Source of the DNA: Mariprofundaceae bacterium
Lineage (GTDB): Bacteria > Pseudomonadota > Zetaproteobacteria > Mariprofundales > Mariprofundaceae
Direction: 5' to 3'
NCBI GenBank assembly: GCA_030950925.1
Contig: JAUZQO010000001.1
Coordinates: 1-64,000 of the forward strand
Length of the DNA: 64,000 bases
Below the pieces are notes generated by a model. It ran no database searches, was not told where the DNA came from, and was given only the letters and a program-made list of their open reading frames with translations. Positions 1 through 64,000 of this stretch are shown here, piece after piece. The stretch's first letter is position 1. Every line of letters begins with the position of its first letter. A program made the position numbers and the translations under genes.

Positions 1-1
1 T

Positions 2-385
2 ATATGCTTGGCTGTGGATGCTGATGGCGTACATATTGGCAGCAGTCATATAAGCAAAGCACAAGAAATCCGTCAATACTTGGGGCATGGTAAGTCTATT
101 TCAGCCTCTTGCCATCATGCTGCGGATTTGCATGAGGCAACAAGCTCAGGCGTGGATTTTGCCTTGCTATCACCCGTGTTTGTTACGGCAACCCACCCTG
201 ATTGCATACCCTTGGGGGTAGGACGTTTTATGCTGCTAAGCAAAGAAACACCGTTACCTGTGCTTGCTTTGGGTGGTATTGATACCCACAATCGAAATAC
301 CTTGGCGCATTATGGCGTGGCAGTGATTGGCGCTATTTGGGATGCCAACGATCCAAAACAGGCTGCTTTAGCACTTTCAACATAA
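2..385 (+). CDS. ThiE-type thiamine phosphate synthase domain, C-terminal part (cut by window edge)
   Basis: The reading frame is open to the left edge, so the 5' end lies outside the window. The visible 128 residues carry TIM-barrel motifs of the TMP synthase family: DADGVHIG near the start, SCHHAADLHEA, VDFALLSPVF and PVLALGGID near the end. The SCH and LSPVF pattern is also typical of the ThiE-like domain fused to MutT Nudix proteins in proteobacteria, so the full gene could be a stand-alone ThiE or a MutT-ThiE fusion; the visible part cannot decide. It would join the pyrimidine and thiazole halves of thiamine, or act in GO-nucleotide sanitation if fused. It ends 44 bases before leuA. Confidence 0.75.
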   Translation: MCLAVDADGVHIGSSHISKAQEIRQYLGHGKSISASCHHAADLHEATSSGVDFALLSPVFVTATHPDCIPLGVGRFMLLSKETPLPVLALGGIDTHNRNTLAHYGVAVIGAIWDANDPKQAALALST

Positions 386-429
386 GCGTTGACCCGCCCT
401 TTTTTTTGCCTTTAGACTGGAGATACACA

Positions 430-1974
430 ATGAGCGAGCGTTTATATATTTTTGATACAACCTTGCGTGATGGCGAACAGTCACCGGGCTGCTCGATGAA
501 TATCGAAGAAAAATTACGTGTCGCACATGGGCTTGCAGCGTTGGGCGTGGATGTGATTGAAGCAGGCTTTCCTGTCGCTTCCCCAGGTGATTTTGAAGCG
601 GTCAACCGCATTGCGCGTGAAGTGAAAGGCTCGATTATCACAGGGCTTGCCCGCGCCCATCCCAAAGATATTGAAGGAGCAGCTAAGGCCATCCAACCTG
701 CGGGCGAGCGCGCACGTATTCATACATTTATCGCCACCAGTCCCATTCACATGCAAGCTAAATTACGTATGCAGCCTGATGAAGTCGTGCAGCGTGCCGT
801 TGAAGCCGTGACCTTGGCACGCTCGCTTGCTCCCGAAGTCGAATTTTCAGCCGAAGATGCAGGACGTTCCGATATTGATTTTTTATGTCGTATTGTGGAA
901 GCCACCATCAAAGCAGGTGCGCGCATCATCAATATCCCTGATACGGTGGGCTATATGACACCGTTTGAATTTGGCAACCGCATCAAAACCTTGATGGAAC
1001 GTGTGCCGAACTCCGATCAAGCGATTTTTTCAGTGCATTGCCACAATGATTTGGGGCTGGCCGTTGCCAACTCCTTGGCAGCCGTGGAAGCGGGGGCAAG
1101 ACAAGTCGAATGCACCATGAATGGCTTGGGTGAACGCGCTGGCAATGCTGCCTTGGAAGAAATTGTCATGACCTTGAAAACCCGTGCTGATTATTATGCT
1201 ATTGATACAGGCATTGATACGACCAAAATCATCCCGACATCCAAATTGGTCAGTCAAATCACGGGTATGCCTGTGCAAGCCAACAAAGCCATTGTCGGCG
1301 CGAATGCCTTTGCCCATGAATCGGGCATTCATCAAGATGGTGTGCTTAAACACAAACAAACCTATGAAATTATGACCCCTGAGTCCGTGGGTTTGAACAC
1401 CAACCGCATGGTCTTGGGGAAACATTCAGGGCGTGCAGCACTTAAATCACGTTATGCAGCATTGGGCACTGAACTTGATGGTGATGAACTGAATGCCGTG
1501 TTTGCGCGTTTCAAAATACTTGCCGACAAGAAAAAAGACATCTTTGATGAAGATTTAATGAGCATTCTGTCAAGTGATACAGAAGTGAATATGGAGCGTA
1601 TCAAGCTGGTGAGTTTGCATGCAGCCTCAGGAACGGGAGATACACCTGTCGCCGCAGTTGAACTGGATATTGAAGGTGAAATTCTTAAAGCAACGGGTGA
1701 GGGTGATGGACCTGTCGATGCGGCATTCAAAGCCATCAAATCATTGGTTGAGCCCAAAGGAAAACTACTTTTGTATTCGGTCAATGCGATTACAGCAGGG
1801 ACGGATGCCCAAGGTGAGGTCACGGTTCGCTTGCAAAATGAAGACTTTATTGTCAACGGACAAGGCTCGGATACCGATATTGTGGTGGCATCGGCCAAAG
1901 CATTGATTGCGGCACTGAATAAATTGCCGAATATGCATGCGCGTGAAGTTCATGCCCAATATTCGGGCGTGTGA
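430..1974 (+). CDS. leuA: 2-isopropylmalate synthase
   Basis: LeuA condenses acetyl-CoA with 2-oxoisovalerate, the first committed step of leucine synthesis. The 514-aa product has the N-terminal TIM barrel opening with [13 protein letters not shown], the metal-binding HCHNDLGLA segment, the GLGERAGNA motif, and a C-terminal regulatory (leucine feedback) domain. I chose the ATG at 430 because it has a GGAGA Shine-Dalgarno about 9 bases upstream and matches family N-termini; an in-frame ATG at 337 would overlap the previous gene. No leader peptide or T-box is visible upstream. Confidence 0.97.
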
Positions 1975-2006
1975 GGTTTATAGTGATTCAAGAATTAAAT
2001 CACCCC

Positions 2007-2072
2007 GTCATGCCCGAAATTTTGTGTCGGGGATCTAATGATAGACCCTCGATACAAGCACGCGAGGGTGAC
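2007..2072. repeat. Palindromic intergenic repeat, copy A
   Basis: Outer GTCA (2007) and TGAC (2069-2072) bracket two hairpins: CCCGA/TCGGG (2013-2031) and ACCCTCG/CGAGGGT (2045-2069). A rearranged inverted copy lies at 14658-14742 and a half copy at 10069-10096, so this is a dispersed REP-like family. It fills most of the leuA to pyrK-like gap. Confidence 0.7.
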
Positions 2073-2114
2073 GATTGTATAATAAAAATGGCAGCTCTAT
2101 AGTGGAATGACTCT

Positions 2115-2987
2115 ATGTTGAATCATCACGCCACTATGTTTGAAGAAAACGCCAAAATTATTGCCCATGTTCACCATGATGGAGAACAAGCCATCATGCG
2201 TTTGCATGCGCCCAAAACTGCCAAACAAGCAAAAGCAGGGCAATTTGTACACCTTCGGGTATCACAAGCCAAAGCCTTACGCCGCCCTATTTCTATCATG
2301 CTATGCAACGCTGAAAAGGGTACGGTTGATTTATTGTATAAGAAAATTGGCGAGGGAACACATCAACTTGCCGAACGGAAAGTGGGTGAATCCCTTGCCA
2401 TGTTGGGGCCGATTGGTGTCCCATTTAATCTATCCGATACATCCAAGCGTTATATTTGTATTGGCGGCGGCGTGGGTATTCCGCCGATGGTTTTTGCAGC
2501 AGACACACTGCAAAAAAACGGTGGTAGGCCTATTGTGTTTGCAGGTTCTGAAGTGCCATTTCCTTTTGCCTTAAAACCATCGACTTTTTTATTACCGGGT
2601 ATGCAAGGCAATACCACGTTAACCATCACATCACTGGAAGAACGCGATATTCCCTGCCGCTTGGCATCCAATGCTGGGCTTTATGGCTGTTATGAAGGGC
2701 ATGTTCCAAATTTGGCGCGTGATTATTTATTGGCACTCAACGAAGAAGAACGACAACAATGTATCCTGCTTTCCTGTGGCCCTCATCCCATGTTACACGC
2801 CGTCGCACGTTTGGGGCGTGAGCTAAATATTCCAGCCCAACTATCTTTGGAAGAATACATGGCATGTGCGGTGGGTGGGTGTGCGGGATGCGTGGTGAAA
2901 ACACTGGAAGATGGACAAGAAAAATATCGCCGTGTCTGTGTTGATGGCCCTGTCTTTGATGCCAATATCTTGCCTGAATTTGCTTGA
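2115..2987 (+). CDS. pyrK: Dihydroorotate dehydrogenase electron transfer subunit-like protein (PyrK family)
   Basis: The 290-aa protein follows the PyrK plan: a ferredoxin-reductase FAD domain with RRPISIML, an NAD-binding segment with GGGVGIPPM, and a C-terminal 2Fe-2S cysteine cluster (ACAVGGCAGC, with a fourth Cys in RRVCVDG). In PyrK this passes electrons from dihydroorotate dehydrogenase type 1B to NAD+. The partner PyrD is not in this window, so a related sulfide- or ferredoxin-linked reductase role cannot be excluded. The start at 2115 has only a weak ribosome site (GGAATGA); an in-frame ATG at 2136 is possible. Confidence 0.85.
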   Translation: MLNHHATMFEENAKIIAHVHHDGEQAIMRLHAPKTAKQAKAGQFVHLRVSQAKALRRPISIMLCNAEKGTVDLLYKKIGEGTHQLAERKVGESLAMLGPIGVPFNLSDTSKRYICIGGGVGIPPMVFAADTLQKNGGRPIVFAGSEVPFPFALKPSTFLLPGMQGNTTLTITSLEERDIPCRLASNAGLYGCYEGHVPNLARDYLLALNEEERQQCILLSCGPHPMLHAVARLGRELNIPAQLSLEEYMACAVGGCAGCVVKTLEDGQEKYRRVCVDGPVFDANILPEFA

Positions 2988-3008
2988 ATCATCCCCACGA
3001 TGTAGGGT

Positions 3009-3055
3009 ATAGGTATCTACACAAGTTTTGATATAGTTTCGGCATGATAAAAAAA
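3009..3055 (+). repeat. Direct repeat, left copy, in front of transposase remnant
   Basis: This stretch starts ATAGGTATCTACACAAG and recurs with mismatches at 4081-4126 in the same orientation, so the pair flanks the transposase. It contains a TATAG box and probably represents the left end and promoter of the insertion sequence. Confidence 0.6.
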
Positions 3056-3078
3056 CACTACATGAAATTGACAATCGC

Positions 3079-4059
3079 TTGGTTCGTCGCTATCAACAAC
3101 TTGTGAAAGAGCATGCAAATTCTACAGATAAATTGGCATCAGGCTTACGTTCCCTGCCTTGCGCCAGTAAGTCTAGCTTTGCAAGTACCCAAGCAGCTTG
3201 GCGCTTTTATCAAAATGACAAGGTGAGCTTGTCAAAGTTATCTGAACCACTTTTGGAAGCTGCTCATGATGGAGTCTCATCCCGTTGTACAAGGTATGCC
3301 TTGTGTGTTCATGATTGGTCACGGCTGAATTATTATAAGCATACGAGTAAAGAAGACCGTTATCAGATGTCTCATGAAACCGATGTCGGTTATGATTTAC
3401 AAAGTAGTTTACTTGTCAGCGCAGATTCAGGAAAACCCATTGCACCAGTAGCACAACGCTTGGTCACGAGTGACATGAGTTATGCGACATATCAAAAAGA
3501 AGAAAACCCAGAAATTAAAGCGCACCTTGATGAAGTCACTGATTGCATGAAGTGGATAGAGACTCAGAAATTTGCAAAACCTTTGGTGCATATCATTGAT
3601 CGCGAAGCGGATTCCATCGGTCATATTCGACAGTGGGAAGACACCAATATGCTGTGGATGACGCGCTCACGTATTAGTTCTCATGTTGAATATCGTGGAG
3701 AATCTATGCGCTGTGAAGATGTCGCTAATCAGTTGAAATTCACCAAAGTACGTAAGGTGAAATGTAAAAATAAAGTCTATTGGCAATGGGTTGCAGAAAC
3801 GCCCATAAGAATCATACGCCAAGCTAAACCAAGCCAAAAGAAACAGAAAAAACCAGCTGTATCGGGTGATACTGTGGATGCTCGTTTGGTTGTCAGTCGT
3901 ATTTTATCGAAGTCTGGAGAGGTGATTGCCAATTGGTTGTTAATCACCAATGTGCAGGATGTGAATGCCGATGAGATTGCACTTTGGTATTATTGGCGTT
4001 GGAACATCGAATCATGGTTTAAATTGTTGAAGAGTGCAGGGGGCACTGGGTCAGTATAG
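3079..4059 (+). pseudogene. IS4-family (Tn5-like) transposase, both ends defective
   Basis: The 326-residue frame has the DDE nuclease core: VHDWSRL (first Asp), HIIDREADSIG (second Asp), and the Y(2)R(3)E(6)K signature in YYWRWNIESWFKLLK. Related transposases are usually 400-480 aa; here the protein stops 6 residues after the signature Lys, so the C-terminal domain is gone. The N-terminus is also broken: homologous-looking residues continue upstream to about 3037 without an ATG, while the only plausible ATG (3044) is in another frame, separated by a run of seven A (3049-3055). It is either decayed or would need a -1 slip on that run. Probably inactive. Confidence 0.75.
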
Positions 4060-4080
4060 CACAAATAATCCTTAACACGC

Positions 4081-4126
4081 ATAGGTATCTACACACGTTT
4101 TACTATAGTTCGATGAGGATAAAAAA
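4081..4126 (+). repeat. Direct repeat, right copy
   Basis: Diverged same-orientation copy of 3009-3055 (ATAGGTATCTACACACG, then CTATAGTTCGATGAGGATAAAAAA). No inverted right-hand end matching the left one is visible, so this looks like the left end of a second, related and now mostly lost insertion. Confidence 0.55.
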
Positions 4127-4160
4127 TGCTAAACAACATCCAACGCCTGACTGATAGGGC

Positions 4161-4198
4161 AAAAAAAAACACCCACGATTAACGTAAGTGCTTGTTTT
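4161..4198 (-). terminator. Rho-independent terminator of tRNA-Glu
   Basis: On the minus strand an imperfect hairpin (CACTTACG paired with CGTGGGTG around TTAAT) is followed by nine U (4161-4169). It starts a few bases beyond the CCA end of tRNA-Glu. Confidence 0.7.
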
Positions 4199-4201
4199 AA
4201 T

Positions 4202-4278
4202 TGGCGTCCCCAAGGGGATTCGAACCCCTGTTGCCGCCGTGAAAGGGCAGTGTCCTAGGCCGACTAGACGATGGGGAC
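4202..4278 (-). tRNA. tRNA-Glu (anticodon TTC)
   Basis: The minus strand folds into a full cloverleaf of 77 nt with acceptor stem GTCCCCA/TGGGGAC, anticodon loop CCTTTCACG (TTC, Glu), T-loop GGTTCGAATCC and an encoded CCA. It closely matches the proteobacterial tRNA-Glu sequence. It lies between tolC-like gene and the transposase remnant; its 3' end shows no split integrase site. Confidence 0.97.
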
Positions 4279-4296
4279 CTTTATTAGACGGCGCGA

Positions 4297-4324
4297 ACTT
4301 TATCGTCGTTTCTTTTACTGTCAA
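4297..4324 (-). promoter_or_regulatory. Sigma-70 promoter of tRNA-Glu
   Basis: On the minus strand a consensus -35 TTGACA (4324-4319) and TAAAGT -10 (4302-4297) are 16 bases apart. The -10 is followed by the GC-rich discriminator TCGCGCC, as in stringently controlled stable-RNA promoters, and lies 18 bases before the tRNA 5' end. Confidence 0.7.
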
Positions 4325-4340
4325 CTTTTTTTATTTATGC

Positions 4341-5855
4341 TTACTTTTCTGAAAGTTCTTGAAGCAATAGCCCCGTCGATAATTGAATACGCTTAAGTGC
4401 CCATTGCATTTGAATATTTTGTAGTGATGATTGAAGTTCAGCAGCATGCAACTCACCTTCAAACTGTACGATGGTTGCAGTATCCGAACGCCCTACATGG
4501 TAGCGCTGCATTTCAGCATTAAATTTTTCTTTTTCCATTTCAACACGAGATTGTGCCGTAGCTTGTGTCATCTGGGCATTATCATATTGCATGATGGCTT
4601 GGCTTATTTCAGTATTGATGTTATCTAGGGCTTGTTCACGTTGAAGTTGAACACGTTCCAAAGCCAACTCAGCCTTTTGAATACTTGGTTTGATATCATG
4701 TTTCACCAGCGAATCACTCCACTCCAAACCAACACCAAGATAACGATTTTTCAAGCTGAAGCCTTGGCCCAAAGCGGTGGTCGATGAACCTGAAAGAGAA
4801 CGTGTACCTATTTGCCCAATCACATCCAGTTGTTGCTGATCATTTTCACGCGCCTGCGTCAGTAAAGCATGGGCAGCTTCTTCTTGGGCATTTAACATCA
4901 TAAAAATAGCACGATGTTGTTGTGCTTTAGCTTGCAAGACTTGGATATGCTTCGTTTTCAGTGTTGAATGGATACTGCTATGAAGTTGGATAGGGGTATT
5001 ATAAGGCTGGTGCATCAAACGGTTGAGTGATGTTTGTGTGTTATTCCATGTGCCCTGAGCGTTAACAAGTTCCAATTGACGACCAGAGAGCAAGGCATCA
5101 GCCTGTAAACGGTCAGCCTTTTCAATCAAACCAAAATGTTCGCGTTTTTTTTGATACTTTAACAGCTTCTTGGCGCGTACAACGGCATCACGGGATAACT
5201 CAATGGCAACTTGGTTCGCCTGCATTTGAAAAAACAATTGTATGGCTTGCGCAGCCAGTTGCTCCTTTTCCATAATCACTTGCCAATGGGCGGCATGTTC
5301 ATTGGCATCCATTTGTTTGAGTTGAGCTTGATAGACAAGGTTATCATGCCCTTTGAACAGAGGATAACGATAAATTAAATCAATTTGATGTTGATATGTT
5401 GGGTTGATAGTGGCTTGAAAAGCTTTCGGAACACTGCTTGGGTAGGTCGTTTTGGATCGACTATAGCTTGCTGATAGACTTAAGTTGGAACCATCCTCTA
5501 AGGGCTGAGTGATGCTCCCTGTTATAATCCCTATGTTTATCCCCGAAGGCGCAAAAGGATTGGTTGTCGGGGTCGTTTCATCGGACAAGGTGCTTTTAAC
5601 ACTGGCACGCGGATCCAATTTTTCTTTGATGGCAGCACGATCAAGTTGCAGGCTTTTTACTTGCAAACGCGTAATTTTTAAGGATGCATTGTGTTCAAAG
5701 ACTTGCTGAAGAACATCATCCAGTGATAAATTATGGCTTGCTACGGCTTTAGAAATATGTAAGGCGTTATCCAATCGTAGAAGCTGTTCAGCCCCCCATA
5801 TAGGCGAGCTGAAACATAGACTTATGGCAAGTAGAGTGAGACTAAAGCGAATCAT
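4341..5855 (-). CDS. TolC-family outer membrane efflux protein
   Basis: The 504-aa product has a clear signal peptide (MIRFSLTLLAISLCFSSPIWG, cut before AEQ) and the long alpha-helical/coiled-coil pattern of two OEP repeats, e.g. the LDDVLQQVFEHNASLKI start typical of the family. Such trimers form the outer-membrane duct of type I secretion or RND efflux systems. No inner-membrane partner is adjacent; instead the ATG shares one base with the stop codon of efp (TAATG), so its translation is probably coupled to efp. Confidence 0.9.
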   Translation of the reverse strand: MIRFSLTLLAISLCFSSPIWGAEQLLRLDNALHISKAVASHNLSLDDVLQQVFEHNASLKITRLQVKSLQLDRAAIKEKLDPRASVKSTLSDETTPTTNPFAPSGINIGIITGSITQPLEDGSNLSLSASYSRSKTTYPSSVPKAFQATINPTYQHQIDLIYRYPLFKGHDNLVYQAQLKQMDANEHAAHWQVIMEKEQLAAQAIQLFFQMQANQVAIELSRDAVVRAKKLLKYQKKREHFGLIEKADRLQADALLSGRQLELVNAQGTWNNTQTSLNRLMHQPYNTPIQLHSSIHSTLKTKHIQVLQAKAQQHRAIFMMLNAQEEAAHALLTQARENDQQQLDVIGQIGTRSLSGSSTTALGQGFSLKNRYLGVGLEWSDSLVKHDIKPSIQKAELALERVQLQREQALDNINTEISQAIMQYDNAQMTQATAQSRVEMEKEKFNAEMQRYHVGRSDTATIVQFEGELHAAELQSSLQNIQMQWALKRIQLSTGLLLQELSEK

Positions 5856-6415
5856 TATGCACGTTCGATATATTCCCCAGACTCAGTATTGACCTTGATT
5901 TTGGTACCAGACTCCAAAAAAGGAGGAACCAAGATGGAAGCACCTGTTTCCAGTTTACCAGGTTTATATGAACTGGTGGCAGTTTGACCCTTGATGGCAG
6001 CATCACATTCAATCAGTTCCAAGACAACTGACATCGGAAGTTTGACACTCAAAGGGCGTTCTTCATGAAACTCAACCATCACTTGCATTTCGGGCAACAA
6101 ATAAGGCAACACATCTTCCAATAAGTTGTTATTGAGGGTGATTTGGTCATACGTTTCAGTGTTCATGAAATGATAATCAGTGCCATCAGCATAAAGGTAT
6201 TGCATGGGGACTTGAGAGAGTGTAATACGCTCAACTTTTTCAGTCGAGTTGAAACGCTTGTTGGTTTTGTTGCTTGTTTCAAGGTTACGCATTTCCACCT
6301 GCATACATGCCACGCCCTTTCCTGGTGTGACATGATGGGTTTTCATCACGCGCCATAACTGCTTGTCTACCTCTAAAATATGGCCAACACGAATGGCGGT
6401 AACATTGATGATCAT
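5855..6415 (-). CDS. efp: Translation elongation factor P
   Basis: The 186-aa protein has the three-domain EF-P length. The loop TPGKGVA carries the lysine (Lys33) that is post-translationally modified in many bacteria, and the C-terminal end shows the usual SILVPPFLESGTKIKVNTESGEY-type strand pattern. EF-P rescues ribosomes stalled at polyproline. The start has an AGGAG site 9 bases upstream. Modification enzymes (EpmA/EpmB or EarP) are not in the window; the Lys rather than Arg argues against the EarP type. Confidence 0.96.
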   Translation of the reverse strand: MIINVTAIRVGHILEVDKQLWRVMKTHHVTPGKGVACMQVEMRNLETSNKTNKRFNSTEKVERITLSQVPMQYLYADGTDYHFMNTETYDQITLNNNLLEDVLPYLLPEMQVMVEFHEERPLSVKLPMSVVLELIECDAAIKGQTATSSYKPGKLETGASILVPPFLESGTKIKVNTESGEYIERA

Positions 6416-6560
6416 GGTGTATCTCCTGTTGCTTGGAAGCTGTGAAAATCACAGAAATAAATAAGAATCCAACATTAAAATGTACGCAAACGTAGCTTTA
6501 ATAAAGATGCTGGGCAAGCTTCGCCATCGGCATAGATTTATGAAGGAATGGTAGTTAATC

Positions 6561-7379
6561 ATGACAGATATAAAGGTACAAGATGCGATGGATCAGTTTC
6601 TTGATTCACTATGCAAACATGAACATGAAGCATTCCAACAGCAAGATGTGGAAGCATGTTTTGAGATGTTGGCCGAATTTTTGGTCTATTATTCAAACTT
6701 ATTTCCAGATCAAGAAGAGCCTGAAGATATCTCCTTGGATGATTGGGAAGAAGCTTTAGAAGGCTATGTTGAGAAACTTTTTGAGGGAGATATGGAACGT
6801 ACGCCTGATTTGGGCGGTTTATCTTTGATGACGTTGGATGCGGAATATTTCCGTGATTTTCTGGGCTGGTATGTTTTACGTGAACCCAGTGCCTCAAGCG
6901 TGATGGTCAAAACATTTTCAAAAGTGTTGCAAGCTTGGGCGTTGTTTATGCGGCAACATAATTTTCTGAATGATGTGCAAAAAACAGAGCTGTGTGCTGT
7001 ATTGGATGAAGTTGCAATATCTGCTGGCGATGCAGCAACTGCGGCACATTTGTTGTTATATTATGTACGTTTGGGTGCAGGTGTGGCACCCCGTTTACGT
7101 GGCAAACGTTTTGATGCGTTTGTGGAAGGTCATGCCCGCATTGAACGTTTGGATATGAATCAAAACACGGTGTTCTTGGGCTTTGATAATCAGGATGCAC
7201 CCGTTGTTCCGATTGTATTACCGTTAGAAATCATGAATTATTTGCATCCAGGTGATGTTTTGGATGTTGAAATGGGGCAGCGGGGTGGGCAATGGATTAT
7301 GGTCGATATTGGCCCTGTTTATCCATCGTGTATTTATATGGAAGCGGATGAGTTAAAAGTCCCTGATAAGTTGACATAA
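6561..7379 (+). CDS. Conserved-looking hypothetical protein, acidic helical N-terminus plus beta C-terminus
   Basis: I do not recognise this 272-aa protein. Residues 1-170 are predicted mostly helical and acidic (EEPEDISLDDWEEALEGYVE); residues 175-265 look like a small beta barrel (ARIERLDMNQNTVFLGF, then PIVLPLEIMNYLHPGDVLDVEM). It has no signal peptide or membrane segment, so it is probably cytoplasmic. The ATG at 6561 follows AAGGAATGG at about 12 bases. It is divergent from efp and 46 bases ahead of rpiA, with which it may be co-transcribed. Confidence 0.75.
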   Translation: MTDIKVQDAMDQFLDSLCKHEHEAFQQQDVEACFEMLAEFLVYYSNLFPDQEEPEDISLDDWEEALEGYVEKLFEGDMERTPDLGGLSLMTLDAEYFRDFLGWYVLREPSASSVMVKTFSKVLQAWALFMRQHNFLNDVQKTELCAVLDEVAISAGDAATAAHLLLYYVRLGAGVAPRLRGKRFDAFVEGHARIERLDMNQNTVFLGFDNQDAPVVPIVLPLEIMNYLHPGDVLDVEMGQRGGQWIMVDIGPVYPSCIYMEADELKVPDKLT

Positions 7380-7425
7380 ACCCACCATTTTTTAAGTTTC
7401 TAGATATAGATAAGGAGAGAGGACA

Positions 7426-8094
7426 ATGACACAAGATGAAATGAAGAAAAAAGTTGCTGAGGCAGCATTAGCGTATGTGGTTGAAGGTTCCATGATTGGT
7501 GTGGGTACAGGTTCAACAGCGAATATGTTTATTGATGCGTTGGCAACCATCAAAGATAAAATTCAGGGTACGGTGGCAAGTTCAGAGGTGACAGCCGAGC
7601 GTTTGCGTGGTCATGGCATTCCTGTATTGAGTTTAAACGAAGCGTTGAAACAAGTGGATAGTTTGTCGGTTTATATTGATGGTGCGGATGAATTTGATCC
7701 TAAAAAATGTTTGACCAAAGGTGGTGGTGGCGCTTTAACCCGTGAAAAAATTGTGGCTGCAGCATCGGATCAATTTGTATGTATCGTGGATAGCAGCAAG
7801 CAAGTGGATTGTTTGGGTGCATTTCCCTTACCCATTGAAGTCATTCCTATGGCAGAAAACTTGGTCATGGGGATTGCTAAAAGTGTGGGAGGTGAGCCTA
7901 AAGTGCGCACAGGTTTTACAACGGATAATGGTAATATCATCATTGATGTCAAAGGCTTGGAAATTCATGATGCCTTGGCATTGGAGAATGATTTGAATGA
8001 AGTGCCTGGCGTTGTGACCAATGGTGTGTTTGCACATCAATGTGCAGATGTTATTTTGATGGGTACGCCTGATGGTGTGCAGATTATTGAATAA
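7426..8094 (+). CDS. rpiA: Ribose-5-phosphate isomerase A
   Basis: The 222-aa protein has the RpiA phosphate-binding GVGTGSTANMFID near the N-terminus, and the DGADEFD and KGGGGALTREK signatures holding the catalytic Asp and Lys. It interconverts ribose-5-P and ribulose-5-P in the pentose phosphate or Calvin cycle. The start has a strong AAGGAGAGAGG site. The gene ends 16 bases before the MITE-like element at 8111. Confidence 0.97.
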   Translation: MTQDEMKKKVAEAALAYVVEGSMIGVGTGSTANMFIDALATIKDKIQGTVASSEVTAERLRGHGIPVLSLNEALKQVDSLSVYIDGADEFDPKKCLTKGGGGALTREKIVAAASDQFVCIVDSSKQVDCLGAFPLPIEVIPMAENLVMGIAKSVGGEPKVRTGFTTDNGNIIIDVKGLEIHDALALENDLNEVPGVVTNGVFAHQCADVILMGTPDGVQIIE

Positions 8095-8110
8095 AAAAAC
8101 AGTGGTTTTC

Positions 8111-8278
8111 TAGGAGTCTGTCGAACTTAAGAAGTTGTAGCGAATAACTTGGGGTTGAAGTGGTATTTGGCTTTAAATGGGGCGAATAGCAGAGCTATCT
8201 ATACACGCATTTAAAGCTGAAAATCGCCCCACATACACTTTTCCGTAATAGTATTAAGCCTACTCAGACAGGCTCCTA
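8111..8278. mobile_element. MITE-like non-autonomous element (168 bp)
   Basis: Terminal inverted repeats TAGGAGTCTGTC (8111-8122) and GACAGGCTCCTA (8267-8278) differ at one position and bracket 168 non-coding bases with an inner palindrome (GCTTTAAATGGGGCGA around 8169-8184 against CATTTAAAGC...ATCGCCCC around 8207-8230). TA flanks at both ends could be a TA target duplication. No transposase is encoded. The right end reads into the EI24-like gene, whose TAG stop is 8278-8276. Confidence 0.75.
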
Positions 8279-8983
8279 AACTTTATCAGGTCGACTTAAT
8301 GCCACTACTGCCGCAGGTATGACCAAAATATTGAGAAATGGAATCACCATCAACAACATTCCCAGACCACCAAAGCTTAACCAAAAAAAACGCCGCTCTT
8401 TAAGTTGAGCTTTACGATAGGCGTAACTCCAACCTTGGCGTGTGGCGGTGGTATCCATGAGTTCAAAACATAAAAAATGAATACTCGCATACGTCCAAAT
8501 GATGGCGGCAGCGATTGGTCCCAATACAGGAATCAAACTCAAAAACAAAGCCACTGAACCCCAAAGAATAAGAATCGAAATGGGGCGCACGGAATGAACC
8601 AAAGCGATGGAACATTGCTTCCACCATGGCGCTGTATTTTCAGGTCGGTCAATGCCAAAAATCTTTTCTGTACGAACAGCCAAGGTATCCAACCAAGGAG
8701 CGACAGCAGCTGAGGCAACAGCAGCAAATCCCACAATGCCCGTTAGTGCAGCCAATAAAATGGACACCGCCCAAACCACCCATGATAAGATCATCCAATA
8801 CCAAGCGTCCCCTTCAGGAAGCCAAACTTGCATCATCATATCAAACAAAAAGAATACCCCTGTGAATAAAGCCAGCATCAAAAATGTAAGTAAACCCAGC
8901 ATTTTCCAAAGTAAGGAACGAAGCGAGGGAGTGGTCAGTAAAAGGTGTATACCTGATAAAAGTTTAAATGAGCCTTGAAGCAT
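8276..8983 (-). CDS. EI24/CysZ-family membrane protein
   Basis: The 235-aa protein has about four to six membrane segments arranged as in the EI24 domain family, with the characteristic ALFLSLIPVLGPIAAAIIW stretch and the later FELMDTTATRQGWSYAYRK loop. CysZ members move sulfate, but sequence alone does not show the substrate. The stop codon TAG is built from the terminal bases of the adjacent MITE, so the last residues (after ALSRPDKV) may have been altered by its insertion. The start ATG at 8983 has AAGGA upstream. Confidence 0.8.
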   Translation of the reverse strand: MLQGSFKLLSGIHLLLTTPSLRSLLWKMLGLLTFLMLALFTGVFFLFDMMMQVWLPEGDAWYWMILSWVVWAVSILLAALTGIVGFAAVASAAVAPWLDTLAVRTEKIFGIDRPENTAPWWKQCSIALVHSVRPISILILWGSVALFLSLIPVLGPIAAAIIWTYASIHFLCFELMDTTATRQGWSYAYRKAQLKERRFFWLSFGGLGMLLMVIPFLNILVIPAAVVALSRPDKV

Positions 8984-9140
8984 GGAGCCTTCCTTAAAAA
9001 AATTTGATAAGCCTTCCTATGCAGGTTTACTGCAAACATCAAGATTAAAAATATTTAATATTTACACTTGAGGAGAAATACTTTTTTTTATAGTCTCCGA
9101 GTCACGCAATTTAGCGTAGATTTAGATGGGAAGGGATATT

Positions 9141-10025
9141 ATGATGAAAAAAATGTTATTAACCTTGGCCACAAGTGCATTGTTGGCTGCACCATTAGCC
9201 GTTCATGCAAGTGATGGGCATGCGGAAGGTGCGCATGCTGCTGTGGCAGACTCGATCGTTGCCAAAGAACGGGAAGTTCTTGCAGAAAACACACAAGGAA
9301 AAGGCTTTGGTCCTCAATCACCACGTGATATTGATGCTATTGAGGGGTACAACCAAAGAATTTTTAATGCTGCGCCCGCTTCAACCAGTATGAATTTATG
9401 TAATATTCATTTTCATAAAAATGCAGAGCATAAAGCGCATGACTTTTCAGTCTATGCTGGCAATGGTAATGGTTATGGCTATTTAAGTGGTTATAAATAC
9501 TCGGGTCATTTGACGAAGAAAGAAGAAAAATCTTTTAAAAAAGACGTTTGCAAGAGTCATCATGGTGATGGTGCTTTGATATCTGGTGATACCATTGAAG
9601 TTCATTACGTTTATACAACAGCGCAAGTGAAACCTGGCCCGACGCTGGGAGCTTGCTTGAGCGATTCGATTAAAAACCCTCAATTACGTGTAGAAACACA
9701 GGTCTATGTTCTTGTAAATGATAAAAATGCGCTTGATTTTAAAAACTTGACGGCATTTGAAAAGACTGGATCAGGCTTGTACCAAGCTGTTGGTATTCCT
9801 GATAATACAGGGGCATCTGTTCAATATGCTGGCTCAACCACAGGACCTGGTTACAATGAAAAAGGTTCGCCGTATCAAGTGACTTGGAGTGTTCGACCGC
9901 ATGTGGCAAAAGTGAATATTGCAACAGTGGGTAAATGGTGTGAAAGTAATATTTTTAAAGAAAACCATGGTCATGGTGTGCGTAATTTGGTCAAAAACCC
10001 AGATTTATTGTCTCAAATCAACTAA
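9141..10025 (+). CDS. Delta-class carbonic anhydrase, secreted
   Basis: The 294-aa protein has a signal peptide (MMKKMLLTLATSALLAAPLAVHA) and then motifs I associate with bacterial delta-class carbonic anhydrases: SMNLCNIHFHKNAEHK with candidate zinc-binding His residues, DTIEVHYVYTT, and GPTLGACLS followed by NPQLRVETQVYVLVND. Two conserved Cys could form a disulfide. It would hydrate CO2 in the periplasm. I start at 9141, which has GAAGGGA at the right distance; an in-frame ATG at 9126 lies inside that site. It stands alone, ended by a strong terminator. Confidence 0.8.
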   Translation: MMKKMLLTLATSALLAAPLAVHASDGHAEGAHAAVADSIVAKEREVLAENTQGKGFGPQSPRDIDAIEGYNQRIFNAAPASTSMNLCNIHFHKNAEHKAHDFSVYAGNGNGYGYLSGYKYSGHLTKKEEKSFKKDVCKSHHGDGALISGDTIEVHYVYTTAQVKPGPTLGACLSDSIKNPQLRVETQVYVLVNDKNALDFKNLTAFEKTGSGLYQAVGIPDNTGASVQYAGSTTGPGYNEKGSPYQVTWSVRPHVAKVNIATVGKWCESNIFKENHGHGVRNLVKNPDLLSQIN

Positions 10026-10068
10026 ACAAGAATCAAATGCTTTTATCGAGCATCTATTGAATCTCTCG

Positions 10069-10096
10069 GCTCTCGATATAAGTGTTCGGGGGTGAC
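10069..10096. repeat. Palindromic intergenic repeat, partial copy
   Basis: CTCTCGATATAAGTG followed by TTCGGGGGTGAC resembles the second hairpin half of the repeat at 2045-2072 (CCCTCGATACAAGCAC...GAGGGTGAC). The first half is decayed. Confidence 0.45.
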
Positions 10097-10105
10097 GTGT
10101 GTGTA

Positions 10106-10137
10106 AAAGCCGCCTCAATGAGGCGGCTTTTTTTATT
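10106..10137. terminator. Bidirectional rho-independent terminator
   Basis: AAAAGCCGCCTC-AAT-GAGGCGGCTTTTTTT: an 8-10 bp GC-rich stem with A and T runs on both sides. It can serve the carbonic anhydrase gene on the plus strand and hemE on the minus strand. Confidence 0.9.
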
Positions 10138-11204
10138 TAATCGTGATATTTTACAGATTCTTCACGGACAGCTTTGAAAAATTCAATCGCATGTTCAGGT
10201 GGAACATCAGGTGTAATACCATGCCCAAGATTAAACACATGACCATTGCTATGCCCAAATTTGGCTAAAATATCTTTGACTTCGGCACGAATGCGTTCTG
10301 GCTTGGCATACAACATGGTTGGATCCATATTGCCTTGCAGTGCAACACGATCACCCACGCGGCGTTTGGCTTCATCAATATCAATCGACCAATCCAAGCC
10401 CAATACATCACAGCCAGTGTCAGCCATTTTTTCCAACCAGCCCATACCACCTTTGGAATACAAAATCACAGGCACTTTACGACCATCGTTCTCACGTGTC
10501 AGTTGAGATACAATGCGCTGCATATACTGTAGTGAAAATTCATTGTAAGCACTGGTATTTAAAATTCCACCCCATGTATCAAAGATTTGTACAGCTTGCG
10601 CACCATGGGCAATTTGACCATTCAAATATGCAGCCACTGAATCGGCTAATTTCTCAAGCAATAAGTGCATGCTCTCAGGTTCATTAAACATCATGGCTTT
10701 CACTTTGGAGAAAGTCTTAGAACCACCACCTTCCACCATATACGTTGCCAGTGTCCAAGGGCTGCCCGCAAAACCAATCAAAGGAACACGACCATTCAAA
10801 TCACGACGAATCGTGCTTACCGCATCCATCACATAACCCAAGCCTTGGGTTGGATCATTCAAAACAGGAAGCTTTTCAACATCTGCTTTACAGGTAATTG
10901 GATCAGGGAATTTCGGTCCTTCGCCCGTGCCAAAGGTTAGTTCCATACCCATCGCTTCAGGTACAACAAGAATATCTGAGAATAAAATCGCAGCATCCGC
11001 ATCCAAAATATCAATCGGTTGCAAGGTGACTTCGCTGCATAACTCAGGTGAGCGGCATAAATTTAGAAAACCACCCGCCTTGGCGCGTGTGGCACGGTAT
11101 TCAGACAAATAACGTCCAGCTTGGCGCATCATCCATACAGGTGTGCGCTCCACATCTTGGCGCAAACATGCACGTAAAAATAAATCGTTTTTTAATTCAG
11201 TCAT
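10137..11204 (-). CDS. hemE: Uroporphyrinogen decarboxylase
   Basis: HemE removes four carboxyl groups from uroporphyrinogen III in haem synthesis. The 355-aa protein carries the family signatures [14 protein letters not shown] near the N-terminus, [16 protein letters not shown] in the middle, and LQGNMDP near the C-terminus. I place the start at the ATG 11204 (MTELKND), preceded by AAGGAAAC; an in-frame ATG at 11225 would overlap thiG. It follows thiG by 11 bases, so haem and thiazole genes share a transcript. Confidence 0.97.
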
Positions 11205-11215
11205 ATTGTTTCCTT

Positions 11216-12001
11216 TTAATCCCAAATATAGCCTTCAGTCGGTGATGATGCCGATGCAAATGCCCGCTTGGGCATACGCCCTGCCAAATAAGCTTGACGA
11301 CCTGCACGAATGGCATCACGCATGGCTTTTGCCATCAAACATTCATTTTTGGCTTCGGCAATGGCGGTGTTAATGAGCGCAGCATCCGCACCCAACTCCA
11401 TGGATTTTGCAGCATCTGAAGCAGTTCCAATCCCTGCATCGACAACAATGGGTACATTGGCACGTTGTTTAATCACACGAATATTAAATGGATTCGCCAA
11501 ACCACGACCTGAACCAATGGGATTGCCCAGCGGCATCACAGCCACACAGCCGATTTCTTCGAGACGACGCGCAACAATCGGATCATCATTGGTATAAACC
11601 ATGATTTGAAAGCCCTCTTTCACCAATATTTCAGCAGCTTTGATGGTTTCAACGACATTCGGATACAAAGTTTCCGTATCGCCCAATACTTCCAATTTGA
11701 CCAAGTCCCAACCACCCGCTTCGCGTGCCAAACGTAACGTACGTACGGCATCTTCAGCATTAAAACAGCCTGCTGTATTGGGCAAAATAGTATATTGCTT
11801 GGGATCAATATAATCGAGCAGGCTTTCTTTGCCCATATCTGTAATATTTACGCGACGCACTGCCACCGTAATCATCTCAGCTTCCGAAGCTTCGGTTGCA
11901 TCTTTGGTTGCTTGAAAACTTTTGTATTTTCCAGAACCCACAATCAAGCGGGATTTAAATTCGTATGTCCCGACTTTGAATATATCATCCGTCATATTCA
12001 T
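11216..12001 (-). CDS. thiG: Thiazole synthase
   Basis: ThiG builds the thiazole phosphate of thiamine from deoxyxylulose phosphate, dehydroglycine/iminoacetate and ThiS thiocarboxylate. The 261-aa TIM barrel shows [26 protein letters not shown]-like ILPNTAGC, and [14 protein letters not shown]. Its ATG overlaps the thiS stop (ATGA). No TPP riboswitch could be seen upstream of the thiS-thiG-hemE unit. Confidence 0.97.
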
Positions 12002-12195
12002 CCTCCACCTATCATATGCACCAATTCGATGCGATCGTTTTCACACAAGCGTGTGTTGTCATACTGACTTTTTGGCACAACTTCAAGGTTGCGCTCAATG
12101 GCAATCATCCGTTTTTCCAAGCTTAGCTCGATGACCAGTTGGCTTAGTGTTTCGGCTGTCGTTATTGTTGTTTCGCCGTTTAATAAAATGTGCAT
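11998..12195 (-). CDS. thiS: Sulfur carrier protein ThiS
   Basis: A 65-aa ubiquitin-like protein ending in GGG, i.e. the diglycine tail that is adenylated and thiocarboxylated; the VHMIGGG end is typical. It delivers sulfur to ThiG, which follows with a 4-base overlap. It is the first gene of thiS-thiG-hemE and is divergent from aroQ. Confidence 0.93.
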
Positions 12196-12366
12196 AAAAC
12201 CATGCCTTTTTGAATCAATGATACCATAAATACCTCATTTTCTTGCAAAACAAGTCGAAAATGGTGTTTTTTCGTTTGACCCTATTTTATCCCGAACCTA
12301 GTGTGACGCGCACGCTATCATCAAGCGCAGTTTCTCCCAAGCAGGGAGAAAATAGATGGAGAATAC

Positions 12367-12819
12367 ATGAAGCCGTTAAACATACTTGTGTTGCATGGAC
12401 CCAATTTAAATCTTTTGGGTACGCGTGAGCCTAAAACCTATGGTTCTGAGTCTTTGGATGACATCAATCAATCCTTACAAGCCTTGGGCTTAGGTTTGAA
12501 TGCAGACGTGCAATGTTTTCAAAGCAATCATGAAGGTGCATTGGTGGATGCGATTCATCAAGCACGTTTGGACGATGTGGATGGTATAATCATCAATCCA
12601 GCTGCTTACACACACACAAGTATTGCCTTACGTGATGCCCTGTTGGCTGTCCAAATTCCCTTTATTGAGGTGCATTTATCCAATGTTCACGCACGCGAAG
12701 CGTTTCGTCATACCTCAAGGCTCGCAGATATTGCCAGTGGCGTTATTGCTGGCTTTGGTTCCCATTCTTATCACTTGGCATTACGCGGACTTATTCAACA
12801 CAACAAGGAGTACCAATGA
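12367..12819 (+). CDS. aroQ: 3-dehydroquinate dehydratase, type II
   Basis: The 150-aa protein has the type II motifs [12 protein letters not shown](T)REP, the catalytic Tyr in [25 protein letters not shown], and [15 protein letters not shown]. It makes 3-dehydroshikimate in the shikimate pathway. ATGGAGAATACATG gives a GGAG ribosome site. A perfect 8-bp hairpin TTTCTCCC/GGGAGAAA lies at about 12331-12351 just upstream, without a U-run. The stop overlaps accB by 4 bases, the common aroQ-accB-accC order. Confidence 0.97.
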
Positions 12820-13283
12820 ATCTTACTGAAATTCGTAAACTGATTAAAATGGTCGAAAGCTCAGATATTGCCGAACTTGAAATTTCCGAGGGTGAAACAT
12901 CGGTTCGCATCTCACGTCAAAGTAGCATCATGCCAACAGTCGTTACACCTCAAATGATGGCAACATCTCCAGTGGTTACTGCACCTACCGCAGTCGCCAG
13001 TGACATAGCTGTTAGCCCTAGTGAAACCGCTAAGCCTGATGATACCCATCTGGTCAAGTCTCCCATGGTTGGAACCTATTATAGTGCCTCAAGCCCCGAT
13101 GTAGAGCCATTTATTATTGAAGGACAAACCGTGAAAAAAGGTGAAACCCTTTGTATTATTGAAGCCATGAAATTAATGAATGAAATCGAAGCAGAGTACA
13201 ATGGTGTTGTAGAAAAAATCTTGGTTGATAATGCAACACCGCTTGAGTTCGGACAAGCGATGTTTGTTATCAAACCTGCTTAA
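12816..13283 (+). CDS. accB: Acetyl-CoA carboxylase biotin carboxyl carrier protein
   Basis: A 155-aa BCCP: an N-terminal helical part ([24 protein letters not shown]), an Ala/Pro/Thr/Val linker around residues 45-70, and a C-terminal biotinyl domain with the EAMKLMNE motif whose Lys carries biotin. It works with AccC, encoded 11 bases downstream, in the first step of fatty acid synthesis. Confidence 0.97.
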
Positions 13284-13294
13284 GGGGTTGGTAT

Positions 13295-14647
13295 ATGTTT
13301 CATAAAATTCTTATTGCCAACCGTGGTGAAATTGCTGTTCGTGTCATTCGTGCCTGTAAAGAATTAGGCATTGGGACTGTTGCGGTTTATTCAGAAGCCG
13401 ATAAAGAAGCCATGCACACGCGGCTTGCCGATGAATCTATATGTATTGGACCTGCCGCAGGTGCGCAATCATATTTACATATCCCAGCTATTATGGCCGC
13501 AGCAGAGCTCACCGATGCCCAAGCCATTCACCCTGGTTATGGTTTTTTAGCCGAAAATGCTGAATTTGCTGAAATTGTCATTGCCTCAGGTTTAACTTGG
13601 ATTGGTCCCACACCAAAATCCATGCGTATTATGGGTGATAAAGTCAAAGCCAAGCAACGCATGCTAGAGGCCAATGTGCCGTTGGTTCCTGGCTCTGATG
13701 GTGCCATTCGTTCGGTGGAAGAAGCGCATGCTGTTGCCAAAGAAACAGGTTTCCCCTTGATTATCAAAGCCGCTGCGGGTGGTGGTGGACGTGGCATGAA
13801 GGTCGTTCGTTCAGAAGTTTCCTTAGCCAGTTCATTTAATATTTGCCAAACTGAAGCCAAGACGATGTTTGGTGATGATACCGTATTTATCGAAAAATTT
13901 CTTGAAGAGCCTCGTCATATTGAAGTGCAAGTTTTGGGTGATAGTCATGGGAACCTTGTGCATTTGTATGAACGCGAATGCTCTATTCAACGGAACAATC
14001 AAAAAGTACTTGAAGAAGCCCCCAGCCCGTCCATCAGTGAAAAAACACGTAAGGCTATTTGTGCGGCAGGTGTGGCAGCAGCCAAAGCTGTCGATTATGA
14101 AGGTGCAGGTACGATTGAGTTTTTATTGAATCCAGATCAATCGTTTTATTTCATGGAAATGAACACACGTATTCAAGTGGAACACCCTGTGACTGAATTT
14201 ATCACGGGTGTGGATTTGGTTGAATGGCAAATTCGTGTGGCATCAGGCGAAAAACTGGCGTTTAATCAAAAGAAAATTAAGATGAAGGGTCATGCGATTG
14301 AGTGCCGCATCAATGCAGAACATCCGTTCAAATTCACACCATCACCAGGTATGATTAAGTTGTATCATGCACCAGGTGGTCGAAGTGTGCGGGTGGATTC
14401 AGCCGTGTATACGGGGTATACAGTACCACCCCATTATGACTCGATGATTGCCAAGGTGATTACCCATGCCCGTGATCGTGCCAAGTGTATTCGACGCATG
14501 CAGCGTTCGATTGATGAATTGGCAATTATTGGTATTACCACCAATTGTGAGTTACATAGCCGCTTGTTGGCAAATCCAGCATTTCAAAAAGCTGATTTTA
14601 ATATCCATTTTTTGGAAAAATGGTTAAAAGAACTGAACAAGGTTTAA
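13295..14647 (+). CDS. accC: Acetyl-CoA carboxylase biotin carboxylase subunit
   Basis: The 450-aa ATP-grasp enzyme has the ILIANRGEIAVRVIRACKELG start, HPGYGFLAENAEF, the glycine-rich ATP lid AAAGGGGRGMK, the CSIQRNNQKV segment and the active-site MEMNTRIQVEHPVTE. It carboxylates biotin on AccB. The length matches the bacterial subunit exactly. The start has AAGGGGTTGG upstream. Confidence 0.98.
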   Translation: MFHKILIANRGEIAVRVIRACKELGIGTVAVYSEADKEAMHTRLADESICIGPAAGAQSYLHIPAIMAAAELTDAQAIHPGYGFLAENAEFAEIVIASGLTWIGPTPKSMRIMGDKVKAKQRMLEANVPLVPGSDGAIRSVEEAHAVAKETGFPLIIKAAAGGGGRGMKVVRSEVSLASSFNICQTEAKTMFGDDTVFIEKFLEEPRHIEVQVLGDSHGNLVHLYERECSIQRNNQKVLEEAPSPSISEKTRKAICAAGVAAAKAVDYEGAGTIEFLLNPDQSFYFMEMNTRIQVEHPVTEFITGVDLVEWQIRVASGEKLAFNQKKIKMKGHAIECRINAEHPFKFTPSPGMIKLYHAPGGRSVRVDSAVYTGYTVPPHYDSMIAKVITHARDRAKCIRRMQRSIDELAIIGITTNCELHSRLLANPAFQKADFNIHFLEKWLKELNKV

Positions 14648-14657
14648 GGTTTGTTTG

Positions 14658-14742
14658 GTCACATACGCATTCCCAAATACTTGTGTTGGGAGTCTATTTA
14701 AAACGTTGTTATAAATCCCCGATAAAAAATTTCGGGGATGAC
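14658..14742. repeat. Palindromic intergenic repeat, copy B (inverted)
   Basis: GTCA (14658) and TGAC (14739-14742) enclose hairpins CCCAA/TTGGG (14672-14690) and CCCCGA/TCGGGG (14717-14737). Read on the minus strand it has the same order and core words as the copy at 2007-2072 (GTCATCCCCGAAATTTT, then ATAGACT). Confidence 0.7.
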
Positions 14743-14785
14743 AAGATAGTTTCATGCTTCAATCAGTATACCCAAAGTTTTCACC

Positions 14786-14828
14786 AAAAAAAAGCCCGCC
14801 TGAAACAAATCAGACGGGCTTTTTAAAG
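14786..14828. terminator. Bidirectional terminator between accC and rpsT
   Basis: AAAAAAAAGCCCGCCTG and CAGACGGGCTTTTT form a stem with one mismatch (14792-14822) with A and T runs on opposite sides; it can stop accC on the plus strand and rpsT on the minus strand. Confidence 0.88.
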
Positions 14829-14843
14829 AACCGTTACGTTTTA

Positions 14844-15107
14844 TTAAGCCATATCTCTAACGTGTGCATTCAAACGAGAAACACGACGTGATGCTTGACG
14901 AGTATGGATTAAAGATTTTCCACCTGCGCGATCAAGCAAGGAAACAGCAGATTTCAATGCAACATTCGCCGCGTCTTTATCGCCTGCTTCAATTGCAATT
15001 TCTAGTTTCTTGATTGCAGTACGCATAGTTGAACGTTGAGTACGATTCAACGCGCGTTTTTTAAGATCTTGACGCGCACGCTTCAATGATGATACATGAT
15101 TAGCCAC
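14844..15107 (-). CDS. rpsT: 30S ribosomal protein S20
   Basis: S20 binds 16S rRNA early in 30S assembly. The family N-terminus (M)ANHxSxLKRARQ is met at VANHVSSLKRARQ, so translation must start at the GTG at 15107, which has AGGGGTGA just upstream; the longer frame beginning at 15152 adds 15 unrelated residues. The product is 87 aa, the normal size. A weak non-ATG start recalls E. coli rpsT, where it is part of autogenous control. Confidence 0.95.
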   Translation of the reverse strand: MANHVSSLKRARQDLKKRALNRTQRSTMRTAIKKLEIAIEAGDKDAANVALKSAVSLLDRAGGKSLIHTRQASRRVSRLNAHVRDMA

Positions 15108-15262
15108 TAATTCACCCCTTGTTAGCACATCTTTCCGATGTGAAACACTCAAAAATGAGCGGCGAAATGTAAGGAATGGGGAATATATGTCAATGATTAA
15201 TCATGATGTACCTTTTTTATCCTTTACTGGACGCTAGCTTGTAGATTTGATGCAATGCCGCC

Positions 15263-16456
15263 ATGACACCTTTTCAATCTTCCGCTTCACATAAATGGTC
15301 CCAACATTTCTTATTACATCACCCCAAAGAACAAGAGAATTGTATTTGGATACATGCTTGTTCGGTGGGTGAGGTGGCATCGGTTGTGCCATTGATTCAA
15401 AGACTCCAAGCACAAGGTCATCGGATCCATCTTACGGTGATTACACGGACAGGTTTTCAACATGCACTCAAGCAAGTGGGTAACATCGTTTCTATTTCAT
15501 ACCTACCTTGGGATTTACCAACCTTGATGCGCCGATTTGTGCAATACCTCAAACCCAAAATACTGTTACTTACAGAAACTGAATTTTGGCCAGGGATGTT
15601 GAAAGCTTGTCACCAACAAGGCGTGAAAGTAATCGGTATCAACACCCGTATTTCGGATCGTTCTTTTCCAAAATATTATGCCACACGTTTTTTTTGGCGA
15701 CATTGCTTGGCAAATGTAGATGTATTTTTGCCACAAAGTGAGGTGGATGAAGAGCGTTTGATAGACATCGGTGTGGATCACACACGCATTCAAGTCGTAG
15801 GTAATCTAAAATATGCGATTACACCACCCGAAGTTGACGTTCAGGCTTTACGACAACGTGTGGATGTGAGCGGAGTACGCCCCATTATATTGGTGGCAAG
15901 TACGCATGAAGATGAGGAAATGCGTATTGTAAAGATGTGGCAAATTTGGCAGCGTCAACAACCCGATGTATTATTGGTCATCGTTCCCCGTCATCCTGAA
16001 CGGTTTGATGATGTGGCAACGATGGTCATGGCACAGGGCGTGTCATTGGCACGTTGGTCTCAAAAGGAGTCCACACAGCATACGAATGTATTGCTGGTGG
16101 ATGCTATGGGGGTGTTACAATCGCTTTATACCATTGCGGATATTGCCGTTATTGGCGGGAGTTTGGTGCCAGTGGGCGGACATAACCCATTGGAAGCCGC
16201 CATTTGCGGCCGTGGTGTCATCACTGGTCCACATGTTCAAAATTTTCGTCAGGTTATGGCAGGTATGCAAAAAGCTTCGGCAGCCATTGTAGCGCAGGAT
16301 GATGCAGAATTTGAAGCCTTGGTACTGGAGATGTTAAAAAAACCTGAATCCTTACGTCGTTTGAATGCACATGCAGCCTTGTTTATGCAAAAAAACACGG
16401 CGGTTCTTGAGCGAATATGTGATGTGATTAAGCCTTTTTTAGAAGCAGTCAATTGA
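15263..16456 (+). CDS. waaA: 3-deoxy-D-manno-octulosonic acid (Kdo) transferase
   Basis: The 397-aa GT30 glycosyltransferase adds Kdo to lipid IVA in lipopolysaccharide synthesis. Motifs: WIHACSVGEV near residue 30, LLTETEFWPGML, NTRISDRSFPKY, FLPQSEVDEERL, and the C-terminal IGGSLVPVGGHNPLEAA. Family members usually have an N-terminal membrane anchor of about 25 residues before this point; it is missing here because an in-frame TGA lies at 15248. There is no good ribosome site at 15263, so the N-terminus may be shortened or the start unusual. Confidence 0.93.
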   Translation: MTPFQSSASHKWSQHFLLHHPKEQENCIWIHACSVGEVASVVPLIQRLQAQGHRIHLTVITRTGFQHALKQVGNIVSISYLPWDLPTLMRRFVQYLKPKILLLTETEFWPGMLKACHQQGVKVIGINTRISDRSFPKYYATRFFWRHCLANVDVFLPQSEVDEERLIDIGVDHTRIQVVGNLKYAITPPEVDVQALRQRVDVSGVRPIILVASTHEDEEMRIVKMWQIWQRQQPDVLLVIVPRHPERFDDVATMVMAQGVSLARWSQKESTQHTNVLLVDAMGVLQSLYTIADIAVIGGSLVPVGGHNPLEAAICGRGVITGPHVQNFRQVMAGMQKASAAIVAQDDAEFEALVLEMLKKPESLRRLNAHAALFMQKNTAVLERICDVIKPFLEAVN

Positions 16457-16545
16457 TGGTTGATAGGGTGAAAACCCAGTAACCCCTTGTTTTTAGCTTG
16501 CAAACTGCGTACCATTTCACTTGGGAATATACAGGAGGTCACGCA

Positions 16546-17079
16546 ATGAAACATCATAGCATCATCATAACAATTGGAATATTCATGACTATATTGCTGG
16601 GTGTTGTCGCGCCATCTCAGGCTGCGGGCATCAAGCATGTTAACCTTGCAGCATTTCATAAAATAAAACATGAATATGAATATGAAGCCATTGTGTTGGG
16701 GCGTTTTAGTAGTTTCATGGCGGAAATGGAGAAAGGGTCGGAAGTTATTTTTTTAAATCACACCGCTGATGTGCAGAATCATGATATCATTACATTTAAC
16801 GCGGATGTTTTGCGAGAAAGTTTAAACGATGGCTTTGAGGACAATGGTGTCAATTGTAGTATTAACTTTACCGATGCCAGTGATGCTGACAATACCTCGT
16901 ACTCCATTGGTGGTATGTGTACCATTTTAGTGAGTGACCAAGGCTTAAATAAGAAAGTACATTTCATCATCCCCGAAGCGGATTTACCCGATACATCACA
17001 AGGCATTGATGTGTGGGTCATGATTTATGAAGATACAGATTCAGGTATCGCATTTTATGCCAATGTTACAGTTGATTGA
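16546..17079 (+). CDS. Secreted hypothetical protein
   Basis: A 177-aa protein of unknown function with a signal peptide (hydrophobic IIITIGIFMTILLGVVAPSQA, cut before AGIKHV). The mature part has two Cys (NCSINF and GMCTIL) that may form a disulfide and alternates polar and hydrophobic residues as in a periplasmic beta protein. The start at 16546 has a perfect AGGAGGT site 6 bases upstream. It stands alone between waaA and a gene-free stretch. Confidence 0.75.
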   Translation: MKHHSIIITIGIFMTILLGVVAPSQAAGIKHVNLAAFHKIKHEYEYEAIVLGRFSSFMAEMEKGSEVIFLNHTADVQNHDIITFNADVLRESLNDGFEDNGVNCSINFTDASDADNTSYSIGGMCTILVSDQGLNKKVHFIIPEADLPDTSQGIDVWVMIYEDTDSGIAFYANVTVD

Positions 17080-17422
17080 TGGCTTAAGGCGGGCTTTATA
17101 TCGCTCTTTGTATGCCAATACAACCCAAAAGTTAAAGGTATACTCCAACCTTCTATAGCATGCGCTTCAAACTCCACTTATTCATGTGAATCATCAGCTT
17201 TTGTATATAGTTTATCACGCTTTATCATTCCGAAGGCTTGCATATCACATACTTATGCTTACGCTGCTTGGAAATATAAGGGAAATCGTTCAATTCATCC
17301 CTTGTTTCCTCGGCTTTTATGTTGAAAAAATATGCTACTTACACATGTAAATAGCGTTTTCTTCACCTTACTCTCGAGAGAATCATTGCCAACCTAAACT
17401 ATTAATATATGAGGTGTGAACC
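17080..17422. other. 343-base stretch without a convincing gene
   Basis: No terminator, tRNA or recognised RNA is visible. On the minus strand a 40-codon GTG-started frame (about 17054-17176) runs antisense into the end of the preceding gene; it has no ribosome site and I do not call it. The segment 17390-17422 carries an AATATATGAGGTGTGAACC leader for the next gene. Confidence 0.5.
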
Positions 17423-17620
17423 ATGACAAAAAAAATCAAATTAACCAAAAAAATCTTATTGGAACGTGCCAAACCTTACCATATCAAGGATGCCAAACAG
17501 CTGAAAAAGACCGCATTGATTCATCAATTACAATTGGCAGAAGGTTATAGTGATTGTTTTTCAAAGCTTACAAATTGTAGTATTGAGCCTTGTTTTTACC
17601 GTCAGCAGTGCCAAAAATAG
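17423..17620 (+). CDS. Small SAP/Rho-N-like Cys-rich protein
   Basis: A 65-aa basic protein: residues 1-40 look like a SAP or Rho-N type helix-extended-helix fold (LTKKILLERAKPYHIKDAKQLKKTALIHQLQ), followed by AEGYSDCF and four Cys ending in PCFYRQQCQK. The AEG-x-DCF-...-C-x-W/YRxxC tail resembles small SAP-domain proteins of anaerobic and delta-type proteobacteria. ATGAGGTGTGAACCATG gives a GAGG site. Its end overlaps the start region of the methyltransferase gene, so the two may be coupled. Confidence 0.6.
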   Translation: MTKKIKLTKKILLERAKPYHIKDAKQLKKTALIHQLQLAEGYSDCFSKLTNCSIEPCFYRQQCQK

Positions 17621-18654
17621 ATGTGTCTTGCTCGCTTGCGATTGATTTGTTGTACCAAGCGGGGGTGGCAAGCTGTGAGCAATTCGAAGGGCAGCCCGAT
17701 GTACATATTTGGCATACTCAGGCGCATGGCAACATCCAAGTTTTAAAAAGTTTGACTGCTTCGATGGGTTGTCAGCAAAGCTTTAAACCTGAAAGTGATG
17801 CACTGCAAACCTTGGGGGTTCAGGCTTCCTATGATGGTGATGATTGGGATACCGCCAGTGACCTTGCTTTACTCTTCCCCTACAAAAACAAGCAACAAAC
17901 CTTGTTTTACATGGCAAAATCAATGCACCGACTTAAAATAGGTGGGCGCATCATCATGGCTTGTGCCAATATACATGGTGCAAAATCCTATCAACATGCT
18001 CTGACAGCTTTGGCAGGGTATGCTGATGCCGCACCCAAATCCAAATGCCGTATATTATCAGCGTGTAAAACCGCTGTGTATGATGAAAATTTGGCGCAGC
18101 AATGGCTGCAAGCGGGTGCAATCCAACGGGTTTCAGATTTGAACTTATATTCACAAGCGGGATTGTTTAGCTGGAAGCAAGCTGACATAGGTTCCCAATT
18201 ATTGCTATCACATCTGCCAAAGCTTGCAGGTGAAGGCATGGATTTGTGTTGCGGTTATGGTTTGTTGTCGGTGCATATATTGCAACATAGCTCCAATATA
18301 CAAACATTACAGCTTGTTGATGCTGAATGGCAAGCCTTACGTTGTGTTCAAAAAAATACGGAAGCATGGATAAGTCAGTGTGCTTATCATTGTTTGGATG
18401 CAACGCATGATGCTTTACCTGATAGGCTTGATTGGGTGGTGTGTAATCCACCTTTTCATACTGGGCAAACACGGGAAGTGGGATTAGGGCAAAAAATTGT
18501 CGCCAAAGGTTGTCAAAGTTTGAAACGCGGTGGTGAGATATGGATGGTTGCCAACCGCCAGTTACCTTATGAACACATACTTGGCCAACACCTTCGAGAA
18601 CATCAGACCATCATCGAAGCCGATGGCTTCAAAATTATTCACGGAGTTCGTTGA
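17590..18654 (+). CDS. RsmC/RlmG-like rRNA guanine-N2 methyltransferase
   Basis: The 354-aa protein has a degenerate N-terminal methyltransferase-like half and a C-terminal catalytic half with SAM motif GMDLCCGYGLLSVHI and the NPPFHTG motif used for exocyclic-amine methylation. The RsmC/RlmG family modifies G1207 of 16S or G1835 of 23S rRNA; I cannot tell which. The start is uncertain: TTG 17590, or GTG at 17608 or 17623, all overlapping or abutting the preceding stop (17618-17620). Confidence 0.8.
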   Translation: MFLPSAVPKIDVSCSLAIDLLYQAGVASCEQFEGQPDVHIWHTQAHGNIQVLKSLTASMGCQQSFKPESDALQTLGVQASYDGDDWDTASDLALLFPYKNKQQTLFYMAKSMHRLKIGGRIIMACANIHGAKSYQHALTALAGYADAAPKSKCRILSACKTAVYDENLAQQWLQAGAIQRVSDLNLYSQAGLFSWKQADIGSQLLLSHLPKLAGEGMDLCCGYGLLSVHILQHSSNIQTLQLVDAEWQALRCVQKNTEAWISQCAYHCLDATHDALPDRLDWVVCNPPFHTGQTREVGLGQKIVAKGCQSLKRGGEIWMVANRQLPYEHILGQHLREHQTIIEADGFKIIHGVR

Positions 18655-18658
18655 ATTC

Positions 18659-19387
18659 ATGCAAAAAAAAGAACGTTTAGAAAAATTATTGTCGAATTTG
18701 GGATATGGCGCACGAAAGGATGTCACTTACTGGATACGTGCAGGTTGGGTGACTGTTCAGGGTGAAAAAGCCAAATCAGGCGCACAAAAGGTATTGCCAT
18801 CGGAGGTCATGCTGGAAGGGAAACCCTTGGATCATCCAAACGGATTGACCATTGCCTATCATAAACCTTTGAATGCAGTCTGTTCACGTAAAGAAGAAGG
18901 GCGATTGATTTATGCCGATTTTCCTGAGCGTTGGTTGGGTCGTAAACCAGCCCTTTCCAGTATTGGACGTTTGGATAAAAATACGTCGGGCTTATTGATT
19001 CTAACCGATAATGGGCAATTGAATCATAAAATAACCAGCCCTAAAAAACATATTTCCCGAACGTATCATGTGGAACTTGCGGAAGCATTGAAGGGTGATG
19101 AAGGTCTTAAATTTTCCAGCGGCACATTATTTCTGGACTCAGAAGATAGCCCTTGTTTACCAGCAGAACTAACAGTGATCGGTGAAAAAACAGCTGTGAT
19201 TGTGTTGCATGAAGGACGTTACCATCAAGTCAGACGTATGTTTGGTGCTGTAGGTAATCATGTCATATCGTTGCAACGAACGCATATTGGCGCACTTTCT
19301 TTGGCATCGTTGAACCTGCAAGCGGGTGAATATCAGAGCTTTGAAGTCGATGCTCTATTACAACGTATTCATGGTGAAAAGATTTGA
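18659..19387 (+). CDS. 16S rRNA pseudouridine synthase, RsuA/RluE family
   Basis: A 242-aa protein with an N-terminal S4 RNA-binding domain (ERLEKLLSNLGYGARKDV), the family signature IGRLDKNTSGLLILTDNG containing the catalytic Asp, and the C-terminal EGRYHQVRRMFGAVGNHV. RsuA makes pseudouridine 516 in 16S rRNA. The ATG at 18659 is 4 bases after the previous stop. With the RsmC-like gene it forms a small rRNA-modification unit. Confidence 0.88.
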   Translation: MQKKERLEKLLSNLGYGARKDVTYWIRAGWVTVQGEKAKSGAQKVLPSEVMLEGKPLDHPNGLTIAYHKPLNAVCSRKEEGRLIYADFPERWLGRKPALSSIGRLDKNTSGLLILTDNGQLNHKITSPKKHISRTYHVELAEALKGDEGLKFSSGTLFLDSEDSPCLPAELTVIGEKTAVIVLHEGRYHQVRRMFGAVGNHVISLQRTHIGALSLASLNLQAGEYQSFEVDALLQRIHGEKI

Positions 19388-19518
19388 TTTTAAGGCAATC
19401 GATAGTTTTTTCAGTCAATGAAGCGAAACTTGGCAAATCATCTATCATTGGGGAGCGACTCAAGAGACCGATAGTACTTGGATGTTGCTTGTCCAATATT
19501 TGAGGTGTTTTTACTTTC

Positions 19519-20649
19519 ATGGGAATAAAAAAATCACAATTTAGAAAGAAAATCCACTTGGTTCTCGCTTTACTGGGTGTACTTCCTTACTTGTTGACAG
19601 CATATATTTTTATGCAAGCAGGTTTAGGTATCACACAAAGCTTACTCTTTATGAGCGCCATGGTTTTGGTATTTCATCTGGCAGGCTTCCAAATTTTACG
19701 CACATTTTCGGATGAATTACTGGATTTGGTACATAGCAGCACAGTGATTAAAGGTGGTGGCTATGCCGCCTTGAAAATTTCTGAAGGTAGTACAACAGAG
19801 GTCACAAGTATTCGCCGTAATTTTAATGCCTTATTGTTTGATTTGGAAAAATTACAGAATAAATTCGAGATGGTCACCATCCAATTGTTACAAGAATCAC
19901 GAAAATCACACCTTGAATATGAACGTCGGTTGACAGAACTTGAGCCTTATGTGGATCCCAAAGTTTTCAAAAGAATTACCGACAATAAAGTAGAAAAAAA
20001 CGCTAGTTTGAATTGCGAACATCGGCGCGTTGCGGTTTTATTTTTGGATATTTGTAGTTTTACCAAAATGTCAGAATACCTACCCCCTGAAGACGTGGGG
20101 CAAATGCTCAATGATTTTTTTACAGTCGCTGTGCAGGTCATTTATAGACACAATGGCATGGTCGATAAATTTATTGGGGATGCTGTTATGGCTGTATTCG
20201 GTTTAACCACGCCATTGCATCAAGTCTCTGTCGATGCGGTCAATGCTGCATTGGACTTACAAGAAGCAACGCATGATTTGATGCAAAAATGGAAACGCCA
20301 AGGTCGCCTTACCTTCCGTGTGCGTGTGGGTGTTAACACTGGCGAAGTCATTGCGGGCAATATCGGCTCACGCGACCGTATGGATTATACAGTGATTGGT
20401 GACCCAGTCAATGCGGCCTCACGCGTGGTTGATCAAGCAGGTGCAGATGAAGTGGTGATTAGTGGCACAACATATGAAAGTTGCAAACGCTATTTCGATA
20501 CTGAGTTTAAAGGTGCTGTACGGGTAAAAAACCGTCTAGTACCCATTGACTGCTATAAAGTGATCCAAAAAAAAGGTGCGAAAAGCTTAGAAATGACACC
20601 AGATTTCAATGAATCGGCCTGCATTCACCCCATTGAAGTAAATCAATAG
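19519..20649 (+). CDS. Membrane-bound class III adenylate/guanylate cyclase
   Basis: The 376-aa protein has two N-terminal membrane helices (residues about 10-60), a HAMP-like/coiled-coil linker (IRRNFNALLFDLEKLQNKFEM), and a C-terminal class III cyclase domain with metal-binding Asp in LFLDICSF and DKFIGDAVMAVFG and the transition-state residues in YTVIGDPVNAASRV. It probably makes cAMP in response to a membrane or envelope signal. It lies alone after rsuA with 131 bases between. Confidence 0.92.
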   Translation: MGIKKSQFRKKIHLVLALLGVLPYLLTAYIFMQAGLGITQSLLFMSAMVLVFHLAGFQILRTFSDELLDLVHSSTVIKGGGYAALKISEGSTTEVTSIRRNFNALLFDLEKLQNKFEMVTIQLLQESRKSHLEYERRLTELEPYVDPKVFKRITDNKVEKNASLNCEHRRVAVLFLDICSFTKMSEYLPPEDVGQMLNDFFTVAVQVIYRHNGMVDKFIGDAVMAVFGLTTPLHQVSVDAVNAALDLQEATHDLMQKWKRQGRLTFRVRVGVNTGEVIAGNIGSRDRMDYTVIGDPVNAASRVVDQAGADEVVISGTTYESCKRYFDTEFKGAVRVKNRLVPIDCYKVIQKKGAKSLEMTPDFNESACIHPIEVNQ

Positions 20650-20674
20650 ACCTGAAATAAAAACAGGATGAACC

Positions 20675-20728
20675 ATGAAAAAATTCAACAGTTATGCGGA
20701 AAATAATAAGCCATATGTATTATCATGA
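20675..20728 (+). CDS. Short leader ORF overlapping the bioA start
   Basis: A 17-codon ORF with a better ribosome site (ACAGGATGAACC) than bioA itself. It ends with TGA at 20726-20728, inside the bioA N-terminus in another frame. It could couple translation into bioA or be a chance ORF. Confidence 0.25.
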
Positions 20729-21956
20729 TTTAGATTTTGAACGCCAACACATTTGGCATCCTTATGCTTCCATGCAACACCCTGCACCTGTTTACCCTGT
20801 GAGATCTGCATCGGGCGTACGCTTAACCTTTGAAAATGGGGATGAAGTGATTGATGGCATGGCATCATGGTGGTGCGCGATTCATGGTTATCATGTGCCT
20901 GAACTCAATGACGCTGCCACAGCTCAATTATCCAAGATGTCGCATGTGATGTTTGGCGGCTTAACCCATCAACCTGCTATTGATCTTGCCAAATTATTGC
21001 TTTCGATTGTTCCCAATCAGCTCCAACACATCTTTTTTTCTGATTCAGGATCAGTGGCTGTCGAAGTTGCGATGAAAATGGCATTACAATACTGGCAAGC
21101 CCAAGGCAGCACGTACAAAAACAAATTTTTAGCACTCAAACATGCCTATCACGGTGATACATTGGGCGCGATGTCAGTTTGCGACCCTGTTTTAGGCATG
21201 CACCAACGCTTCAGCGATGTTTTGCCCCAACATTATTTTTCAGATGTGAATATCGAAGCCTTGGAAGCCCAGTTCAAAGCCCATCACAATGAACTGGCTG
21301 CCCTTATCATTGAACCCATCGTGCAAGGTGCAGGTGGTATGCATTTTTATTCGGCTGAATTACTCCAACAGATGCAGGAACTTTGCAAGCACTACGATGT
21401 GTTACTGATTGTCGATGAAATTGCCACTGGTTTTGGACGCACGGGAAAACTATTTGCTTGTGAACACGCTGAGATTCAACCTGATATTATGTGTATTGGA
21501 AAATCCCTCACAGGTGGTTATATGACACTGGCCGCCACCTTATGTTCAGCTCAAGTGTGCGATGGGATTCATGCCGATGGTTCGGGGGTGTTGATGCATG
21601 GACCGACATTTATGGCAAACCCATTGGCATGCGCCGTGGCTCTTGCATCTGTGCGTTTACTATTGGATTCAGCATGGCAATGCCGTGTTCAATCGATTGA
21701 AAAACAACTCCAACAAGGTTTAGCTCCATGCCATGACCATGCTCAAGTGGCAGATGTTCGTATTTTAGGGGCGATGGGAGTCATTGAAATGAAAGAAGCC
21801 GTCAATGTTACAAAGGTACAAAATCATTTGATTGAACAAGGTGTGTGGCTACGTCCATTTGGCAAACTGATTTACACCATGCCACCTTTTATTATGAATG
21901 AACAAGATGTACAACAACTCACATCCGCGATGGTTTCCGCTTCCGTACTGACATAA
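20715..21956 (+). CDS. bioA: Adenosylmethionine-8-amino-7-oxononanoate aminotransferase
   Basis: BioA transfers the amino group of SAM to KAPA, making DAPA in biotin synthesis. The PLP fold-type I enzyme shows DRQHIWHPY-like [22 protein letters not shown]-like [42 protein letters not shown] and the PLP lysine in [12 protein letters not shown] prefer the ATG at 20715 (MYYHDLDF) over 20694, both poorly served by ribosome sites. Other bio genes are not nearby. Confidence 0.93.
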
Positions 21957-21984
21957 AAAAAAGAGGCGGAAAAATCCGCCCCCT
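21956..21984 (-). terminator. Terminator of the ammonium operon
   Basis: GGCGGAAAAATCCGCC (21965-21980) is a perfect hairpin; on the minus strand it is followed by a run of eight U (21955-21962). It sits 75 bases past the amtB stop and abuts the bioA stop on the other strand. Confidence 0.85.
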
Positions 21985-22057
21985 TACTTTCTGTACTTTA
22001 TCAATTCAAATTTACTTTTGCATGGGCTTCACTTGAACCAACAAAGCAAAGCAGAAC

Positions 22058-23326
22058 TTACTTACCTGGTTGTGAAAACTCAGGATAAGCTTCCAAGCCA
22101 CACTCGCCAACATCCAAGCCTTCAAACTCTTCTTCTTCCGAGACACGGATACCAAAGATTACTTTAATCACCATCCAAACTGCAAAGCTTGCCGCAAAGA
22201 CCCAAGCGAAGATCACACCAATACCCATCAATTGCGCACCAAGGCTTGCATCAGGGTTGGTCAAGCAAACAGCCAACAAGCCCCAAATACCGACCACGCC
22301 ATGCACAGAAATCGCACCCACGGGGTCATCCAATTTAAGTTTGCTATCAATCATCACAATGGATACAACCACAAGGATACCACCCATAGCTCCAATTAAG
22401 GTCGCTATTTCAGGTGATGGCGTTAAAGGTTCAGCCGTAATCGACACCAAACCAGCCAATGCACCATTCAATGCCATGGTCAAATCCGCTTTACCAAACC
22501 AGAAACGAGCCAACAACAAAGCAGCCACACAGCCACCTGCCGCTGCCATATTCGTATTCACAAAGACCATCGCAACAGCATTGGCTTCAACAATATTGGA
22601 AACAACCAATTCAGAGCCACCATTAAAGCCAAACCAACCCATCCATAAAATGAACGTACCCAAGGTTGCCAACGGTAAATTTGCACCAGGGATTGCATTC
22701 ACAGAACCATCTTTACCATATTTTCCTTTACGTGCGCCAAGTAATAGAACACCTGCCAACGCTGCCGCAGCACCTGACATGTGAACCACGCCAGAACCTG
22801 CAAAATCCAAGAAACCAGCAGCATCCAAAAAGCCGCCGCCCCATTTCCACATACCTTCAAGCGGATAGATGACCGCAGTAAAGACAATGGCAAAGGCAAA
22901 GAATGCCCACAATTTCATGCGTTCGGCGACAGCACCTGAAACAATCGACATCGCTGTAGCAACAAATACCACTTGAAAGAAGAAATCCGATAATGTTGAA
23001 TAATACGGTGCATCATCGCCACCCGCCAACACATCTTTCGCTGTGTTATCTGCACCGAGACCAAACGTCAAAGCATCGGGTAAAAATCCGCCCGTAGAAC
23101 CACCATACATGATATTATAACCCACAACCATGTACATAATACAAGCAATGGAATAAAGCACGATATTTTTGGTTAAAATTTCGGCTGTATTTTTTGAACG
23201 AACCAAACCTGCTTCCAACATCGAAAAGCCTGCCGCCATCCACATCACAAATGCACCCATCACCAAGAAATAAAAGGTATCCAGTGCATATTTTGTTTGG
23301 AGAATATCCCCTGCCACTTGTTCCAT
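22058..23326 (-). CDS. amtB: Ammonium transporter AmtB
   Basis: A 422-aa protein with 11-12 membrane helices and Amt signatures: GAFVMWMAAGFSMLEAGLVR, DFAGSGVVHMSG (pore His), and HGVVGIWGLL (second pore His). It conducts ammonium across the inner membrane. Strong AAGGAG site. It follows the PII gene by 12 bases, the usual glnK-amtB unit (PII plugs AmtB), here in the order porin-PII-amtB. Confidence 0.97.
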   Translation of the reverse strand: MEQVAGDILQTKYALDTFYFLVMGAFVMWMAAGFSMLEAGLVRSKNTAEILTKNIVLYSIACIMYMVVGYNIMYGGSTGGFLPDALTFGLGADNTAKDVLAGGDDAPYYSTLSDFFFQVVFVATAMSIVSGAVAERMKLWAFFAFAIVFTAVIYPLEGMWKWGGGFLDAAGFLDFAGSGVVHMSGAAAALAGVLLLGARKGKYGKDGSVNAIPGANLPLATLGTFILWMGWFGFNGGSELVVSNIVEANAVAMVFVNTNMAAAGGCVAALLLARFWFGKADLTMALNGALAGLVSITAEPLTPSPEIATLIGAMGGILVVVSIVMIDSKLKLDDPVGAISVHGVVGIWGLLAVCLTNPDASLGAQLMGIGVIFAWVFAASFAVWMVIKVIFGIRVSEEEEFEGLDVGECGLEAYPEFSQPGK

Positions 23327-23338
23327 GATTACGACTCC

Positions 23339-23680
23339 TTAAGACAATGCGTCCGCGTCTTCTTCACCCGTACGGATGCGAATCACGCGTTCAACATTGC
23401 TCACAAAAATTTTACCATCGCCAATCTTGCCACTGCTTGCTGCTTCTTTAATGGCATTCAGAGTTGCATCCAATTCATCCATTGAAACAACCACGCATAC
23501 TTCTGTTTTGGGCACAAAATCGACATTGTATTCTGCACCACGATATAATTCTGTATGTCCTTTTTGACGACCATGACCACGTACTTCTGTGATGGTCATG
23601 CCTGTCACACCAATTTCCAACAATGCATCTTTCACGTCATCAAGTTTAAATGGTTTGATAATGGCTCGAATCATTTTCAT
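23339..23680 (-). CDS. glnK: Nitrogen regulatory protein PII (GlnK/GlnB)
   Basis: The 113-aa PII trimer subunit has the T-loop with uridylylation Tyr in TELYRGAEY, the VRGHGRQKG segment, and B/C loops (GKIGDGKIFV). Linkage to amtB makes GlnK the likely type. AGGAGAC site 8 bases before ATG. A 13-base C tract on the coding strand (23715-23703) lies 22 bases ahead of the start codon, inside the intergenic leader. Confidence 0.95.
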   Translation of the reverse strand: MKMIRAIIKPFKLDDVKDALLEIGVTGMTITEVRGHGRQKGHTELYRGAEYNVDFVPKTEVCVVVSMDELDATLNAIKEAASSGKIGDGKIFVSNVERVIRIRTGEEDADALS

Positions 23681-23702
23681 GCTTATGTCTCCTCTTCATA
23701 TC

Positions 23703-23715
23703 GGGGGGGGGGGGG
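23703..23715. repeat. Homopolymer tract of 13 G (13 C on the coding strand)
   Basis: A run of 13 G is by far the longest GC homopolymer in the window, placed between the porin stop (23780) and the PII start (23680). Tracts of this length are prone to slippage. Confidence 0.85.
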
Positions 23716-23779
23716 ATTTTAAAACTTATTTAGAAAAAAGGAGAGAAAATTCATCCCTCTCCTTTTCATAATGAAACAA

Positions 23780-24481
23780 TTAGTAGGCGAAGTTCACGCC
23801 AGCAACGATGAGGTTGGCATTTTTAGGTTTACCACTGTATTGCGGTGTTGAAATCATCAATGATGGGGTCATGGTCGCATCACCCACAGTCACATCTTTA
23901 GAAATGCTTAAATCAATATGACCCATGCCTTTTTTGGCTGTTGCTGGGTAAATAGCTGATGCTCCTACCGTTGATGGAAGGTAAAAACCAAAATCTGCAC
24001 CCAAATCAAAGCCACCCACAGCCTGAGCAAGCGCAATATCCAAATAAGCATCTTTTTTCCAAGAGCCATTGATCGCATAATAATAGGTTGCAGAAATTGG
24101 GCCAACACCAGCGCCCAAATACACTTCAGTTGCATTGCCAGCAGCACCATTCAAATATGTGTAAGCAATCACACCTGTCGAATAGCTGATACCAGCCGCT
24201 TCACCTGAATAGTCCACGGTAAAGTCGAATTCTGTTAAATTACTTGCAGCTGCACCTGTTGACGATGCAAACCAGACATTGGCAGATAAACCACCGCCGA
24301 TATCAGCACCCAAATCACCTTGCACAGATGAAGCTCCAGCATCTTGTTGCACACCACGCCATACATATTGACTATAAATGCCAATGTCCCCAACTACTGC
24401 TGAATCCGCCGCTTGGGCTGGAATCGCTACTACAAAACCTGCGCTCATCATCATTGCCAGTGTTAAACCTAATTTTTTCAA
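23780..24481 (-). CDS. TorF-family putative outer membrane porin
   Basis: The 233-aa protein has a signal peptide (ending VVAIPAQA) and a C-terminal aromatic residue after GVNFAY as in outer membrane barrels; the DIGIYSQYVWRGVQQD segment is typical of the TorF/Gcw_chp family. Members often sit beside glnK-amtB, suggesting ammonium-related outer membrane passage, which is inference. Translation starts at TTG (24481) with an AGGAGA site 8 bases upstream. Confidence 0.85.
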   Translation of the reverse strand: MKKLGLTLAMMMSAGFVVAIPAQAADSAVVGDIGIYSQYVWRGVQQDAGASSVQGDLGADIGGGLSANVWFASSTGAAASNLTEFDFTVDYSGEAAGISYSTGVIAYTYLNGAAGNATEVYLGAGVGPISATYYYAINGSWKKDAYLDIALAQAVGGFDLGADFGFYLPSTVGASAIYPATAKKGMGHIDLSISKDVTVGDATMTPSLMISTPQYSGKPKNANLIVAGVNFAY

Positions 24482-24534
24482 TTCGTATTCTCCTCTTTTA
24501 CTTGTTATCCAAAGTGGATTAATATAAGTGTATA

Positions 24535-24550
24535 AACAATGATAATGCCA
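24535..24550 (-). promoter_or_regulatory. Candidate sigma-54 promoter of the porin-PII-amtB operon
   Basis: On the minus strand TGGCATTATCATTGTT matches the -24/-12 consensus with GG and TG at the right spacing (the -12 GC is GT). It lies 54 bases before the porin start, as expected for a nitrogen-regulated operon. No clear NtrC palindrome was seen in the very AT-rich upstream DNA. Confidence 0.6.
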
Positions 24551-24902
24551 AGTTATAAAAAACCCTCATATTTCATTCATAAATAATTGATTTATTTTAT
24601 AAATAAAATAAAAATAATTCATATAATATGTTTTCTAAGCATATTTTTAATCCATAAGTGATGAAATAAGCATCTTTAATTGATGATTATTTAGGCATAA
24701 AAAACAGGGATGATCATAAATAAAGCCCACAATCACAAGGCACTGTCACCATCATACTGAACGCTCTTGTCATCCCAATCTTTATAAGGGACAACACCCA
24801 CCTGCAAATCCATCACCATAGTAAAGCCCTTCCCTTCATCATGTTGAACTAAAGCCAACAGGCTTCTAGGGTTCGCAGCCTTTTGAAAAGGAGAATCATA
24901 CC
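24551..24902. other. 352-base AT-rich intergenic region
   Basis: The first 130 bases are extremely AT-rich and would suit activator binding or DNA bending upstream of the sigma-54 promoter. From 24736 to 24902 the minus strand has an open frame without a proper start that ends TGA at 24736-24738 (…DWDDKSVQYDGDSAL); it runs antisense into the next gene and may be a gene remnant. No RNA gene is seen. Confidence 0.4.
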
Positions 24903-26293
<1,391 letters not shown>

Positions 26294-26361
26294 GATTCGC
26301 CACCATAAGACCAATAGCTTGGCATTATTACTGCTTCCTTTCTAATTTTGGAGGAGCTTCC

Positions 26362-27210
26362 ATGCCATATATCAAAGATTTATTACAAAGCCTCTTTATG
26401 ATGGCAAGCATGGTTGAAGCGCGTGACCCATATACAGGCGGACATCTATGGCGTGTTTCACAATTTTCAGGCTTACTCGCCAAGAAGGCTGGTTTACCAA
26501 GCGATGAGGTGGCACGTATTTCTGTGGGTGGATTTTTGCATGACTTGGGGAAAATTGCCATTCCTGACCATATCCTTAACAAAGCAGGTTCACTCACTGA
26601 TCTTGAATATGAGATGATGAAAACCCATCCCGAAGTGGGAAGCCGCCTTCTTTCAGGTCACCCGCTTGCCGAATTGGTACGCAGTGCTGTTCTTTCTCAT
26701 CATGAAACACCCATTGGAACGGGTTATCCCCACGCTCTTCGCGGCAATGATTTACCCACCGATGCAAGAATTATCAGCATTTGTGATGCCTTCGATGCCA
26801 TGACCAGTACTCGCCCCTACCGACAAGCGATGCCTATCACCCAAGCCTTAAACATTATTCAGCGTGAAAAAGGCAAGCAATTTGATGCCCACCTCGCCAC
26901 GTTATGGGTTTCACTGGGGGAATGCGGCGCATTACAACATATTGTTGGACACAGCGAATCAGGCATTCCCTTACAAGCCTGCCCAATATGTGGCCCCACC
27001 ATTGTCATCACCCGCCAACATCAACATGGAAATCATGTCTTTTGCCGTCATTGTGGTGGTGAATCCGAATTATCCAAGTCCAATGGCGACATTCAAGTTC
27101 GCCCAACTGGGCGCAAAGGCACGCCCAGAGATTTAGAGCCTGAAGCTGATGTTGATCTTATCAACGAGCTTGTAGTATTGGCAAGTCACCACCTTCAACA
27201 CACGCTTTAA
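26362..27210 (+). CDS. HD-GYP phosphodiesterase with C-terminal zinc ribbon
   Basis: The 282-aa protein has an intact HD-GYP core: EARDPYTGGHLWRV, the metal pair HDLGK, HHETP followed by GTGYP, and CDAFDAMTSTRPYR. Such enzymes usually hydrolyse cyclic di-GMP. After residue 205 it has two CxxC pairs (CPICG and CRHCG), a zinc ribbon, then an acidic helix. No sensor domain precedes the HD-GYP part. GGAGGAG ribosome site. Confidence 0.88.
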   Translation: MPYIKDLLQSLFMMASMVEARDPYTGGHLWRVSQFSGLLAKKAGLPSDEVARISVGGFLHDLGKIAIPDHILNKAGSLTDLEYEMMKTHPEVGSRLLSGHPLAELVRSAVLSHHETPIGTGYPHALRGNDLPTDARIISICDAFDAMTSTRPYRQAMPITQALNIIQREKGKQFDAHLATLWVSLGECGALQHIVGHSESGIPLQACPICGPTIVITRQHQHGNHVFCRHCGGESELSKSNGDIQVRPTGRKGTPRDLEPEADVDLINELVVLASHHLQHTL

Positions 27211-27220
27211 ATCGTACAGC

Positions 27221-27592
27221 TTATGAAATATGGGTACGTTCTTCCTGTTCTTGCTCATGTTTACATTCAATACAAAGTGTCGTCACAGGGCGTGCTTGCA
27301 AGCGTTTGATAGAAATATCGCCACCACATCCTTCACATAAACCAAACTCACCTTCACGCAAGCGAAGAATCGTTTTCTCAATTTTACGAATCAAACGGCG
27401 TTCACGATCTTGAATACGCAAATTAAAGTTACGATCAGTTTCAATACTGGCTTGATCGGTTGGGTCAGGATATGCCGTCCCCTCTGTTTCATGCATCGCA
27501 TGCATACTTTCACTTTGTGCATTTTCCAGTTCGTCGCGCCAGTCACATAACTGCTTTTCAAATGCTTGAAGTTCTTCTTTTGTTAATGCCAT
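27221..27592 (-). CDS. dksA: DksA/TraR-family RNA polymerase-binding protein
   Basis: The 123-aa protein has a coiled-coil half and a four-Cys zinc finger (CEGCGGDI, then CIECK), the DksA plan. Two acidic residues near the coil tip (AYPDPTDQAS) correspond to the DxxDxA motif that acts in the secondary channel of RNA polymerase to amplify ppGpp effects. The small size and CEGCG finger fit DksA1-type proteins. GAGGG site before ATG. Confidence 0.9.
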   Translation of the reverse strand: MALTKEELQAFEKQLCDWRDELENAQSESMHAMHETEGTAYPDPTDQASIETDRNFNLRIQDRERRLIRKIEKTILRLREGEFGLCEGCGGDISIKRLQARPVTTLCIECKHEQEQEERTHIS

Positions 27593-27684
27593 CTTTGCCC
27601 TCTCATTGACCTATACCCAAAAAACAGCCGCGCACTCTAATCATACAAATTCAAACCGCAATTTTCATCCTAGAACTGCAAACA

Positions 27685-29121
27685 TCAAGGTTTACGACTA
27701 AAGAAACGCAGCAAAGAAAGTTGAGGTGAATGGGTCTTATCAATTTTCACAGGGTATTCCCCTGAGAAACAAGCATCACAATGCTGACTTTGCGGTTTCC
27801 CCACCGCCCGATACATGCCATCAAACGATACAAACGCCAAGGAATCCGCCTGAATAGCTGAACACATCTCATCCAAAGTCATTTGGTTCGCCATCAAATC
27901 TTCTGCATTGGGGGTATCCACACCATAAAAACAAGAATGCTTGGTGGGTGGGCTAGAAATACGCATGTGAACTTCTGCCGCACCTGCTGCGCGCATCATT
28001 TCCACAATTTTACGGCTCGTTGTGCCACGTACAATCGAATCATCCACCAAAATCACACGTTTTCCCTTAATCATATCTCGGTTGGGATTCAATTTTAAGC
28101 GCACACCAAAGTTACGAATGGATTGTTGGGGTTCAATAAATGTACGCCCAATATAGTGATTACGAATCAAGCCCAATTGAAAGGGAATGCCTGTCGCTTC
28201 CGCATAACCCATCGCAGGCGGCACACCCGAATCAGGCACTGGCACCACCAAATCTGCATCGACAGGCGATTCTTTGCCCAATTCAACGCCTATTTTATAA
28301 CGTGCATCATACACATTCACGCCTTCTAAAGTGGAATCTGGACGTGCAAAATACACATATTCAAACACACAAAATTTAGGGTCGGTCGATTCAAATGGCA
28401 TCATCGTTTCCAGCTTGCCTTCCTCAATAATGACCATTTCACCCGCTTTCACATCACGAACAAACTCTGCCCCCACCAAATCAAACGCACAGGTTTCCGA
28501 TGCCAGCACCCAAGCATCATTCAACTTACCCAGCACCAAGGGGCGCAAGCCATTGCGATCACGCACACCCACCATGCGATCCTCCACCAATACCAACAGC
28601 GAATAACCACCTTTCAATCGGCGTACAGCCTCACCCACACGATCACGCATACGTTCACCTTTGCTGCGTGATACCAAATGCATTAAGACTTCTGTATCAG
28701 AGGTCGATTGAAATACAGCCCCTTCTTGCTCCAACTCTTTGCGAACTTCAGGTGCATTGACAATATTGCCATTGTGACACATGGCGATACCACCATGCAC
28801 ATATTCAAAGGTAAAAGGTTGGCAATTTCTCAGCCCTGACTCACCCGATGTGGAATAGCGAACATGACCAATCGCAGCATGTCCTGACAAACATTCAATA
28901 TCACTCTTTTGAAACACATCCGCCACCAAACCCATGCCTCGGTGACTGTTGAATGTGTGTCCATCGGTACTGACAATGCCCGCAGACTCTTGTCCACGAT
29001 GCTGCTGTGCATAAAGCCCTAAGTAGGTTTGATTGGCAGCTTCAGGGCAATTAAAAATACCGAAAACACCGCATTCATCATGGAAATGGTCGTCTTCAAC
29101 ATCATTTATAGCATGGCTCAT
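27685..29121 (-). CDS. purF: Amidophosphoribosyltransferase
   Basis: PurF makes phosphoribosylamine from PRPP and glutamine. The 478-aa protein has a short propeptide before the nucleophile Cys of DECGVFGI, the glutaminase domain (QQHRGQESAGI), the PRPP loop VILVDDSIVRGTTS, and the Cys residues of Bacillus-type Fe-S PurF (HSCFYGVDTP and CDACFSGEYP), so an oxygen-sensitive 4Fe-4S cluster is likely. I start at ATG 29121 (GAGAG site), 7 bases after cvpA, rather than at 29175. Confidence 0.96.
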   Translation of the reverse strand: MSHAINDVEDDHFHDECGVFGIFNCPEAANQTYLGLYAQQHRGQESAGIVSTDGHTFNSHRGMGLVADVFQKSDIECLSGHAAIGHVRYSTSGESGLRNCQPFTFEYVHGGIAMCHNGNIVNAPEVRKELEQEGAVFQSTSDTEVLMHLVSRSKGERMRDRVGEAVRRLKGGYSLLVLVEDRMVGVRDRNGLRPLVLGKLNDAWVLASETCAFDLVGAEFVRDVKAGEMVIIEEGKLETMMPFESTDPKFCVFEYVYFARPDSTLEGVNVYDARYKIGVELGKESPVDADLVVPVPDSGVPPAMGYAEATGIPFQLGLIRNHYIGRTFIEPQQSIRNFGVRLKLNPNRDMIKGKRVILVDDSIVRGTTSRKIVEMMRAAGAAEVHMRISSPPTKHSCFYGVDTPNAEDLMANQMTLDEMCSAIQADSLAFVSFDGMYRAVGKPQSQHCDACFSGEYPVKIDKTHSPQLSLLRFFSRKP

Positions 29122-29128
29122 ATTACTC

Positions 29129-29725
29129 TCACTTGGTATGTTGTTGGATAAGATCTTTGATGGATTCCTTACCACCCGTTGACATATCTTGGATGGAATG
29201 AATCACATTGGATAATTGAGGCGATCTCAATTTTGCGCCGCCTGCCCTGGAAAATGGATATTCTTTTGGAATCACTTGCCCCAATAAATCACCCATTTGC
29301 ATGGCATAGGGCGCAAGCAAGCTTTGCTTCAACCAATCTGGCTTTGCCGAGCTGTAAGATGTATAAATAAGAAATGAAACCGCAATCAATAAAAAACCGC
29401 GCGCCACACCAAAAAACACGCCCAAGGTACGATCCGTTGCTGTTAAGTCCGCCATATCAATGAGTTTTCGTACAACCACACCGACCACACCCACCGCCAA
29501 CATCACCAGTACAAAAACCAAAACAAAACCTGCCATATCTGCCATGCTACTGTTCGGCAGCCACTGACTTAAGAAGTCACCCGCATAACCCGAAGTGCGA
29601 CTCGCCAATAAAAAGGCAGCAACCAAGCCAATCAATGAAATCATTTCACGAATAAACCCGCGCCAAAGCGAGAGAACCATGGATAGACCAACCAAACCAA
29701 TCAGAATATAATCAAAAAAGTTCAC
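29129..29725 (-). CDS. cvpA: CvpA-family membrane protein
   Basis: The 198-aa protein has four membrane helices and the CvpA start FDYILIGLVGLSMVLSLWRGFIREM plus the TDRTLGVFFGVARGFLL segment. CvpA is linked to colicin V export and envelope homeostasis; its exact role is unclear. It begins with GTG at 29725 (AGGTGAT site) and directly precedes purF, the classical cvpA-purF pair. Confidence 0.9.
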   Translation of the reverse strand: MNFFDYILIGLVGLSMVLSLWRGFIREMISLIGLVAAFLLASRTSGYAGDFLSQWLPNSSMADMAGFVLVFVLVMLAVGVVGVVVRKLIDMADLTATDRTLGVFFGVARGFLLIAVSFLIYTSYSSAKPDWLKQSLLAPYAMQMGDLLGQVIPKEYPFSRAGGAKLRSPQLSNVIHSIQDMSTGGKESIKDLIQQHTK

Positions 29726-29755
29726 AACATATCACCTAGGATACCGCATTTATGT

Positions 29756-30355
29756 TCATGCCATTTGTGCCGCACCTGACAAGTGTTCCACAGGTATCAG
29801 ACTTGACCCAACCGCATGTTCGCGAAGCGTAGCAGCAAGCTTTACCTCCTGCACTCTTGCATGATTTTCATGCGGCATCAGCATTTGTCTAAAATCAAGA
29901 TTTACCGCTTCACGCACACGATTTTCAGGACTAGCTACAGGGCGAATTATCCTGTCAAACCGACTTCCCCAAAGACCATTATATCCTGTGGTAAGGCGCG
30001 ATCTTGATAGGATGATAATACCGCCAATAAGACTACTAAATCTGCCGATGGCTCATTGATTTTTATGCCACCAACAACATACACATCATGCCCTGATAAT
30101 GGCAAACCCAGATAGCAAACCACCACCCAACACACGGTTTAACTCATTAATACCTGTGGATCGACGTTCCGTTTTATGCATGGCAATATCGGGAATCGCT
30201 GTTGTTGCCATAGACTTGGATGCTTTGCCCACCCGTATGGTACTTTCAATGACTTGTTCAGTCATTGAATTCCATTCACGACAATCAGGGCATTGACCAG
30301 CCCATTTACGATGCTCAGCACCACAGATTTGACAAACAAACAGCGATTTCGCCAT
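29756..30355 (-). pseudogene. radA: radA (DNA repair ATPase) pseudogene with internal deletion and frameshift
   Basis: The start is intact: MAKSLFVCQICGAEHRKWAGQ-type four-Cys zinc finger and GINELNRVLGGGLL. The Walker A, KNRFG and most of the ATPase and Lon-like core are missing: the frame changes near 30105 and resumes at LGLPLSGHDVYVVGGIKINEP, running to FGEVGLTG and a TAA at about 29949. After a further frameshift the C-terminal RPVASPENRVREAVNLDF...SLIPVEHL continues to a TGA at 29756. About 200 of the usual 450 or so residues remain, in three frames. It is last in the pheT-sirB2-ASCH-radA series. Confidence 0.88.
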
Positions 30356-30367
30356 AAAAAATAAAAA

Positions 30368-30697
30368 TTAAGCCTGACGTTGGAAGCTATGCACCCAAAC
30401 CAAATCATCATCATTCCATGTCATGCCTTCATGCATTCTTAAAATCAAATCTTTGTACATCGCCAAGGATGGATAACCTTCCGCTTGCACATCTTCTTCA
30501 GTCATATCACCCAAGCGTTCACGCTTTAAGCCTGTCACCACAAAGGTCACGCCTTCTAAATCAAAGGTTTCATTCGGATAGGCATAGACACCATCACGGC
30601 GTTGCTGTGTTTTTTTGCCCGCCAATGTCGCCGCTACCAATTTCGGATGACTCACCAAACGAGAAATATCACATGTTTTTTCAGGAAATTCAGACAT
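30368..30697 (-). CDS. ASCH-like domain protein
   Basis: A 109-aa protein resembling ASCH (PUA-like) proteins: early LVAATLAGKKTQQRRDG, then FDLEGVTFVVTGLKRERLGDMTEEDVQAEGYPS and the end MTWNDDDLVWVHSFQ. ASCH proteins are thought to bind RNA or modified nucleotides; the role here is unknown. The ATG at 30697 has AGGAG 6 bases upstream. It lies between the SirB2-like gene and the radA pseudogene on the same strand. Confidence 0.72.
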   Translation of the reverse strand: MSEFPEKTCDISRLVSHPKLVAATLAGKKTQQRRDGVYAYPNETFDLEGVTFVVTGLKRERLGDMTEEDVQAEGYPSLAMYKDLILRMHEGMTWNDDDLVWVHSFQRQA

Positions 30698-30725
30698 CAA
30701 TCACTCCTGCTTTGCTTACATATCG

Positions 30726-31106
30726 TCAAACAAAGCTTATATTTTTTGTTACAACCAGCCATACAATGACAAACAATAAACCCATCGCTGACACACCACC
30801 TATACGCCTCGTTGACAAAGAAAAACGCGCCGAAAAGCATACAAAGCCCATCCCAATATACAGCAAGACTAACAACAACTTCATCGCAAACCACGCATCA
30901 TCCCAAGGGGTAATGAAGAAATGCACCGCCAAGCTAACACCTGACAGTAACACGCCAACATCAATGACATCGGGCAAGCCACGTTTAAGCCAAGGATAAG
31001 GGATGACATGCCCTTGCCATACATACCACAAACGCCATAAAAACAATAAAAAAAGCATGCTCACACAGGCAATATGCAAGGGGAGAAGCCATGTTAAATC
31101 TTGCAT
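30726..31106 (-). CDS. SirB2-like small membrane protein
   Basis: The 126-aa protein has four membrane helices starting LPLHIACVSMLFLLFLWRL and the LPDVIDVGVLLSGVSLA segment like the SirB2 family, whose function is undefined. It starts at ATG 31106, one base after the pheT stop, with GAGG in the end of pheT, so it is in the pheT operon. Confidence 0.68.
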   Translation of the reverse strand: MQDLTWLLPLHIACVSMLFLLFLWRLWYVWQGHVIPYPWLKRGLPDVIDVGVLLSGVSLAVHFFITPWDDAWFAMKLLLVLLYIGMGFVCFSARFSLSTRRIGGVSAMGLLFVIVWLVVTKNISFV

Positions 31107-31107
31107 G

Positions 31108-33465
31108 TTAACCTCGAAGAACCGCTCCAAAGCGGGCTTGCATCGTTTCAATCACCGCTTGCATCACCTGATCCGAATCCTCTTGGGTTAATGTACGTTT
31201 GGGATGTTGCAAACTCATCCGAAGCCCAAGACTGACTTGATCCTCAGGAACACCTTGCCCGTCATAGCGGTCAAAAATATACACACCCATCAACAATGAA
31301 CCTGCAGGCTTACGTACCGCTTGCAACACATCATCGGCATGTGTCTTGTGATCAAACAAGAACACCAAGTCACGTTCTACGGCTGGAAATTCAGCCAATG
31401 CAACAAACTTCGCTGTCTTTGCCTTGGGCAATATATCCAAGTTCAATGATGCCACAAACACCGCCTTATCCAAGTCAAAAGAAGCGGCCAAATCGCCATC
31501 GACTTTACCAACATGACCCAAAACAGTTTTACCCACCAGAACTTTTGCCGTTTGACCTGCTTGCAAACCCATCACGTCATCATCGGTGATAAAACGTGCG
31601 ACCAAACCGCGTGCTGACAACCATGTTTCCACAGCACCCTTCATATCATAAAAATCCGCATCACGGGATGGCGCATACCAATGGGGTGTTAGCAACTCAC
31701 CTGTCATCAACCACGCCAAGATATTATCTTCATGATAACACCGCTCACGTTTGCTATAAATACGTCCTTGTTCCACCAGTGAAACACCAGCCTGCTGACG
31801 ATTCAAATTATACTTGGCTGTATTTAAAAGCCCTGGAAACAAACTCCGGCGCATCACGCACATGGCATCTGAAATTGGGTTTTCTAAAACAATATCTTGT
31901 TCATCTTGGCTTGAAAAAAGGCGCTGCTCCTGCCTCGAAATAAATGCATAACTGATGATTTGTACAAAACCTTGACGCACCGCATCTTGCACAGAAGTAT
32001 CTTTTTGCATGGGCTGAATGGTGGGTAATTCAGGCAATTCCGCAGGAATTGCATCAAAACCAATCACCCGTGCATATTCTTCTGACATATCTTCTGCCAT
32101 GCTAACGTCGGGGCGATGTGTCGGCACGCTAACGTGAAGCTGACCTTCATTGCGCGCCAAATCAAAGCCCATACGCCGTAATACGTCATCCAAAGGAGCA
32201 GGAATAGCTACACCCAAACGGGATTCAAGACGCGCTATATCGCATGTAAACTCACGCGGTTTCAACCATACATCCACATCACCCAACACCTTAACCACAC
32301 TTGCCGAACCACCAAAACATGCCAACAATAAAGTGGTAGCACGCTGCATGGCAACAGCCACCATGGCAGGATCTACCGCACGTTCAAAACGCATCGAAGC
32401 TTCGGACACCATCCCATATTGGCGACGAGTTGTGCTGATACTCGCAGGTCTAAAGTATGCAGATTCAAGTAAAATATTCGTGGTTTCTTCACTCACAGCC
32501 GTCGCTTCTGAACCCATAATGCCGGCCAAGGCTGCAACTTTTCCAGCATCTGCAATCACCAAATCACCCGCATGCAGTTTAAGTACACGTCCATCCAGTG
32601 CCGCAAAATCTTCGCCTTCTTTTGCTCCGCGCACACAGACATCACCCTTAAACGTGTCCGCATCAAAGGCATGCATCGGTTGTCCCATATCCAACATGAT
32701 ATAATTCAAAACATCCACCACGCCATTCACCGAACGTTGACCTGCCGCCAACAAGCGTTGCTTCATCCAAGATGGCGCTTCATCCACCTGCAAGCCTTCA
32801 ATACGACGTGCCATATACAACGGACAATCATCTTCCGCTTCACAAGCAATCGAACCCACCGCCATATTGGCATCTTCATCGAGGCTTTTCAGTTCAGGCT
32901 CAAGCCATGACAAACCCGCATCGGCTGCCAAATCACGCGCCAAACCACGCGCACTCATACAATCACCACGGTTAGGGGTAATCGAAAGGTCAAAAACAGC
33001 TTCTTCCAATTGTAAATATTCGCCCACTTCAGCACCCACGGGTGCATCAGGTGGCAAAATCAACAAACCTAAAGCTTCTTCTGCCAACCCCAGTTCTTCT
33101 TCTGAGCAACACATGCCAAAGCTTACTTCACCACGAATTTTTCCTTTTTTTATTTTCAAGCCATGGGGTAACAACGTGCCAACCGTTGCCACGGGAATTT
33201 TATCGCCTTCACCCATATTATTGGCACCACAGACAATCGCCAAAGGTTCGGCTTCATTGATATCAATACTTAATAATTTCAATTTATCTGCATTAGGGTG
33301 GGGGATCATGGACAAAATTTGACCCACACGGACACCTTTGACCGCTTCACGTGGCAGATCCACCGATTCTACCTCATGCCCCAAACGCACCAAATCATCG
33401 GACAATTGTGTGGCACTCACCTTAAAATCTGCGTATTCCTGAATCCAAGAGTAGGAAAGTTTCAT
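31108..33465 (-). CDS. pheT: Phenylalanyl-tRNA synthetase beta subunit
   Basis: The 785-aa subunit shows the full plan: N-terminal B1 start MKLSYSWIQEYADF, an EMAP/tRNA-binding domain (KGVRVGQILSM), the B3/B4 editing region, B5, the core with MRFERAVDPAMV, and a C-terminal anticodon-binding ferredoxin-like domain (FPAVERDLVFLFDH). It partners PheS, whose gene overlaps by 4 bases. Confidence 0.98.
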   Translation of the reverse strand: MKLSYSWIQEYADFKVSATQLSDDLVRLGHEVESVDLPREAVKGVRVGQILSMIPHPNADKLKLLSIDINEAEPLAIVCGANNMGEGDKIPVATVGTLLPHGLKIKKGKIRGEVSFGMCCSEEELGLAEEALGLLILPPDAPVGAEVGEYLQLEEAVFDLSITPNRGDCMSARGLARDLAADAGLSWLEPELKSLDEDANMAVGSIACEAEDDCPLYMARRIEGLQVDEAPSWMKQRLLAAGQRSVNGVVDVLNYIMLDMGQPMHAFDADTFKGDVCVRGAKEGEDFAALDGRVLKLHAGDLVIADAGKVAALAGIMGSEATAVSEETTNILLESAYFRPASISTTRRQYGMVSEASMRFERAVDPAMVAVAMQRATTLLLACFGGSASVVKVLGDVDVWLKPREFTCDIARLESRLGVAIPAPLDDVLRRMGFDLARNEGQLHVSVPTHRPDVSMAEDMSEEYARVIGFDAIPAELPELPTIQPMQKDTSVQDAVRQGFVQIISYAFISRQEQRLFSSQDEQDIVLENPISDAMCVMRRSLFPGLLNTAKYNLNRQQAGVSLVEQGRIYSKRERCYHEDNILAWLMTGELLTPHWYAPSRDADFYDMKGAVETWLSARGLVARFITDDDVMGLQAGQTAKVLVGKTVLGHVGKVDGDLAASFDLDKAVFVASLNLDILPKAKTAKFVALAEFPAVERDLVFLFDHKTHADDVLQAVRKPAGSLLMGVYIFDRYDGQGVPEDQVSLGLRMSLQHPKRTLTQEDSDQVMQAVIETMQARFGAVLRG

Positions 33466-34529
33466 GCACCCATCCTCCGCAAAAAGCGAACATCATTTTC
33501 AAAAAAGAGTCGTAAATCTGGAATACTGTGTTTCAGCATCACCAAACGTTCCACACCCAAACCAAAGGCAAAACCTGAATACACCGTGGAATCAATACCC
33601 ACAGATTTCAAAACATTGGGATGAACCATGCCACTTCCCAGCACTTCCAACCAACCGCTTCCTTTACAGATTCGGCAACCTTTACCTACACAAAACACAC
33701 AAGCCACATCAACTTCTGCCGAAGGCTCTGTAAAGGGGAAATAGTGTGGACGCAAACGCAGCGATACATCTTTTTCAAAATAAGCGGATAAGAAATGCTG
33801 CAATACACCTTTCAAGTGAGCCAACGAAATATCTTCGCCCACCTTAAACACTTCGACCTGATGAAACATCGGTGAGTGGGTGACATCATAATCACAACGA
33901 TACACACGCCCTGGTGCGACCACAGCCAAAGGCAAGGCATGTTCTTCTTCCAATAAACGTTTCATGGTGCGAATTTGCACGGGCGATGTATGCGTCCGCA
34001 ACAACATCGCAGCGTCATCGGTGTCTTTCACAAAAAAAGTATCATGCATGGCGCGGGCGGGGTGTTCGGGTGGAATATTTAACGCATCGAAGTTATGGAA
34101 TTCATCTTCAACTTCAGGGCCTTGGGCAATTTCAAAGCCCATTTGTGAAAAAATAGCCGTGATTTCATCCAAACCCTGTTGCACAGGATGCAAAGAACCA
34201 CGTGCAGATTGACGACCTGATAAGCTAACATCCAAACGTTCGGATTCAATACGTCGTTGCCTTTCTAAGACTGACAACTTGCCCTCACAAGCACGCAAAG
34301 CTTCCGCCAATGCTGTTTTCACCGCATTCACTTCTTTACCAATCACAGGACGTTCCGCAGCCGGCAATTTGCCCACACCCTTCAACACATCCGTTAAAGC
34401 ACCTTTTTTACCTAAATATGCCACACGCAAAACTTGCAACGCATTCAAATTTTCAGCTTTAGAAAACTCAGCCAATGCTTTCTCTTGCAGTGTGTGTAAT
34501 TCCACCTTTAGCGCACCCAACTTACTCAT
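33462..34529 (-). CDS. pheS: Phenylalanyl-tRNA synthetase alpha subunit
   Basis: The 355-aa class II synthetase alpha chain has an N-terminal coiled coil (residues 1-85), motif 2 around HSPMFHQVEVF and motif 3 GFAFGLGVERLVMLKH. It also contains a CxxC-CxxC pair (CVFCVGKGCRICKG) in the middle, found in a subset of bacterial PheS and suggesting a zinc knuckle. The start ATG is 15 bases downstream of a long hairpin (34545-34605). Confidence 0.98.
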   Translation of the reverse strand: MSKLGALKVELHTLQEKALAEFSKAENLNALQVLRVAYLGKKGALTDVLKGVGKLPAAERPVIGKEVNAVKTALAEALRACEGKLSVLERQRRIESERLDVSLSGRQSARGSLHPVQQGLDEITAIFSQMGFEIAQGPEVEDEFHNFDALNIPPEHPARAMHDTFFVKDTDDAAMLLRTHTSPVQIRTMKRLLEEEHALPLAVVAPGRVYRCDYDVTHSPMFHQVEVFKVGEDISLAHLKGVLQHFLSAYFEKDVSLRLRPHYFPFTEPSAEVDVACVFCVGKGCRICKGSGWLEVLGSGMVHPNVLKSVGIDSTVYSGFAFGLGVERLVMLKHSIPDLRLFFENDVRFLRRMGA

Positions 34530-34544
34530 GATTAACCTCTATAA

Positions 34545-34605
34545 ACCACAAAGACACACAAGAAAAATCACCATCACACTCTCCGCGCCTCCGCGCCTCC
34601 GCGGT
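34545..34605 (-). repeat. Long wobble-paired hairpin in the pheS leader
   Basis: In the minus-strand RNA a 13-nt arm ACCGCGGAGGCGC (34605-34593) pairs completely, with several G-U pairs, to GUGUCUUUGUGGU (34557-34545). The words ACCACAAAGACAC and CTCCGCGC, the latter as three tandem units, resemble intergenic repeats seen in many bacterial genomes. Confidence 0.6.
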
Positions 34606-34671
34606 AAATGCTTGTTTTCCCACAATTCACTCACTTCAAATCTATTCAATGATTACTTTCTTCAAAACAAA

Positions 34672-34701
34672 CAAAAATGGCAGAGCCATTACAGCTCTGC
34701 C
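34672..34701 (-). terminator. Terminator or attenuator between rplT and pheS
   Basis: GGCAGAGC and GCTCTGCC (34679-34701) form a perfect 8-bp stem; on the minus strand it is followed by AUUUUUG. It lies 38 bases past the rplT stop and would separate the infC-rpmI-rplT transcript from pheST, or attenuate read-through. No Phe-rich leader peptide was found. Confidence 0.75.
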
Positions 34702-34738
34702 ACCTTTTCCATCAATACCAAGTCAACTCGGATATTCC

Positions 34739-35095
34739 TTACTGAATGTTTGCTTTCGCTGTTTCAGCCAATTTTGCAAATGCATCCGCATCACGAACAG
34801 CAATGTCAGCCAATACTTTACGATCCAATTCAATACCCGCTTGCATCAAGCCATGCATGAATTTTGAATAGCTCAAGTCATTCAAACGTGCCGCAGCATT
34901 GATACGTACAATCCACAAAGCACGGAAAGTGCGTTTTTTATTTTTGCGGTCACGGTATGCATATTGACCTGCTTTATCAACCGCTTGCGTTGCAACACGG
35001 AAACAGTTTTTACGACGGCCGTAATAACCTTTGGCCGCTTTGATAACTTTCTTGTGGCGCGCATGCGCCTGAACACCTGATTTTACGCGAGGCAT
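34739..35095 (-). CDS. rplT: 50S ribosomal protein L20
   Basis: The 118-aa basic protein begins [19 protein letters not shown] and contains [11 protein letters not shown] and [11 protein letters not shown], all typical of L20. It binds 23S rRNA and in many bacteria represses its own operon. AGGAGAG site. It is 28 bases after rpmI. Confidence 0.98.
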
Positions 35096-35123
35096 TTTTC
35101 TCTCCTAAACCAATAAATACGAA

Positions 35124-35321
35124 TTAGCGACCTGGAATCAAACGTTCCAAAGCTTTTTTATCTGATGTGGCAACAAGCGTTGTTCCACGAAATCCACGAA
35201 TACGCTTCGGCGATTTTTTGGTCAGAATATGTTGAGCATTTGCTTTGTTACGTTTCCATTTGCCACTACCCGTCTTTGAGAAACGTTTTGCAGCACCACT
35301 GTTTGACTTCATCTTAGGCAT
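35124..35321 (-). CDS. rpmI: 50S ribosomal protein L35
   Basis: The 65-aa protein [20 protein letters not shown] with [18 protein letters not shown] is a full-length L35. It sits 13 bases after infC in the infC-rpmI-rplT unit. GAGGTTGG provides the ribosome site. Confidence 0.97.
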
Positions 35322-35334
35322 AAATCACCAACCT

Positions 35335-35850
35335 CTATTTCTTCAAGGGACTGATGATCATAATCATCTGTCGACCTTCCATATTGGGCATTTTATCAGG
35401 CTTACCCAAATCTTTGACTTCTTCAGCAATATGTTCCAATTGCTCTCTACCACGCCCCACATAGGCCATTTCACGCCCACGAAAACGAAGCGAAACTTTC
35501 ACTTTATTACCAGCTTCAAGAAACTTTCGCACATTTCGAAGTTTAATATCCAAATCATTCTGCTCTGTACTGGCACGAACCTTCACCTCTTTAACCTGAA
35601 TCACATGTTGTTTCTTCTTGGCTTCATTGGCTTTTTTACTTTGATCGTACTTGTACTTCCCATAATCCATCACCTTACATACAGGTGGTCTGGCATTGGG
35701 TGACATCATAATGAGGTCTAGCCCAACGGATTCTGCTCTGGCAATGGCATCCAAACGCTTCAAAACACCGATTTGCTCACCATCATGACCAATGACACGC
35801 ATTTCTGCTGCCTCAATATCATAATTAACTGCTAGCTCTTTCTTAGCGAT
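35335..35850 (-). CDS. infC: Translation initiation factor IF-3 (AUC start)
   Basis: IF-3 prevents 70S association and checks the start codon. Its N-terminus normally reads (M)IAKKE...VNxxI...VRVIGxDGEQ; here [29 protein letters not shown] is continuous in frame back to an ATC at 35850, and an in-frame TAG lies three codons further up. The usual first Met (35802) would remove the N-domain start. GGGGGC precedes the ATC by 5 bases. This gives 171 aa, the normal size. Non-AUG starts of infC (AUU in E. coli) allow IF-3 autoregulation. The gene begins 18 bases after thrS. Confidence 0.93.
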
Positions 35851-35868
35851 GAAAGCCCCCTACTGGTC

Positions 35869-37773
35869 TTACTTGTATTCTTTTTGCATGATTTTCATTG
35901 CTTCAATCCATGCATCCACTGTCTTGACACCCAAATTCTCACCACTGCGTGTGCGTACTGAGATTGTTTGCTCATCTCGTTCGCGATCACCAGCAACCAA
36001 AATATAAGGCACGCGATCCAAGGTGTGGGCGCGCACTTTATAGCCGACTTTCTCATTGCGCAAGTCCGATTCTACACGAAGCCCTGCATCACACATTTTT
36101 TGCGTCACTTCTTGCACATATTCCGATTGAGAATCTGAAATATTACACACCACAGCCTGCACAGGTGCCAGCCAAACAGGAAACTTTCCTTCGAACTCTT
36201 CAATCAAAATACCAATAAATCGTTCCAATGAACCCAGTACTGCACGATGCAGCATCACGGGTGTCTTCTTACTGTTATCCTTCGCGACATATTCCGCACC
36301 CAAACGGCCTGGCATGGAGAAATCCACTTGAATCGTACCGCACTGCCACACACGTCCCAAACAATCCTTCAAAGAAAACTCGATCTTAGGGCCATAAAAG
36401 GCTCCTTCACCTGGATTTAACCCATAATCCAAGTTTTTGGACTTCAAAGCCTCATGCAAAGATGATTCAGCCTTATCCCATTGTTCATCCGTTCCCACCC
36501 GTTGCGCAGGGCGATCGGATAAAAAGATAATCACATCTTCAAAACCAAATTTTTTATAGGTTGAAAAAACCAAGTCAATAAAATCACTGACTTCATCTTG
36601 AATTTGGCTCTCTTCACAAAAAATATGCGCATCATCTTGCACAAAATTTCGCAATCGCATCAAACCATGCAAGGTGCCTGATGGTTCATTACGATGACAT
36701 GAACCAAATTCAGCCAAGCGTAACGGTAAATCACGATAGGAATGTAAGGCTTGGTTGTACACCTGCACATGACATGGGCAATTCATCGGTTTGATCGCAT
36801 AATCACGATTATCTGTATGGGTGGTAAACATATCATCTCGGAACTTTTCCCAATGACCCGATTGCTCCCATAACTTACGATCCACCACCATGGGGGTTTT
36901 GATTTCCTTGTATCCATTCACTTGCATAATCGAACGAATTTCATTTTCAACGACTTGCCAAACTGCCCAGCCCTTCGGGTGCCAAAAAATCATGCCAGGC
37001 GCTTCATCTTGCAAATGAAATAAATCCAATGTTTTAGCAAGCTTACGATGATCCCGTTTTTCAGCCTCTTCCAAACGAAATAGGTACGCTTTCAAATCAT
37101 CTTTAGAAGCCCATGCCGTTCCATAAATACGATGTAATTGCTCATTTTTCGCATCACCTTCCCAATATGCGCCCGATACCTTCATCAACTTAAAGTGCTT
37201 GAGTTTCGAGGTGTTGGGAACATGCGGGCCACGACATAAATCCGACCATTCACCTTGCCTATAAAGGCTGACTGTTTCCCCTTCAGGAATTCGTCCAATC
37301 AATAAAGCCTTATACTTTTCACCTAGATCTTCGAAATGGGCAATCGCATCATCACGCGCCCATTCCTCACGTGTGATAGGCAACTTACGACGCGCAATTT
37401 CTTTCATTTTCTTTTCAATGACTTTTAAATCTTCGGGTGTAAATGCACGTTCAAAAGCGAAATCATAATAAAAACCAGCATCAATCACGGGGCCAATGGT
37501 GACTTGTGCCGTTGGAAAGACTTCTTGCACTGCCATCGCCATCAAATGCGATGTAGAATGCCGAATGACTTCCAAACCTTCGGGTGATTTTTCAGTGATT
37601 AAAGCAACACTATCACCATCAGACAAGACAGCTGATAGGTCACACATACGATGATTGACCGTCGCTGCAATCACAGCACGCGCCAAACCTTCACCAATAT
37701 CTTTGGCTAAATCAAATGCACTTGCACCATCTGGCAAGCTACGAGAAGAACCATCGGGTAATTGAATATTCAT
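35869..37773 (-). CDS. thrS: Threonyl-tRNA synthetase
   Basis: The 634-aa class II synthetase has TGS ([23 protein letters not shown]), the editing domain with [11 protein letters not shown], and the catalytic domain with zinc ligands ([19 protein letters not shown] of ...). I start at ATG 37773, with GAGGAUG upstream; the frame opens 18 codons earlier. It leads thrS-infC-rpmI-rplT-pheST and follows tRNA-Val on the same strand by 79 bases. Confidence 0.98.
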
Positions 37774-37852
37774 GAGAATCATCCTCTGCCTCTTCAAACC
37801 CCACGCAATGCAGGGCGGGCAAGCCAAGAATGAGGCTATATTAATAAGAAAA

Positions 37853-37927
37853 TGGTAGGCTCGGGCGGTTTCGAACCGCCGACCCCCACCATGTCAAGGT
37901 GGTGCTCTACCCCTGAGCTACGAGCCT
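37853..37927 (-). tRNA. tRNA-Val (anticodon GAC)
   Basis: The minus strand forms a 75-nt cloverleaf: acceptor AGGCTCG/CGAGCCT, D-loop AGCTCAGGGGTAGAGC, anticodon arm CCACCTTGACATGGTGG (GAC, Val), T-loop GGTTCGAAACC and encoded CCA. It lies just upstream of thrS with no terminator visible between them, so processing from a common transcript is possible. Confidence 0.96.
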
Positions 37928-38036
37928 ATACCGAACAAGAAAGCTATAAAAATGACTTTCAACGAAGGGCGCACACTAACGGCATGTTAATCCATGGCAA
38001 GACTATTTCAACAACACAGTACAAACATATAAGAAC

Positions 38037-38065
38037 AAAAAAGGCCGCTCAAAGAGCGACCTTTT
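38037..38065. terminator. Terminator after the oxidase operon
   Basis: AAAAAAGG(C)CGCTC-AAA-GAGCG(A)CCTTTT forms a stem with A and T runs on both sides, 21 bases past the stop of the last small oxidase-operon gene. Confidence 0.8.
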
Positions 38066-38085
38066 CATACTTACACCATCAAATT

Positions 38086-38223
38086 TTACTTATGTTCGCT
38101 ATCACGCGGGTCTGGTGTTCCTTTTTTATGGTTATCTACAAAAAAACTGTAAAGAACAGGTATCAAAAGAGCAAGCGAAATAAGCAACAAGCCAGCAAAT
38201 TGAACATTATCCATATCAATCAT
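38086..38223 (-). CDS. 45-aa single-span membrane protein, last gene of the oxidase operon
   Basis: The ORF starts MIDMDNVQF, has one membrane helix (FAGLLLISLALLIPVLYSFFV) and a polar C-terminus ending DSEHK. AGGAGAUACUUAAUAUG is a strong start. It lies 20 bases after the CcoP-like gene and before the terminator. By size and position it resembles CcoQ-like accessory subunits of cbb3 oxidases, but it has no distinctive residue pattern to prove that. Confidence 0.75.
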   Translation of the reverse strand: MIDMDNVQFAGLLLISLALLIPVLYSFFVDNHKKGTPDPRDSEHK

Positions 38224-38243
38224 ATTAAGTATCTCCTTTTAAT

Positions 38244-38936
38244 TTAGTGCGCAATACTGTGATCTGGCTTCCAACTAATCGGAGGCAAGCGTTTCACAGT
38301 GATAATGACAGCAATGCAAAAACCAAAGAAATAGTACACCGATGTCATATAACCTTTATCCCACCAAGGTTGCACACGTGAACGCACTTTTTTTCCATTA
38401 GCATCCGTTCTCCAGTTCCCTTCAAAGTTCGCCAGTGCCACATCAGCACCAATGATGGAATACTCGTGTAAATCCGCATGTTGATTTTGCAATTCAACAA
38501 TTTTTGGCTCCATGATACGCAAGTCATTCATCGAAATAGGATGTTGAATACGTTGAAACTCATAAGGAGAATCAGAATCAGCCAAGGCACCCACAATCAT
38601 CTTCATCGCTTTTTCATCACGTGCCGATGTCGTCAATCTTTTATCATCCATGACCTGTTGCACAGGTGCTGAGTGCATCAAGGTGATATAATCCGCATAA
38701 ATCGCAGCATTCGGTCGCTGACCAAACAAGGGAAACGTCCAAGCAATCGCTGTAACAAACGTTAAAATCAATAGTCCCACCACTGGGCGCGGCAAAGGAT
38801 TGTTGTTTTCAGCAATTCCCCCCAAGCTTTCATGCTCCCAAATATACTGTGCTTCTTGGATTTTCCGATCATCTGAAAGGGTTTTAAGTGGATGATTCAG
38901 CTTCAATCCATCCAATAATGGTAAAAATTTAGACAT
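38244..38936 (-). CDS. CcoP-like oxidase subunit lacking haem c motifs
   Basis: The 230-aa protein has the short stretch typical of the CcoP N-terminus, ENNNPLPRPVVGLLILTFV, preceded by a soluble IQEAQYIWEHESLGG segment as in CcoP (HEYDGI...). Instead of two CxxCH domains it has about 120 polar residues with no Cys at all, and a second membrane helix near the C-terminus (VYYFFGFCIAVIITV has the only Cys). So it occupies the place of subunit III but cannot bind haem c covalently. AGGAGG start site; 11 bases after ccoO. Confidence 0.75.
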   Translation of the reverse strand: MSKFLPLLDGLKLNHPLKTLSDDRKIQEAQYIWEHESLGGIAENNNPLPRPVVGLLILTFVTAIAWTFPLFGQRPNAAIYADYITLMHSAPVQQVMDDKRLTTSARDEKAMKMIVGALADSDSPYEFQRIQHPISMNDLRIMEPKIVELQNQHADLHEYSIIGADVALANFEGNWRTDANGKKVRSRVQPWWDKGYMTSVYYFFGFCIAVIITVKRLPPISWKPDHSIAH

Positions 38937-38947
38937 TTCAATCCTCC

Positions 38948-39892
38948 TTATTTCAAGTCTAGAACATAGTCAATCAGGTAACGAATTTCTGAATTATCAG
39001 CATATTCAGGTACCTCAGGTGGATACACACGAGAACCGTCACGGTACGCATCAAATTCTTCATCCCACTTGGCTAGGTCAATGTTATTACCTTTTTTATC
39101 GACACCGCCCCACAAATAATCATAACGTGGCATAATAGAATGCGGTTGAACCAAGCGTGGATTAAAGAAATGCATCATCATCCACTCTTTGGAAGAATTG
39201 CGAGAGCCGACATGCAATAAATCAGGTGCTTTACGATCCGAACCAAAGGTGGTTGGAGATTCACCATTAAAATCTCCCAACATAGGTGGGCGACCAAACG
39301 ACTGCCAATCATGCGTTTGCTCTGGTAACAAGGTATGACACCACCAGCAACCTTCACGAATAAACATCACCTTACCAGAACCTGCCAAGATTTCTTGATC
39401 AGCCGCTTTCAAGGTCGCATCAATGGTCCAACCACGGGTTACACTGGCCAATTCAATATACGGTGTTTCCACACCATCTTTGACAGACTTTTCAACCAAA
39501 TAAACGCCACCAGCCTCGACACTGACTTGGTCGGTTTTACCCAAACTCACGCTCAGGGCTTGAATCGCAGCACCATTGATATGCTCATGAACCAAACCAC
39601 TGGGCAATGAAGTCCCAGGTTTAAACACATACGCGACTGTTTCATCGATCGTTGCACCTGTTTTTGGATCTTTTTTCAAGATCACCTTGATCGGCTTATC
39701 ATCACCATGCAAAAATGGATCGCCATAATCAAAGCCTGCGACCTTACCATAGGTCAATTGCTTTTCTAATGCTGTTGCTGTTGCTGTTGTATTCGATATA
39801 TCCAAACCTGGCATATAAATTGTCACTACCATGGATGTAGCCAATGCTACGCCAAACATAATCGAACCAATTCGATATTCACGGAATCCCAT
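38948..39892 (-). CDS. ccoO: cbb3-type cytochrome c oxidase subunit II (CcoO), monohaem
   Basis: The 314-aa protein has an N-terminal membrane helix and a C-terminal cytochrome c domain with one CWWCH and the CcoO-like context FIREGCWWCHTLLPEQT and SDRKAPDLLHVG, with the distal Met in SIMPRYDYLW. Between helix and haem domain is a longer insert than in standard CcoO (about 200 aa). It brings electrons from soluble cytochromes to CcoN. Strong AGGGAGGAC start. Confidence 0.9.
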   Translation of the reverse strand: MGFREYRIGSIMFGVALATSMVVTIYMPGLDISNTTATATALEKQLTYGKVAGFDYGDPFLHGDDKPIKVILKKDPKTGATIDETVAYVFKPGTSLPSGLVHEHINGAAIQALSVSLGKTDQVSVEAGGVYLVEKSVKDGVETPYIELASVTRGWTIDATLKAADQEILAGSGKVMFIREGCWWCHTLLPEQTHDWQSFGRPPMLGDFNGESPTTFGSDRKAPDLLHVGSRNSSKEWMMMHFFNPRLVQPHSIMPRYDYLWGGVDKKGNNIDLAKWDEEFDAYRDGSRVYPPEVPEYADNSEIRYLIDYVLDLK

Positions 39893-39972
39893 TCTAACCG
39901 TCCTCCCTATATTTTTTTATTGTCCCTTTAAGTTATGCTGGAATCAGCAAACTGTGATTCCAGCACCTTGAC

Positions 39973-41379
39973 TTAACGTACGTAGGCTACTTCGTGTGGA
40001 AGTACACCATGTTCTAATTTTTCGCCTTCTTTCACTGTCATATACATATTGTACAACCAAACAATGTTACCCAAGAAGACCATGGTACCACCCAACCAAC
40101 GAACGATCATATAAGGATGCTCTGCAATCACGATATCCAAATATGGTACTTCATAGATTTTACCCGCACCTTGAATCAAACCAGCGATAGTCATGGAAAC
40201 CCAATACAAAGAGAAACCAATCAACAACATCCAAAAATGGAAGTTCGCTAAGCTCAAAGAGTACAATTTACGACGCACCATGGTTTGCAGACCATAATAA
40301 ATTGCGGCCGCTTCTGCGAATGTTGAGAAGCCAAGCAATGCCAAGTGAGCATGTGCCACAATCCAACCAGTACCGTGAACATACCAGTTAATCGCACGCG
40401 TTTGTTGGAAACCACCTTGCATATTCAATGGAATGGCAAGCAACACACCTGTAATGGTGTATTTGATTTCAATATTTTCAACGAACATCGACCAACGCCC
40501 TTGCATCGTTAACAAAATATTACATACATAAGCTACCGCAGGCACAAGAATCAACACACCTTCCACCGATGCAAATGATTTCAACCATTCAGGCAATGGC
40601 GAGCTCATCAAGTGATGCGCTGCTGGTGTTGAATAAAACACCACAATCGACCAGAAATGCAAGTGACCCACACGATGTGAATACAATGGATTACCTGTTA
40701 CTTTCGGTACGATATAATAAGTAATCGCTGCCGCAACGGGTGTAATCAACAAGCCCAATACGTTATGCGCGAACCACCAAGTCATATAAGCTTCATTCAA
40801 ACCTGTCAGATGGAAAAATTCTGGCGCATTACCCACCAAAAACACAATAATCAACATAAAGAATGAACCTGCAAAGAACCAGTTCGTGGTATAAATACCC
40901 TGCGTACGACGATTCAAGATCGACATAAAGATGTTAATAAACAGCGGCGTTACCATGCAGAATGCAATATAGATATCGATCGGCCACATAAAGTCAGAAT
41001 ACTCACGACCTGAAGTCATACCGAACCACAATGTCGACAATGCCAACATCAAGCCAACATTCCAAGCCATGCAGTTCCAAACACCCAATTTTTCAGACCA
41101 CAATTTAGTATTGCCCAAGGCAGGAACAATATACAATGCTGATGCAGCAAATGCGCCCACAATCCAACCAAAAATCACGGTATGCACATGTACTTGGCGC
41201 ATATGACCAAATTGCAAAGCATAATAATGCGTGAAAAAATCTGGAAAAGCCAATTTCGCCGCATTGAACGAACCAATCCCAGTACCAACGATAAACCACA
41301 TAATACACGAAAAACCAAAGAAAATCGAAGCGCTACCGCCTGGAATATCTTCTTCTTTCGCAAACAAATACTTAAGCAT
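39973..41379 (-). CDS. ccoN: cbb3-type haem-copper oxidase subunit I (CcoN)
   Basis: The 468-aa, 12-helix protein has the C-family motif set: RQVHVHTVIFGW (low-spin haem His), WWFAHNVLGL (CuB His), STPAAHHLMSSPLP (CuB His pair), and VAHAHLALLGF (haem ligands). It reduces O2 with high affinity. NO-reductase relatives share the fold, but the operon with CcoO and the CuB-type His context favour O2 reduction. AAAGGAG start; two tiny membrane ORFs precede it. Confidence 0.9.
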   Translation of the reverse strand: MLKYLFAKEEDIPGGSASIFFGFSCIMWFIVGTGIGSFNAAKLAFPDFFTHYYALQFGHMRQVHVHTVIFGWIVGAFAASALYIVPALGNTKLWSEKLGVWNCMAWNVGLMLALSTLWFGMTSGREYSDFMWPIDIYIAFCMVTPLFINIFMSILNRRTQGIYTTNWFFAGSFFMLIIVFLVGNAPEFFHLTGLNEAYMTWWFAHNVLGLLITPVAAAITYYIVPKVTGNPLYSHRVGHLHFWSIVVFYSTPAAHHLMSSPLPEWLKSFASVEGVLILVPAVAYVCNILLTMQGRWSMFVENIEIKYTITGVLLAIPLNMQGGFQQTRAINWYVHGTGWIVAHAHLALLGFSTFAEAAAIYYGLQTMVRRKLYSLSLANFHFWMLLIGFSLYWVSMTIAGLIQGAGKIYEVPYLDIVIAEHPYMIVRWLGGTMVFLGNIVWLYNMYMTVKEGEKLEHGVLPHEVAYVR

Positions 41380-41444
41380 TTACTTACTCCTTTCCTCTAA
41401 TAATTTAAAAACTTCAGACCCAACAAATCAAACCAAGTTCTGAC

Positions 41445-41540
41445 TTAATCGTCATGCTGACCAGGCATCAAAAGATACCAAGCAAACCACATGCTCGAAA
41501 ACGCCAAAACAATACCCAACACAGATGCAACTGCCGCCAT
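41445..41540 (-). CDS. 31-aa membrane peptide ahead of ccoN
   Basis: The ORF starts MAAVASVLGIVLAFSSMWF and ends LLMPGQHDD: one membrane helix with a short acidic tail. GGGAGAAUAUUAUG is a good start. It is 19 bases after the 87-aa gene and 65 bases before ccoN, so it is clearly inside the operon. Likely a small structural or assembly subunit of the oxidase; function not known from sequence. Confidence 0.72.
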   Translation of the reverse strand: MAAVASVLGIVLAFSSMWFAWYLLMPGQHDD

Positions 41541-41559
41541 AATATTCTCCCTTACCCTA

Positions 41560-41823
41560 TTAGTCTTCCTGTAAACCTTCGATGACACCATGAAGTTTTA
41601 ATGCATAACCCAAAATTAATACAAAAGCGATACCAAATACAATCATGACCCAGTTACCAAAACCTTCAAAAGTAAACGGAGAATAAGCATCCATACCCCA
41701 AACGCCCGCTTCTGCAAAAGGTCCACGACCTATCGCAAGCTGTGTCGCAATTGTAAACACTGATCCATTACCCATACCTGTAACAAAGCCAGCGACAATG
41801 ATTAGCCATACTGAATTTTTCAT
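41560..41823 (-). CDS. 87-aa two-helix membrane protein, first gene of the oxidase operon
   Basis: Two hydrophobic helices (VWLIIVAGFVTGMGNGSVF and NWVMIVFGIAFVLILGYAL) flank a loop with aromatic residues (GVWGMDAYSPFTFEGFG). The AAGGAGGGAGUAUG start is the best ribosome site of the cluster. No CxxCH or His motif. It is unfamiliar to me; its place at the head of the ccoN operon suggests an oxidase accessory protein. Confidence 0.75.
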   Translation of the reverse strand: MKNSVWLIIVAGFVTGMGNGSVFTIATQLAIGRGPFAEAGVWGMDAYSPFTFEGFGNWVMIVFGIAFVLILGYALKLHGVIEGLQED

Positions 41824-41960
41824 ACTCCCTCCTTGTTAAAATTATATGAAGCTATTTTAATCTTCCGCAACATTATGAAGATTCAAATTCATGTCAAGCC
41901 TATAAATCATGGCTATCCATCCCCCGAACAACATACTTGCATTCAAAATAACCTCCGCGC

Positions 41961-42173
41961 ATGATGCCCGCCATGCGAGAATCTCTCATTTATGGCTTTA
42001 GCGCCTGCGTTTCACTATTCATGCTTTCTTATACTGTGCATATTTTTATTGGCGGCTTGGTGAGTGAAGAGACTGAGTACCTAGTCATGAGTATTGTTGT
42101 TGGCATCGCTATCTGTGCCATTGGCTGGATGGTCAGAGACATCCTTAAAACCCGCATCAATCAAAGAAAATAG
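41961..42173 (+). CDS. Possible 70-aa two-helix membrane protein
   Basis: Two hydrophobic segments (IYGFSACVSLFMLSYTVHIFIGG and VMSIVVGIAICAIGWMV) and a basic tail (ILKTRINQRK) look like a genuine small membrane protein. There is no clear ribosome site, and the start could be ATG 41961 or 41973. It lies between the two minus-strand respiratory units and divergent from the first. Confidence 0.5.
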   Translation: MMPAMRESLIYGFSACVSLFMLSYTVHIFIGGLVSEETEYLVMSIVVGIAICAIGWMVRDILKTRINQRK

Positions 42174-42258
42174 CATATTCACTGATGCATTCACACACTT
42201 TAAGCCATGCCCAACCATAGAAATTGGGCAATATTAAATCGTCAAGGGGTGAGATAAC

Positions 42259-42720
42259 TCACTTATAGAAAGCCAGCGCCTTACTGATTTTATCAAAGTC
42301 ATCTGTCGAAAATTGACCTTTATGAAAGACATATTGCTGCTTGGATCCACGTTCATCCATGCCTGTTAAACCAAAGGACTTACCCGCTTTATCTGAAAAA
42401 AACCGAATATCACGCATCAACAAGCGTTTTTCACCATTTTTCAAAACCATCGCAATATGTTCTTTTCGAATATCCAACCCCACAGGCGAAGAAGGCATCA
42501 GTAACAAACGCCTAGAAATACGATTCGCTGCCACGATGAAAAAGAAAAAACCCAAAAACATCAAGCCTTCACCTAACATACTTGAATCATTTGTGTACCA
42601 ATAGCGCAAACCTATCAACAACAAAAAACCCACCGTTGGCACATAAAGAATCAAATCCCAAATCACCCCCGATTTATCTGAATTCAGTTCACATTTCACT
42701 TCACGCCAAGATTTAGCCAT
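42259..42720 (-). CDS. Two-helix membrane protein with cytosolic beta domain
   Basis: The 153-aa product (start ATG 42720, MAKSWREVKC) has two membrane helices (DLILYVPTVGFLLLIGL and LMFLGFFFFIVAANRI) and then a beta-rich domain (VGLDIRKEHIAMVLKNGEKRLLMRDIRFF) that looks PH-like. Its start overlaps the stop of the thioredoxin-like gene by 8 bases, so it belongs to that unit. Family not recognised. Confidence 0.7.
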   Translation of the reverse strand: MAKSWREVKCELNSDKSGVIWDLILYVPTVGFLLLIGLRYWYTNDSSMLGEGLMFLGFFFFIVAANRISRRLLLMPSSPVGLDIRKEHIAMVLKNGEKRLLMRDIRFFSDKAGKSFGLTGMDERGSKQQYVFHKGQFSTDDFDKISKALAFYK

Positions 42721-43237
42721 GTTTTTTTCCAGCAGCCAATAGGTGTTGAATCGCAGGGTCAATTTCCTGATAAAGTACACGACCTGGTGCGATATAGTCC
42801 ACTTTACCATCTTTGGTAATCAAGAATGTCCAAGGCTCGCCGCGCACTTGAAAAACATCATAAGCTTCTGGATTATAATATTGATCCATATGGAGGAAAT
42901 TTACTTTATCGCCATATTTATCCAGCATGACTTTAAGCAATTGCAATTGCTGGTCGCACTGGGTGCAGTGACCCGGCGTAGCAAATTCAAGCACAATGGG
43001 CTTATCTTCTTTCAATGCCTTATCAAAAGACAATTGATACATCCGAGGGTCAGGATAACGATAACTGGTCAACTTCGACATATCACCATTCACATCTGCA
43101 AGCGTTTTGGTCTTCACAGGTGTAACTTCCTGTCCAATTTTAAACACTCCACCACCACCCATGCTGAAGTTACCATCACACCCTGCCATGAAAATAGAAG
43201 GCACCAGAAGAATCAGTATTCCAAATAAACGTGACAT
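42713..43237 (-). CDS. Thioredoxin-fold lipoprotein
   Basis: The 174-aa protein starts at ATG 43237, whose A is the last base of the upstream stop (TAATG). A lipobox (SIFMAGC) follows the signal helix. The mature part has a thioredoxin fold with an active-site CTQC (residues about 85-88, in ATPGHCTQCDQQ) and the cis-Pro region RGEPWTFLITKDG. It probably faces the periplasm and could reduce or mature a haem-binding Cys pair, e.g. of the cytochrome in the same unit. Confidence 0.85.
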   Translation of the reverse strand: MSRLFGILILLVPSIFMAGCDGNFSMGGGGVFKIGQEVTPVKTKTLADVNGDMSKLTSYRYPDPRMYQLSFDKALKEDKPIVLEFATPGHCTQCDQQLQLLKVMLDKYGDKVNFLHMDQYYNPEAYDVFQVRGEPWTFLITKDGKVDYIAPGRVLYQEIDPAIQHLLAAGKKHG

Positions 43238-43749
43238 TACGACGTCCTCCAACCTTGGCAGGTACGAAAAATATTGTATGCCCAAATAAAGTTAGCAATC
43301 AACACCAAGGTGCCAAAAATACCCATCACTGCAAGCCAAGGCTTCACAATGGCTTCGACTTCTTCTGGAGAAACATGCTCACTGGCGATACCGCCTGCCA
43401 CACCTGCCACAGTGAAAAATACCACCATGCCAATCAAGCCCAAGTTATGCACCCAAAAATGCCATTTTACGAGTTTCATACTATAAATCGGGCGTTTCAC
43501 CAAGCGAGGTACAATATAATAAACTGCAGCAAAAATAGCCATTTCTACCCAGCCCAATAAATTGATATGCGTATGCGCACGTACAATCAAGTTGCCATGC
43601 ATCCGGTGATCCACAAAGTGTCGAAAATCTGAGATGCCACCCATCAAGGCACCCCAAGAAAAACCAATCATACTGTAAATGACACAGGCAAATACAAACC
43701 ATAAGATATATTTAACATACTCTTCATCTTCCCATGGCTGCTCAGTCAT
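43237..43749 (-). CDS. Four-helix protein related to haem-copper oxidase subunit I
   Basis: The 170-aa protein has four membrane helices. The second begins NLIVRAHTHINLLGWVEM, like the haem-ligand helix of CcoN (here RQVHVHTVIFGW in the neighbour), followed by YYIVPRLVKRPIYS and WHFWVHNLGLIGM as in the next CcoN segments. It lacks the rest of subunit I, including all CuB ligands. It is thus a mini oxidase-like, probably haem b-binding, protein. It overlaps the cytochrome c gene (ATGA) and the lipoprotein gene (TAATG). Confidence 0.8.
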   Translation of the reverse strand: MTEQPWEDEEYVKYILWFVFACVIYSMIGFSWGALMGGISDFRHFVDHRMHGNLIVRAHTHINLLGWVEMAIFAAVYYIVPRLVKRPIYSMKLVKWHFWVHNLGLIGMVVFFTVAGVAGGIASEHVSPEEVEAIVKPWLAVMGIFGTLVLIANFIWAYNIFRTCQGWRTS

Positions 43750-44345
43750 TCTGCTTCTCCTGTTTTTTGTGGTAATTTATCACGAATATCTGTGTATTTA
43801 TGTTTCCACTCATCAGGTGCCCATGTTTTCACCATTTGATCAATAAATGGTGATTCGCCTTTCGGTGGAACAGGTGATGATGATGAACCTTGATCCGATT
43901 TTAATTCCGACAAAAAGACGGCCAAGGCATGAATATCCTCTTTAGGAAGCTCTGCCACATAATAGGCCTGTTTTGGTTTTTTACCATGATCCATGGTGCG
44001 ATGATTATACGTTTCTTCTGGGTGAGTAAGAAATTTTTCAATCCAAGCAGCGCCATAGCGCGATCCAATACCATCCAAGCTATTGCCCATATTGGTACCT
44101 TCAGACATGGCTCGATGACATTCCGAACAGGCTTGGTGACGATAAATTTGAGAGCCTTTTTCACCCAGTTTACTTAAGTCAAAATGAGTGTGCTGTTCAA
44201 AAAGAGGCTTATCACTGGTTGCCATCACATATTGCATAATACCAAATGTGATCACTCCCAACACCACAAATGCGCCAGCTACAATAAATAATAACTTCTC
44301 GCCAGTTTTTAGTTTTTGTTTGGGTCTTTTATTGTCTTCTTTCAT
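43746..44345 (-). CDS. Membrane-anchored monohaem cytochrome c
   Basis: One N-terminal membrane helix (LLFIVAGAFVVLGVITFGI) is followed by a cytochrome c domain with a single CSECH (HQACSECHRAMSEGT) and candidate distal Met residues (NMGNSL or HRTMDHG). I favour ATG 44345 (199 aa); the frame also allows 44375, which would leave only 20 bases to the divergent gene. First gene of a four-gene overlapping unit with the mini oxidase-like protein, which it may feed or drain. Confidence 0.85.
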   Translation of the reverse strand: MKEDNKRPKQKLKTGEKLLFIVAGAFVVLGVITFGIMQYVMATSDKPLFEQHTHFDLSKLGEKGSQIYRHQACSECHRAMSEGTNMGNSLDGIGSRYGAAWIEKFLTHPEETYNHRTMDHGKKPKQAYYVAELPKEDIHALAVFLSELKSDQGSSSSPVPPKGESPFIDQMVKTWAPDEWKHKYTDIRDKLPQKTGEAE

Positions 44346-44395
44346 AAGGACGGCATTATCAGCGGCAAACTCCACATTGCAACAAGGAACTTTCC

Positions 44396-44797
44396 ATGCG
44401 CTTTCGCACTTTTTTCATACTATTTTCAATATTTTCACTTTCATCTTGCATCACATCGGCCGATCAACAACCTCAAGCCAACAAAATACTCCAACAACTC
44501 AATCAATCTATTCAAAAGCATCAATGGGGACAAGCTGAAGCGCTGTTCGATCCAAAATTCTTCAAACAAATGCCTAAAAAATATTGGCAACAACAAATGA
44601 AAGCTCAAATTGAAGAAAAAGGTGAAATTCAAGCATTTAATCTGGTTTCCCAACAAAAAGATCCACGCTTTGGTGGTGATTTCTATATTTATGTCATGTC
44701 TGTGGTTCATGAACATGGTACCAGCCATGAAACCGTCACCATTATCAAACCCATTGATGATAAACCCATGACCGTCAGCGGTTTTTTATTTAAATAG
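44396..44797 (+). CDS. Hypothetical lipoprotein
   Basis: The 133-aa protein has a lipobox (IFSLSSC, then ITSADQQ). The mature part (ILQQLNQSIQKHQWGQAEALFDP...) looks like the NTF2-like DUF3887/DUF4878 type of small periplasmic domains. Function unknown. CAAGGAAC start site; divergent from the cytochrome c unit with a very short shared upstream region. Confidence 0.7.
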   Translation: MRFRTFFILFSIFSLSSCITSADQQPQANKILQQLNQSIQKHQWGQAEALFDPKFFKQMPKKYWQQQMKAQIEEKGEIQAFNLVSQQKDPRFGGDFYIYVMSVVHEHGTSHETVTIIKPIDDKPMTVSGFLFK

Positions 44798-44884
44798 CAG
44801 GCGTAACATGGCTACTTCATAGGCAGACTATTGATCTTGAGCCCTGAAAAAGACTGTTGGTGGGCAGTATGGCTTAATGATCAT

Positions 44885-44917
44885 TAAAAAGAGGCACGAC
44901 TCTCGCCGCACCTCTTG
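44885..44917 (-). terminator. Terminator of the DEAD-box helicase gene
   Basis: AAGAGG and CCTCTT (44889-44916) pair around an inner GGCG-rich loop; on the minus strand UUUUU follows. It starts about 18 bases past the helicase stop. Confidence 0.75.
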
Positions 44918-44934
44918 CCAACTTCGTTTATCGC

Positions 44935-46785
44935 TTATGAACGACGTTTTGGTGGCGTTCGACCACCTGAACGAGAGCGGGGTGTGCCACGACCACCACC
45001 ACGATGTCCATCTCCGCCGCGTTTTTCTTCATTACTTCGATCCCCAGAAGAACGACGTCCCCGTTGAATACGTTCTTTATCATGCGATAAATCTTCTTGT
45101 TCTTCACGCGACATTTTCATCTTACGTCCCATAATGCGTGCTTCTTGCAAGGTTTGTAAAATATGGTTGGGCATGCCCTCGGGCAAATCAATCGTGGTGT
45201 ACTGATCATAAATTTCAATATGACCAATAAACTCATTTTCAATGCCTGATTCATTCGCCACTGCACCCACAACATTACCTTTTTGAGCATCATGATCCGA
45301 ACCGACTTCCAAACGAAACCGCTCCATACCACGTTCTAAACGAGGCAGCGAACGGGATTTTGGGTTTGTAGGACGGCGTTCACGTTGAGCGCGTTCACTG
45401 GATTCAGATGTTTTTTCAGAACGGTTTTCAACACGCGGTTTGCGTTCAGAGCGTTTGGATTCAGCCAACAACATAGGCTTATCGCCTTGCACCATTTTCG
45501 CCAATGCCGCTGCAATTTCTTGGGCTGGCACTTGGTGTTCCGCCTCATATTGTTCAATAATTTTGGCGAAAAAATCCAAGCCTTCTTCTTCCAACGTGGC
45601 TTGAATACGCTGTTTGAACGCATCAACACGTTTATCATTGATATCAGCGGTCGATGGCATTTGATATTCGGCCACCTTTTGACGTGTGGCACGTTCAATC
45701 GAATACAACATGCGACGTTCACGCGGTGCTACAAATAAAATCGCATCACCTTGACGACCAGCACGCCCCGTCCGTCCGATACGATGCACATAGGATTCTG
45801 TATCACCGGGAATATCATAGTTAATCACATGTGAGATACGCTGAATATCCAAACCACGAGCCACCACATCGGTCGCCACCAAAATATCCAAATGCCCATT
45901 TTTCAAGCGATTCACAATTTGTTCCCGTTGTTTTTGTGCAATCTCACCATTGAGTGCTGCCGCACCAAAACCACGGGCTTCAAGTTTTTCAGCCACTTCA
46001 ACGGTAGCACCACGGGTACGCACGAAAATAATCATCGCATCAAAATCTTCAGCTTCAAGAATACGTGTCAACGCATCCATTTTATGACGACCACTGACCG
46101 ACCAATAGCGTTGGCGAATGGTTTCCACTGTACTGGTTTTATTTTTAATGGTCACATGCTTGGGATTGGTTAAATAACGATCGGTAATTTTCCGAATAAC
46201 GGCGGGCATGGTAGCTGAAAACAAGGCAATTTGACGCGTGCTAGGCGTTTGTTCCAACACCCATTCAACATCATCAATAAAGCCCATCCTCAACATTTCA
46301 TCGGCTTCATCCAAAACCAAAGTCTTCAAACCATCAAGTTTCAAGGTTTTGCGGCGCATATGATCCATCACACGCCCAGGCGTTCCCACCACCACATGCA
46401 CACCACGTTTCAATGCACGTAATTGCGTGTCATAGCTTTGTCCACCGTAAATCGGCAACACATGAAAACCCTTCAAATGATGCGCATATGTTTGAAAGGC
46501 TTCTGCCACTTGAATAGCCAATTCACGCGTCGGCGCTAACACCAAAACTTGAGGCGTGCGCTGGTTTAAATCAATTTTAGACAAAATTGGCAAAGCAAAT
46601 GCAGCCGTTTTTCCTGTACCTGTTTGGGCTTGACCCAACACATCGCGACCATCCAATACATAAGGAATCATTTCGGCCTGAATCGGTGATGGGGTTTCGT
46701 AACCCACATCCTTCAAACCTGCCAATACAGGCTCAGAAAGCCCTAAATCTGTAAATTTTTTTTGTACTGTTTCTTCAGAAGACAT
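44935..46785 (-). CDS. deaD: DEAD-box ATP-dependent RNA helicase (DeaD/CsdA type)
   Basis: The 616-aa protein has Q motif, AQTGTGKTAAF, PTRELAIQ, the DEAD box LVLDEADEML, SAT, and HRIGRTGRAGR in the second RecA domain. After a charged linker comes a DbpA-type RNA-binding domain (GNVVGAVANESGIENEFIGHIEIYDQYTTIDLP) and an RG-rich tail (RGGGRGTPRSRSGGRTPP). It unwinds RNA in ribosome assembly and mRNA decay, often cold-induced. Confidence 0.95.
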   Translation of the reverse strand: MSSEETVQKKFTDLGLSEPVLAGLKDVGYETPSPIQAEMIPYVLDGRDVLGQAQTGTGKTAAFALPILSKIDLNQRTPQVLVLAPTRELAIQVAEAFQTYAHHLKGFHVLPIYGGQSYDTQLRALKRGVHVVVGTPGRVMDHMRRKTLKLDGLKTLVLDEADEMLRMGFIDDVEWVLEQTPSTRQIALFSATMPAVIRKITDRYLTNPKHVTIKNKTSTVETIRQRYWSVSGRHKMDALTRILEAEDFDAMIIFVRTRGATVEVAEKLEARGFGAAALNGEIAQKQREQIVNRLKNGHLDILVATDVVARGLDIQRISHVINYDIPGDTESYVHRIGRTGRAGRQGDAILFVAPRERRMLYSIERATRQKVAEYQMPSTADINDKRVDAFKQRIQATLEEEGLDFFAKIIEQYEAEHQVPAQEIAAALAKMVQGDKPMLLAESKRSERKPRVENRSEKTSESSERAQRERRPTNPKSRSLPRLERGMERFRLEVGSDHDAQKGNVVGAVANESGIENEFIGHIEIYDQYTTIDLPEGMPNHILQTLQEARIMGRKMKMSREEQEDLSHDKERIQRGRRSSGDRSNEEKRGGDGHRGGGRGTPRSRSGGRTPPKRRS

Positions 46786-46945
46786 CTATAAAACACCCTA
46801 GCGGGCATCGATAGCCCTCATTTTCAATTAGTTTACAGCATATCAATTCCCACTTATAAATATGTGCAAGAATCGCGCATTATGCGTCAGGGTGCCGTGA
46901 CATACAATGCTTTCGTTTCATCTGGGATGTTTGTACTGTTCGGAT

Positions 46946-47977
46946 ATGACTATCCATGTTGCTATTCTCGGCTCGACTGGTTACACAGGTGCTGAACTTA
47001 TTCGTTTGATTGAACAACACCCTGATTTTATGATCACACACCTTGGCGCACACTCCCAAGCGGGTAAAAAAGTCCACGATGTTCTGCCTGGTATCGCAGG
47101 TGCTGTGGGTGATTTAACGCTTGCCAAAGCAGATGCCCCATTGGCTGATGATATTCAATTGGTCTTCACGGCTTTACCGCATGGCGCAGCCGCTGAGAGC
47201 GTCAAAAAATCACTGGATGCAGGTAAAAAAGTGGTGGATTTATCGGCAGATTTCCGTCATCAATCGCCTGATATTTATCAACAAGCTTATGGTTTAGCCC
47301 ACCCCCATCCGCATGTATTGCAAGATGCAGTGTATGGCTTAAGTGAGTGGACGCGGGCTGATATTGCCAACACAAACTTGATTGCCAACCCCGGTTGTTA
47401 CCCCACATCCACCTTGATGCCCTTGATTCCATTGTTGCAAGCCAAGTTATTGGATGATTCCGCTATCATTGTCGATGCAAAATCAGGAACATCGGGTGCA
47501 GGACGCACAGCCAAAACTGGGTTGCTTTACTGTGAAGTCAATGAAGGTTTGAGTGCGTATGGTTTACCACGTCACCGCCATGCTTGGGAAATGGAAGAGT
47601 GGGCTGGAAATTTTTCTCATCACCCCGTCAAGGTACGCTTTGTACCTCATCTTATTCCCATGTCTCGCGGCATGTTGACCACCTTACATTTGACCGGAAA
47701 AAACACCGCAATATGGCATCAAACATTGCTTCAAGCCTATCAGGATGAGCCCTTTGTGCGCATTCTTCCTGAAGGAAGCCTACCATCCACCAAGGGTGTC
47801 GTAGGCAGTAACCGTTGTGATATTGGGCTTTGTCGCTTGAGTGATACCGAAGCTGTGGTGGTGAGCTGCATTGATAATTTACTCAAAGGTGCATCAGGGC
47901 AAGCGATTCAAAATGCCAATATTATGTTGGGTTTAGATGAAACTTCTGGACTTTCCATTCACGCCCAATGGCCATAA
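46946..47977 (+). CDS. argC: N-acetyl-gamma-glutamyl-phosphate reductase
   Basis: The 343-aa enzyme has the NADP-binding start VAILGSTGYTGAELIRL, the active-site Cys in NPGCYPTSTLMPL, and the downstream SGTSGAGR and RHRH segments. It reduces the product of ArgB in arginine synthesis. I start at ATG 46946; a frame from 46907 adds 13 unlikely residues. The next gene begins directly after the stop. Confidence 0.96.
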   Translation: MTIHVAILGSTGYTGAELIRLIEQHPDFMITHLGAHSQAGKKVHDVLPGIAGAVGDLTLAKADAPLADDIQLVFTALPHGAAAESVKKSLDAGKKVVDLSADFRHQSPDIYQQAYGLAHPHPHVLQDAVYGLSEWTRADIANTNLIANPGCYPTSTLMPLIPLLQAKLLDDSAIIVDAKSGTSGAGRTAKTGLLYCEVNEGLSAYGLPRHRHAWEMEEWAGNFSHHPVKVRFVPHLIPMSRGMLTTLHLTGKNTAIWHQTLLQAYQDEPFVRILPEGSLPSTKGVVGSNRCDIGLCRLSDTEAVVVSCIDNLLKGASGQAIQNANIMLGLDETSGLSIHAQWP

Positions 47978-48715
47978 ATGCGTATGGTTAAAAAAATAGG
48001 TTGGCAGCGTTTGCTGGAATTTTGGTTCACGCCCAAACAGTTGATGGTGGTTGAAGCTGGTAGCGGTCGACCCGCTAAAAACATTCACATTCGCCCCATC
48101 ACCATTCTGATTGTTCCAAGCATTAGTTTACTCCTTGGCATGCTACTGACTTATAACAATCCACCACCTCAAAAAAACAATGATATGGAACTCATCCTGC
48201 ACAAGTTACAGCAACAATTCACCACCGTTCGCACCCAACTTATTGCATCCAATGCTGAAAATGATCTTAAAAAAGCTCAAATTGACAGCCTAAAAGATGT
48301 GCTTCAACAACAACAAGAAAACATTTCACATTTGCAACAACGCATCCAAATATTCAACAGTCTTTTACAAGCCCGCAAAGGTCATCATATTCAAATCATT
48401 CAAGCAACGCTTCAATCCCTGTCACCTCACAGCTTGTTTTTTCACATAACTTTGGTCAAAGGTGGTAATTATCCTCGTCATACTCAAGGTTATTTACAAT
48501 TCATCTATCACGATATGCAAGGCAACCATTACCCCTTACATTTTAAGAATGGCAAAGAGAAATTGCCATACAAGATGGAAACCCATACCTTTGTGCAAGG
48601 GGAAATTCATGCAGCGGAACTTATCCCTCTCCCCCTACACCCACGTATTGACTTGGTTCTTTACAATAAAAAAGGAACAGAAGTCATGCGCAAAGCCTGC
48701 AAATTTGAGATATAA
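47978..48715 (+). CDS. Membrane-anchored coiled-coil protein (DUF6776-like)
   Basis: The 245-aa protein has one membrane helix (ITILIVPSISLLLGMLLTY), a coiled coil (residues about 70-130, rich in Gln), and a C-terminal beta domain (FFHITLVKGGNYPRHTQGYLQFIY). This plan and its place before a bactofilin match a proteobacterial family of unknown function. ATG abuts the argC stop. It may anchor or regulate the bactofilin polymer. Confidence 0.72.
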   Translation: MRMVKKIGWQRLLEFWFTPKQLMVVEAGSGRPAKNIHIRPITILIVPSISLLLGMLLTYNNPPPQKNNDMELILHKLQQQFTTVRTQLIASNAENDLKKAQIDSLKDVLQQQQENISHLQQRIQIFNSLLQARKGHHIQIIQATLQSLSPHSLFFHITLVKGGNYPRHTQGYLQFIYHDMQGNHYPLHFKNGKEKLPYKMETHTFVQGEIHAAELIPLPLHPRIDLVLYNKKGTEVMRKACKFEI

Positions 48716-49156
48716 ATGCTAAGAAAACGTGAAAAAAAAGTCAATAATGATCCCCAGCAAATTGATACCTTGATTGGTGTACACTCCGTCATCACAGGTG
48801 AACTGTCTTTTGAAGGTGCGGTTCGTATTGACGGGCGATTTAATGGCAATATTCACGCTGATAAAGATGGTACATTGATTGTCAGTGAAGGTGCAACCAT
48901 TCAAGGGGAAGTCCATGTACCCAGTCTTATTTTACATGGCACCATTGAAGGCAATGTGCATACCACTGAAAGCCTCAAGCTTGGTTCAACCGGTCAGCTA
49001 AACGGGGATGTTCAATATAAAGTATTGTCTTTGGCTGAAGGCTCTGCCATCAATGGACTATGTAATCGCATCAATGACACCGTCAAACAAGCCTCCAAAC
49101 CAAACAAACAATCCCCTGTACGTCAGCAAAAAAATCAGAAACTTCAAGAAGTATGA
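48716..49156 (+). CDS. Bactofilin (polymer-forming cytoskeletal protein)
   Basis: The 146-aa protein has the right-handed beta-helix core from about residue 18 to 115, with the repeated V/I-G-x-I/V pattern (GAVRIDGRFNGNIHAD, EGATIQGEVHV, GTIEGNVHT) and short disordered ends. Bactofilins form filaments that place cell-wall or stalk machinery. The start abuts the upstream membrane protein; the stop overlaps the gamma-CA gene by 4 bases. Confidence 0.92.
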   Translation: MLRKREKKVNNDPQQIDTLIGVHSVITGELSFEGAVRIDGRFNGNIHADKDGTLIVSEGATIQGEVHVPSLILHGTIEGNVHTTESLKLGSTGQLNGDVQYKVLSLAEGSAINGLCNRINDTVKQASKPNKQSPVRQQKNQKLQEV

Positions 49157-49656
49157 TATCTGCTTATCAACACTGGCTGCCCCAAGTTGATGACTCGGCT
49201 TGGTTGGCGCCTTCAAGTGATGTCATTGGGCGCGTCAGCATTGGCAAAGATTCAAATATTTGGTATCAAACTGTGCTTCGTGGCGATGTCGATGAGATAT
49301 ATATTGGTGAACGCAGTAACATTCAAGACCACTGCACCTTGCACAATAGTGCAGGAAAACCCTGTGTGATTGGTGATGATGTTACCGTAGGGCACCGGGT
49401 CATTTTGCATGGCTGTAACATTCAAAATCTTTGCTTGGTTGGCATGGGTTCCATTGTCATGGACGATGCTGTATTGGAAGAAGGTTGCTTATTGGCTGCG
49501 GGCTCTTTGGTGCCTGAACGTAAGATTTTAAAAGGAGGCTTTCTTTATGCGGGTAGTCCCGCAAAAGAACGCCGCCCACTTACAGAGAAGGAGCAAGCTT
49601 TTTTACAGCATTCAGCCCAACATTATGTTGAGCTAGCACGCTCTCATAGACGTTAA
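49153..49656 (+). CDS. Gamma-class carbonic anhydrase family protein
   Basis: The 167-aa left-handed beta-helix protein has hexapeptide repeats, the metal-binding pattern NIQDHCTLH...VGHRVILHGC (three His) and the active-site-like NIWYQTVLRGD. Close to YrdA/PaaY types, many of which show weak or no carbonic anhydrase activity. Coupled to the bactofilin by overlap. Confidence 0.9.
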   Translation: MISAYQHWLPQVDDSAWLAPSSDVIGRVSIGKDSNIWYQTVLRGDVDEIYIGERSNIQDHCTLHNSAGKPCVIGDDVTVGHRVILHGCNIQNLCLVGMGSIVMDDAVLEEGCLLAAGSLVPERKILKGGFLYAGSPAKERRPLTEKEQAFLQHSAQHYVELARSHRR

Positions 49657-49658
49657 AG

Positions 49659-50630
49659 GTGGCTACTTTTGCTGCCATTGATATTGGCTCAAATACGTTT
49701 CGTTTGATGGTTGCTAAACCTGCAGCGGTAAGTCATATCACCCCTTGGCATATTCAAGCGTATACGCACCGTATTGTTCGTTTGGGCGAAGGTTTACATC
49801 AAAGTGGCAATTTGTGTGAAGCGGCGAGGTTGCGTGCTTTGGATGCTTTCCATGCGTTTTCAGACATCTTGAATCTGCATGCTGTGGATGCAGAACATAC
49901 TTATGCTGTCGCTACCGCAGCCATGCGCGAAGCTGATAATGGCCCAGTATTTTGCCAGCAAGTGCTTGAAAAAACAGGCATTCAAATTCATATCATCCAA
50001 GGGAGTGAAGAAGCCAATATGTCGTTATTGGGAAGTTGTGCTGTGTTACCTCCAGCCATTCAAGAGAACTTCCTATTGTTTGATATTGGTGGGGGAAGCA
50101 CTGAATTTGTACGCGCCAAACAAGGGCAATGTTTGGATGCCATCAGTCGAAAATTAGGTGTCGTTCGCTTGGTGGAAGCACATTTGAAAAATGACCCCCC
50201 ATCTGCCGATGATTACGATGCCATGTGCCAAACCTGCCAACAACATCTTGAAGCCGTTGAAGCACACTGGTTGGCATCCCAAGGGCATCAAACAGCACCA
50301 GCAGCATTGGTGGGAACAGCAGGCACGATGACCACCTTAGCCGCCATTGATTTGGATATGCACGATTATGATGCCAACCTGATTAACAACCATCGTATTT
50401 CATACACTCGCTTCTTGCAGCTCAAACAAAAACTATTAGCGATGACGCATCAAGAGCGTCAAGCCATACCGAGTATCGAAACAGGTCGTGCTGATTTAAT
50501 GATTGCAGGGCTTGCCATCATGGATAGTATTTTTAAGCGTTGGGGACATCAAAGCATCCATATTGTCGATGCAGGTTTATTGGAAGGGGCTTGGCTTTTC
50601 ATCAACCATACGTTTCAATCTAAAAAATAG
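49659..50630 (+). CDS. Exopolyphosphatase / pppGpp phosphatase (Ppx/GppA)
   Basis: The 323-aa protein has the ASKHA start AAIDIGSNTFRLMVAK, the second phosphate loop LLFDIGGGSTEFV, and GTAGTMTTLAAIDL. It hydrolyses polyphosphate or pppGpp; size fits the short PPX type without the C-terminal helical domain. Starts at GTG (49659) two bases after the previous stop. Its end overlaps the convergent acyltransferase gene by 16 bases. Confidence 0.9.
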   Translation: MATFAAIDIGSNTFRLMVAKPAAVSHITPWHIQAYTHRIVRLGEGLHQSGNLCEAARLRALDAFHAFSDILNLHAVDAEHTYAVATAAMREADNGPVFCQQVLEKTGIQIHIIQGSEEANMSLLGSCAVLPPAIQENFLLFDIGGGSTEFVRAKQGQCLDAISRKLGVVRLVEAHLKNDPPSADDYDAMCQTCQQHLEAVEAHWLASQGHQTAPAALVGTAGTMTTLAAIDLDMHDYDANLINNHRISYTRFLQLKQKLLAMTHQERQAIPSIETGRADLMIAGLAIMDSIFKRWGHQSIHIVDAGLLEGAWLFINHTFQSKK

Positions 50631-51241
50631 TTATCTGCTTGTTGTTGCACATCATCCATAGCTTGTTGAAATAGTTTCAAAGTTTCTTGCGCATCATCGG
50701 TCGCATACACAGGTTCACCCATGATAAATACACCACGTGTAAATGGCTTGGGTACATAAAATTGATCCCATGATTTAGCACGCCAGTAGCGTTTACTGGC
50801 ATAACATACCGAACGTATCGGCAAGCCCGATTTCATGGCAATTTTCACGGTTCCCATTTGCACCACTTGCGCAGGACCTTTCGGTCCATCGGGGGTAATG
50901 CCCAAGGTATGACCATCTCGTGCCAAGCGAATCATTTTCAAAAAAGCTCTTGCGCCACCTTTGGTTGATGAACCGCGTGAGGATTGAATCCCCATCAGCG
51001 CCACAGCATCCGCAATAAATGCGCCATCTCGATGTTCTGAAATAAGCATCGGTCCTTGCCAACCATGCACCGCATAGGGCATCATCAAAATACGTGCATG
51101 CCAAAAGCTCAATAAGAAAGGTGTGCTGGTTTTTGCATCATATTTTTCGCCCACAAATGTCCAGCGAACGGTTAAACGTAAAAAAAAATGAACACAAAAA
51201 ATAACGCGGGGAATCAGCCAAGTTAAAAAACGTTGTTTCAT
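50615..51241 (-). CDS. DUF374 lysophospholipid acyltransferase-family protein
   Basis: The 208-aa protein has an N-terminal hydrophobic segment and the DUF374 motifs SFWHARILMMPY, ISEHRDG, RGSSTKGGARA and TPDGPKGP. Family members resemble lipid A acyltransferases; the acyl acceptor is unknown. It overlaps the msbA stop by 4 bases, so an acylation/export link for lipid A is likely. Confidence 0.88.
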   Translation of the reverse strand: MKQRFLTWLIPRVIFCVHFFLRLTVRWTFVGEKYDAKTSTPFLLSFWHARILMMPYAVHGWQGPMLISEHRDGAFIADAVALMGIQSSRGSSTKGGARAFLKMIRLARDGHTLGITPDGPKGPAQVVQMGTVKIAMKSGLPIRSVCYASKRYWRAKSWDQFYVPKPFTRGVFIMGEPVYATDDAQETLKLFQQAMDDVQQQADNYFLD

Positions 51242-52968
51242 GTATTTTGATCCTCAAATTGCATGTGATAAAGCTCCGCGTATAAGCCACCTTCAGCCAG
51301 CAAAGCCTCATGATTACCCTGTTGTAAAATACTGCCATCATCCAAGACCACAATCGTATCGGCATGACGAATGGTCGAAAGGCGATGTGCAATGACAATG
51401 ACCGTGCGCCCTTTCATTAAGCGTTCAATGGCCTGTTGCACCAAATGTTCAGACTCTGTATCCAAGCTACTGGTGGCTTCATCCAAAATCAAAATTGGTG
51501 CGTCTTTTAACAAAGCTCGCGCCAAGGATAAGCGCTGACGTTGCCCCCCTGATAAAATCACACCCCGTTCACCCACCATGGTATTATAGCCCTCAGGCAA
51601 TTTCATGATGAAATCATGGGCATTGGCAGCTTTGGCAATACTTTCCACACGCGCTTGGTTCATATCACTATAGCCATAGGCAATATTGTTGCGTACCGTA
51701 TCATTGAACAGAACGACATCTTGTGTCACCAGTGCCATATGTTGCCGTAATGATTTCTGTGTCACGTCACGCACATCCATGCCATCAATCAGGACACGTC
51801 CTTCTGTCACATCCATAAAACGAGGTACAAGGTTTGCGAGCGTGCTTTTACCTGCGCCACTACGCCCCACCAATGCCACCACTTGCCCGCGTTTCACTTC
51901 TAAATTGATATGGGACATCACGGATTTATCTGTGTTGGCATACTGTAAAGCCACATCTTCTAAGCGAATACTATGTTGAAATATCTCAATTTCCTGAGCA
52001 TTTTCAGCATCTTCAACATCATTTTTTTCATCCAAAATATCAAAAACACGTTCGGCTGCCGAAAGTCCTTGTTGAATTTGATTGTTGGCTGCCGATAGAC
52101 GTTTGACCGGTTCATACAACATCAAGGTTGCAGCTAAAAAGGACATCAACGTACCCGCTGTTGCTTCGCCTGAAGCCACACGCAAACCACCATAATAAAG
52201 CACCCCTGCAATACCAAATCCTGCCACCAACTCCATCACAGGAAACGACATCGCATTGACACGCAACACCTGCATTTGATGGTGCATAAACTCACCAATC
52301 AAATCACGAAAACGTCTGCGCTCATAGTCTTCCATGCCAAAGGCTTTCACCACACGGATACCACCCACCGTTTCTTCCACCAAACTCGACATTTTTCCCA
52401 TCACCACTTGCCCATCATAGCTTGCGGAGCGCATTTTTCGTCCAAAACGCAAAATAGGGTAAACCACCACGGGGAAAACGGCGATGACAATCAATGCCAA
52501 CAACCAATCTTGATAAAACACCACACCCACCAAGAAAATAATCGACATGGTATCTCGCATCAAAGCGGTCACCGATGTACTCACAGCAGATTGCACCAAG
52601 GTCACATCATAACTGATACGCGTCAGCACTTCGCCTGTTTTACGGTGGGCAAAAAAGCTTAGCGATTGATGGCTTAAAGCCGTATAAATTTGATCTCTCA
52701 AATCATAAATAACCCGCTGACCAATCCACCCCATCAAATAGGATTGACCAAAATACGCCGAGCCTTTGAGCAAATACAATAAAATAACACCCAAGGGAAT
52801 CATATACACATATTCAGGGCTTTTACCCGATAAAGCCTGATCCAATGCGGGTTGCAGCAACCATGCCATGCCTGCGGTACAAGCTGCCAAAATCACCATA
52901 CATACCATGGCAATGCCAAGGCGTGTTGAATACGGCTTTAAAAATTTTAATAAACGTTTGTATAACAT
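51238..52968 (-). CDS. msbA: Lipid A export ABC transporter, MsbA type
   Basis: The 576-aa half-transporter has six N-terminal helices and an ATPase domain with GRSGAGKST (Walker A), LSGGQRQRLSLARAL (signature) and ILILDEATSSLD (Walker B). MsbA flips lipid A-core across the inner membrane. AAAAGG start site. It lies 15 bases after the amidase gene in the envelope operon. Confidence 0.92.
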   Translation of the reverse strand: MLYKRLLKFLKPYSTRLGIAMVCMVILAACTAGMAWLLQPALDQALSGKSPEYVYMIPLGVILLYLLKGSAYFGQSYLMGWIGQRVIYDLRDQIYTALSHQSLSFFAHRKTGEVLTRISYDVTLVQSAVSTSVTALMRDTMSIIFLVGVVFYQDWLLALIVIAVFPVVVYPILRFGRKMRSASYDGQVVMGKMSSLVEETVGGIRVVKAFGMEDYERRRFRDLIGEFMHHQMQVLRVNAMSFPVMELVAGFGIAGVLYYGGLRVASGEATAGTLMSFLAATLMLYEPVKRLSAANNQIQQGLSAAERVFDILDEKNDVEDAENAQEIEIFQHSIRLEDVALQYANTDKSVMSHINLEVKRGQVVALVGRSGAGKSTLANLVPRFMDVTEGRVLIDGMDVRDVTQKSLRQHMALVTQDVVLFNDTVRNNIAYGYSDMNQARVESIAKAANAHDFIMKLPEGYNTMVGERGVILSGGQRQRLSLARALLKDAPILILDEATSSLDTESEHLVQQAIERLMKGRTVIVIAHRLSTIRHADTIVVLDDGSILQQGNHEALLAEGGLYAELYHMQFEDQNT

Positions 52969-52983
52969 GGAAAACCTTTTTGT

Positions 52984-54141
52984 TTAAGATGTTTTCTTAT
53001 TGTTCCGATTAACAAGCATACCCATACGTCGCAAGAAATGTTGGCTGGCTTGAAATAGCGCAGCCGCCAACTGCCTCTGATAACGCGATGTTCTCAATTT
53101 ACGTTCTTGCTTAGGGTTGGAGATAAAATCAACCTCTACCAACACACTGGGTATTTCCAGCGCACCCAGCACCACAAAGCGCGCCCGTTTGGGTACCTCA
53201 TATTTAACCTTACCAATTTTCTTTAAAGATGCGATCATCGTTTCCGCCAAAATTTGCGAGCTATTCAAGCTGTCACGCTTCGCCATATCACCCAAAATAT
53301 TACGCACCATTGGATCTTCGACTTCACTGTGTGCGTGGTGTACTCCACCCATTTCATCAGCAGCATTTTCCTTGGCCGCCAAAGCAATGGCAACGCGGTC
53401 AGGGGTGGCTCCACGTTCCGCCAAAGTATATACACTGGAGCCTTTTACACTCCGCTCTCTCACCGCATCCGCGTGAATACTAATCATCACATCAGCATGC
53501 GCCTGACGCACCAAACGAACACGTTTTTTTAAGGGTACAAAATAATCATTCTTTCGTGTCAACACAGCACGCATCCCATGTTGCTTGTTTAACATCGCCA
53601 CCAATTTCTTGGCAATCGCCAAAGTCACTTTCTTTTCCTGCAAACCATGCGGACCAATGGCACCTGGATCCTCGCCACCATGCCCTGCATCCACCGCAAT
53701 AACCAGTTCATGCTGGTGTGAATGAGCAGCCTTGACTTCATGACTTCCTGATTGGCGTATCAAATCAACCACCAAACGCGATGGCTTGCCCTGCATTTTT
53801 TTTAATAAAAATGAGCGCATACCCAAACCTTTACGATTTAAGTCCAACACCACACGCAACACGCCTTTATGCATGCCATGCCGCACACTTTTCACCACAG
53901 GGTTGGGCAACGCAATCTTCATGGCATGCTTGCGCCATTGGCTATGCTGCATATCAATCACCACACGCTCTGGCTTGTGCATACGAAAAATAGTGTAGGT
54001 CACGCTGCGACTTAGCTCAAAAACAACACGGCTTTTTTCTGCTGTATTCGATATTCGTACAGTCGTCACACTTGCTGCCCATAACGGCACTGGTAGCATC
54101 AAGGTTGCCAGAAGTAACAATATACCACCCATATATCTCAT
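52984..54141 (-). CDS. N-acetylmuramoyl-L-alanine amidase (AmiC type) with AMIN domain
   Basis: The 385-aa secreted protein has a signal peptide (ending PVPLWAA), an AMIN domain (residues about 24-125, VTTVRISNTAEKSRVVFEL) that targets septum or envelope, and an Amidase_3 domain with zinc ligands in DAGHGGEDPGAIG and ISIHADA and the catalytic Glu in VLVEVDFISN. It cuts the peptide from muramic acid. Its ATG overlaps the preceding ligase stop (ATGA). Confidence 0.92.
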   Translation of the reverse strand: MRYMGGILLLLATLMLPVPLWAASVTTVRISNTAEKSRVVFELSRSVTYTIFRMHKPERVVIDMQHSQWRKHAMKIALPNPVVKSVRHGMHKGVLRVVLDLNRKGLGMRSFLLKKMQGKPSRLVVDLIRQSGSHEVKAAHSHQHELVIAVDAGHGGEDPGAIGPHGLQEKKVTLAIAKKLVAMLNKQHGMRAVLTRKNDYFVPLKKRVRLVRQAHADVMISIHADAVRERSVKGSSVYTLAERGATPDRVAIALAAKENAADEMGGVHHAHSEVEDPMVRNILGDMAKRDSLNSSQILAETMIASLKKIGKVKYEVPKRARFVVLGALEIPSVLVEVDFISNPKQERKLRTSRYQRQLAAALFQASQHFLRRMGMLVNRNNKKTS

Positions 54142-55580
54142 CCCATACCCCCCTCTGACATCTTAGCTTCGCGCGCATGTACAACATTTGATTTTTGTTC
54201 CGTGCGGTTTCTTTCTAACAATAACGCTGCCATCAATAAGGCCAATAAAATCATCAACGGCTCCATAATACGAACAATAATAAAGGTATTTGCACCAATT
54301 GCATGGACCAATAAGCCCGCAAAACCACATAATGTACCTAGGGAGGCACCTTTCAGCACTTCGTCCTCAATCTGTTCATAACCTTTGCGTAACAAAACCC
54401 AAATTCGCCGCAAGAGCCAAAGGAACAAAAGCAAACCCACCATCCCCGTTTCCAGCAGTACACGGGGATACTGGGCATCGAGGAAAGGCCCACCTGTCAC
54501 CCCGACACCCAAGAAAGGATGCTCTGGAAAATAACGGGTTATCACATGTTGCCATGAACGCAAACGTTCTGTGGTTGATGTATCAATCTTCACGCCACCC
54601 ACCGCAAGCTGACCTTGCTGATGGGCTTGGTTAAACGTAAACATGACACGGTTGATCACACTCTCTGGTAAAACAAATGGTAATAATGAAGATCCTACTA
54701 GGCAGGAAATAATTAAAAATCGTTTCTTTTTTGAAATCATTAAAAACACAAAAATAGCCACCACAAACGACAAGTAAGAACTTCGTGACTCTGTGAAAGC
54801 CAATGGAACCAACATAATCCCCATCGAAATCAACAACCAATACCAGCGCCGACCCCTTGGCGTATGTAAAAATATACCCAAAGTCACTGAAAACATCAGC
54901 ACCAAATATCCACCAAAGGTATTCGGTTCTCCCATTTCTCCCTCAAAAGGTGCGGAAACACGACCACCACCTGGAATTTGAGCAATACCCGCTAAACTGG
55001 CAATCACACAAGTGATTAACATCAGCCATAAAAATCGTTTGATGCTATCTTCATCACCCAAATGGTTGATAACCATAAAGAACAAGACAAAATATTCGAG
55101 ATATTTGATGACAAAAAACAAGCCATACATCCCAACTTTTCCTGAAAACATCGCCAACAATGTTGAAAAAAAAGTGACAAACCAGTACCACATCATAGGT
55201 TGGTTGATCGGTGTTTCTCGTACAATACCCACCTCTTTTCTCAATGCCATGCGAAACATCCATGTCAAACAGACCAATGTGAGTAGGATGTCATCCAGCC
55301 TCAAGGTCACGCCTCGAGATTCCGTCGTATCCACTTTACCCATAGCCAAATCGGCTTCACTATGCCCACCAAAGGTCAATTCTGGCGACAATAACGTGGA
55401 TAAAACAAGTAGATATAGTGTCAACTCGACACTGGTAAATGAGACCACAAGCATCATGGCAGCACCCAATAACATCATCGGTCCTTTCACCAAACTTGGA
55501 TCAAACATATAAGCTGCTGCCAACAATAAAATACTGAGCAGTAGTGTCAGCACCACCACAGGTGGAAAAGGTACCTTCAT
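54138..55580 (-). CDS. O-antigen ligase/polymerase-family membrane protein
   Basis: The 480-aa protein has about twelve membrane helices and a large periplasmic loop (residues about 320-385) ending HPFLGVGVTGGPFL, the mark of the Wzy/WaaL superfamily; FTESRSSYLSFVVA and GEPNTFGGYLVL are also typical. In an operon with Wza- and Wzz-type proteins it is more likely an exopolysaccharide polymerase than an LPS ligase. Confidence 0.85.
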   Translation of the reverse strand: MKVPFPPVVVLTLLLSILLLAAAYMFDPSLVKGPMMLLGAAMMLVVSFTSVELTLYLLVLSTLLSPELTFGGHSEADLAMGKVDTTESRGVTLRLDDILLTLVCLTWMFRMALRKEVGIVRETPINQPMMWYWFVTFFSTLLAMFSGKVGMYGLFFVIKYLEYFVLFFMVINHLGDEDSIKRFLWLMLITCVIASLAGIAQIPGGGRVSAPFEGEMGEPNTFGGYLVLMFSVTLGIFLHTPRGRRWYWLLISMGIMLVPLAFTESRSSYLSFVVAIFVFLMISKKKRFLIISCLVGSSLLPFVLPESVINRVMFTFNQAHQQGQLAVGGVKIDTSTTERLRSWQHVITRYFPEHPFLGVGVTGGPFLDAQYPRVLLETGMVGLLLFLWLLRRIWVLLRKGYEQIEDEVLKGASLGTLCGFAGLLVHAIGANTFIIVRIMEPLMILLALLMAALLLERNRTEQKSNVVHAREAKMSEGGMG

Positions 55581-55591
55581 CGTTCCTAGGC

Positions 55592-55789
55592 TCAGTTCTC
55601 ACTCCCCGACTTTATTCGATGCGTATCCATCGGTTGGTAACTATCATTGTATGTTGGCTTCATATTTGCAGAACAGCTACGCACCAGCACCAGACCCAAA
55701 GCGATGAGAAAACATAAAATAAACAAGACCAATATTTGGCGAATGGCTGATTTTCGGCGCTGGGAACGCTGATATTTCTTCGGCATCAA
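55592..55789 (-). CDS. 65-aa single-span membrane protein
   Basis: A basic N-terminus (MPKKYQRSQRRKSAIR), one membrane helix (ILVLFILCFLIALGLVLV) ending in RSCSAN, and a polar tail. Starts within the stop region of the autokinase gene (ATGA overlap). Unknown; possibly an accessory of the Wzz/Wzy complex. Confidence 0.7.
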   Translation of the reverse strand: MMPKKYQRSQRRKSAIRQILVLFILCFLIALGLVLVRSCSANMKPTYNDSYQPMDTHRIKSGSEN

Positions 55790-58074
55790 TCATCCCCTTT
55801 ATGCAATATTTTTGACAGCATCATCCATACATTTCGACCCCATTGCTTCACCTTCGATTGATAGCGAAGCCAAATACTGCGCTGTCCTTGTTCATGCTCA
55901 CCATAAGCATAAGCATAGTAACGATCCATTTTATAGGTCGCATAATCGGGCGATAAATCACCTCGCACACCATTCAACACAACACCCAGTACACTTCCAC
56001 CCACATTCTCAATATTCATTTTCACACGTTTGAGTGCCCCACGCACCACAGAGCCAATATGATAGACGAGCAACACACCATCCACTTTTGAGGCAATCAC
56101 CGTAGCATCGGTGGTATGTAACAATGGCGGCATATCAATAATCACCATATCATATTCTTCACGTGCTTCATTTAAAATCGTATCCATCATAGGAGAACCA
56201 AGCAAGTCAGGCGGGTTAGCATTCACATGACCACATGCCAGAATATCCAATTGATCCAAACCAGGTGTCATCAATGCTTGATCAATGCCCATATCACCCA
56301 ACATCACATCTGAAAAACGATTGGTGGCTTCTTGCCAACTTAATTGCCCCAACAAGGCTTCACTTAACCCTGGCACACGCTTTAAACCAAAGGTATGATG
56401 CTGCATGGGTTTGCGTAAATCAGCATCAATCAATAAGACACGTGCGCCTTGCTGTGCAACCACCACACTTAAATTGGCCGCAATCGTACTTTTCCCTTCT
56501 TTCACGGTTGAGCTGGTCACCAAAATCACCCGCTGATGCCCTGTTTGGGAAAATAACAAATTGGTACGTAAGCTGCGATACGCCTCGGCAATCGTCGAGG
56601 GCGGTGAAAAATGACTCACCAAACGCAACTGCCGCTCCAATGCCCCACCACTGGTCATCAAGCCTTCCACACCTGAAAATAACTCAATGGCTTCATCATG
56701 CGCAATATGTGGCACAAAACCAATCACAGGTACATCAAGAAAAGCCTCCACTTCTTCAATCGTACCCACCGAACTATCCATGGATTCAAGCACCAAAGAA
56801 ACGACCAAACCCAGTACCAGACCAAGAATCATACCCGCTATTGCAGTTTGAGAAATTTTAACAGGATTGATGCGAGCTCTGGATACCATCGCAGGGCGAA
56901 CCAAAGAGACTTCTTGAATCTTTTCCGACTCTTTAATCAACACCTCTTGATACTTTTTCTCCAACATCGAAAACAATTCTTCATTGGTTTTCACGCTGCG
57001 CTCCAAACGCATGAGATCCAACCCTTCCCCTGGCACACCCTCATATTTTTTTTTGGTTGATACAATACTATCTTGAATATCTTGAATACGTTGCTGTGTT
57101 AACTCCAATTGCTTGGCAAGCTCATCCAGCATACTGGATAAAATATCTTTGGCTTGTAGCCGTAACTCTTGAATTTGAGGGTGTTCATCGGTGTAATTGG
57201 TTGAGAGTTCCGTATGTTTTAGAGCCATTTCAACCAAGCGTTTGTTCAACTCATCAAAGTACGCACTCACATTCCCTGAAACAGACACCGCCTTATAATC
57301 CCATTCACCCTGACCAACACGAAGGTTCAGCTGTTTTAAGGCAAATTTTAAATCATTCAAATGGGCCGTCGATTGGCGATATTCTTGATCCAAATCACCA
57401 ATAATTCGGGACATCACCGTACTATTCATACTGGATGCAGTTAAATGATGCTTTTGTCGATAATTTCTCGCCGATTCTTCAGCATTTCTCAAGCGATCCC
57501 CAACCACCACCAATTGCTGTTCAATAAACTTCTTCGCTTCAAAGACTTTTTTATTTTTGTCTTCAATATTAAAAGTTTGAAACTCATCGGCCACAGCTTG
57601 AGCCAAATCCCGAGCATATACGGCACTCACCGACGTTACCGAAATTTGAATAATGCCTGTATCTTCATCTTGTAAGGCGCTCACACTGTCTTTCAAATCC
57701 AAGACATCATCCACATAGTCCGCATTGGCACGAATCTCTTCACTGGTCAATGTTTTCGGAATCATGCCGATACGTTGCGCAACCCGCTCCATCAAAGCAT
57801 ACGATTGCAACAACACCAACTGTGTTTTCATGTCATTCAATCTTTGACGAGAATTACCACCTGCAAAAAATGCCGCAACATCTAAAGTCGGTTCAATTTT
57901 GATGGATGCGCTGGAACTATACAACGCTGGCGGTTGATTCATCCATGTAAACAATGCACTAAACACAGCAATGGATAAAGAACAAAATATAATAATCCAA
58001 CGTCGGCGTAGAATAACCTGCCAGTATTCTTCAAGGTTTAACTCATAACTTTGTGCGGTGTTAATTTGAGCCAT
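55786..58074 (-). CDS. Polysaccharide chain-length regulator fused to tyrosine autokinase (Wzz/BY-kinase)
   Basis: The 762-aa protein has a Wzz domain between two membrane helices (about residues 30-50 and 415-440), with coiled coils in between and a GNVR-like segment, then a cytoplasmic BY-kinase with Walker A SSTVKEGKST, Walker A' LLIDADLRKP and Walker B MVIIDMPP, and a C-terminal Tyr cluster (YKMDRYYAYAYGE) for autophosphorylation. It controls polymer length and export through the Wza-type partner, whose stop it overlaps (TAATG). Confidence 0.93.
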   Translation of the reverse strand: MAQINTAQSYELNLEEYWQVILRRRWIIIFCSLSIAVFSALFTWMNQPPALYSSSASIKIEPTLDVAAFFAGGNSRQRLNDMKTQLVLLQSYALMERVAQRIGMIPKTLTSEEIRANADYVDDVLDLKDSVSALQDEDTGIIQISVTSVSAVYARDLAQAVADEFQTFNIEDKNKKVFEAKKFIEQQLVVVGDRLRNAEESARNYRQKHHLTASSMNSTVMSRIIGDLDQEYRQSTAHLNDLKFALKQLNLRVGQGEWDYKAVSVSGNVSAYFDELNKRLVEMALKHTELSTNYTDEHPQIQELRLQAKDILSSMLDELAKQLELTQQRIQDIQDSIVSTKKKYEGVPGEGLDLMRLERSVKTNEELFSMLEKKYQEVLIKESEKIQEVSLVRPAMVSRARINPVKISQTAIAGMILGLVLGLVVSLVLESMDSSVGTIEEVEAFLDVPVIGFVPHIAHDEAIELFSGVEGLMTSGGALERQLRLVSHFSPPSTIAEAYRSLRTNLLFSQTGHQRVILVTSSTVKEGKSTIAANLSVVVAQQGARVLLIDADLRKPMQHHTFGLKRVPGLSEALLGQLSWQEATNRFSDVMLGDMGIDQALMTPGLDQLDILACGHVNANPPDLLGSPMMDTILNEAREEYDMVIIDMPPLLHTTDATVIASKVDGVLLVYHIGSVVRGALKRVKMNIENVGGSVLGVVLNGVRGDLSPDYATYKMDRYYAYAYGEHEQGQRSIWLRYQSKVKQWGRNVWMMLSKILHKGDD

Positions 58075-60701
58075 TAAGGTTTACCTGTTTTCACAAGGTT
58101 CGATAAAGTTTGAAAACTTTGAATAACATACGAAGGCTGTGCCAATAAACTAAATGTAGGCAACAAATCTCTGATAAAAACATTCCAATTCACCATTCTG
58201 CGTGCTGGAATTAAAATCACATCTTTATCGCGTAAACTTAAATTTTGTGATAAATCACCCTTTTCCAAAAAACGGGTGAAGTTGATGGGTAAAATAAGTG
58301 GTTTATCACGATTGGCTCGCAACACGCGAATATCCGATAAATAAGCACCCGCTGTACTGCCGCCACTTTTGGATAACGCCTCTAAAAAATTTATATCCCC
58401 CACAAACTCAACAATACCAGGTTTCCTGACTGCTCCCAATACAAAAACGCGTCGTTTGGATTGTGCCAATGAAGGCACAAAAATAGTATCACCATCATCC
58501 AACACTGCATTTTCTTTCCAATCGCCCTGCTTAATCGCTTTATCCAGATTGAGAACCACCGTTTTACCATCACGCAAAATTTGCACCTTGGTTAAATCCG
58601 CATCTTTTCCAGGTCCTCCTGCTCTTGAAAGAAAATTCACCAACGTTTCTTTACCTTTTAGAAAGTAAGTGCCAGGACCTGTGGGTTGACGTGTCAAATT
58701 TTGAACTTCACCAAAAATACTCACAACTTTACTTCGCGCTTTCAAAACCATGACATCCACACGTGGCTTACGTTCAAATCTTTTTAGAACTTCCGTCACA
58801 TTGGTATCCACTTCCCGTGGTGTCAGGCCAGCAACTTTTAAAGCAGCTTGATAGGGTAACGATACTGTCCCATCCACTTGCACCGTAACTTTGTATTCCT
58901 TGCTTTTGGCACCCTGCCAAAAAGTAATGGATAATTGATCACCATTGCCAATCCGATATTCAGGCGAGCCATCAATCGTGCGAAACACTTTATTTTCATC
59001 CACATGAAACAAATCACTCTGCTGTTCACCATGTTGCGATTGGGGCAAACGAACCTGATGAATCCGATAAGCTTGAATAGACACACTTCGATTCTCTTTC
59101 AAGACCTCAGGCGAATCACCCTGACGCAATGGATGATCAGCACCTAAAACTTGAATCGAAGCTGCCGCCAAGGGGACACCTTGCGTATGCAACCACCCCA
59201 CCACAGATTCAGCACGCGCTTGCGACAATGCTCGGTTATTTGGATAGACCTCCGAATGAATAGGGCGAATATCAGCACGCCCTGCCAATTCAAAGTGTAA
59301 ACCTGACATATCACCCAGTTCTTTTTCCCATGCTCTCAAATCATCCAATGCCATGACATTGAGTTTCGCCTGCCCTGAATCAAAGAAAATAATATGTTTA
59401 CCGCCTGTTTTTTTACCTTGAAAGGTTTTAACAGGTTGCCGCTTTACTTTTTTCGACGACCAAACTTCGGCACCACCATCGGCTCGAACGGCAGCAATCG
59501 CCAAAGTGCCATCATGACGCATATCACCCAAATCTAAGCCATAATAAACGCCATAATTGGGAACCCATCCTTTTTGTTGCGAAAACGAACCAAAACGCCA
59601 ATGCCATACGCCCAAGCCTTGCCCATCACGGGATGAAGCAAACAATTCCCTAGACCCATTACCATCAAAATCACCGACACGAACATCGCCCCAAGTTCCT
59701 GTAGATGTGATGGACTCACGTTCCCAATCACCATGATTTCCAAGCCACAAACGGATGCCTTGTTGATAAAGACCTGCAACAATATCCAACTGACCATCCC
59801 CATTCACATCCGCAACGGTCACACTTTCTGCATCTGCTTCTGCAGGCAGAGCTTTGGGCTCCCAGCGTGCTGCTCCATCACCATACCAAATCTGCACACC
59901 ACCCGACTGTATCCAATCTTGACTGCCATCGACCGAGGCTCCCAAACCGCCACGACGTGATGCAATAATATCCATATCACCATCAGCGTTCACATCCGCA
60001 ACCGTCACACCTGTAAAATAACCCGACACCATAGGGCCCACTGAATCAAACCAGCCACCTCGCGCATCATTCAGTAACACATAGATTCCACCATCTTTTT
60101 CGCTATCAAATTTTGCAGCAACGATATCCAACCAGCCGTCATGGTTAAGATCCACCAAAGATACTGCATGGAATAAACCTGAAATCACGGGGGATGCCAA
60201 CAATGTCCAAGTATGTTTTTTGCCATTCATTTCCCAAATTTGCAAGCCTTTTTGATCGCCTTCACCACCAATTAACACATCAAGTTGCCCATTATCATTC
60301 ACATCACCCACCGCAAAATCTCGCGGTTGCATGCTACTCATGGGACCATCTTCAACCCGCCAATGCCCTGCACCATCACCCCACTCGACATGAAAGCTAT
60401 CCACAGATTTACGCCCACCCACCAACAAATCCAAAAAACCATCTTGATTCAAATCAGTCCACTGAATGGCGCGTGATTCTACAATCCGCTGGGGACCAAT
60501 ATTATGCAACTGATAATGAGGCAAGCTCACATCATGGGGTGAAAGTGACATGGTCGGCATTGGAACCACAGTACGGCACCCTGAAGAGCTTAGCATCCCC
60601 AGCAATAACAATAGCGTTAGTATATATCGCATAAAACCATTCATACCATGCACTAGAATGCTTTCCATCAACTTTGTCAAATTCATCACTTTATTTTTCA
60701 T
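58074..60701 (-). CDS. FG-GAP beta-propeller / OmpA / Wza-type polysaccharide export fusion lipoprotein
   Basis: This 875-aa frame combines three modules. A lipoprotein signal (lipobox SSSGC, Cys near residue 42) suggests a real start at one of the in-frame ATGs 60686-60632. Residues about 75-410 hold six or seven FG-GAP/VCBS-type repeats with Ca-binding loops (DLNQDGFLD, DVNDNGQLD, DLNHDGWLD, DVNADGDMD, DVNGDGQLD, DFDGNGS). Residues about 436-545 form an OmpA-like peptidoglycan-binding domain (FFDSGQAKL, NNRALSQARAESV). Residues 580-875 are a polysaccharide export domain (YRIGNGDQLSITFW) with two SLBB-like segments (VSIFGEVQN, VFVLGAVRKPG) and a C-terminal amphipathic helix. It should be the outer-membrane exit of the exopolysaccharide, anchored to the wall and with a periplasmic or surface propeller. 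Confidence 0.88.
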   Translation of the reverse strand: MKNKVMNLTKLMESILVHGMNGFMRYILTLLLLLGMLSSSGCRTVVPMPTMSLSPHDVSLPHYQLHNIGPQRIVESRAIQWTDLNQDGFLDLLVGGRKSVDSFHVEWGDGAGHWRVEDGPMSSMQPRDFAVGDVNDNGQLDVLIGGEGDQKGLQIWEMNGKKHTWTLLASPVISGLFHAVSLVDLNHDGWLDIVAAKFDSEKDGGIYVLLNDARGGWFDSVGPMVSGYFTGVTVADVNADGDMDIIASRRGGLGASVDGSQDWIQSGGVQIWYGDGAARWEPKALPAEADAESVTVADVNGDGQLDIVAGLYQQGIRLWLGNHGDWERESITSTGTWGDVRVGDFDGNGSRELFASSRDGQGLGVWHWRFGSFSQQKGWVPNYGVYYGLDLGDMRHDGTLAIAAVRADGGAEVWSSKKVKRQPVKTFQGKKTGGKHIIFFDSGQAKLNVMALDDLRAWEKELGDMSGLHFELAGRADIRPIHSEVYPNNRALSQARAESVVGWLHTQGVPLAAASIQVLGADHPLRQGDSPEVLKENRSVSIQAYRIHQVRLPQSQHGEQQSDLFHVDENKVFRTIDGSPEYRIGNGDQLSITFWQGAKSKEYKVTVQVDGTVSLPYQAALKVAGLTPREVDTNVTEVLKRFERKPRVDVMVLKARSKVVSIFGEVQNLTRQPTGPGTYFLKGKETLVNFLSRAGGPGKDADLTKVQILRDGKTVVLNLDKAIKQGDWKENAVLDDGDTIFVPSLAQSKRRVFVLGAVRKPGIVEFVGDINFLEALSKSGGSTAGAYLSDIRVLRANRDKPLILPINFTRFLEKGDLSQNLSLRDKDVILIPARRMVNWNVFIRDLLPTFSLLAQPSYVIQSFQTLSNLVKTGKP

Positions 60702-60805
60702 CTTCTTTTAATCAAAGCTTTCATGCCGCTGCAATGGAAACTTACCCAAGCTATTCTTTCATGTTAAGCTCTCGCGTCAGCATGGTACTTTGACTCCATT
60801 TAACA

Positions 60806-60821
60806 TGGCAATACGCACGCT
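60806..60821 (+). promoter_or_regulatory. Weak candidate sigma-54 promoter of the ATPase/HD unit
   Basis: TGGCAATACGCACGCT has GG and GC at the exact -24/-12 spacing and a full TGGCA; the -12 TT is AC. It lies 19 bases before the leader ORF at 60840. Only a suggestion. Confidence 0.3.
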
Positions 60822-60839
60822 AAATAGATAAAGGGGACG

Positions 60840-60890
60840 ATGACATTGAACATCAATTCATACTTTCACTTTATCATTAAGCATAGCTAA
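60840..60890 (+). CDS. 16-codon leader ORF ahead of the ATPase
   Basis: ATG 60840 has an excellent AAGGGGACG site; the ORF ends with TAA (60888-60890) one codon before the ATPase ATG and in the same frame. The ATPase itself lacks a good ribosome site, so coupling through this ORF is plausible. Confidence 0.35.
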   Translation: MTLNINSYFHFIIKHS

Positions 60891-60893
60891 TCT

Positions 60894-61694
60894 ATGTACC
60901 TTAAACATTGGAATCTAAGTCAATTTCCTTTTGAAAATGTTCCCAATGAACATTTTTTCTTTGAATCACAAGCTCATCGTATTTTATTGGAAGATTTACA
61001 TGATGCAATTATCCGTCAAAAAGGTGCCATTGCACTCACGGGTGGCATTGGCTGCGGCAAATCTACCATCACCCAGCGTGTCTTACTTGCCCTTCCTGAA
61101 GACCGTTTCGATATTGCCCTCATTACCTATTCACGACTCACACCTGTTGAAATGCTGCTGGAGGTTTGTCAGCAACTGGGTATTGCCACTGAACGACAAG
61201 ATCGAAACAACCTTTTACGTAGCCTACAAGCCCACCTTGCACACAATGCAAAGACAGGAAAACACACAGTTGTATGCATCGATGAAGCTCAAAGTATTCC
61301 ATCTCTGGCAACATTTGAAGAATTACGTCTGTTGCTTAACTTCCAACTGGGTGGACATTTTCTCATGACCTTGGTCTTTGTTGGGCAACCTGAACTACAA
61401 CGTAAAATTGCCAAGCTTCCACAGCTCCAGCAGCGTATCGCCCTAAACTTGAGTATTGGACATATGAGTCCCGAAGATAGCATGCGTTACGTTCTGCATC
61501 GTTTGCGTGCAGCAGGATCCAAGCGACCTATACTGACGCGACAAGCGGTTGTTCTTGTTCACAAACACACCCAAGGCATTCCGCGACGCATCAACCACCT
61601 CATGGATCGCTGCTTATTGATTGGCATGCGTAACCAATGCAAACTCATCAACAGCCAACTTATTTCCGCTGTCATTCAAAGGTATCCATCTTAA
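60894..61694 (+). CDS. ExeA/GspA-type AAA ATPase (EPS-locus type)
   Basis: The 266-aa protein begins MYLKHWNLSQFPFENVPN, the usual start of ExeA-like ATPases including those of exosortase/EPS loci, with Walker A TGGIGCGKST, Walker B TVVCIDEAQSI and a sensor region LVFVGQPELQ. It lacks the C-terminal peptidoglycan-binding part of ExeA. Divergent from the export operon and one base before the HD-like gene, it may couple energy or assembly to polysaccharide export. Confidence 0.85.
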   Translation: MYLKHWNLSQFPFENVPNEHFFFESQAHRILLEDLHDAIIRQKGAIALTGGIGCGKSTITQRVLLALPEDRFDIALITYSRLTPVEMLLEVCQQLGIATERQDRNNLLRSLQAHLAHNAKTGKHTVVCIDEAQSIPSLATFEELRLLLNFQLGGHFLMTLVFVGQPELQRKIAKLPQLQQRIALNLSIGHMSPEDSMRYVLHRLRAAGSKRPILTRQAVVLVHKHTQGIPRRINHLMDRCLLIGMRNQCKLINSQLISAVIQRYPS

Positions 61695-61695
61695 A

Positions 61696-62907
61696 ATGAC
61701 CAAATACATTGATTTACTACGCGCCCACCGCCAATCATCAAACCCAAACGCCCCTGCCCCTTTGCTCACACCCAACCGCGAAGACATCAATCTTAATCTA
61801 CCCGATGAAACATGCGATGATGTCATCATCGAAACGCCCTTGCTCAACCATGAGTTCAAAGACTTGATTGACGAAGAAAGCTTGAATCCAAGTGCCAAAG
61901 CAGCCCTTTCCAAGCCAAGCACGCATGTTTCGACCCACACAGAAGATGAAGATCAAGCCAATCGCTTCAAAAATACACCATGGTTACGCCAAGGCATTCG
62001 TCATATCCAATCTATTTTTGAACTCGCCGAACAAAATGATCCGTGTGATATTTCAGCTTTATCCCAGCATATTCAACATTTATTATCCCAACTTCAAAAC
62101 GATCATGAACAACAGATTATGGATGCCTTAGAGCTCAATATCTCTCAACAGACCCAACACATCCGAGAACGCCATAGCAGCTTGGGTGGACTGATCCAGA
62201 AGTCTATTCTCATGATGCTTTACACCATCAAAACAGGGCAACGTTTAAAATTATCCATCCATGACTTACACCTTCATACCTTTGCAGCCATGTTACACCA
62301 CATTGGTATGGCGCAAATCCCCAAGCAAATTCGCAACAAGAAAGAGCGACTTACCAAACAAGAACTCAAAGAAATCCATCAGGCTCCTAGGCTTGGATTT
62401 GAATATTTAAAAATATCCAATATTGATGATAACATTATTTTAGATGCCTGTTTGTTCGCCAATGAACGTTATGATGGAAGTGGTGCCACAGGCTTATCGG
62501 GATCAAACATTGCATGGAGTGCTCGGCTCACGGGCGTACTTTCCATGTTTGAGGCATTGATTCACTACCGCCCTTATCGCAACCGCCTATTACCTCGGGA
62601 TGCCATCCGTGAAATGGTCAAAAACCATAAGAAATCCTTTGACCCTGATATGCTGAAAGCGTTGATTGAATCCATTTCATTGTACCCCATCGGCACTTAT
62701 AGCCAACTCAACACAGGTGAAATTGGTTTGGTCACCCATATTCACCCCTATCGACCTTTACGCCCTGTGGTTGAAATTCGCATGGATCGACATGGCAACC
62801 CCATTCCACCACGCAAAATCGATTTAACCACCCAACCCAACCTCACCGTAGAACGCTGCATGTACGAAGAAACAACCTTGGCGTTATCCAACAAGCATCA
62901 CGAATAA
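61696..62907 (+). CDS. Degenerate HD-GYP-like protein
   Basis: The 403-aa protein starts at ATG 61696, one base after the ATPase stop. Its first 110 residues are polar and probably disordered. From about residue 170 it follows the HD-GYP layout, but the metal-binding HDIGK is LHHIGMAQIPKQI and the HHE...GYP motif is FANERYDGSGATGL, so key metal ligands (Asp of HD, His-His) are absent. It should not be an active phosphodiesterase and may be a cyclic di-GMP sensor or scaffold for the export system. Confidence 0.82.
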   Translation: MTKYIDLLRAHRQSSNPNAPAPLLTPNREDINLNLPDETCDDVIIETPLLNHEFKDLIDEESLNPSAKAALSKPSTHVSTHTEDEDQANRFKNTPWLRQGIRHIQSIFELAEQNDPCDISALSQHIQHLLSQLQNDHEQQIMDALELNISQQTQHIRERHSSLGGLIQKSILMMLYTIKTGQRLKLSIHDLHLHTFAAMLHHIGMAQIPKQIRNKKERLTKQELKEIHQAPRLGFEYLKISNIDDNIILDACLFANERYDGSGATGLSGSNIAWSARLTGVLSMFEALIHYRPYRNRLLPRDAIREMVKNHKKSFDPDMLKALIESISLYPIGTYSQLNTGEIGLVTHIHPYRPLRPVVEIRMDRHGNPIPPRKIDLTTQPNLTVERCMYEETTLALSNKHHE

Positions 62908-62909
62908 CA

Positions 62910-63374
62910 TCATTTTTTACCCGAACTACCAAAACCACCCGCACCGCGTTGTGTTTCATCCAATGCATTGACAGTCTGAAAGTCAGCTTGTACGAAGCTT
63001 GCAATCACCATTTGAGCAATACGATCACCCCGCTGAACCACAAACGGCTTGCAACCATGATTGATAAGGATCACACCGACCTCACCACGATAATCTGCAT
63101 CAATGGTACCAGGGCTATTTAAGACCGTTATAGCATGTTTGAATGCCAAACCCGAACGCGAACGAATTTGCGCCTCAAACCCCATGGGCAAAGCCATCGA
63201 AAAACCTGTCGGAATCAATTGGTATTCACTAGGTTCAAGGACAACATCTTGTTCAATGGCAGCACGAAGATCTGCGCCTGCTGCCAGCACGCTGGCATAA
63301 AACGGAATGTCCAATCCTTTCCCATGCGGCAAAACCTGAATGTCCACAACCGTACGTTGATTCTGTTTCATCAT
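62910..63374 (-). CDS. dut: dUTP diphosphatase
   Basis: The 154-aa trimeric dUTPase has all five motifs: AGADLRA, RSRSGLA, NSPGTIDADYRGE, RGDRIAQMV and the C-terminal RGAGGFGSSG. It keeps uracil out of DNA and supplies dUMP. Its start overlaps the stop of coaBC by 4 bases, the frequent coaBC-dut order. Confidence 0.97.
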   Translation of the reverse strand: MMKQNQRTVVDIQVLPHGKGLDIPFYASVLAAGADLRAAIEQDVVLEPSEYQLIPTGFSMALPMGFEAQIRSRSGLAFKHAITVLNSPGTIDADYRGEVGVILINHGCKPFVVQRGDRIAQMVIASFVQADFQTVNALDETQRGAGGFGSSGKK

Positions 63375-64000
63375 AACGCCATCACCTTCTGAATAATTTG
63401 CTGAGCAAACTGAGATTTATGTGCAGCTTCAAATGCTACAGTTTGCTCCGCTGTAACCCACCAACCCGATGATGTGGACAACCCCATATTGCTCACATCG
63501 TTGGCAACAATGGCATCCACAGCTTTACGTTCTAGCTTATCCTTCGCATAACCCATGTGATTCTGACTTTCTGCCGCAAAGGCAACCACTGTTTTGGGTC
63601 GATGTGGCATCGTGGCAATATGCGCGACAACATCAGGGTTTGAAACCATCTCAACCATCATGGATGATATATTTTGTCGCTTGATTTTTTCCTTTGAAGT
63701 GACTGCAAAACGAAAATCACTGACTGCCGCCGTCGCTATAAATACATCGCTATCTTGCGCTGCTTTCTCACATGCTTCCAACATCTCTAAACCTGTTTCA
63801 ACATTGACACGTTGCACCTCAAGAGGGGTCGCTGGCGTGCCGACACCTGCAATCAAACAGACATCCGCGCCCCATGCTTTGGCCCATCTTGCCAAGTAAG
63901 CCCCCAGTGTTCCCGATGCACGATTGCTTAATGTACGCACGGCATCCCATGATTCCACGGTAGGTCCTGCATTGATCACCCATCGTTGCCCTTGCAAGCG
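63371..64000 (-). CDS. coaBC: Phosphopantothenoylcysteine synthetase domain of CoaBC (cut by window edge)
   Basis: The frame is open to the right edge, so the N-terminal CoaC decarboxylase lies outside. The visible 209 residues are the CoaB part: VINAGPTVESWDAVRTLSNRASGTLG, TAAVSDFR, FAAES and the DAIVANDVS motif. It joins cysteine to phosphopantothenate using CTP in coenzyme A synthesis. Confidence 0.95.
   Translation of the reverse strand, partial: RLQGQRWVINAGPTVESWDAVRTLSNRASGTLGAYLARWAKAWGADVCLIAGVGTPATPLEVQRVNVETGLEMLEACEKAAQDSDVFIATAAVSDFRFAVTSKEKIKRQNISSMMVEMVSNPDVVAHIATMPHRPKTVVAFAAESQNHMGYAKDKLERKAVDAIVANDVSNMGLSTSSGWWVTAEQTVAFEAAHKSQFAQQIIQKVMAL

Follow-up and report, generated by a model that had tools for sequence, protein, structure and literature searches.

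A Wza-type exporter joined in one reading frame to an FG-GAP propeller and an OmpA/MotB-type domain in Zetaproteobacteria

Results

The window, a stretch of 64,000 nucleotides from a Mariprofundaceae bacterium, holds on its minus strand a single uninterrupted open reading frame of 875 amino acids (60701 to 58074), in which Pfam and profile comparison place a lipoprotein signal, an FG-GAP propeller, an OmpA/MotB-type domain and a complete Wza, in that order. An earlier note, made from the sequence letters, had described a lipobox, propeller loops, an OmpA-like domain and a Wza-type region in one frame, and the ORF, the Pfam matches and a family profile confirm this description. The fusion is present in 39 of 78 Zetaproteobacteria genomes, roughly half of the species sequenced in this class. 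We found the arrangement described nowhere in the literature covered, and it probably equips the export channel with a cell-wall anchor and a periplasmic docking collar of its own.

Integrity and start of the frame

In the Pfam scan the 875-residue protein matched FG-GAP_3 (8.4e-31, six stretches), Poly_export (5.7e-17) and SLBB_2 (5.1e-21, two stretches). The note had named two ways in which its reading could fail, namely spurious propeller or OmpA matches and a frameshift joining two genes. Neither was encountered: the FG-GAP_3 match is strong, the OmpA match is firm across the family, and many independent relatives have the same domain order in a single frame. Near-full-length frames of about 850-900 residues occur in more than 20 independent assemblies, one of them outside the class, and the single-frame relatives show 37-97% identity. 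An assembly or frameshift artefact that joined separate genes is refuted by these assemblies, and we give it practically no chance of being correct.

The lipoprotein signal peptide (residues 20-42; 60576..60644, minus strand) was called from its lipobox, LSSSGC, and from the alignment rather than by SignalP. Cys42 is invariant in a 20-member alignment, relatives have LSAC, VSGC, LTSC or LAAC at the equivalent site, and residue +2 after the cysteine is Arg, not Asp. Because most relatives begin at Met20 or Met24, one of these two is probably the true start codon.

The propeller

Residues 66-417 (59451..60506, minus strand) are predicted by the FG-GAP_3 match, AlphaFold2 and Foldseek to form a seven-bladed FG-GAP/integrin-type beta-propeller. 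Where the note had counted six or seven DxNxDGxxD loops, we found six, at residues 83, 133, 184, 236, 298 and 344, and a degenerate seventh at about 390. In a 30-copy alignment, blades 1, 3 and 4 keep the first, fifth and last Asp of the loop in all homologues, and blade 5 keeps them in 29-30 of the 30; blade 6 has an unchanged first Asp throughout, while the loop of blade 2 is looser and that of blade 7 degenerate. The loops are of the calcium type found in FG-GAP propellers, and calcium binding itself is predicted. Structure prediction, which the note had proposed as a check, returned a confident propeller, with AlphaFold2 giving a run of blade strands in blocks mostly at pLDDT 67-87. Foldseek matched this model to CRTAC1, the LGI1 EPTP domain, integrin alpha-V, aldos-2-ulose dehydratase and the lectin PLL3. 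The strand pattern, together with the matches to seven-bladed propellers, points to seven four-stranded blades, and the conserved loops and the Pfam match uphold the note's propeller with calcium-type loops. Every fusion copy with a complete N-terminal part has the propeller.

Pfam matches to PliI, BBS7, TcdB and dockerin inside this region were discarded as weak cross-matches to propeller or calcium-loop stretches. Three copies (G038 and G039 of family f3, on L049 and L050, and G014) have an insertion of 24-49 residues after residue 322.

The OmpA/MotB-type domain and its natural variants

The propeller is followed by a predicted peptidoglycan-binding domain of the OmpA/MotB type (residues 437-545; 59067..59393, minus strand), which includes D477 and R496. 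In the window protein the Pfam match (439-538) scores 27.0 bits against a cut-off of 27.2, while PF00691 is matched in 18 of 20 homologues, the best at 1.5e-15, with scores of up to 57.7 bits. Compared with known structures, the family profile matched MotS at 2.8e-13 and Pal, YfiB, MotB and PomB at 1e-11 to 1e-7. Relatives above the cut-off and these PDB matches argue for an OmpA-like fold, and alignment of GRADIRPIHSEVYPNNRALSQARAESV with the MotS stretch GHTD..LSAARA indicates a domain of the MotB/MotS kind. In OmpA/MotB domains an Asp and an Arg bind the diaminopimelate of peptidoglycan. We take D477 and R496 to correspond to this pair, and peptidoglycan binding is predicted accordingly.

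D477 is kept in 25 of 30 copies. Two of the exceptions, G025 and G096 (genus g4), lack the OmpA domain altogether and retain the propeller and the OPX part; the other three, from Ghiorsea (G064, G067 and G073), have a degenerate OmpA domain. In a tree rooted on G041 and G037 the domain-less pair is nested inside domain-bearing copies, and the degenerate copies from Ghiorsea group in a single, fully supported clade; the placement of the g4 rows is unsettled (p-AU 0.27 for holding g4 together). The simplest reading of these sequences is one loss and one decay. The loss and the decay mean that anchoring would not be essential everywhere. The note's claim that the exporter brings its own wall anchor therefore stands as regards a putative peptidoglycan-binding domain with D477 and R496, and falls short in that this domain is missing from G025 and G096 and decayed in a Ghiorsea subclade. 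Since the propeller was kept where the OmpA domain was lost or decayed, the pattern of conservation suggests that the propeller, not the dispensable anchor, is the essential novelty.

In G013 (L046:12500-14302), the fusion gene and the ATPase gene described below are separated by an additional gene, for a protein of 600 residues that combines a long acidic region with an OmpA domain at its C-terminus.

The Wza half and class membership

The C-terminal part can be laid over Wza domain by domain. Poly_export (PES, Wza D1) covers residues 579-652 (58746..58967, minus strand; PF02563, 62.1 bits for the protein and 66.8 bits at the DNA level). The first SLBB domain (Wza D2), at about residues 656-745 (58467..58736, minus strand), was recognized from two SLBB/SLBB_2 stretches and the alignment to 2J58, and the second (Wza D3), at about residues 748-832 (58206..58460, minus strand), has its best SLBB_2 stretch at 751-830. 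The Wza_C (D4) outer-membrane helix region (residues 838-872; 58086..58190, minus strand) places VNWNVFIRDLLPTFSLL over VRWNRVISQLVPTISGV of Wza, and N838, W839, N840, I843 and P848 are invariant in the 20-member alignment. The family profile matched Wza (2J58) at 4.7e-36 through residue 345, so that the start of the outer-membrane helix is included. AlphaFold2, given a shallow alignment of the OmpA-Wza half, reached a mean pLDDT of 38; the identity of the OPX half is accordingly read from sequence. The Poly_export, SLBB and Wza_C matches and the 2J58 profile together support the Wza-type exporter proposed in the note.

All 20 homologues show Poly_export followed by SLBB, the order expected of a class 1 OPX protein. 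For the C-terminal Wza_C helix, the class 1 definition asks that 10 or more of 34 residues be homologous to positions 326-359 of 2J58 (PMC9603273); our alignment, made by sequence rather than by HHpred, extends to 2J58 residue 345 and points to such a helix. A lipoprotein signal is present in about 78% of class 1 proteins (PMC9603273), and invariant Cys42 suggests one here. We therefore file the protein, judging by its C-terminal part, as a class 1 OPX whose N-terminal modules are a new variant, and by homology an octameric outer-membrane channel would be expected.

Neighbouring genes

The fusion gene overlaps by one base a gene (55786..58074, minus strand) for a Wzc-type chain-length regulator and tyrosine autokinase of 762 residues, with Wzz, GNVR and AAA_31 matches and TIGR01007 above its cut-off; the two genes adjoin in nearly all genomes examined. 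Towards its C-terminus this Wzc carries a brief segment that contains Tyr, DRYYAYAYGEHEQ; after it come about 30 further residues (WLRYQSKVKQWGRNVWMMLSKIL), an unusual and perhaps amphipathic extension. The third gene of the trio (54138..55580, minus strand) encodes a Wzy_C-family polymerase or ligase of 480 residues (PF04932, 1.5e-11), found in 36 of the 78 genomes of the class, all of them fusion-bearers, and in none without the fusion.

The trio moves as a unit and is kept together in different chromosomal contexts: it lies beside amiC-msbA-DUF374 in several genera, whereas in Ghiorsea, G070 and G041 its neighbours are other housekeeping genes. On a short contig of G038 another ORF, rather than Wzc, was called between the fusion and Wzy_C. 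A peptidoglycan-opening partnership with the neighbouring AmiC amidase was considered and rejected as not specific. The amidase is a class-wide housekeeping gene and so a bystander: 69 of 78 genomes have it, including those that lack the fusion, and the Ghiorsea trio is located away from it.

Upstream and divergent (60894-62907) is a pair of genes for an XrtA-associated-type ATPase (TIGR03015-like, below cut-off) and an HD_5 c-di-GMP phosphodiesterase-like protein; the pair adjoins the trio in most genera and is missing where the trio moved in Ghiorsea. In G010 (L091:3875-5308), of the same genus as the window, a recombinase-like ORF stands beside amiC in place of the trio, and the WecA-like gene described below is also missing. 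No glycosyltransferase genes were seen flanking the trio, and consensus scans of the putative operon for promoters and terminators gave no more sites than shuffled sequence.

Glycan pathway genes elsewhere in the genome

As a partner in glycan initiation, the PF02397 enzyme was rejected, being absent from four fusion-bearing genomes: the window's own and G012, G038 and G041, the latter three 98% complete. A second PF00953 enzyme, of the WecA type, was present in all fusion genomes tested and missing from two Mariprofundus-like genomes tested. Across the class, the WecA-like gene occurs in 37 of 78 genomes, 36 of which bear the fusion, at a locus separate from the trio. Of the fusion-bearers, three do not have it, and these genomes are 69-83% complete; conversely, G032 alone has it without the fusion and lacks the amidase too, an exception that may be an assembly gap. 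Fisher's test for the association gives 3e-17, a figure that overstates the evidence since the genomes, all of one class, are phylogenetically related.

In three genera the WecA-like enzyme is accompanied by DegT, PIG-L and WbqC genes, and in two of the three also by two GT4 genes and an asparagine-synthase-like amidotransferase. At L085:11919-16858 the conserved set consists of the WecA-like enzyme, DegT, PIG-L, WbqC and an unknown protein of 483-540 residues, which had no Pfam or NCBIfam match. PF01943 flippases were found in all genomes tested. With Wzc and Wzy_C adjacent to the exporter and a flippase and a WecA-like enzyme in the genome, a dispersed Wzx/Wzy gene set fits, and its parts may serve one polymer.

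Distribution

The survey covered a Pseudomonadota sample of 399 genomes and a scan of contigs from close relatives. It answers the note's suggestion to look for the same architecture in other genomes: besides the 39 Zetaproteobacteria, one further carrier turned up in the phylum sample, G041, the single genome of its class there, with 37% identity over the full length. Carriers include Ghiorsea MAGs and Zetaproteobacteria bacterium NORP31, which belongs to the window's genus, g1. All genomes of a Mariprofundus-like genus (g9) lack the fusion and Ghiorsea (g8) carries it, the genus names being partly inferred.

This distribution bears on whether the exporter is part of the twisted-stalk machinery of Zetaproteobacteria, an idea that exopolysaccharide export in an iron-oxidizing class might invite. 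Ghiorsea forms amorphous oxides and its isolates form no stalks (PMC8250860), and the paper on the sfz stalk genes nowhere mentions Wza, OmpA or FG-GAP (PMC8250860). A stalk gene of the sfz kind should be in stalk-formers and absent from stalk-less lineages; with genus names partly inferred, the fusion shows the opposite, being absent from g9 and present in stalk-less Ghiorsea. On these grounds we rule out a stalk exporter, a role that we consider hardly credible.

Discussion

Comparison with known systems

Like Wza of E. coli (PDB 2J58), the fusion is a lipoprotein with Poly_export, two SLBB domains, a C-terminal outer-membrane helix and a neighbouring Wzc; unlike it, it has about 500 extra N-terminal residues (propeller and OmpA) and no glycosyltransferase genes beside it. 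The best NCBIfam match of the OPX part is the XrtA/PEP-CTERM export protein TIGR03027, and a TIGR03015-like ATPase gene lies divergently upstream; however, the 117.1 bits fall below the curated family cut-off of 180, and the model, of 169 positions, lacks the N-terminal modules. The anchors of MotB, TssL, Pal and YfiB share the fold, by profile, and the Asp/Arg pair, but in the fusion the domain sits between propeller and OPX channel and is lost or decayed in some relatives. GspB/OutB of type 2 secretion (PMC9239104) likewise ties an outer-membrane pore to peptidoglycan, a likeness of function; it is a separate scaffold protein for a secretin. CRTAC1, LGI1 EPTP and the integrin alpha propellers are also seven-bladed, with FG-GAP calcium loops in the integrin/CRTAC1 type, but they are extracellular animal adhesion or signalling proteins.

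The note held that Wza proteins normally have no such N-terminal modules, which agrees with a class 1 OPX median length of 378 residues (PMC9603273). In the same survey Poly_export is accompanied by 1-14 SLBB domains and, in some cases, by GfcC and Wza_C; OmpA, FG-GAP and propellers are not mentioned there (PMC9603273), nor in a further paper (PMC9601211). Nothing relevant on FG-GAP or OmpA domains with OPX was found in open-licence full texts, and in that literature we, like the note, found no described system of such architecture.

Proposed mechanism and alternatives

We favour, as a reasonably probable reading, a class 1 OPX protein that exports a polysaccharide of the Wzx/Wzy pathway and has a wall anchor and a propeller collar. 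Of its parts, the exporter is very probable and the anchor likely; Wzc as the propeller's partner is a guess, with the chances somewhat against it. By analogy with Wza, eight copies would form the channel, with the acylated N-termini in the outer membrane and eight propellers and eight OmpA domains around its periplasmic part. The OmpA domains would fix the channel at the level of the peptidoglycan, where Wza and Wzc meet, and the propellers, stiffened by calcium, would form a collar on which Wzc or the emerging polymer could dock. Synthesis of the glycan would be started, probably, by the co-inherited WecA-like phosphoglycosyltransferase encoded elsewhere. Domain order, conservation and the partners given by synteny are read directly from the sequences; the octamer, its insertion in the outer membrane, the binding of peptidoglycan and calcium and the propeller's partner are predictions. 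Geometrically, eight propellers would seem to fit in a ring around a body the size of Wza, each having about 59 angstroms at a radius of 75 angstroms if approximate Wza dimensions are taken. A bolder version, which we hold as possible but doubtful, sees a new structural OPX class, in which the eight calcium-loop propellers are an obligatory periplasmic collar recognizing the cognate polymer or Wzc and the peptidoglycan clamp is an optional built-in part, serving as the wall-anchored, substrate-specific exporter of part of the Zetaproteobacteria and a related lineage.

Alternatively, the propeller might be a periplasmic module akin to a lectin: it would grip the cognate polymer and gate or ratchet the polymer's passage into the channel, and anchoring to the wall would be secondary. 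No copy whose N-terminal part is complete has the OPX part without the propeller, OmpA being dispensable; as one would expect of a substrate-specific component, the fusion goes with a single Wzy_C gene and a single glycan-initiation gene; and the seven-bladed lectin PLL3 is among the fold matches. However, these matches are mainly to protein-binding propellers (CRTAC1, LGI1 and integrins), and no sugar-binding site was identified in the propeller. FG-GAP propellers mostly bind proteins. We regard this alternative as rather unlikely, and rate far lower the possibility, raised in the note among others, that the propeller binds mineral surfaces. A propeller on the cell surface, binding iron oxyhydroxide or other minerals, would couple the exporter to biomineral attachment in a host lineage of iron oxidizers (physiology: PMC8250860); its acidic calcium-type loops could bind metals, and the protein is a lipoprotein. 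Yet with lipid, propeller, OmpA and Wza D1 following one another in the chain, the propeller would lie between outer membrane and wall-binding domain, so that the N-terminal modules of this Wza-like lipoprotein should be periplasmic, and G041, outside the class, has the same architecture. Mineral binding is thus very improbable.

The favoured reading, an exporter with wall anchor and collar, bears on the passage of Wza-type channels through the peptidoglycan and on what keeps them positioned over Wzc; in the paper on the Wza-Wzc structure, peptidoglycan is not mentioned (PMC12881504). The fusion is a natural case of a wall-binding domain and a propeller joined directly to an export channel, and since natural variants with and without the anchor exist, the question of wall anchoring can be tested by comparison. 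It also gives the iron oxidizers that form no stalks a distinct surface-glycan export system, and the fusion exporter is a candidate for coating their cells or handling iron oxides without stalks.

The window's own genome also encodes, at the end of a contig (L057), a second, canonical Wza of 387 residues with its own Wzc and a mannose-1-phosphate guanylyltransferase.
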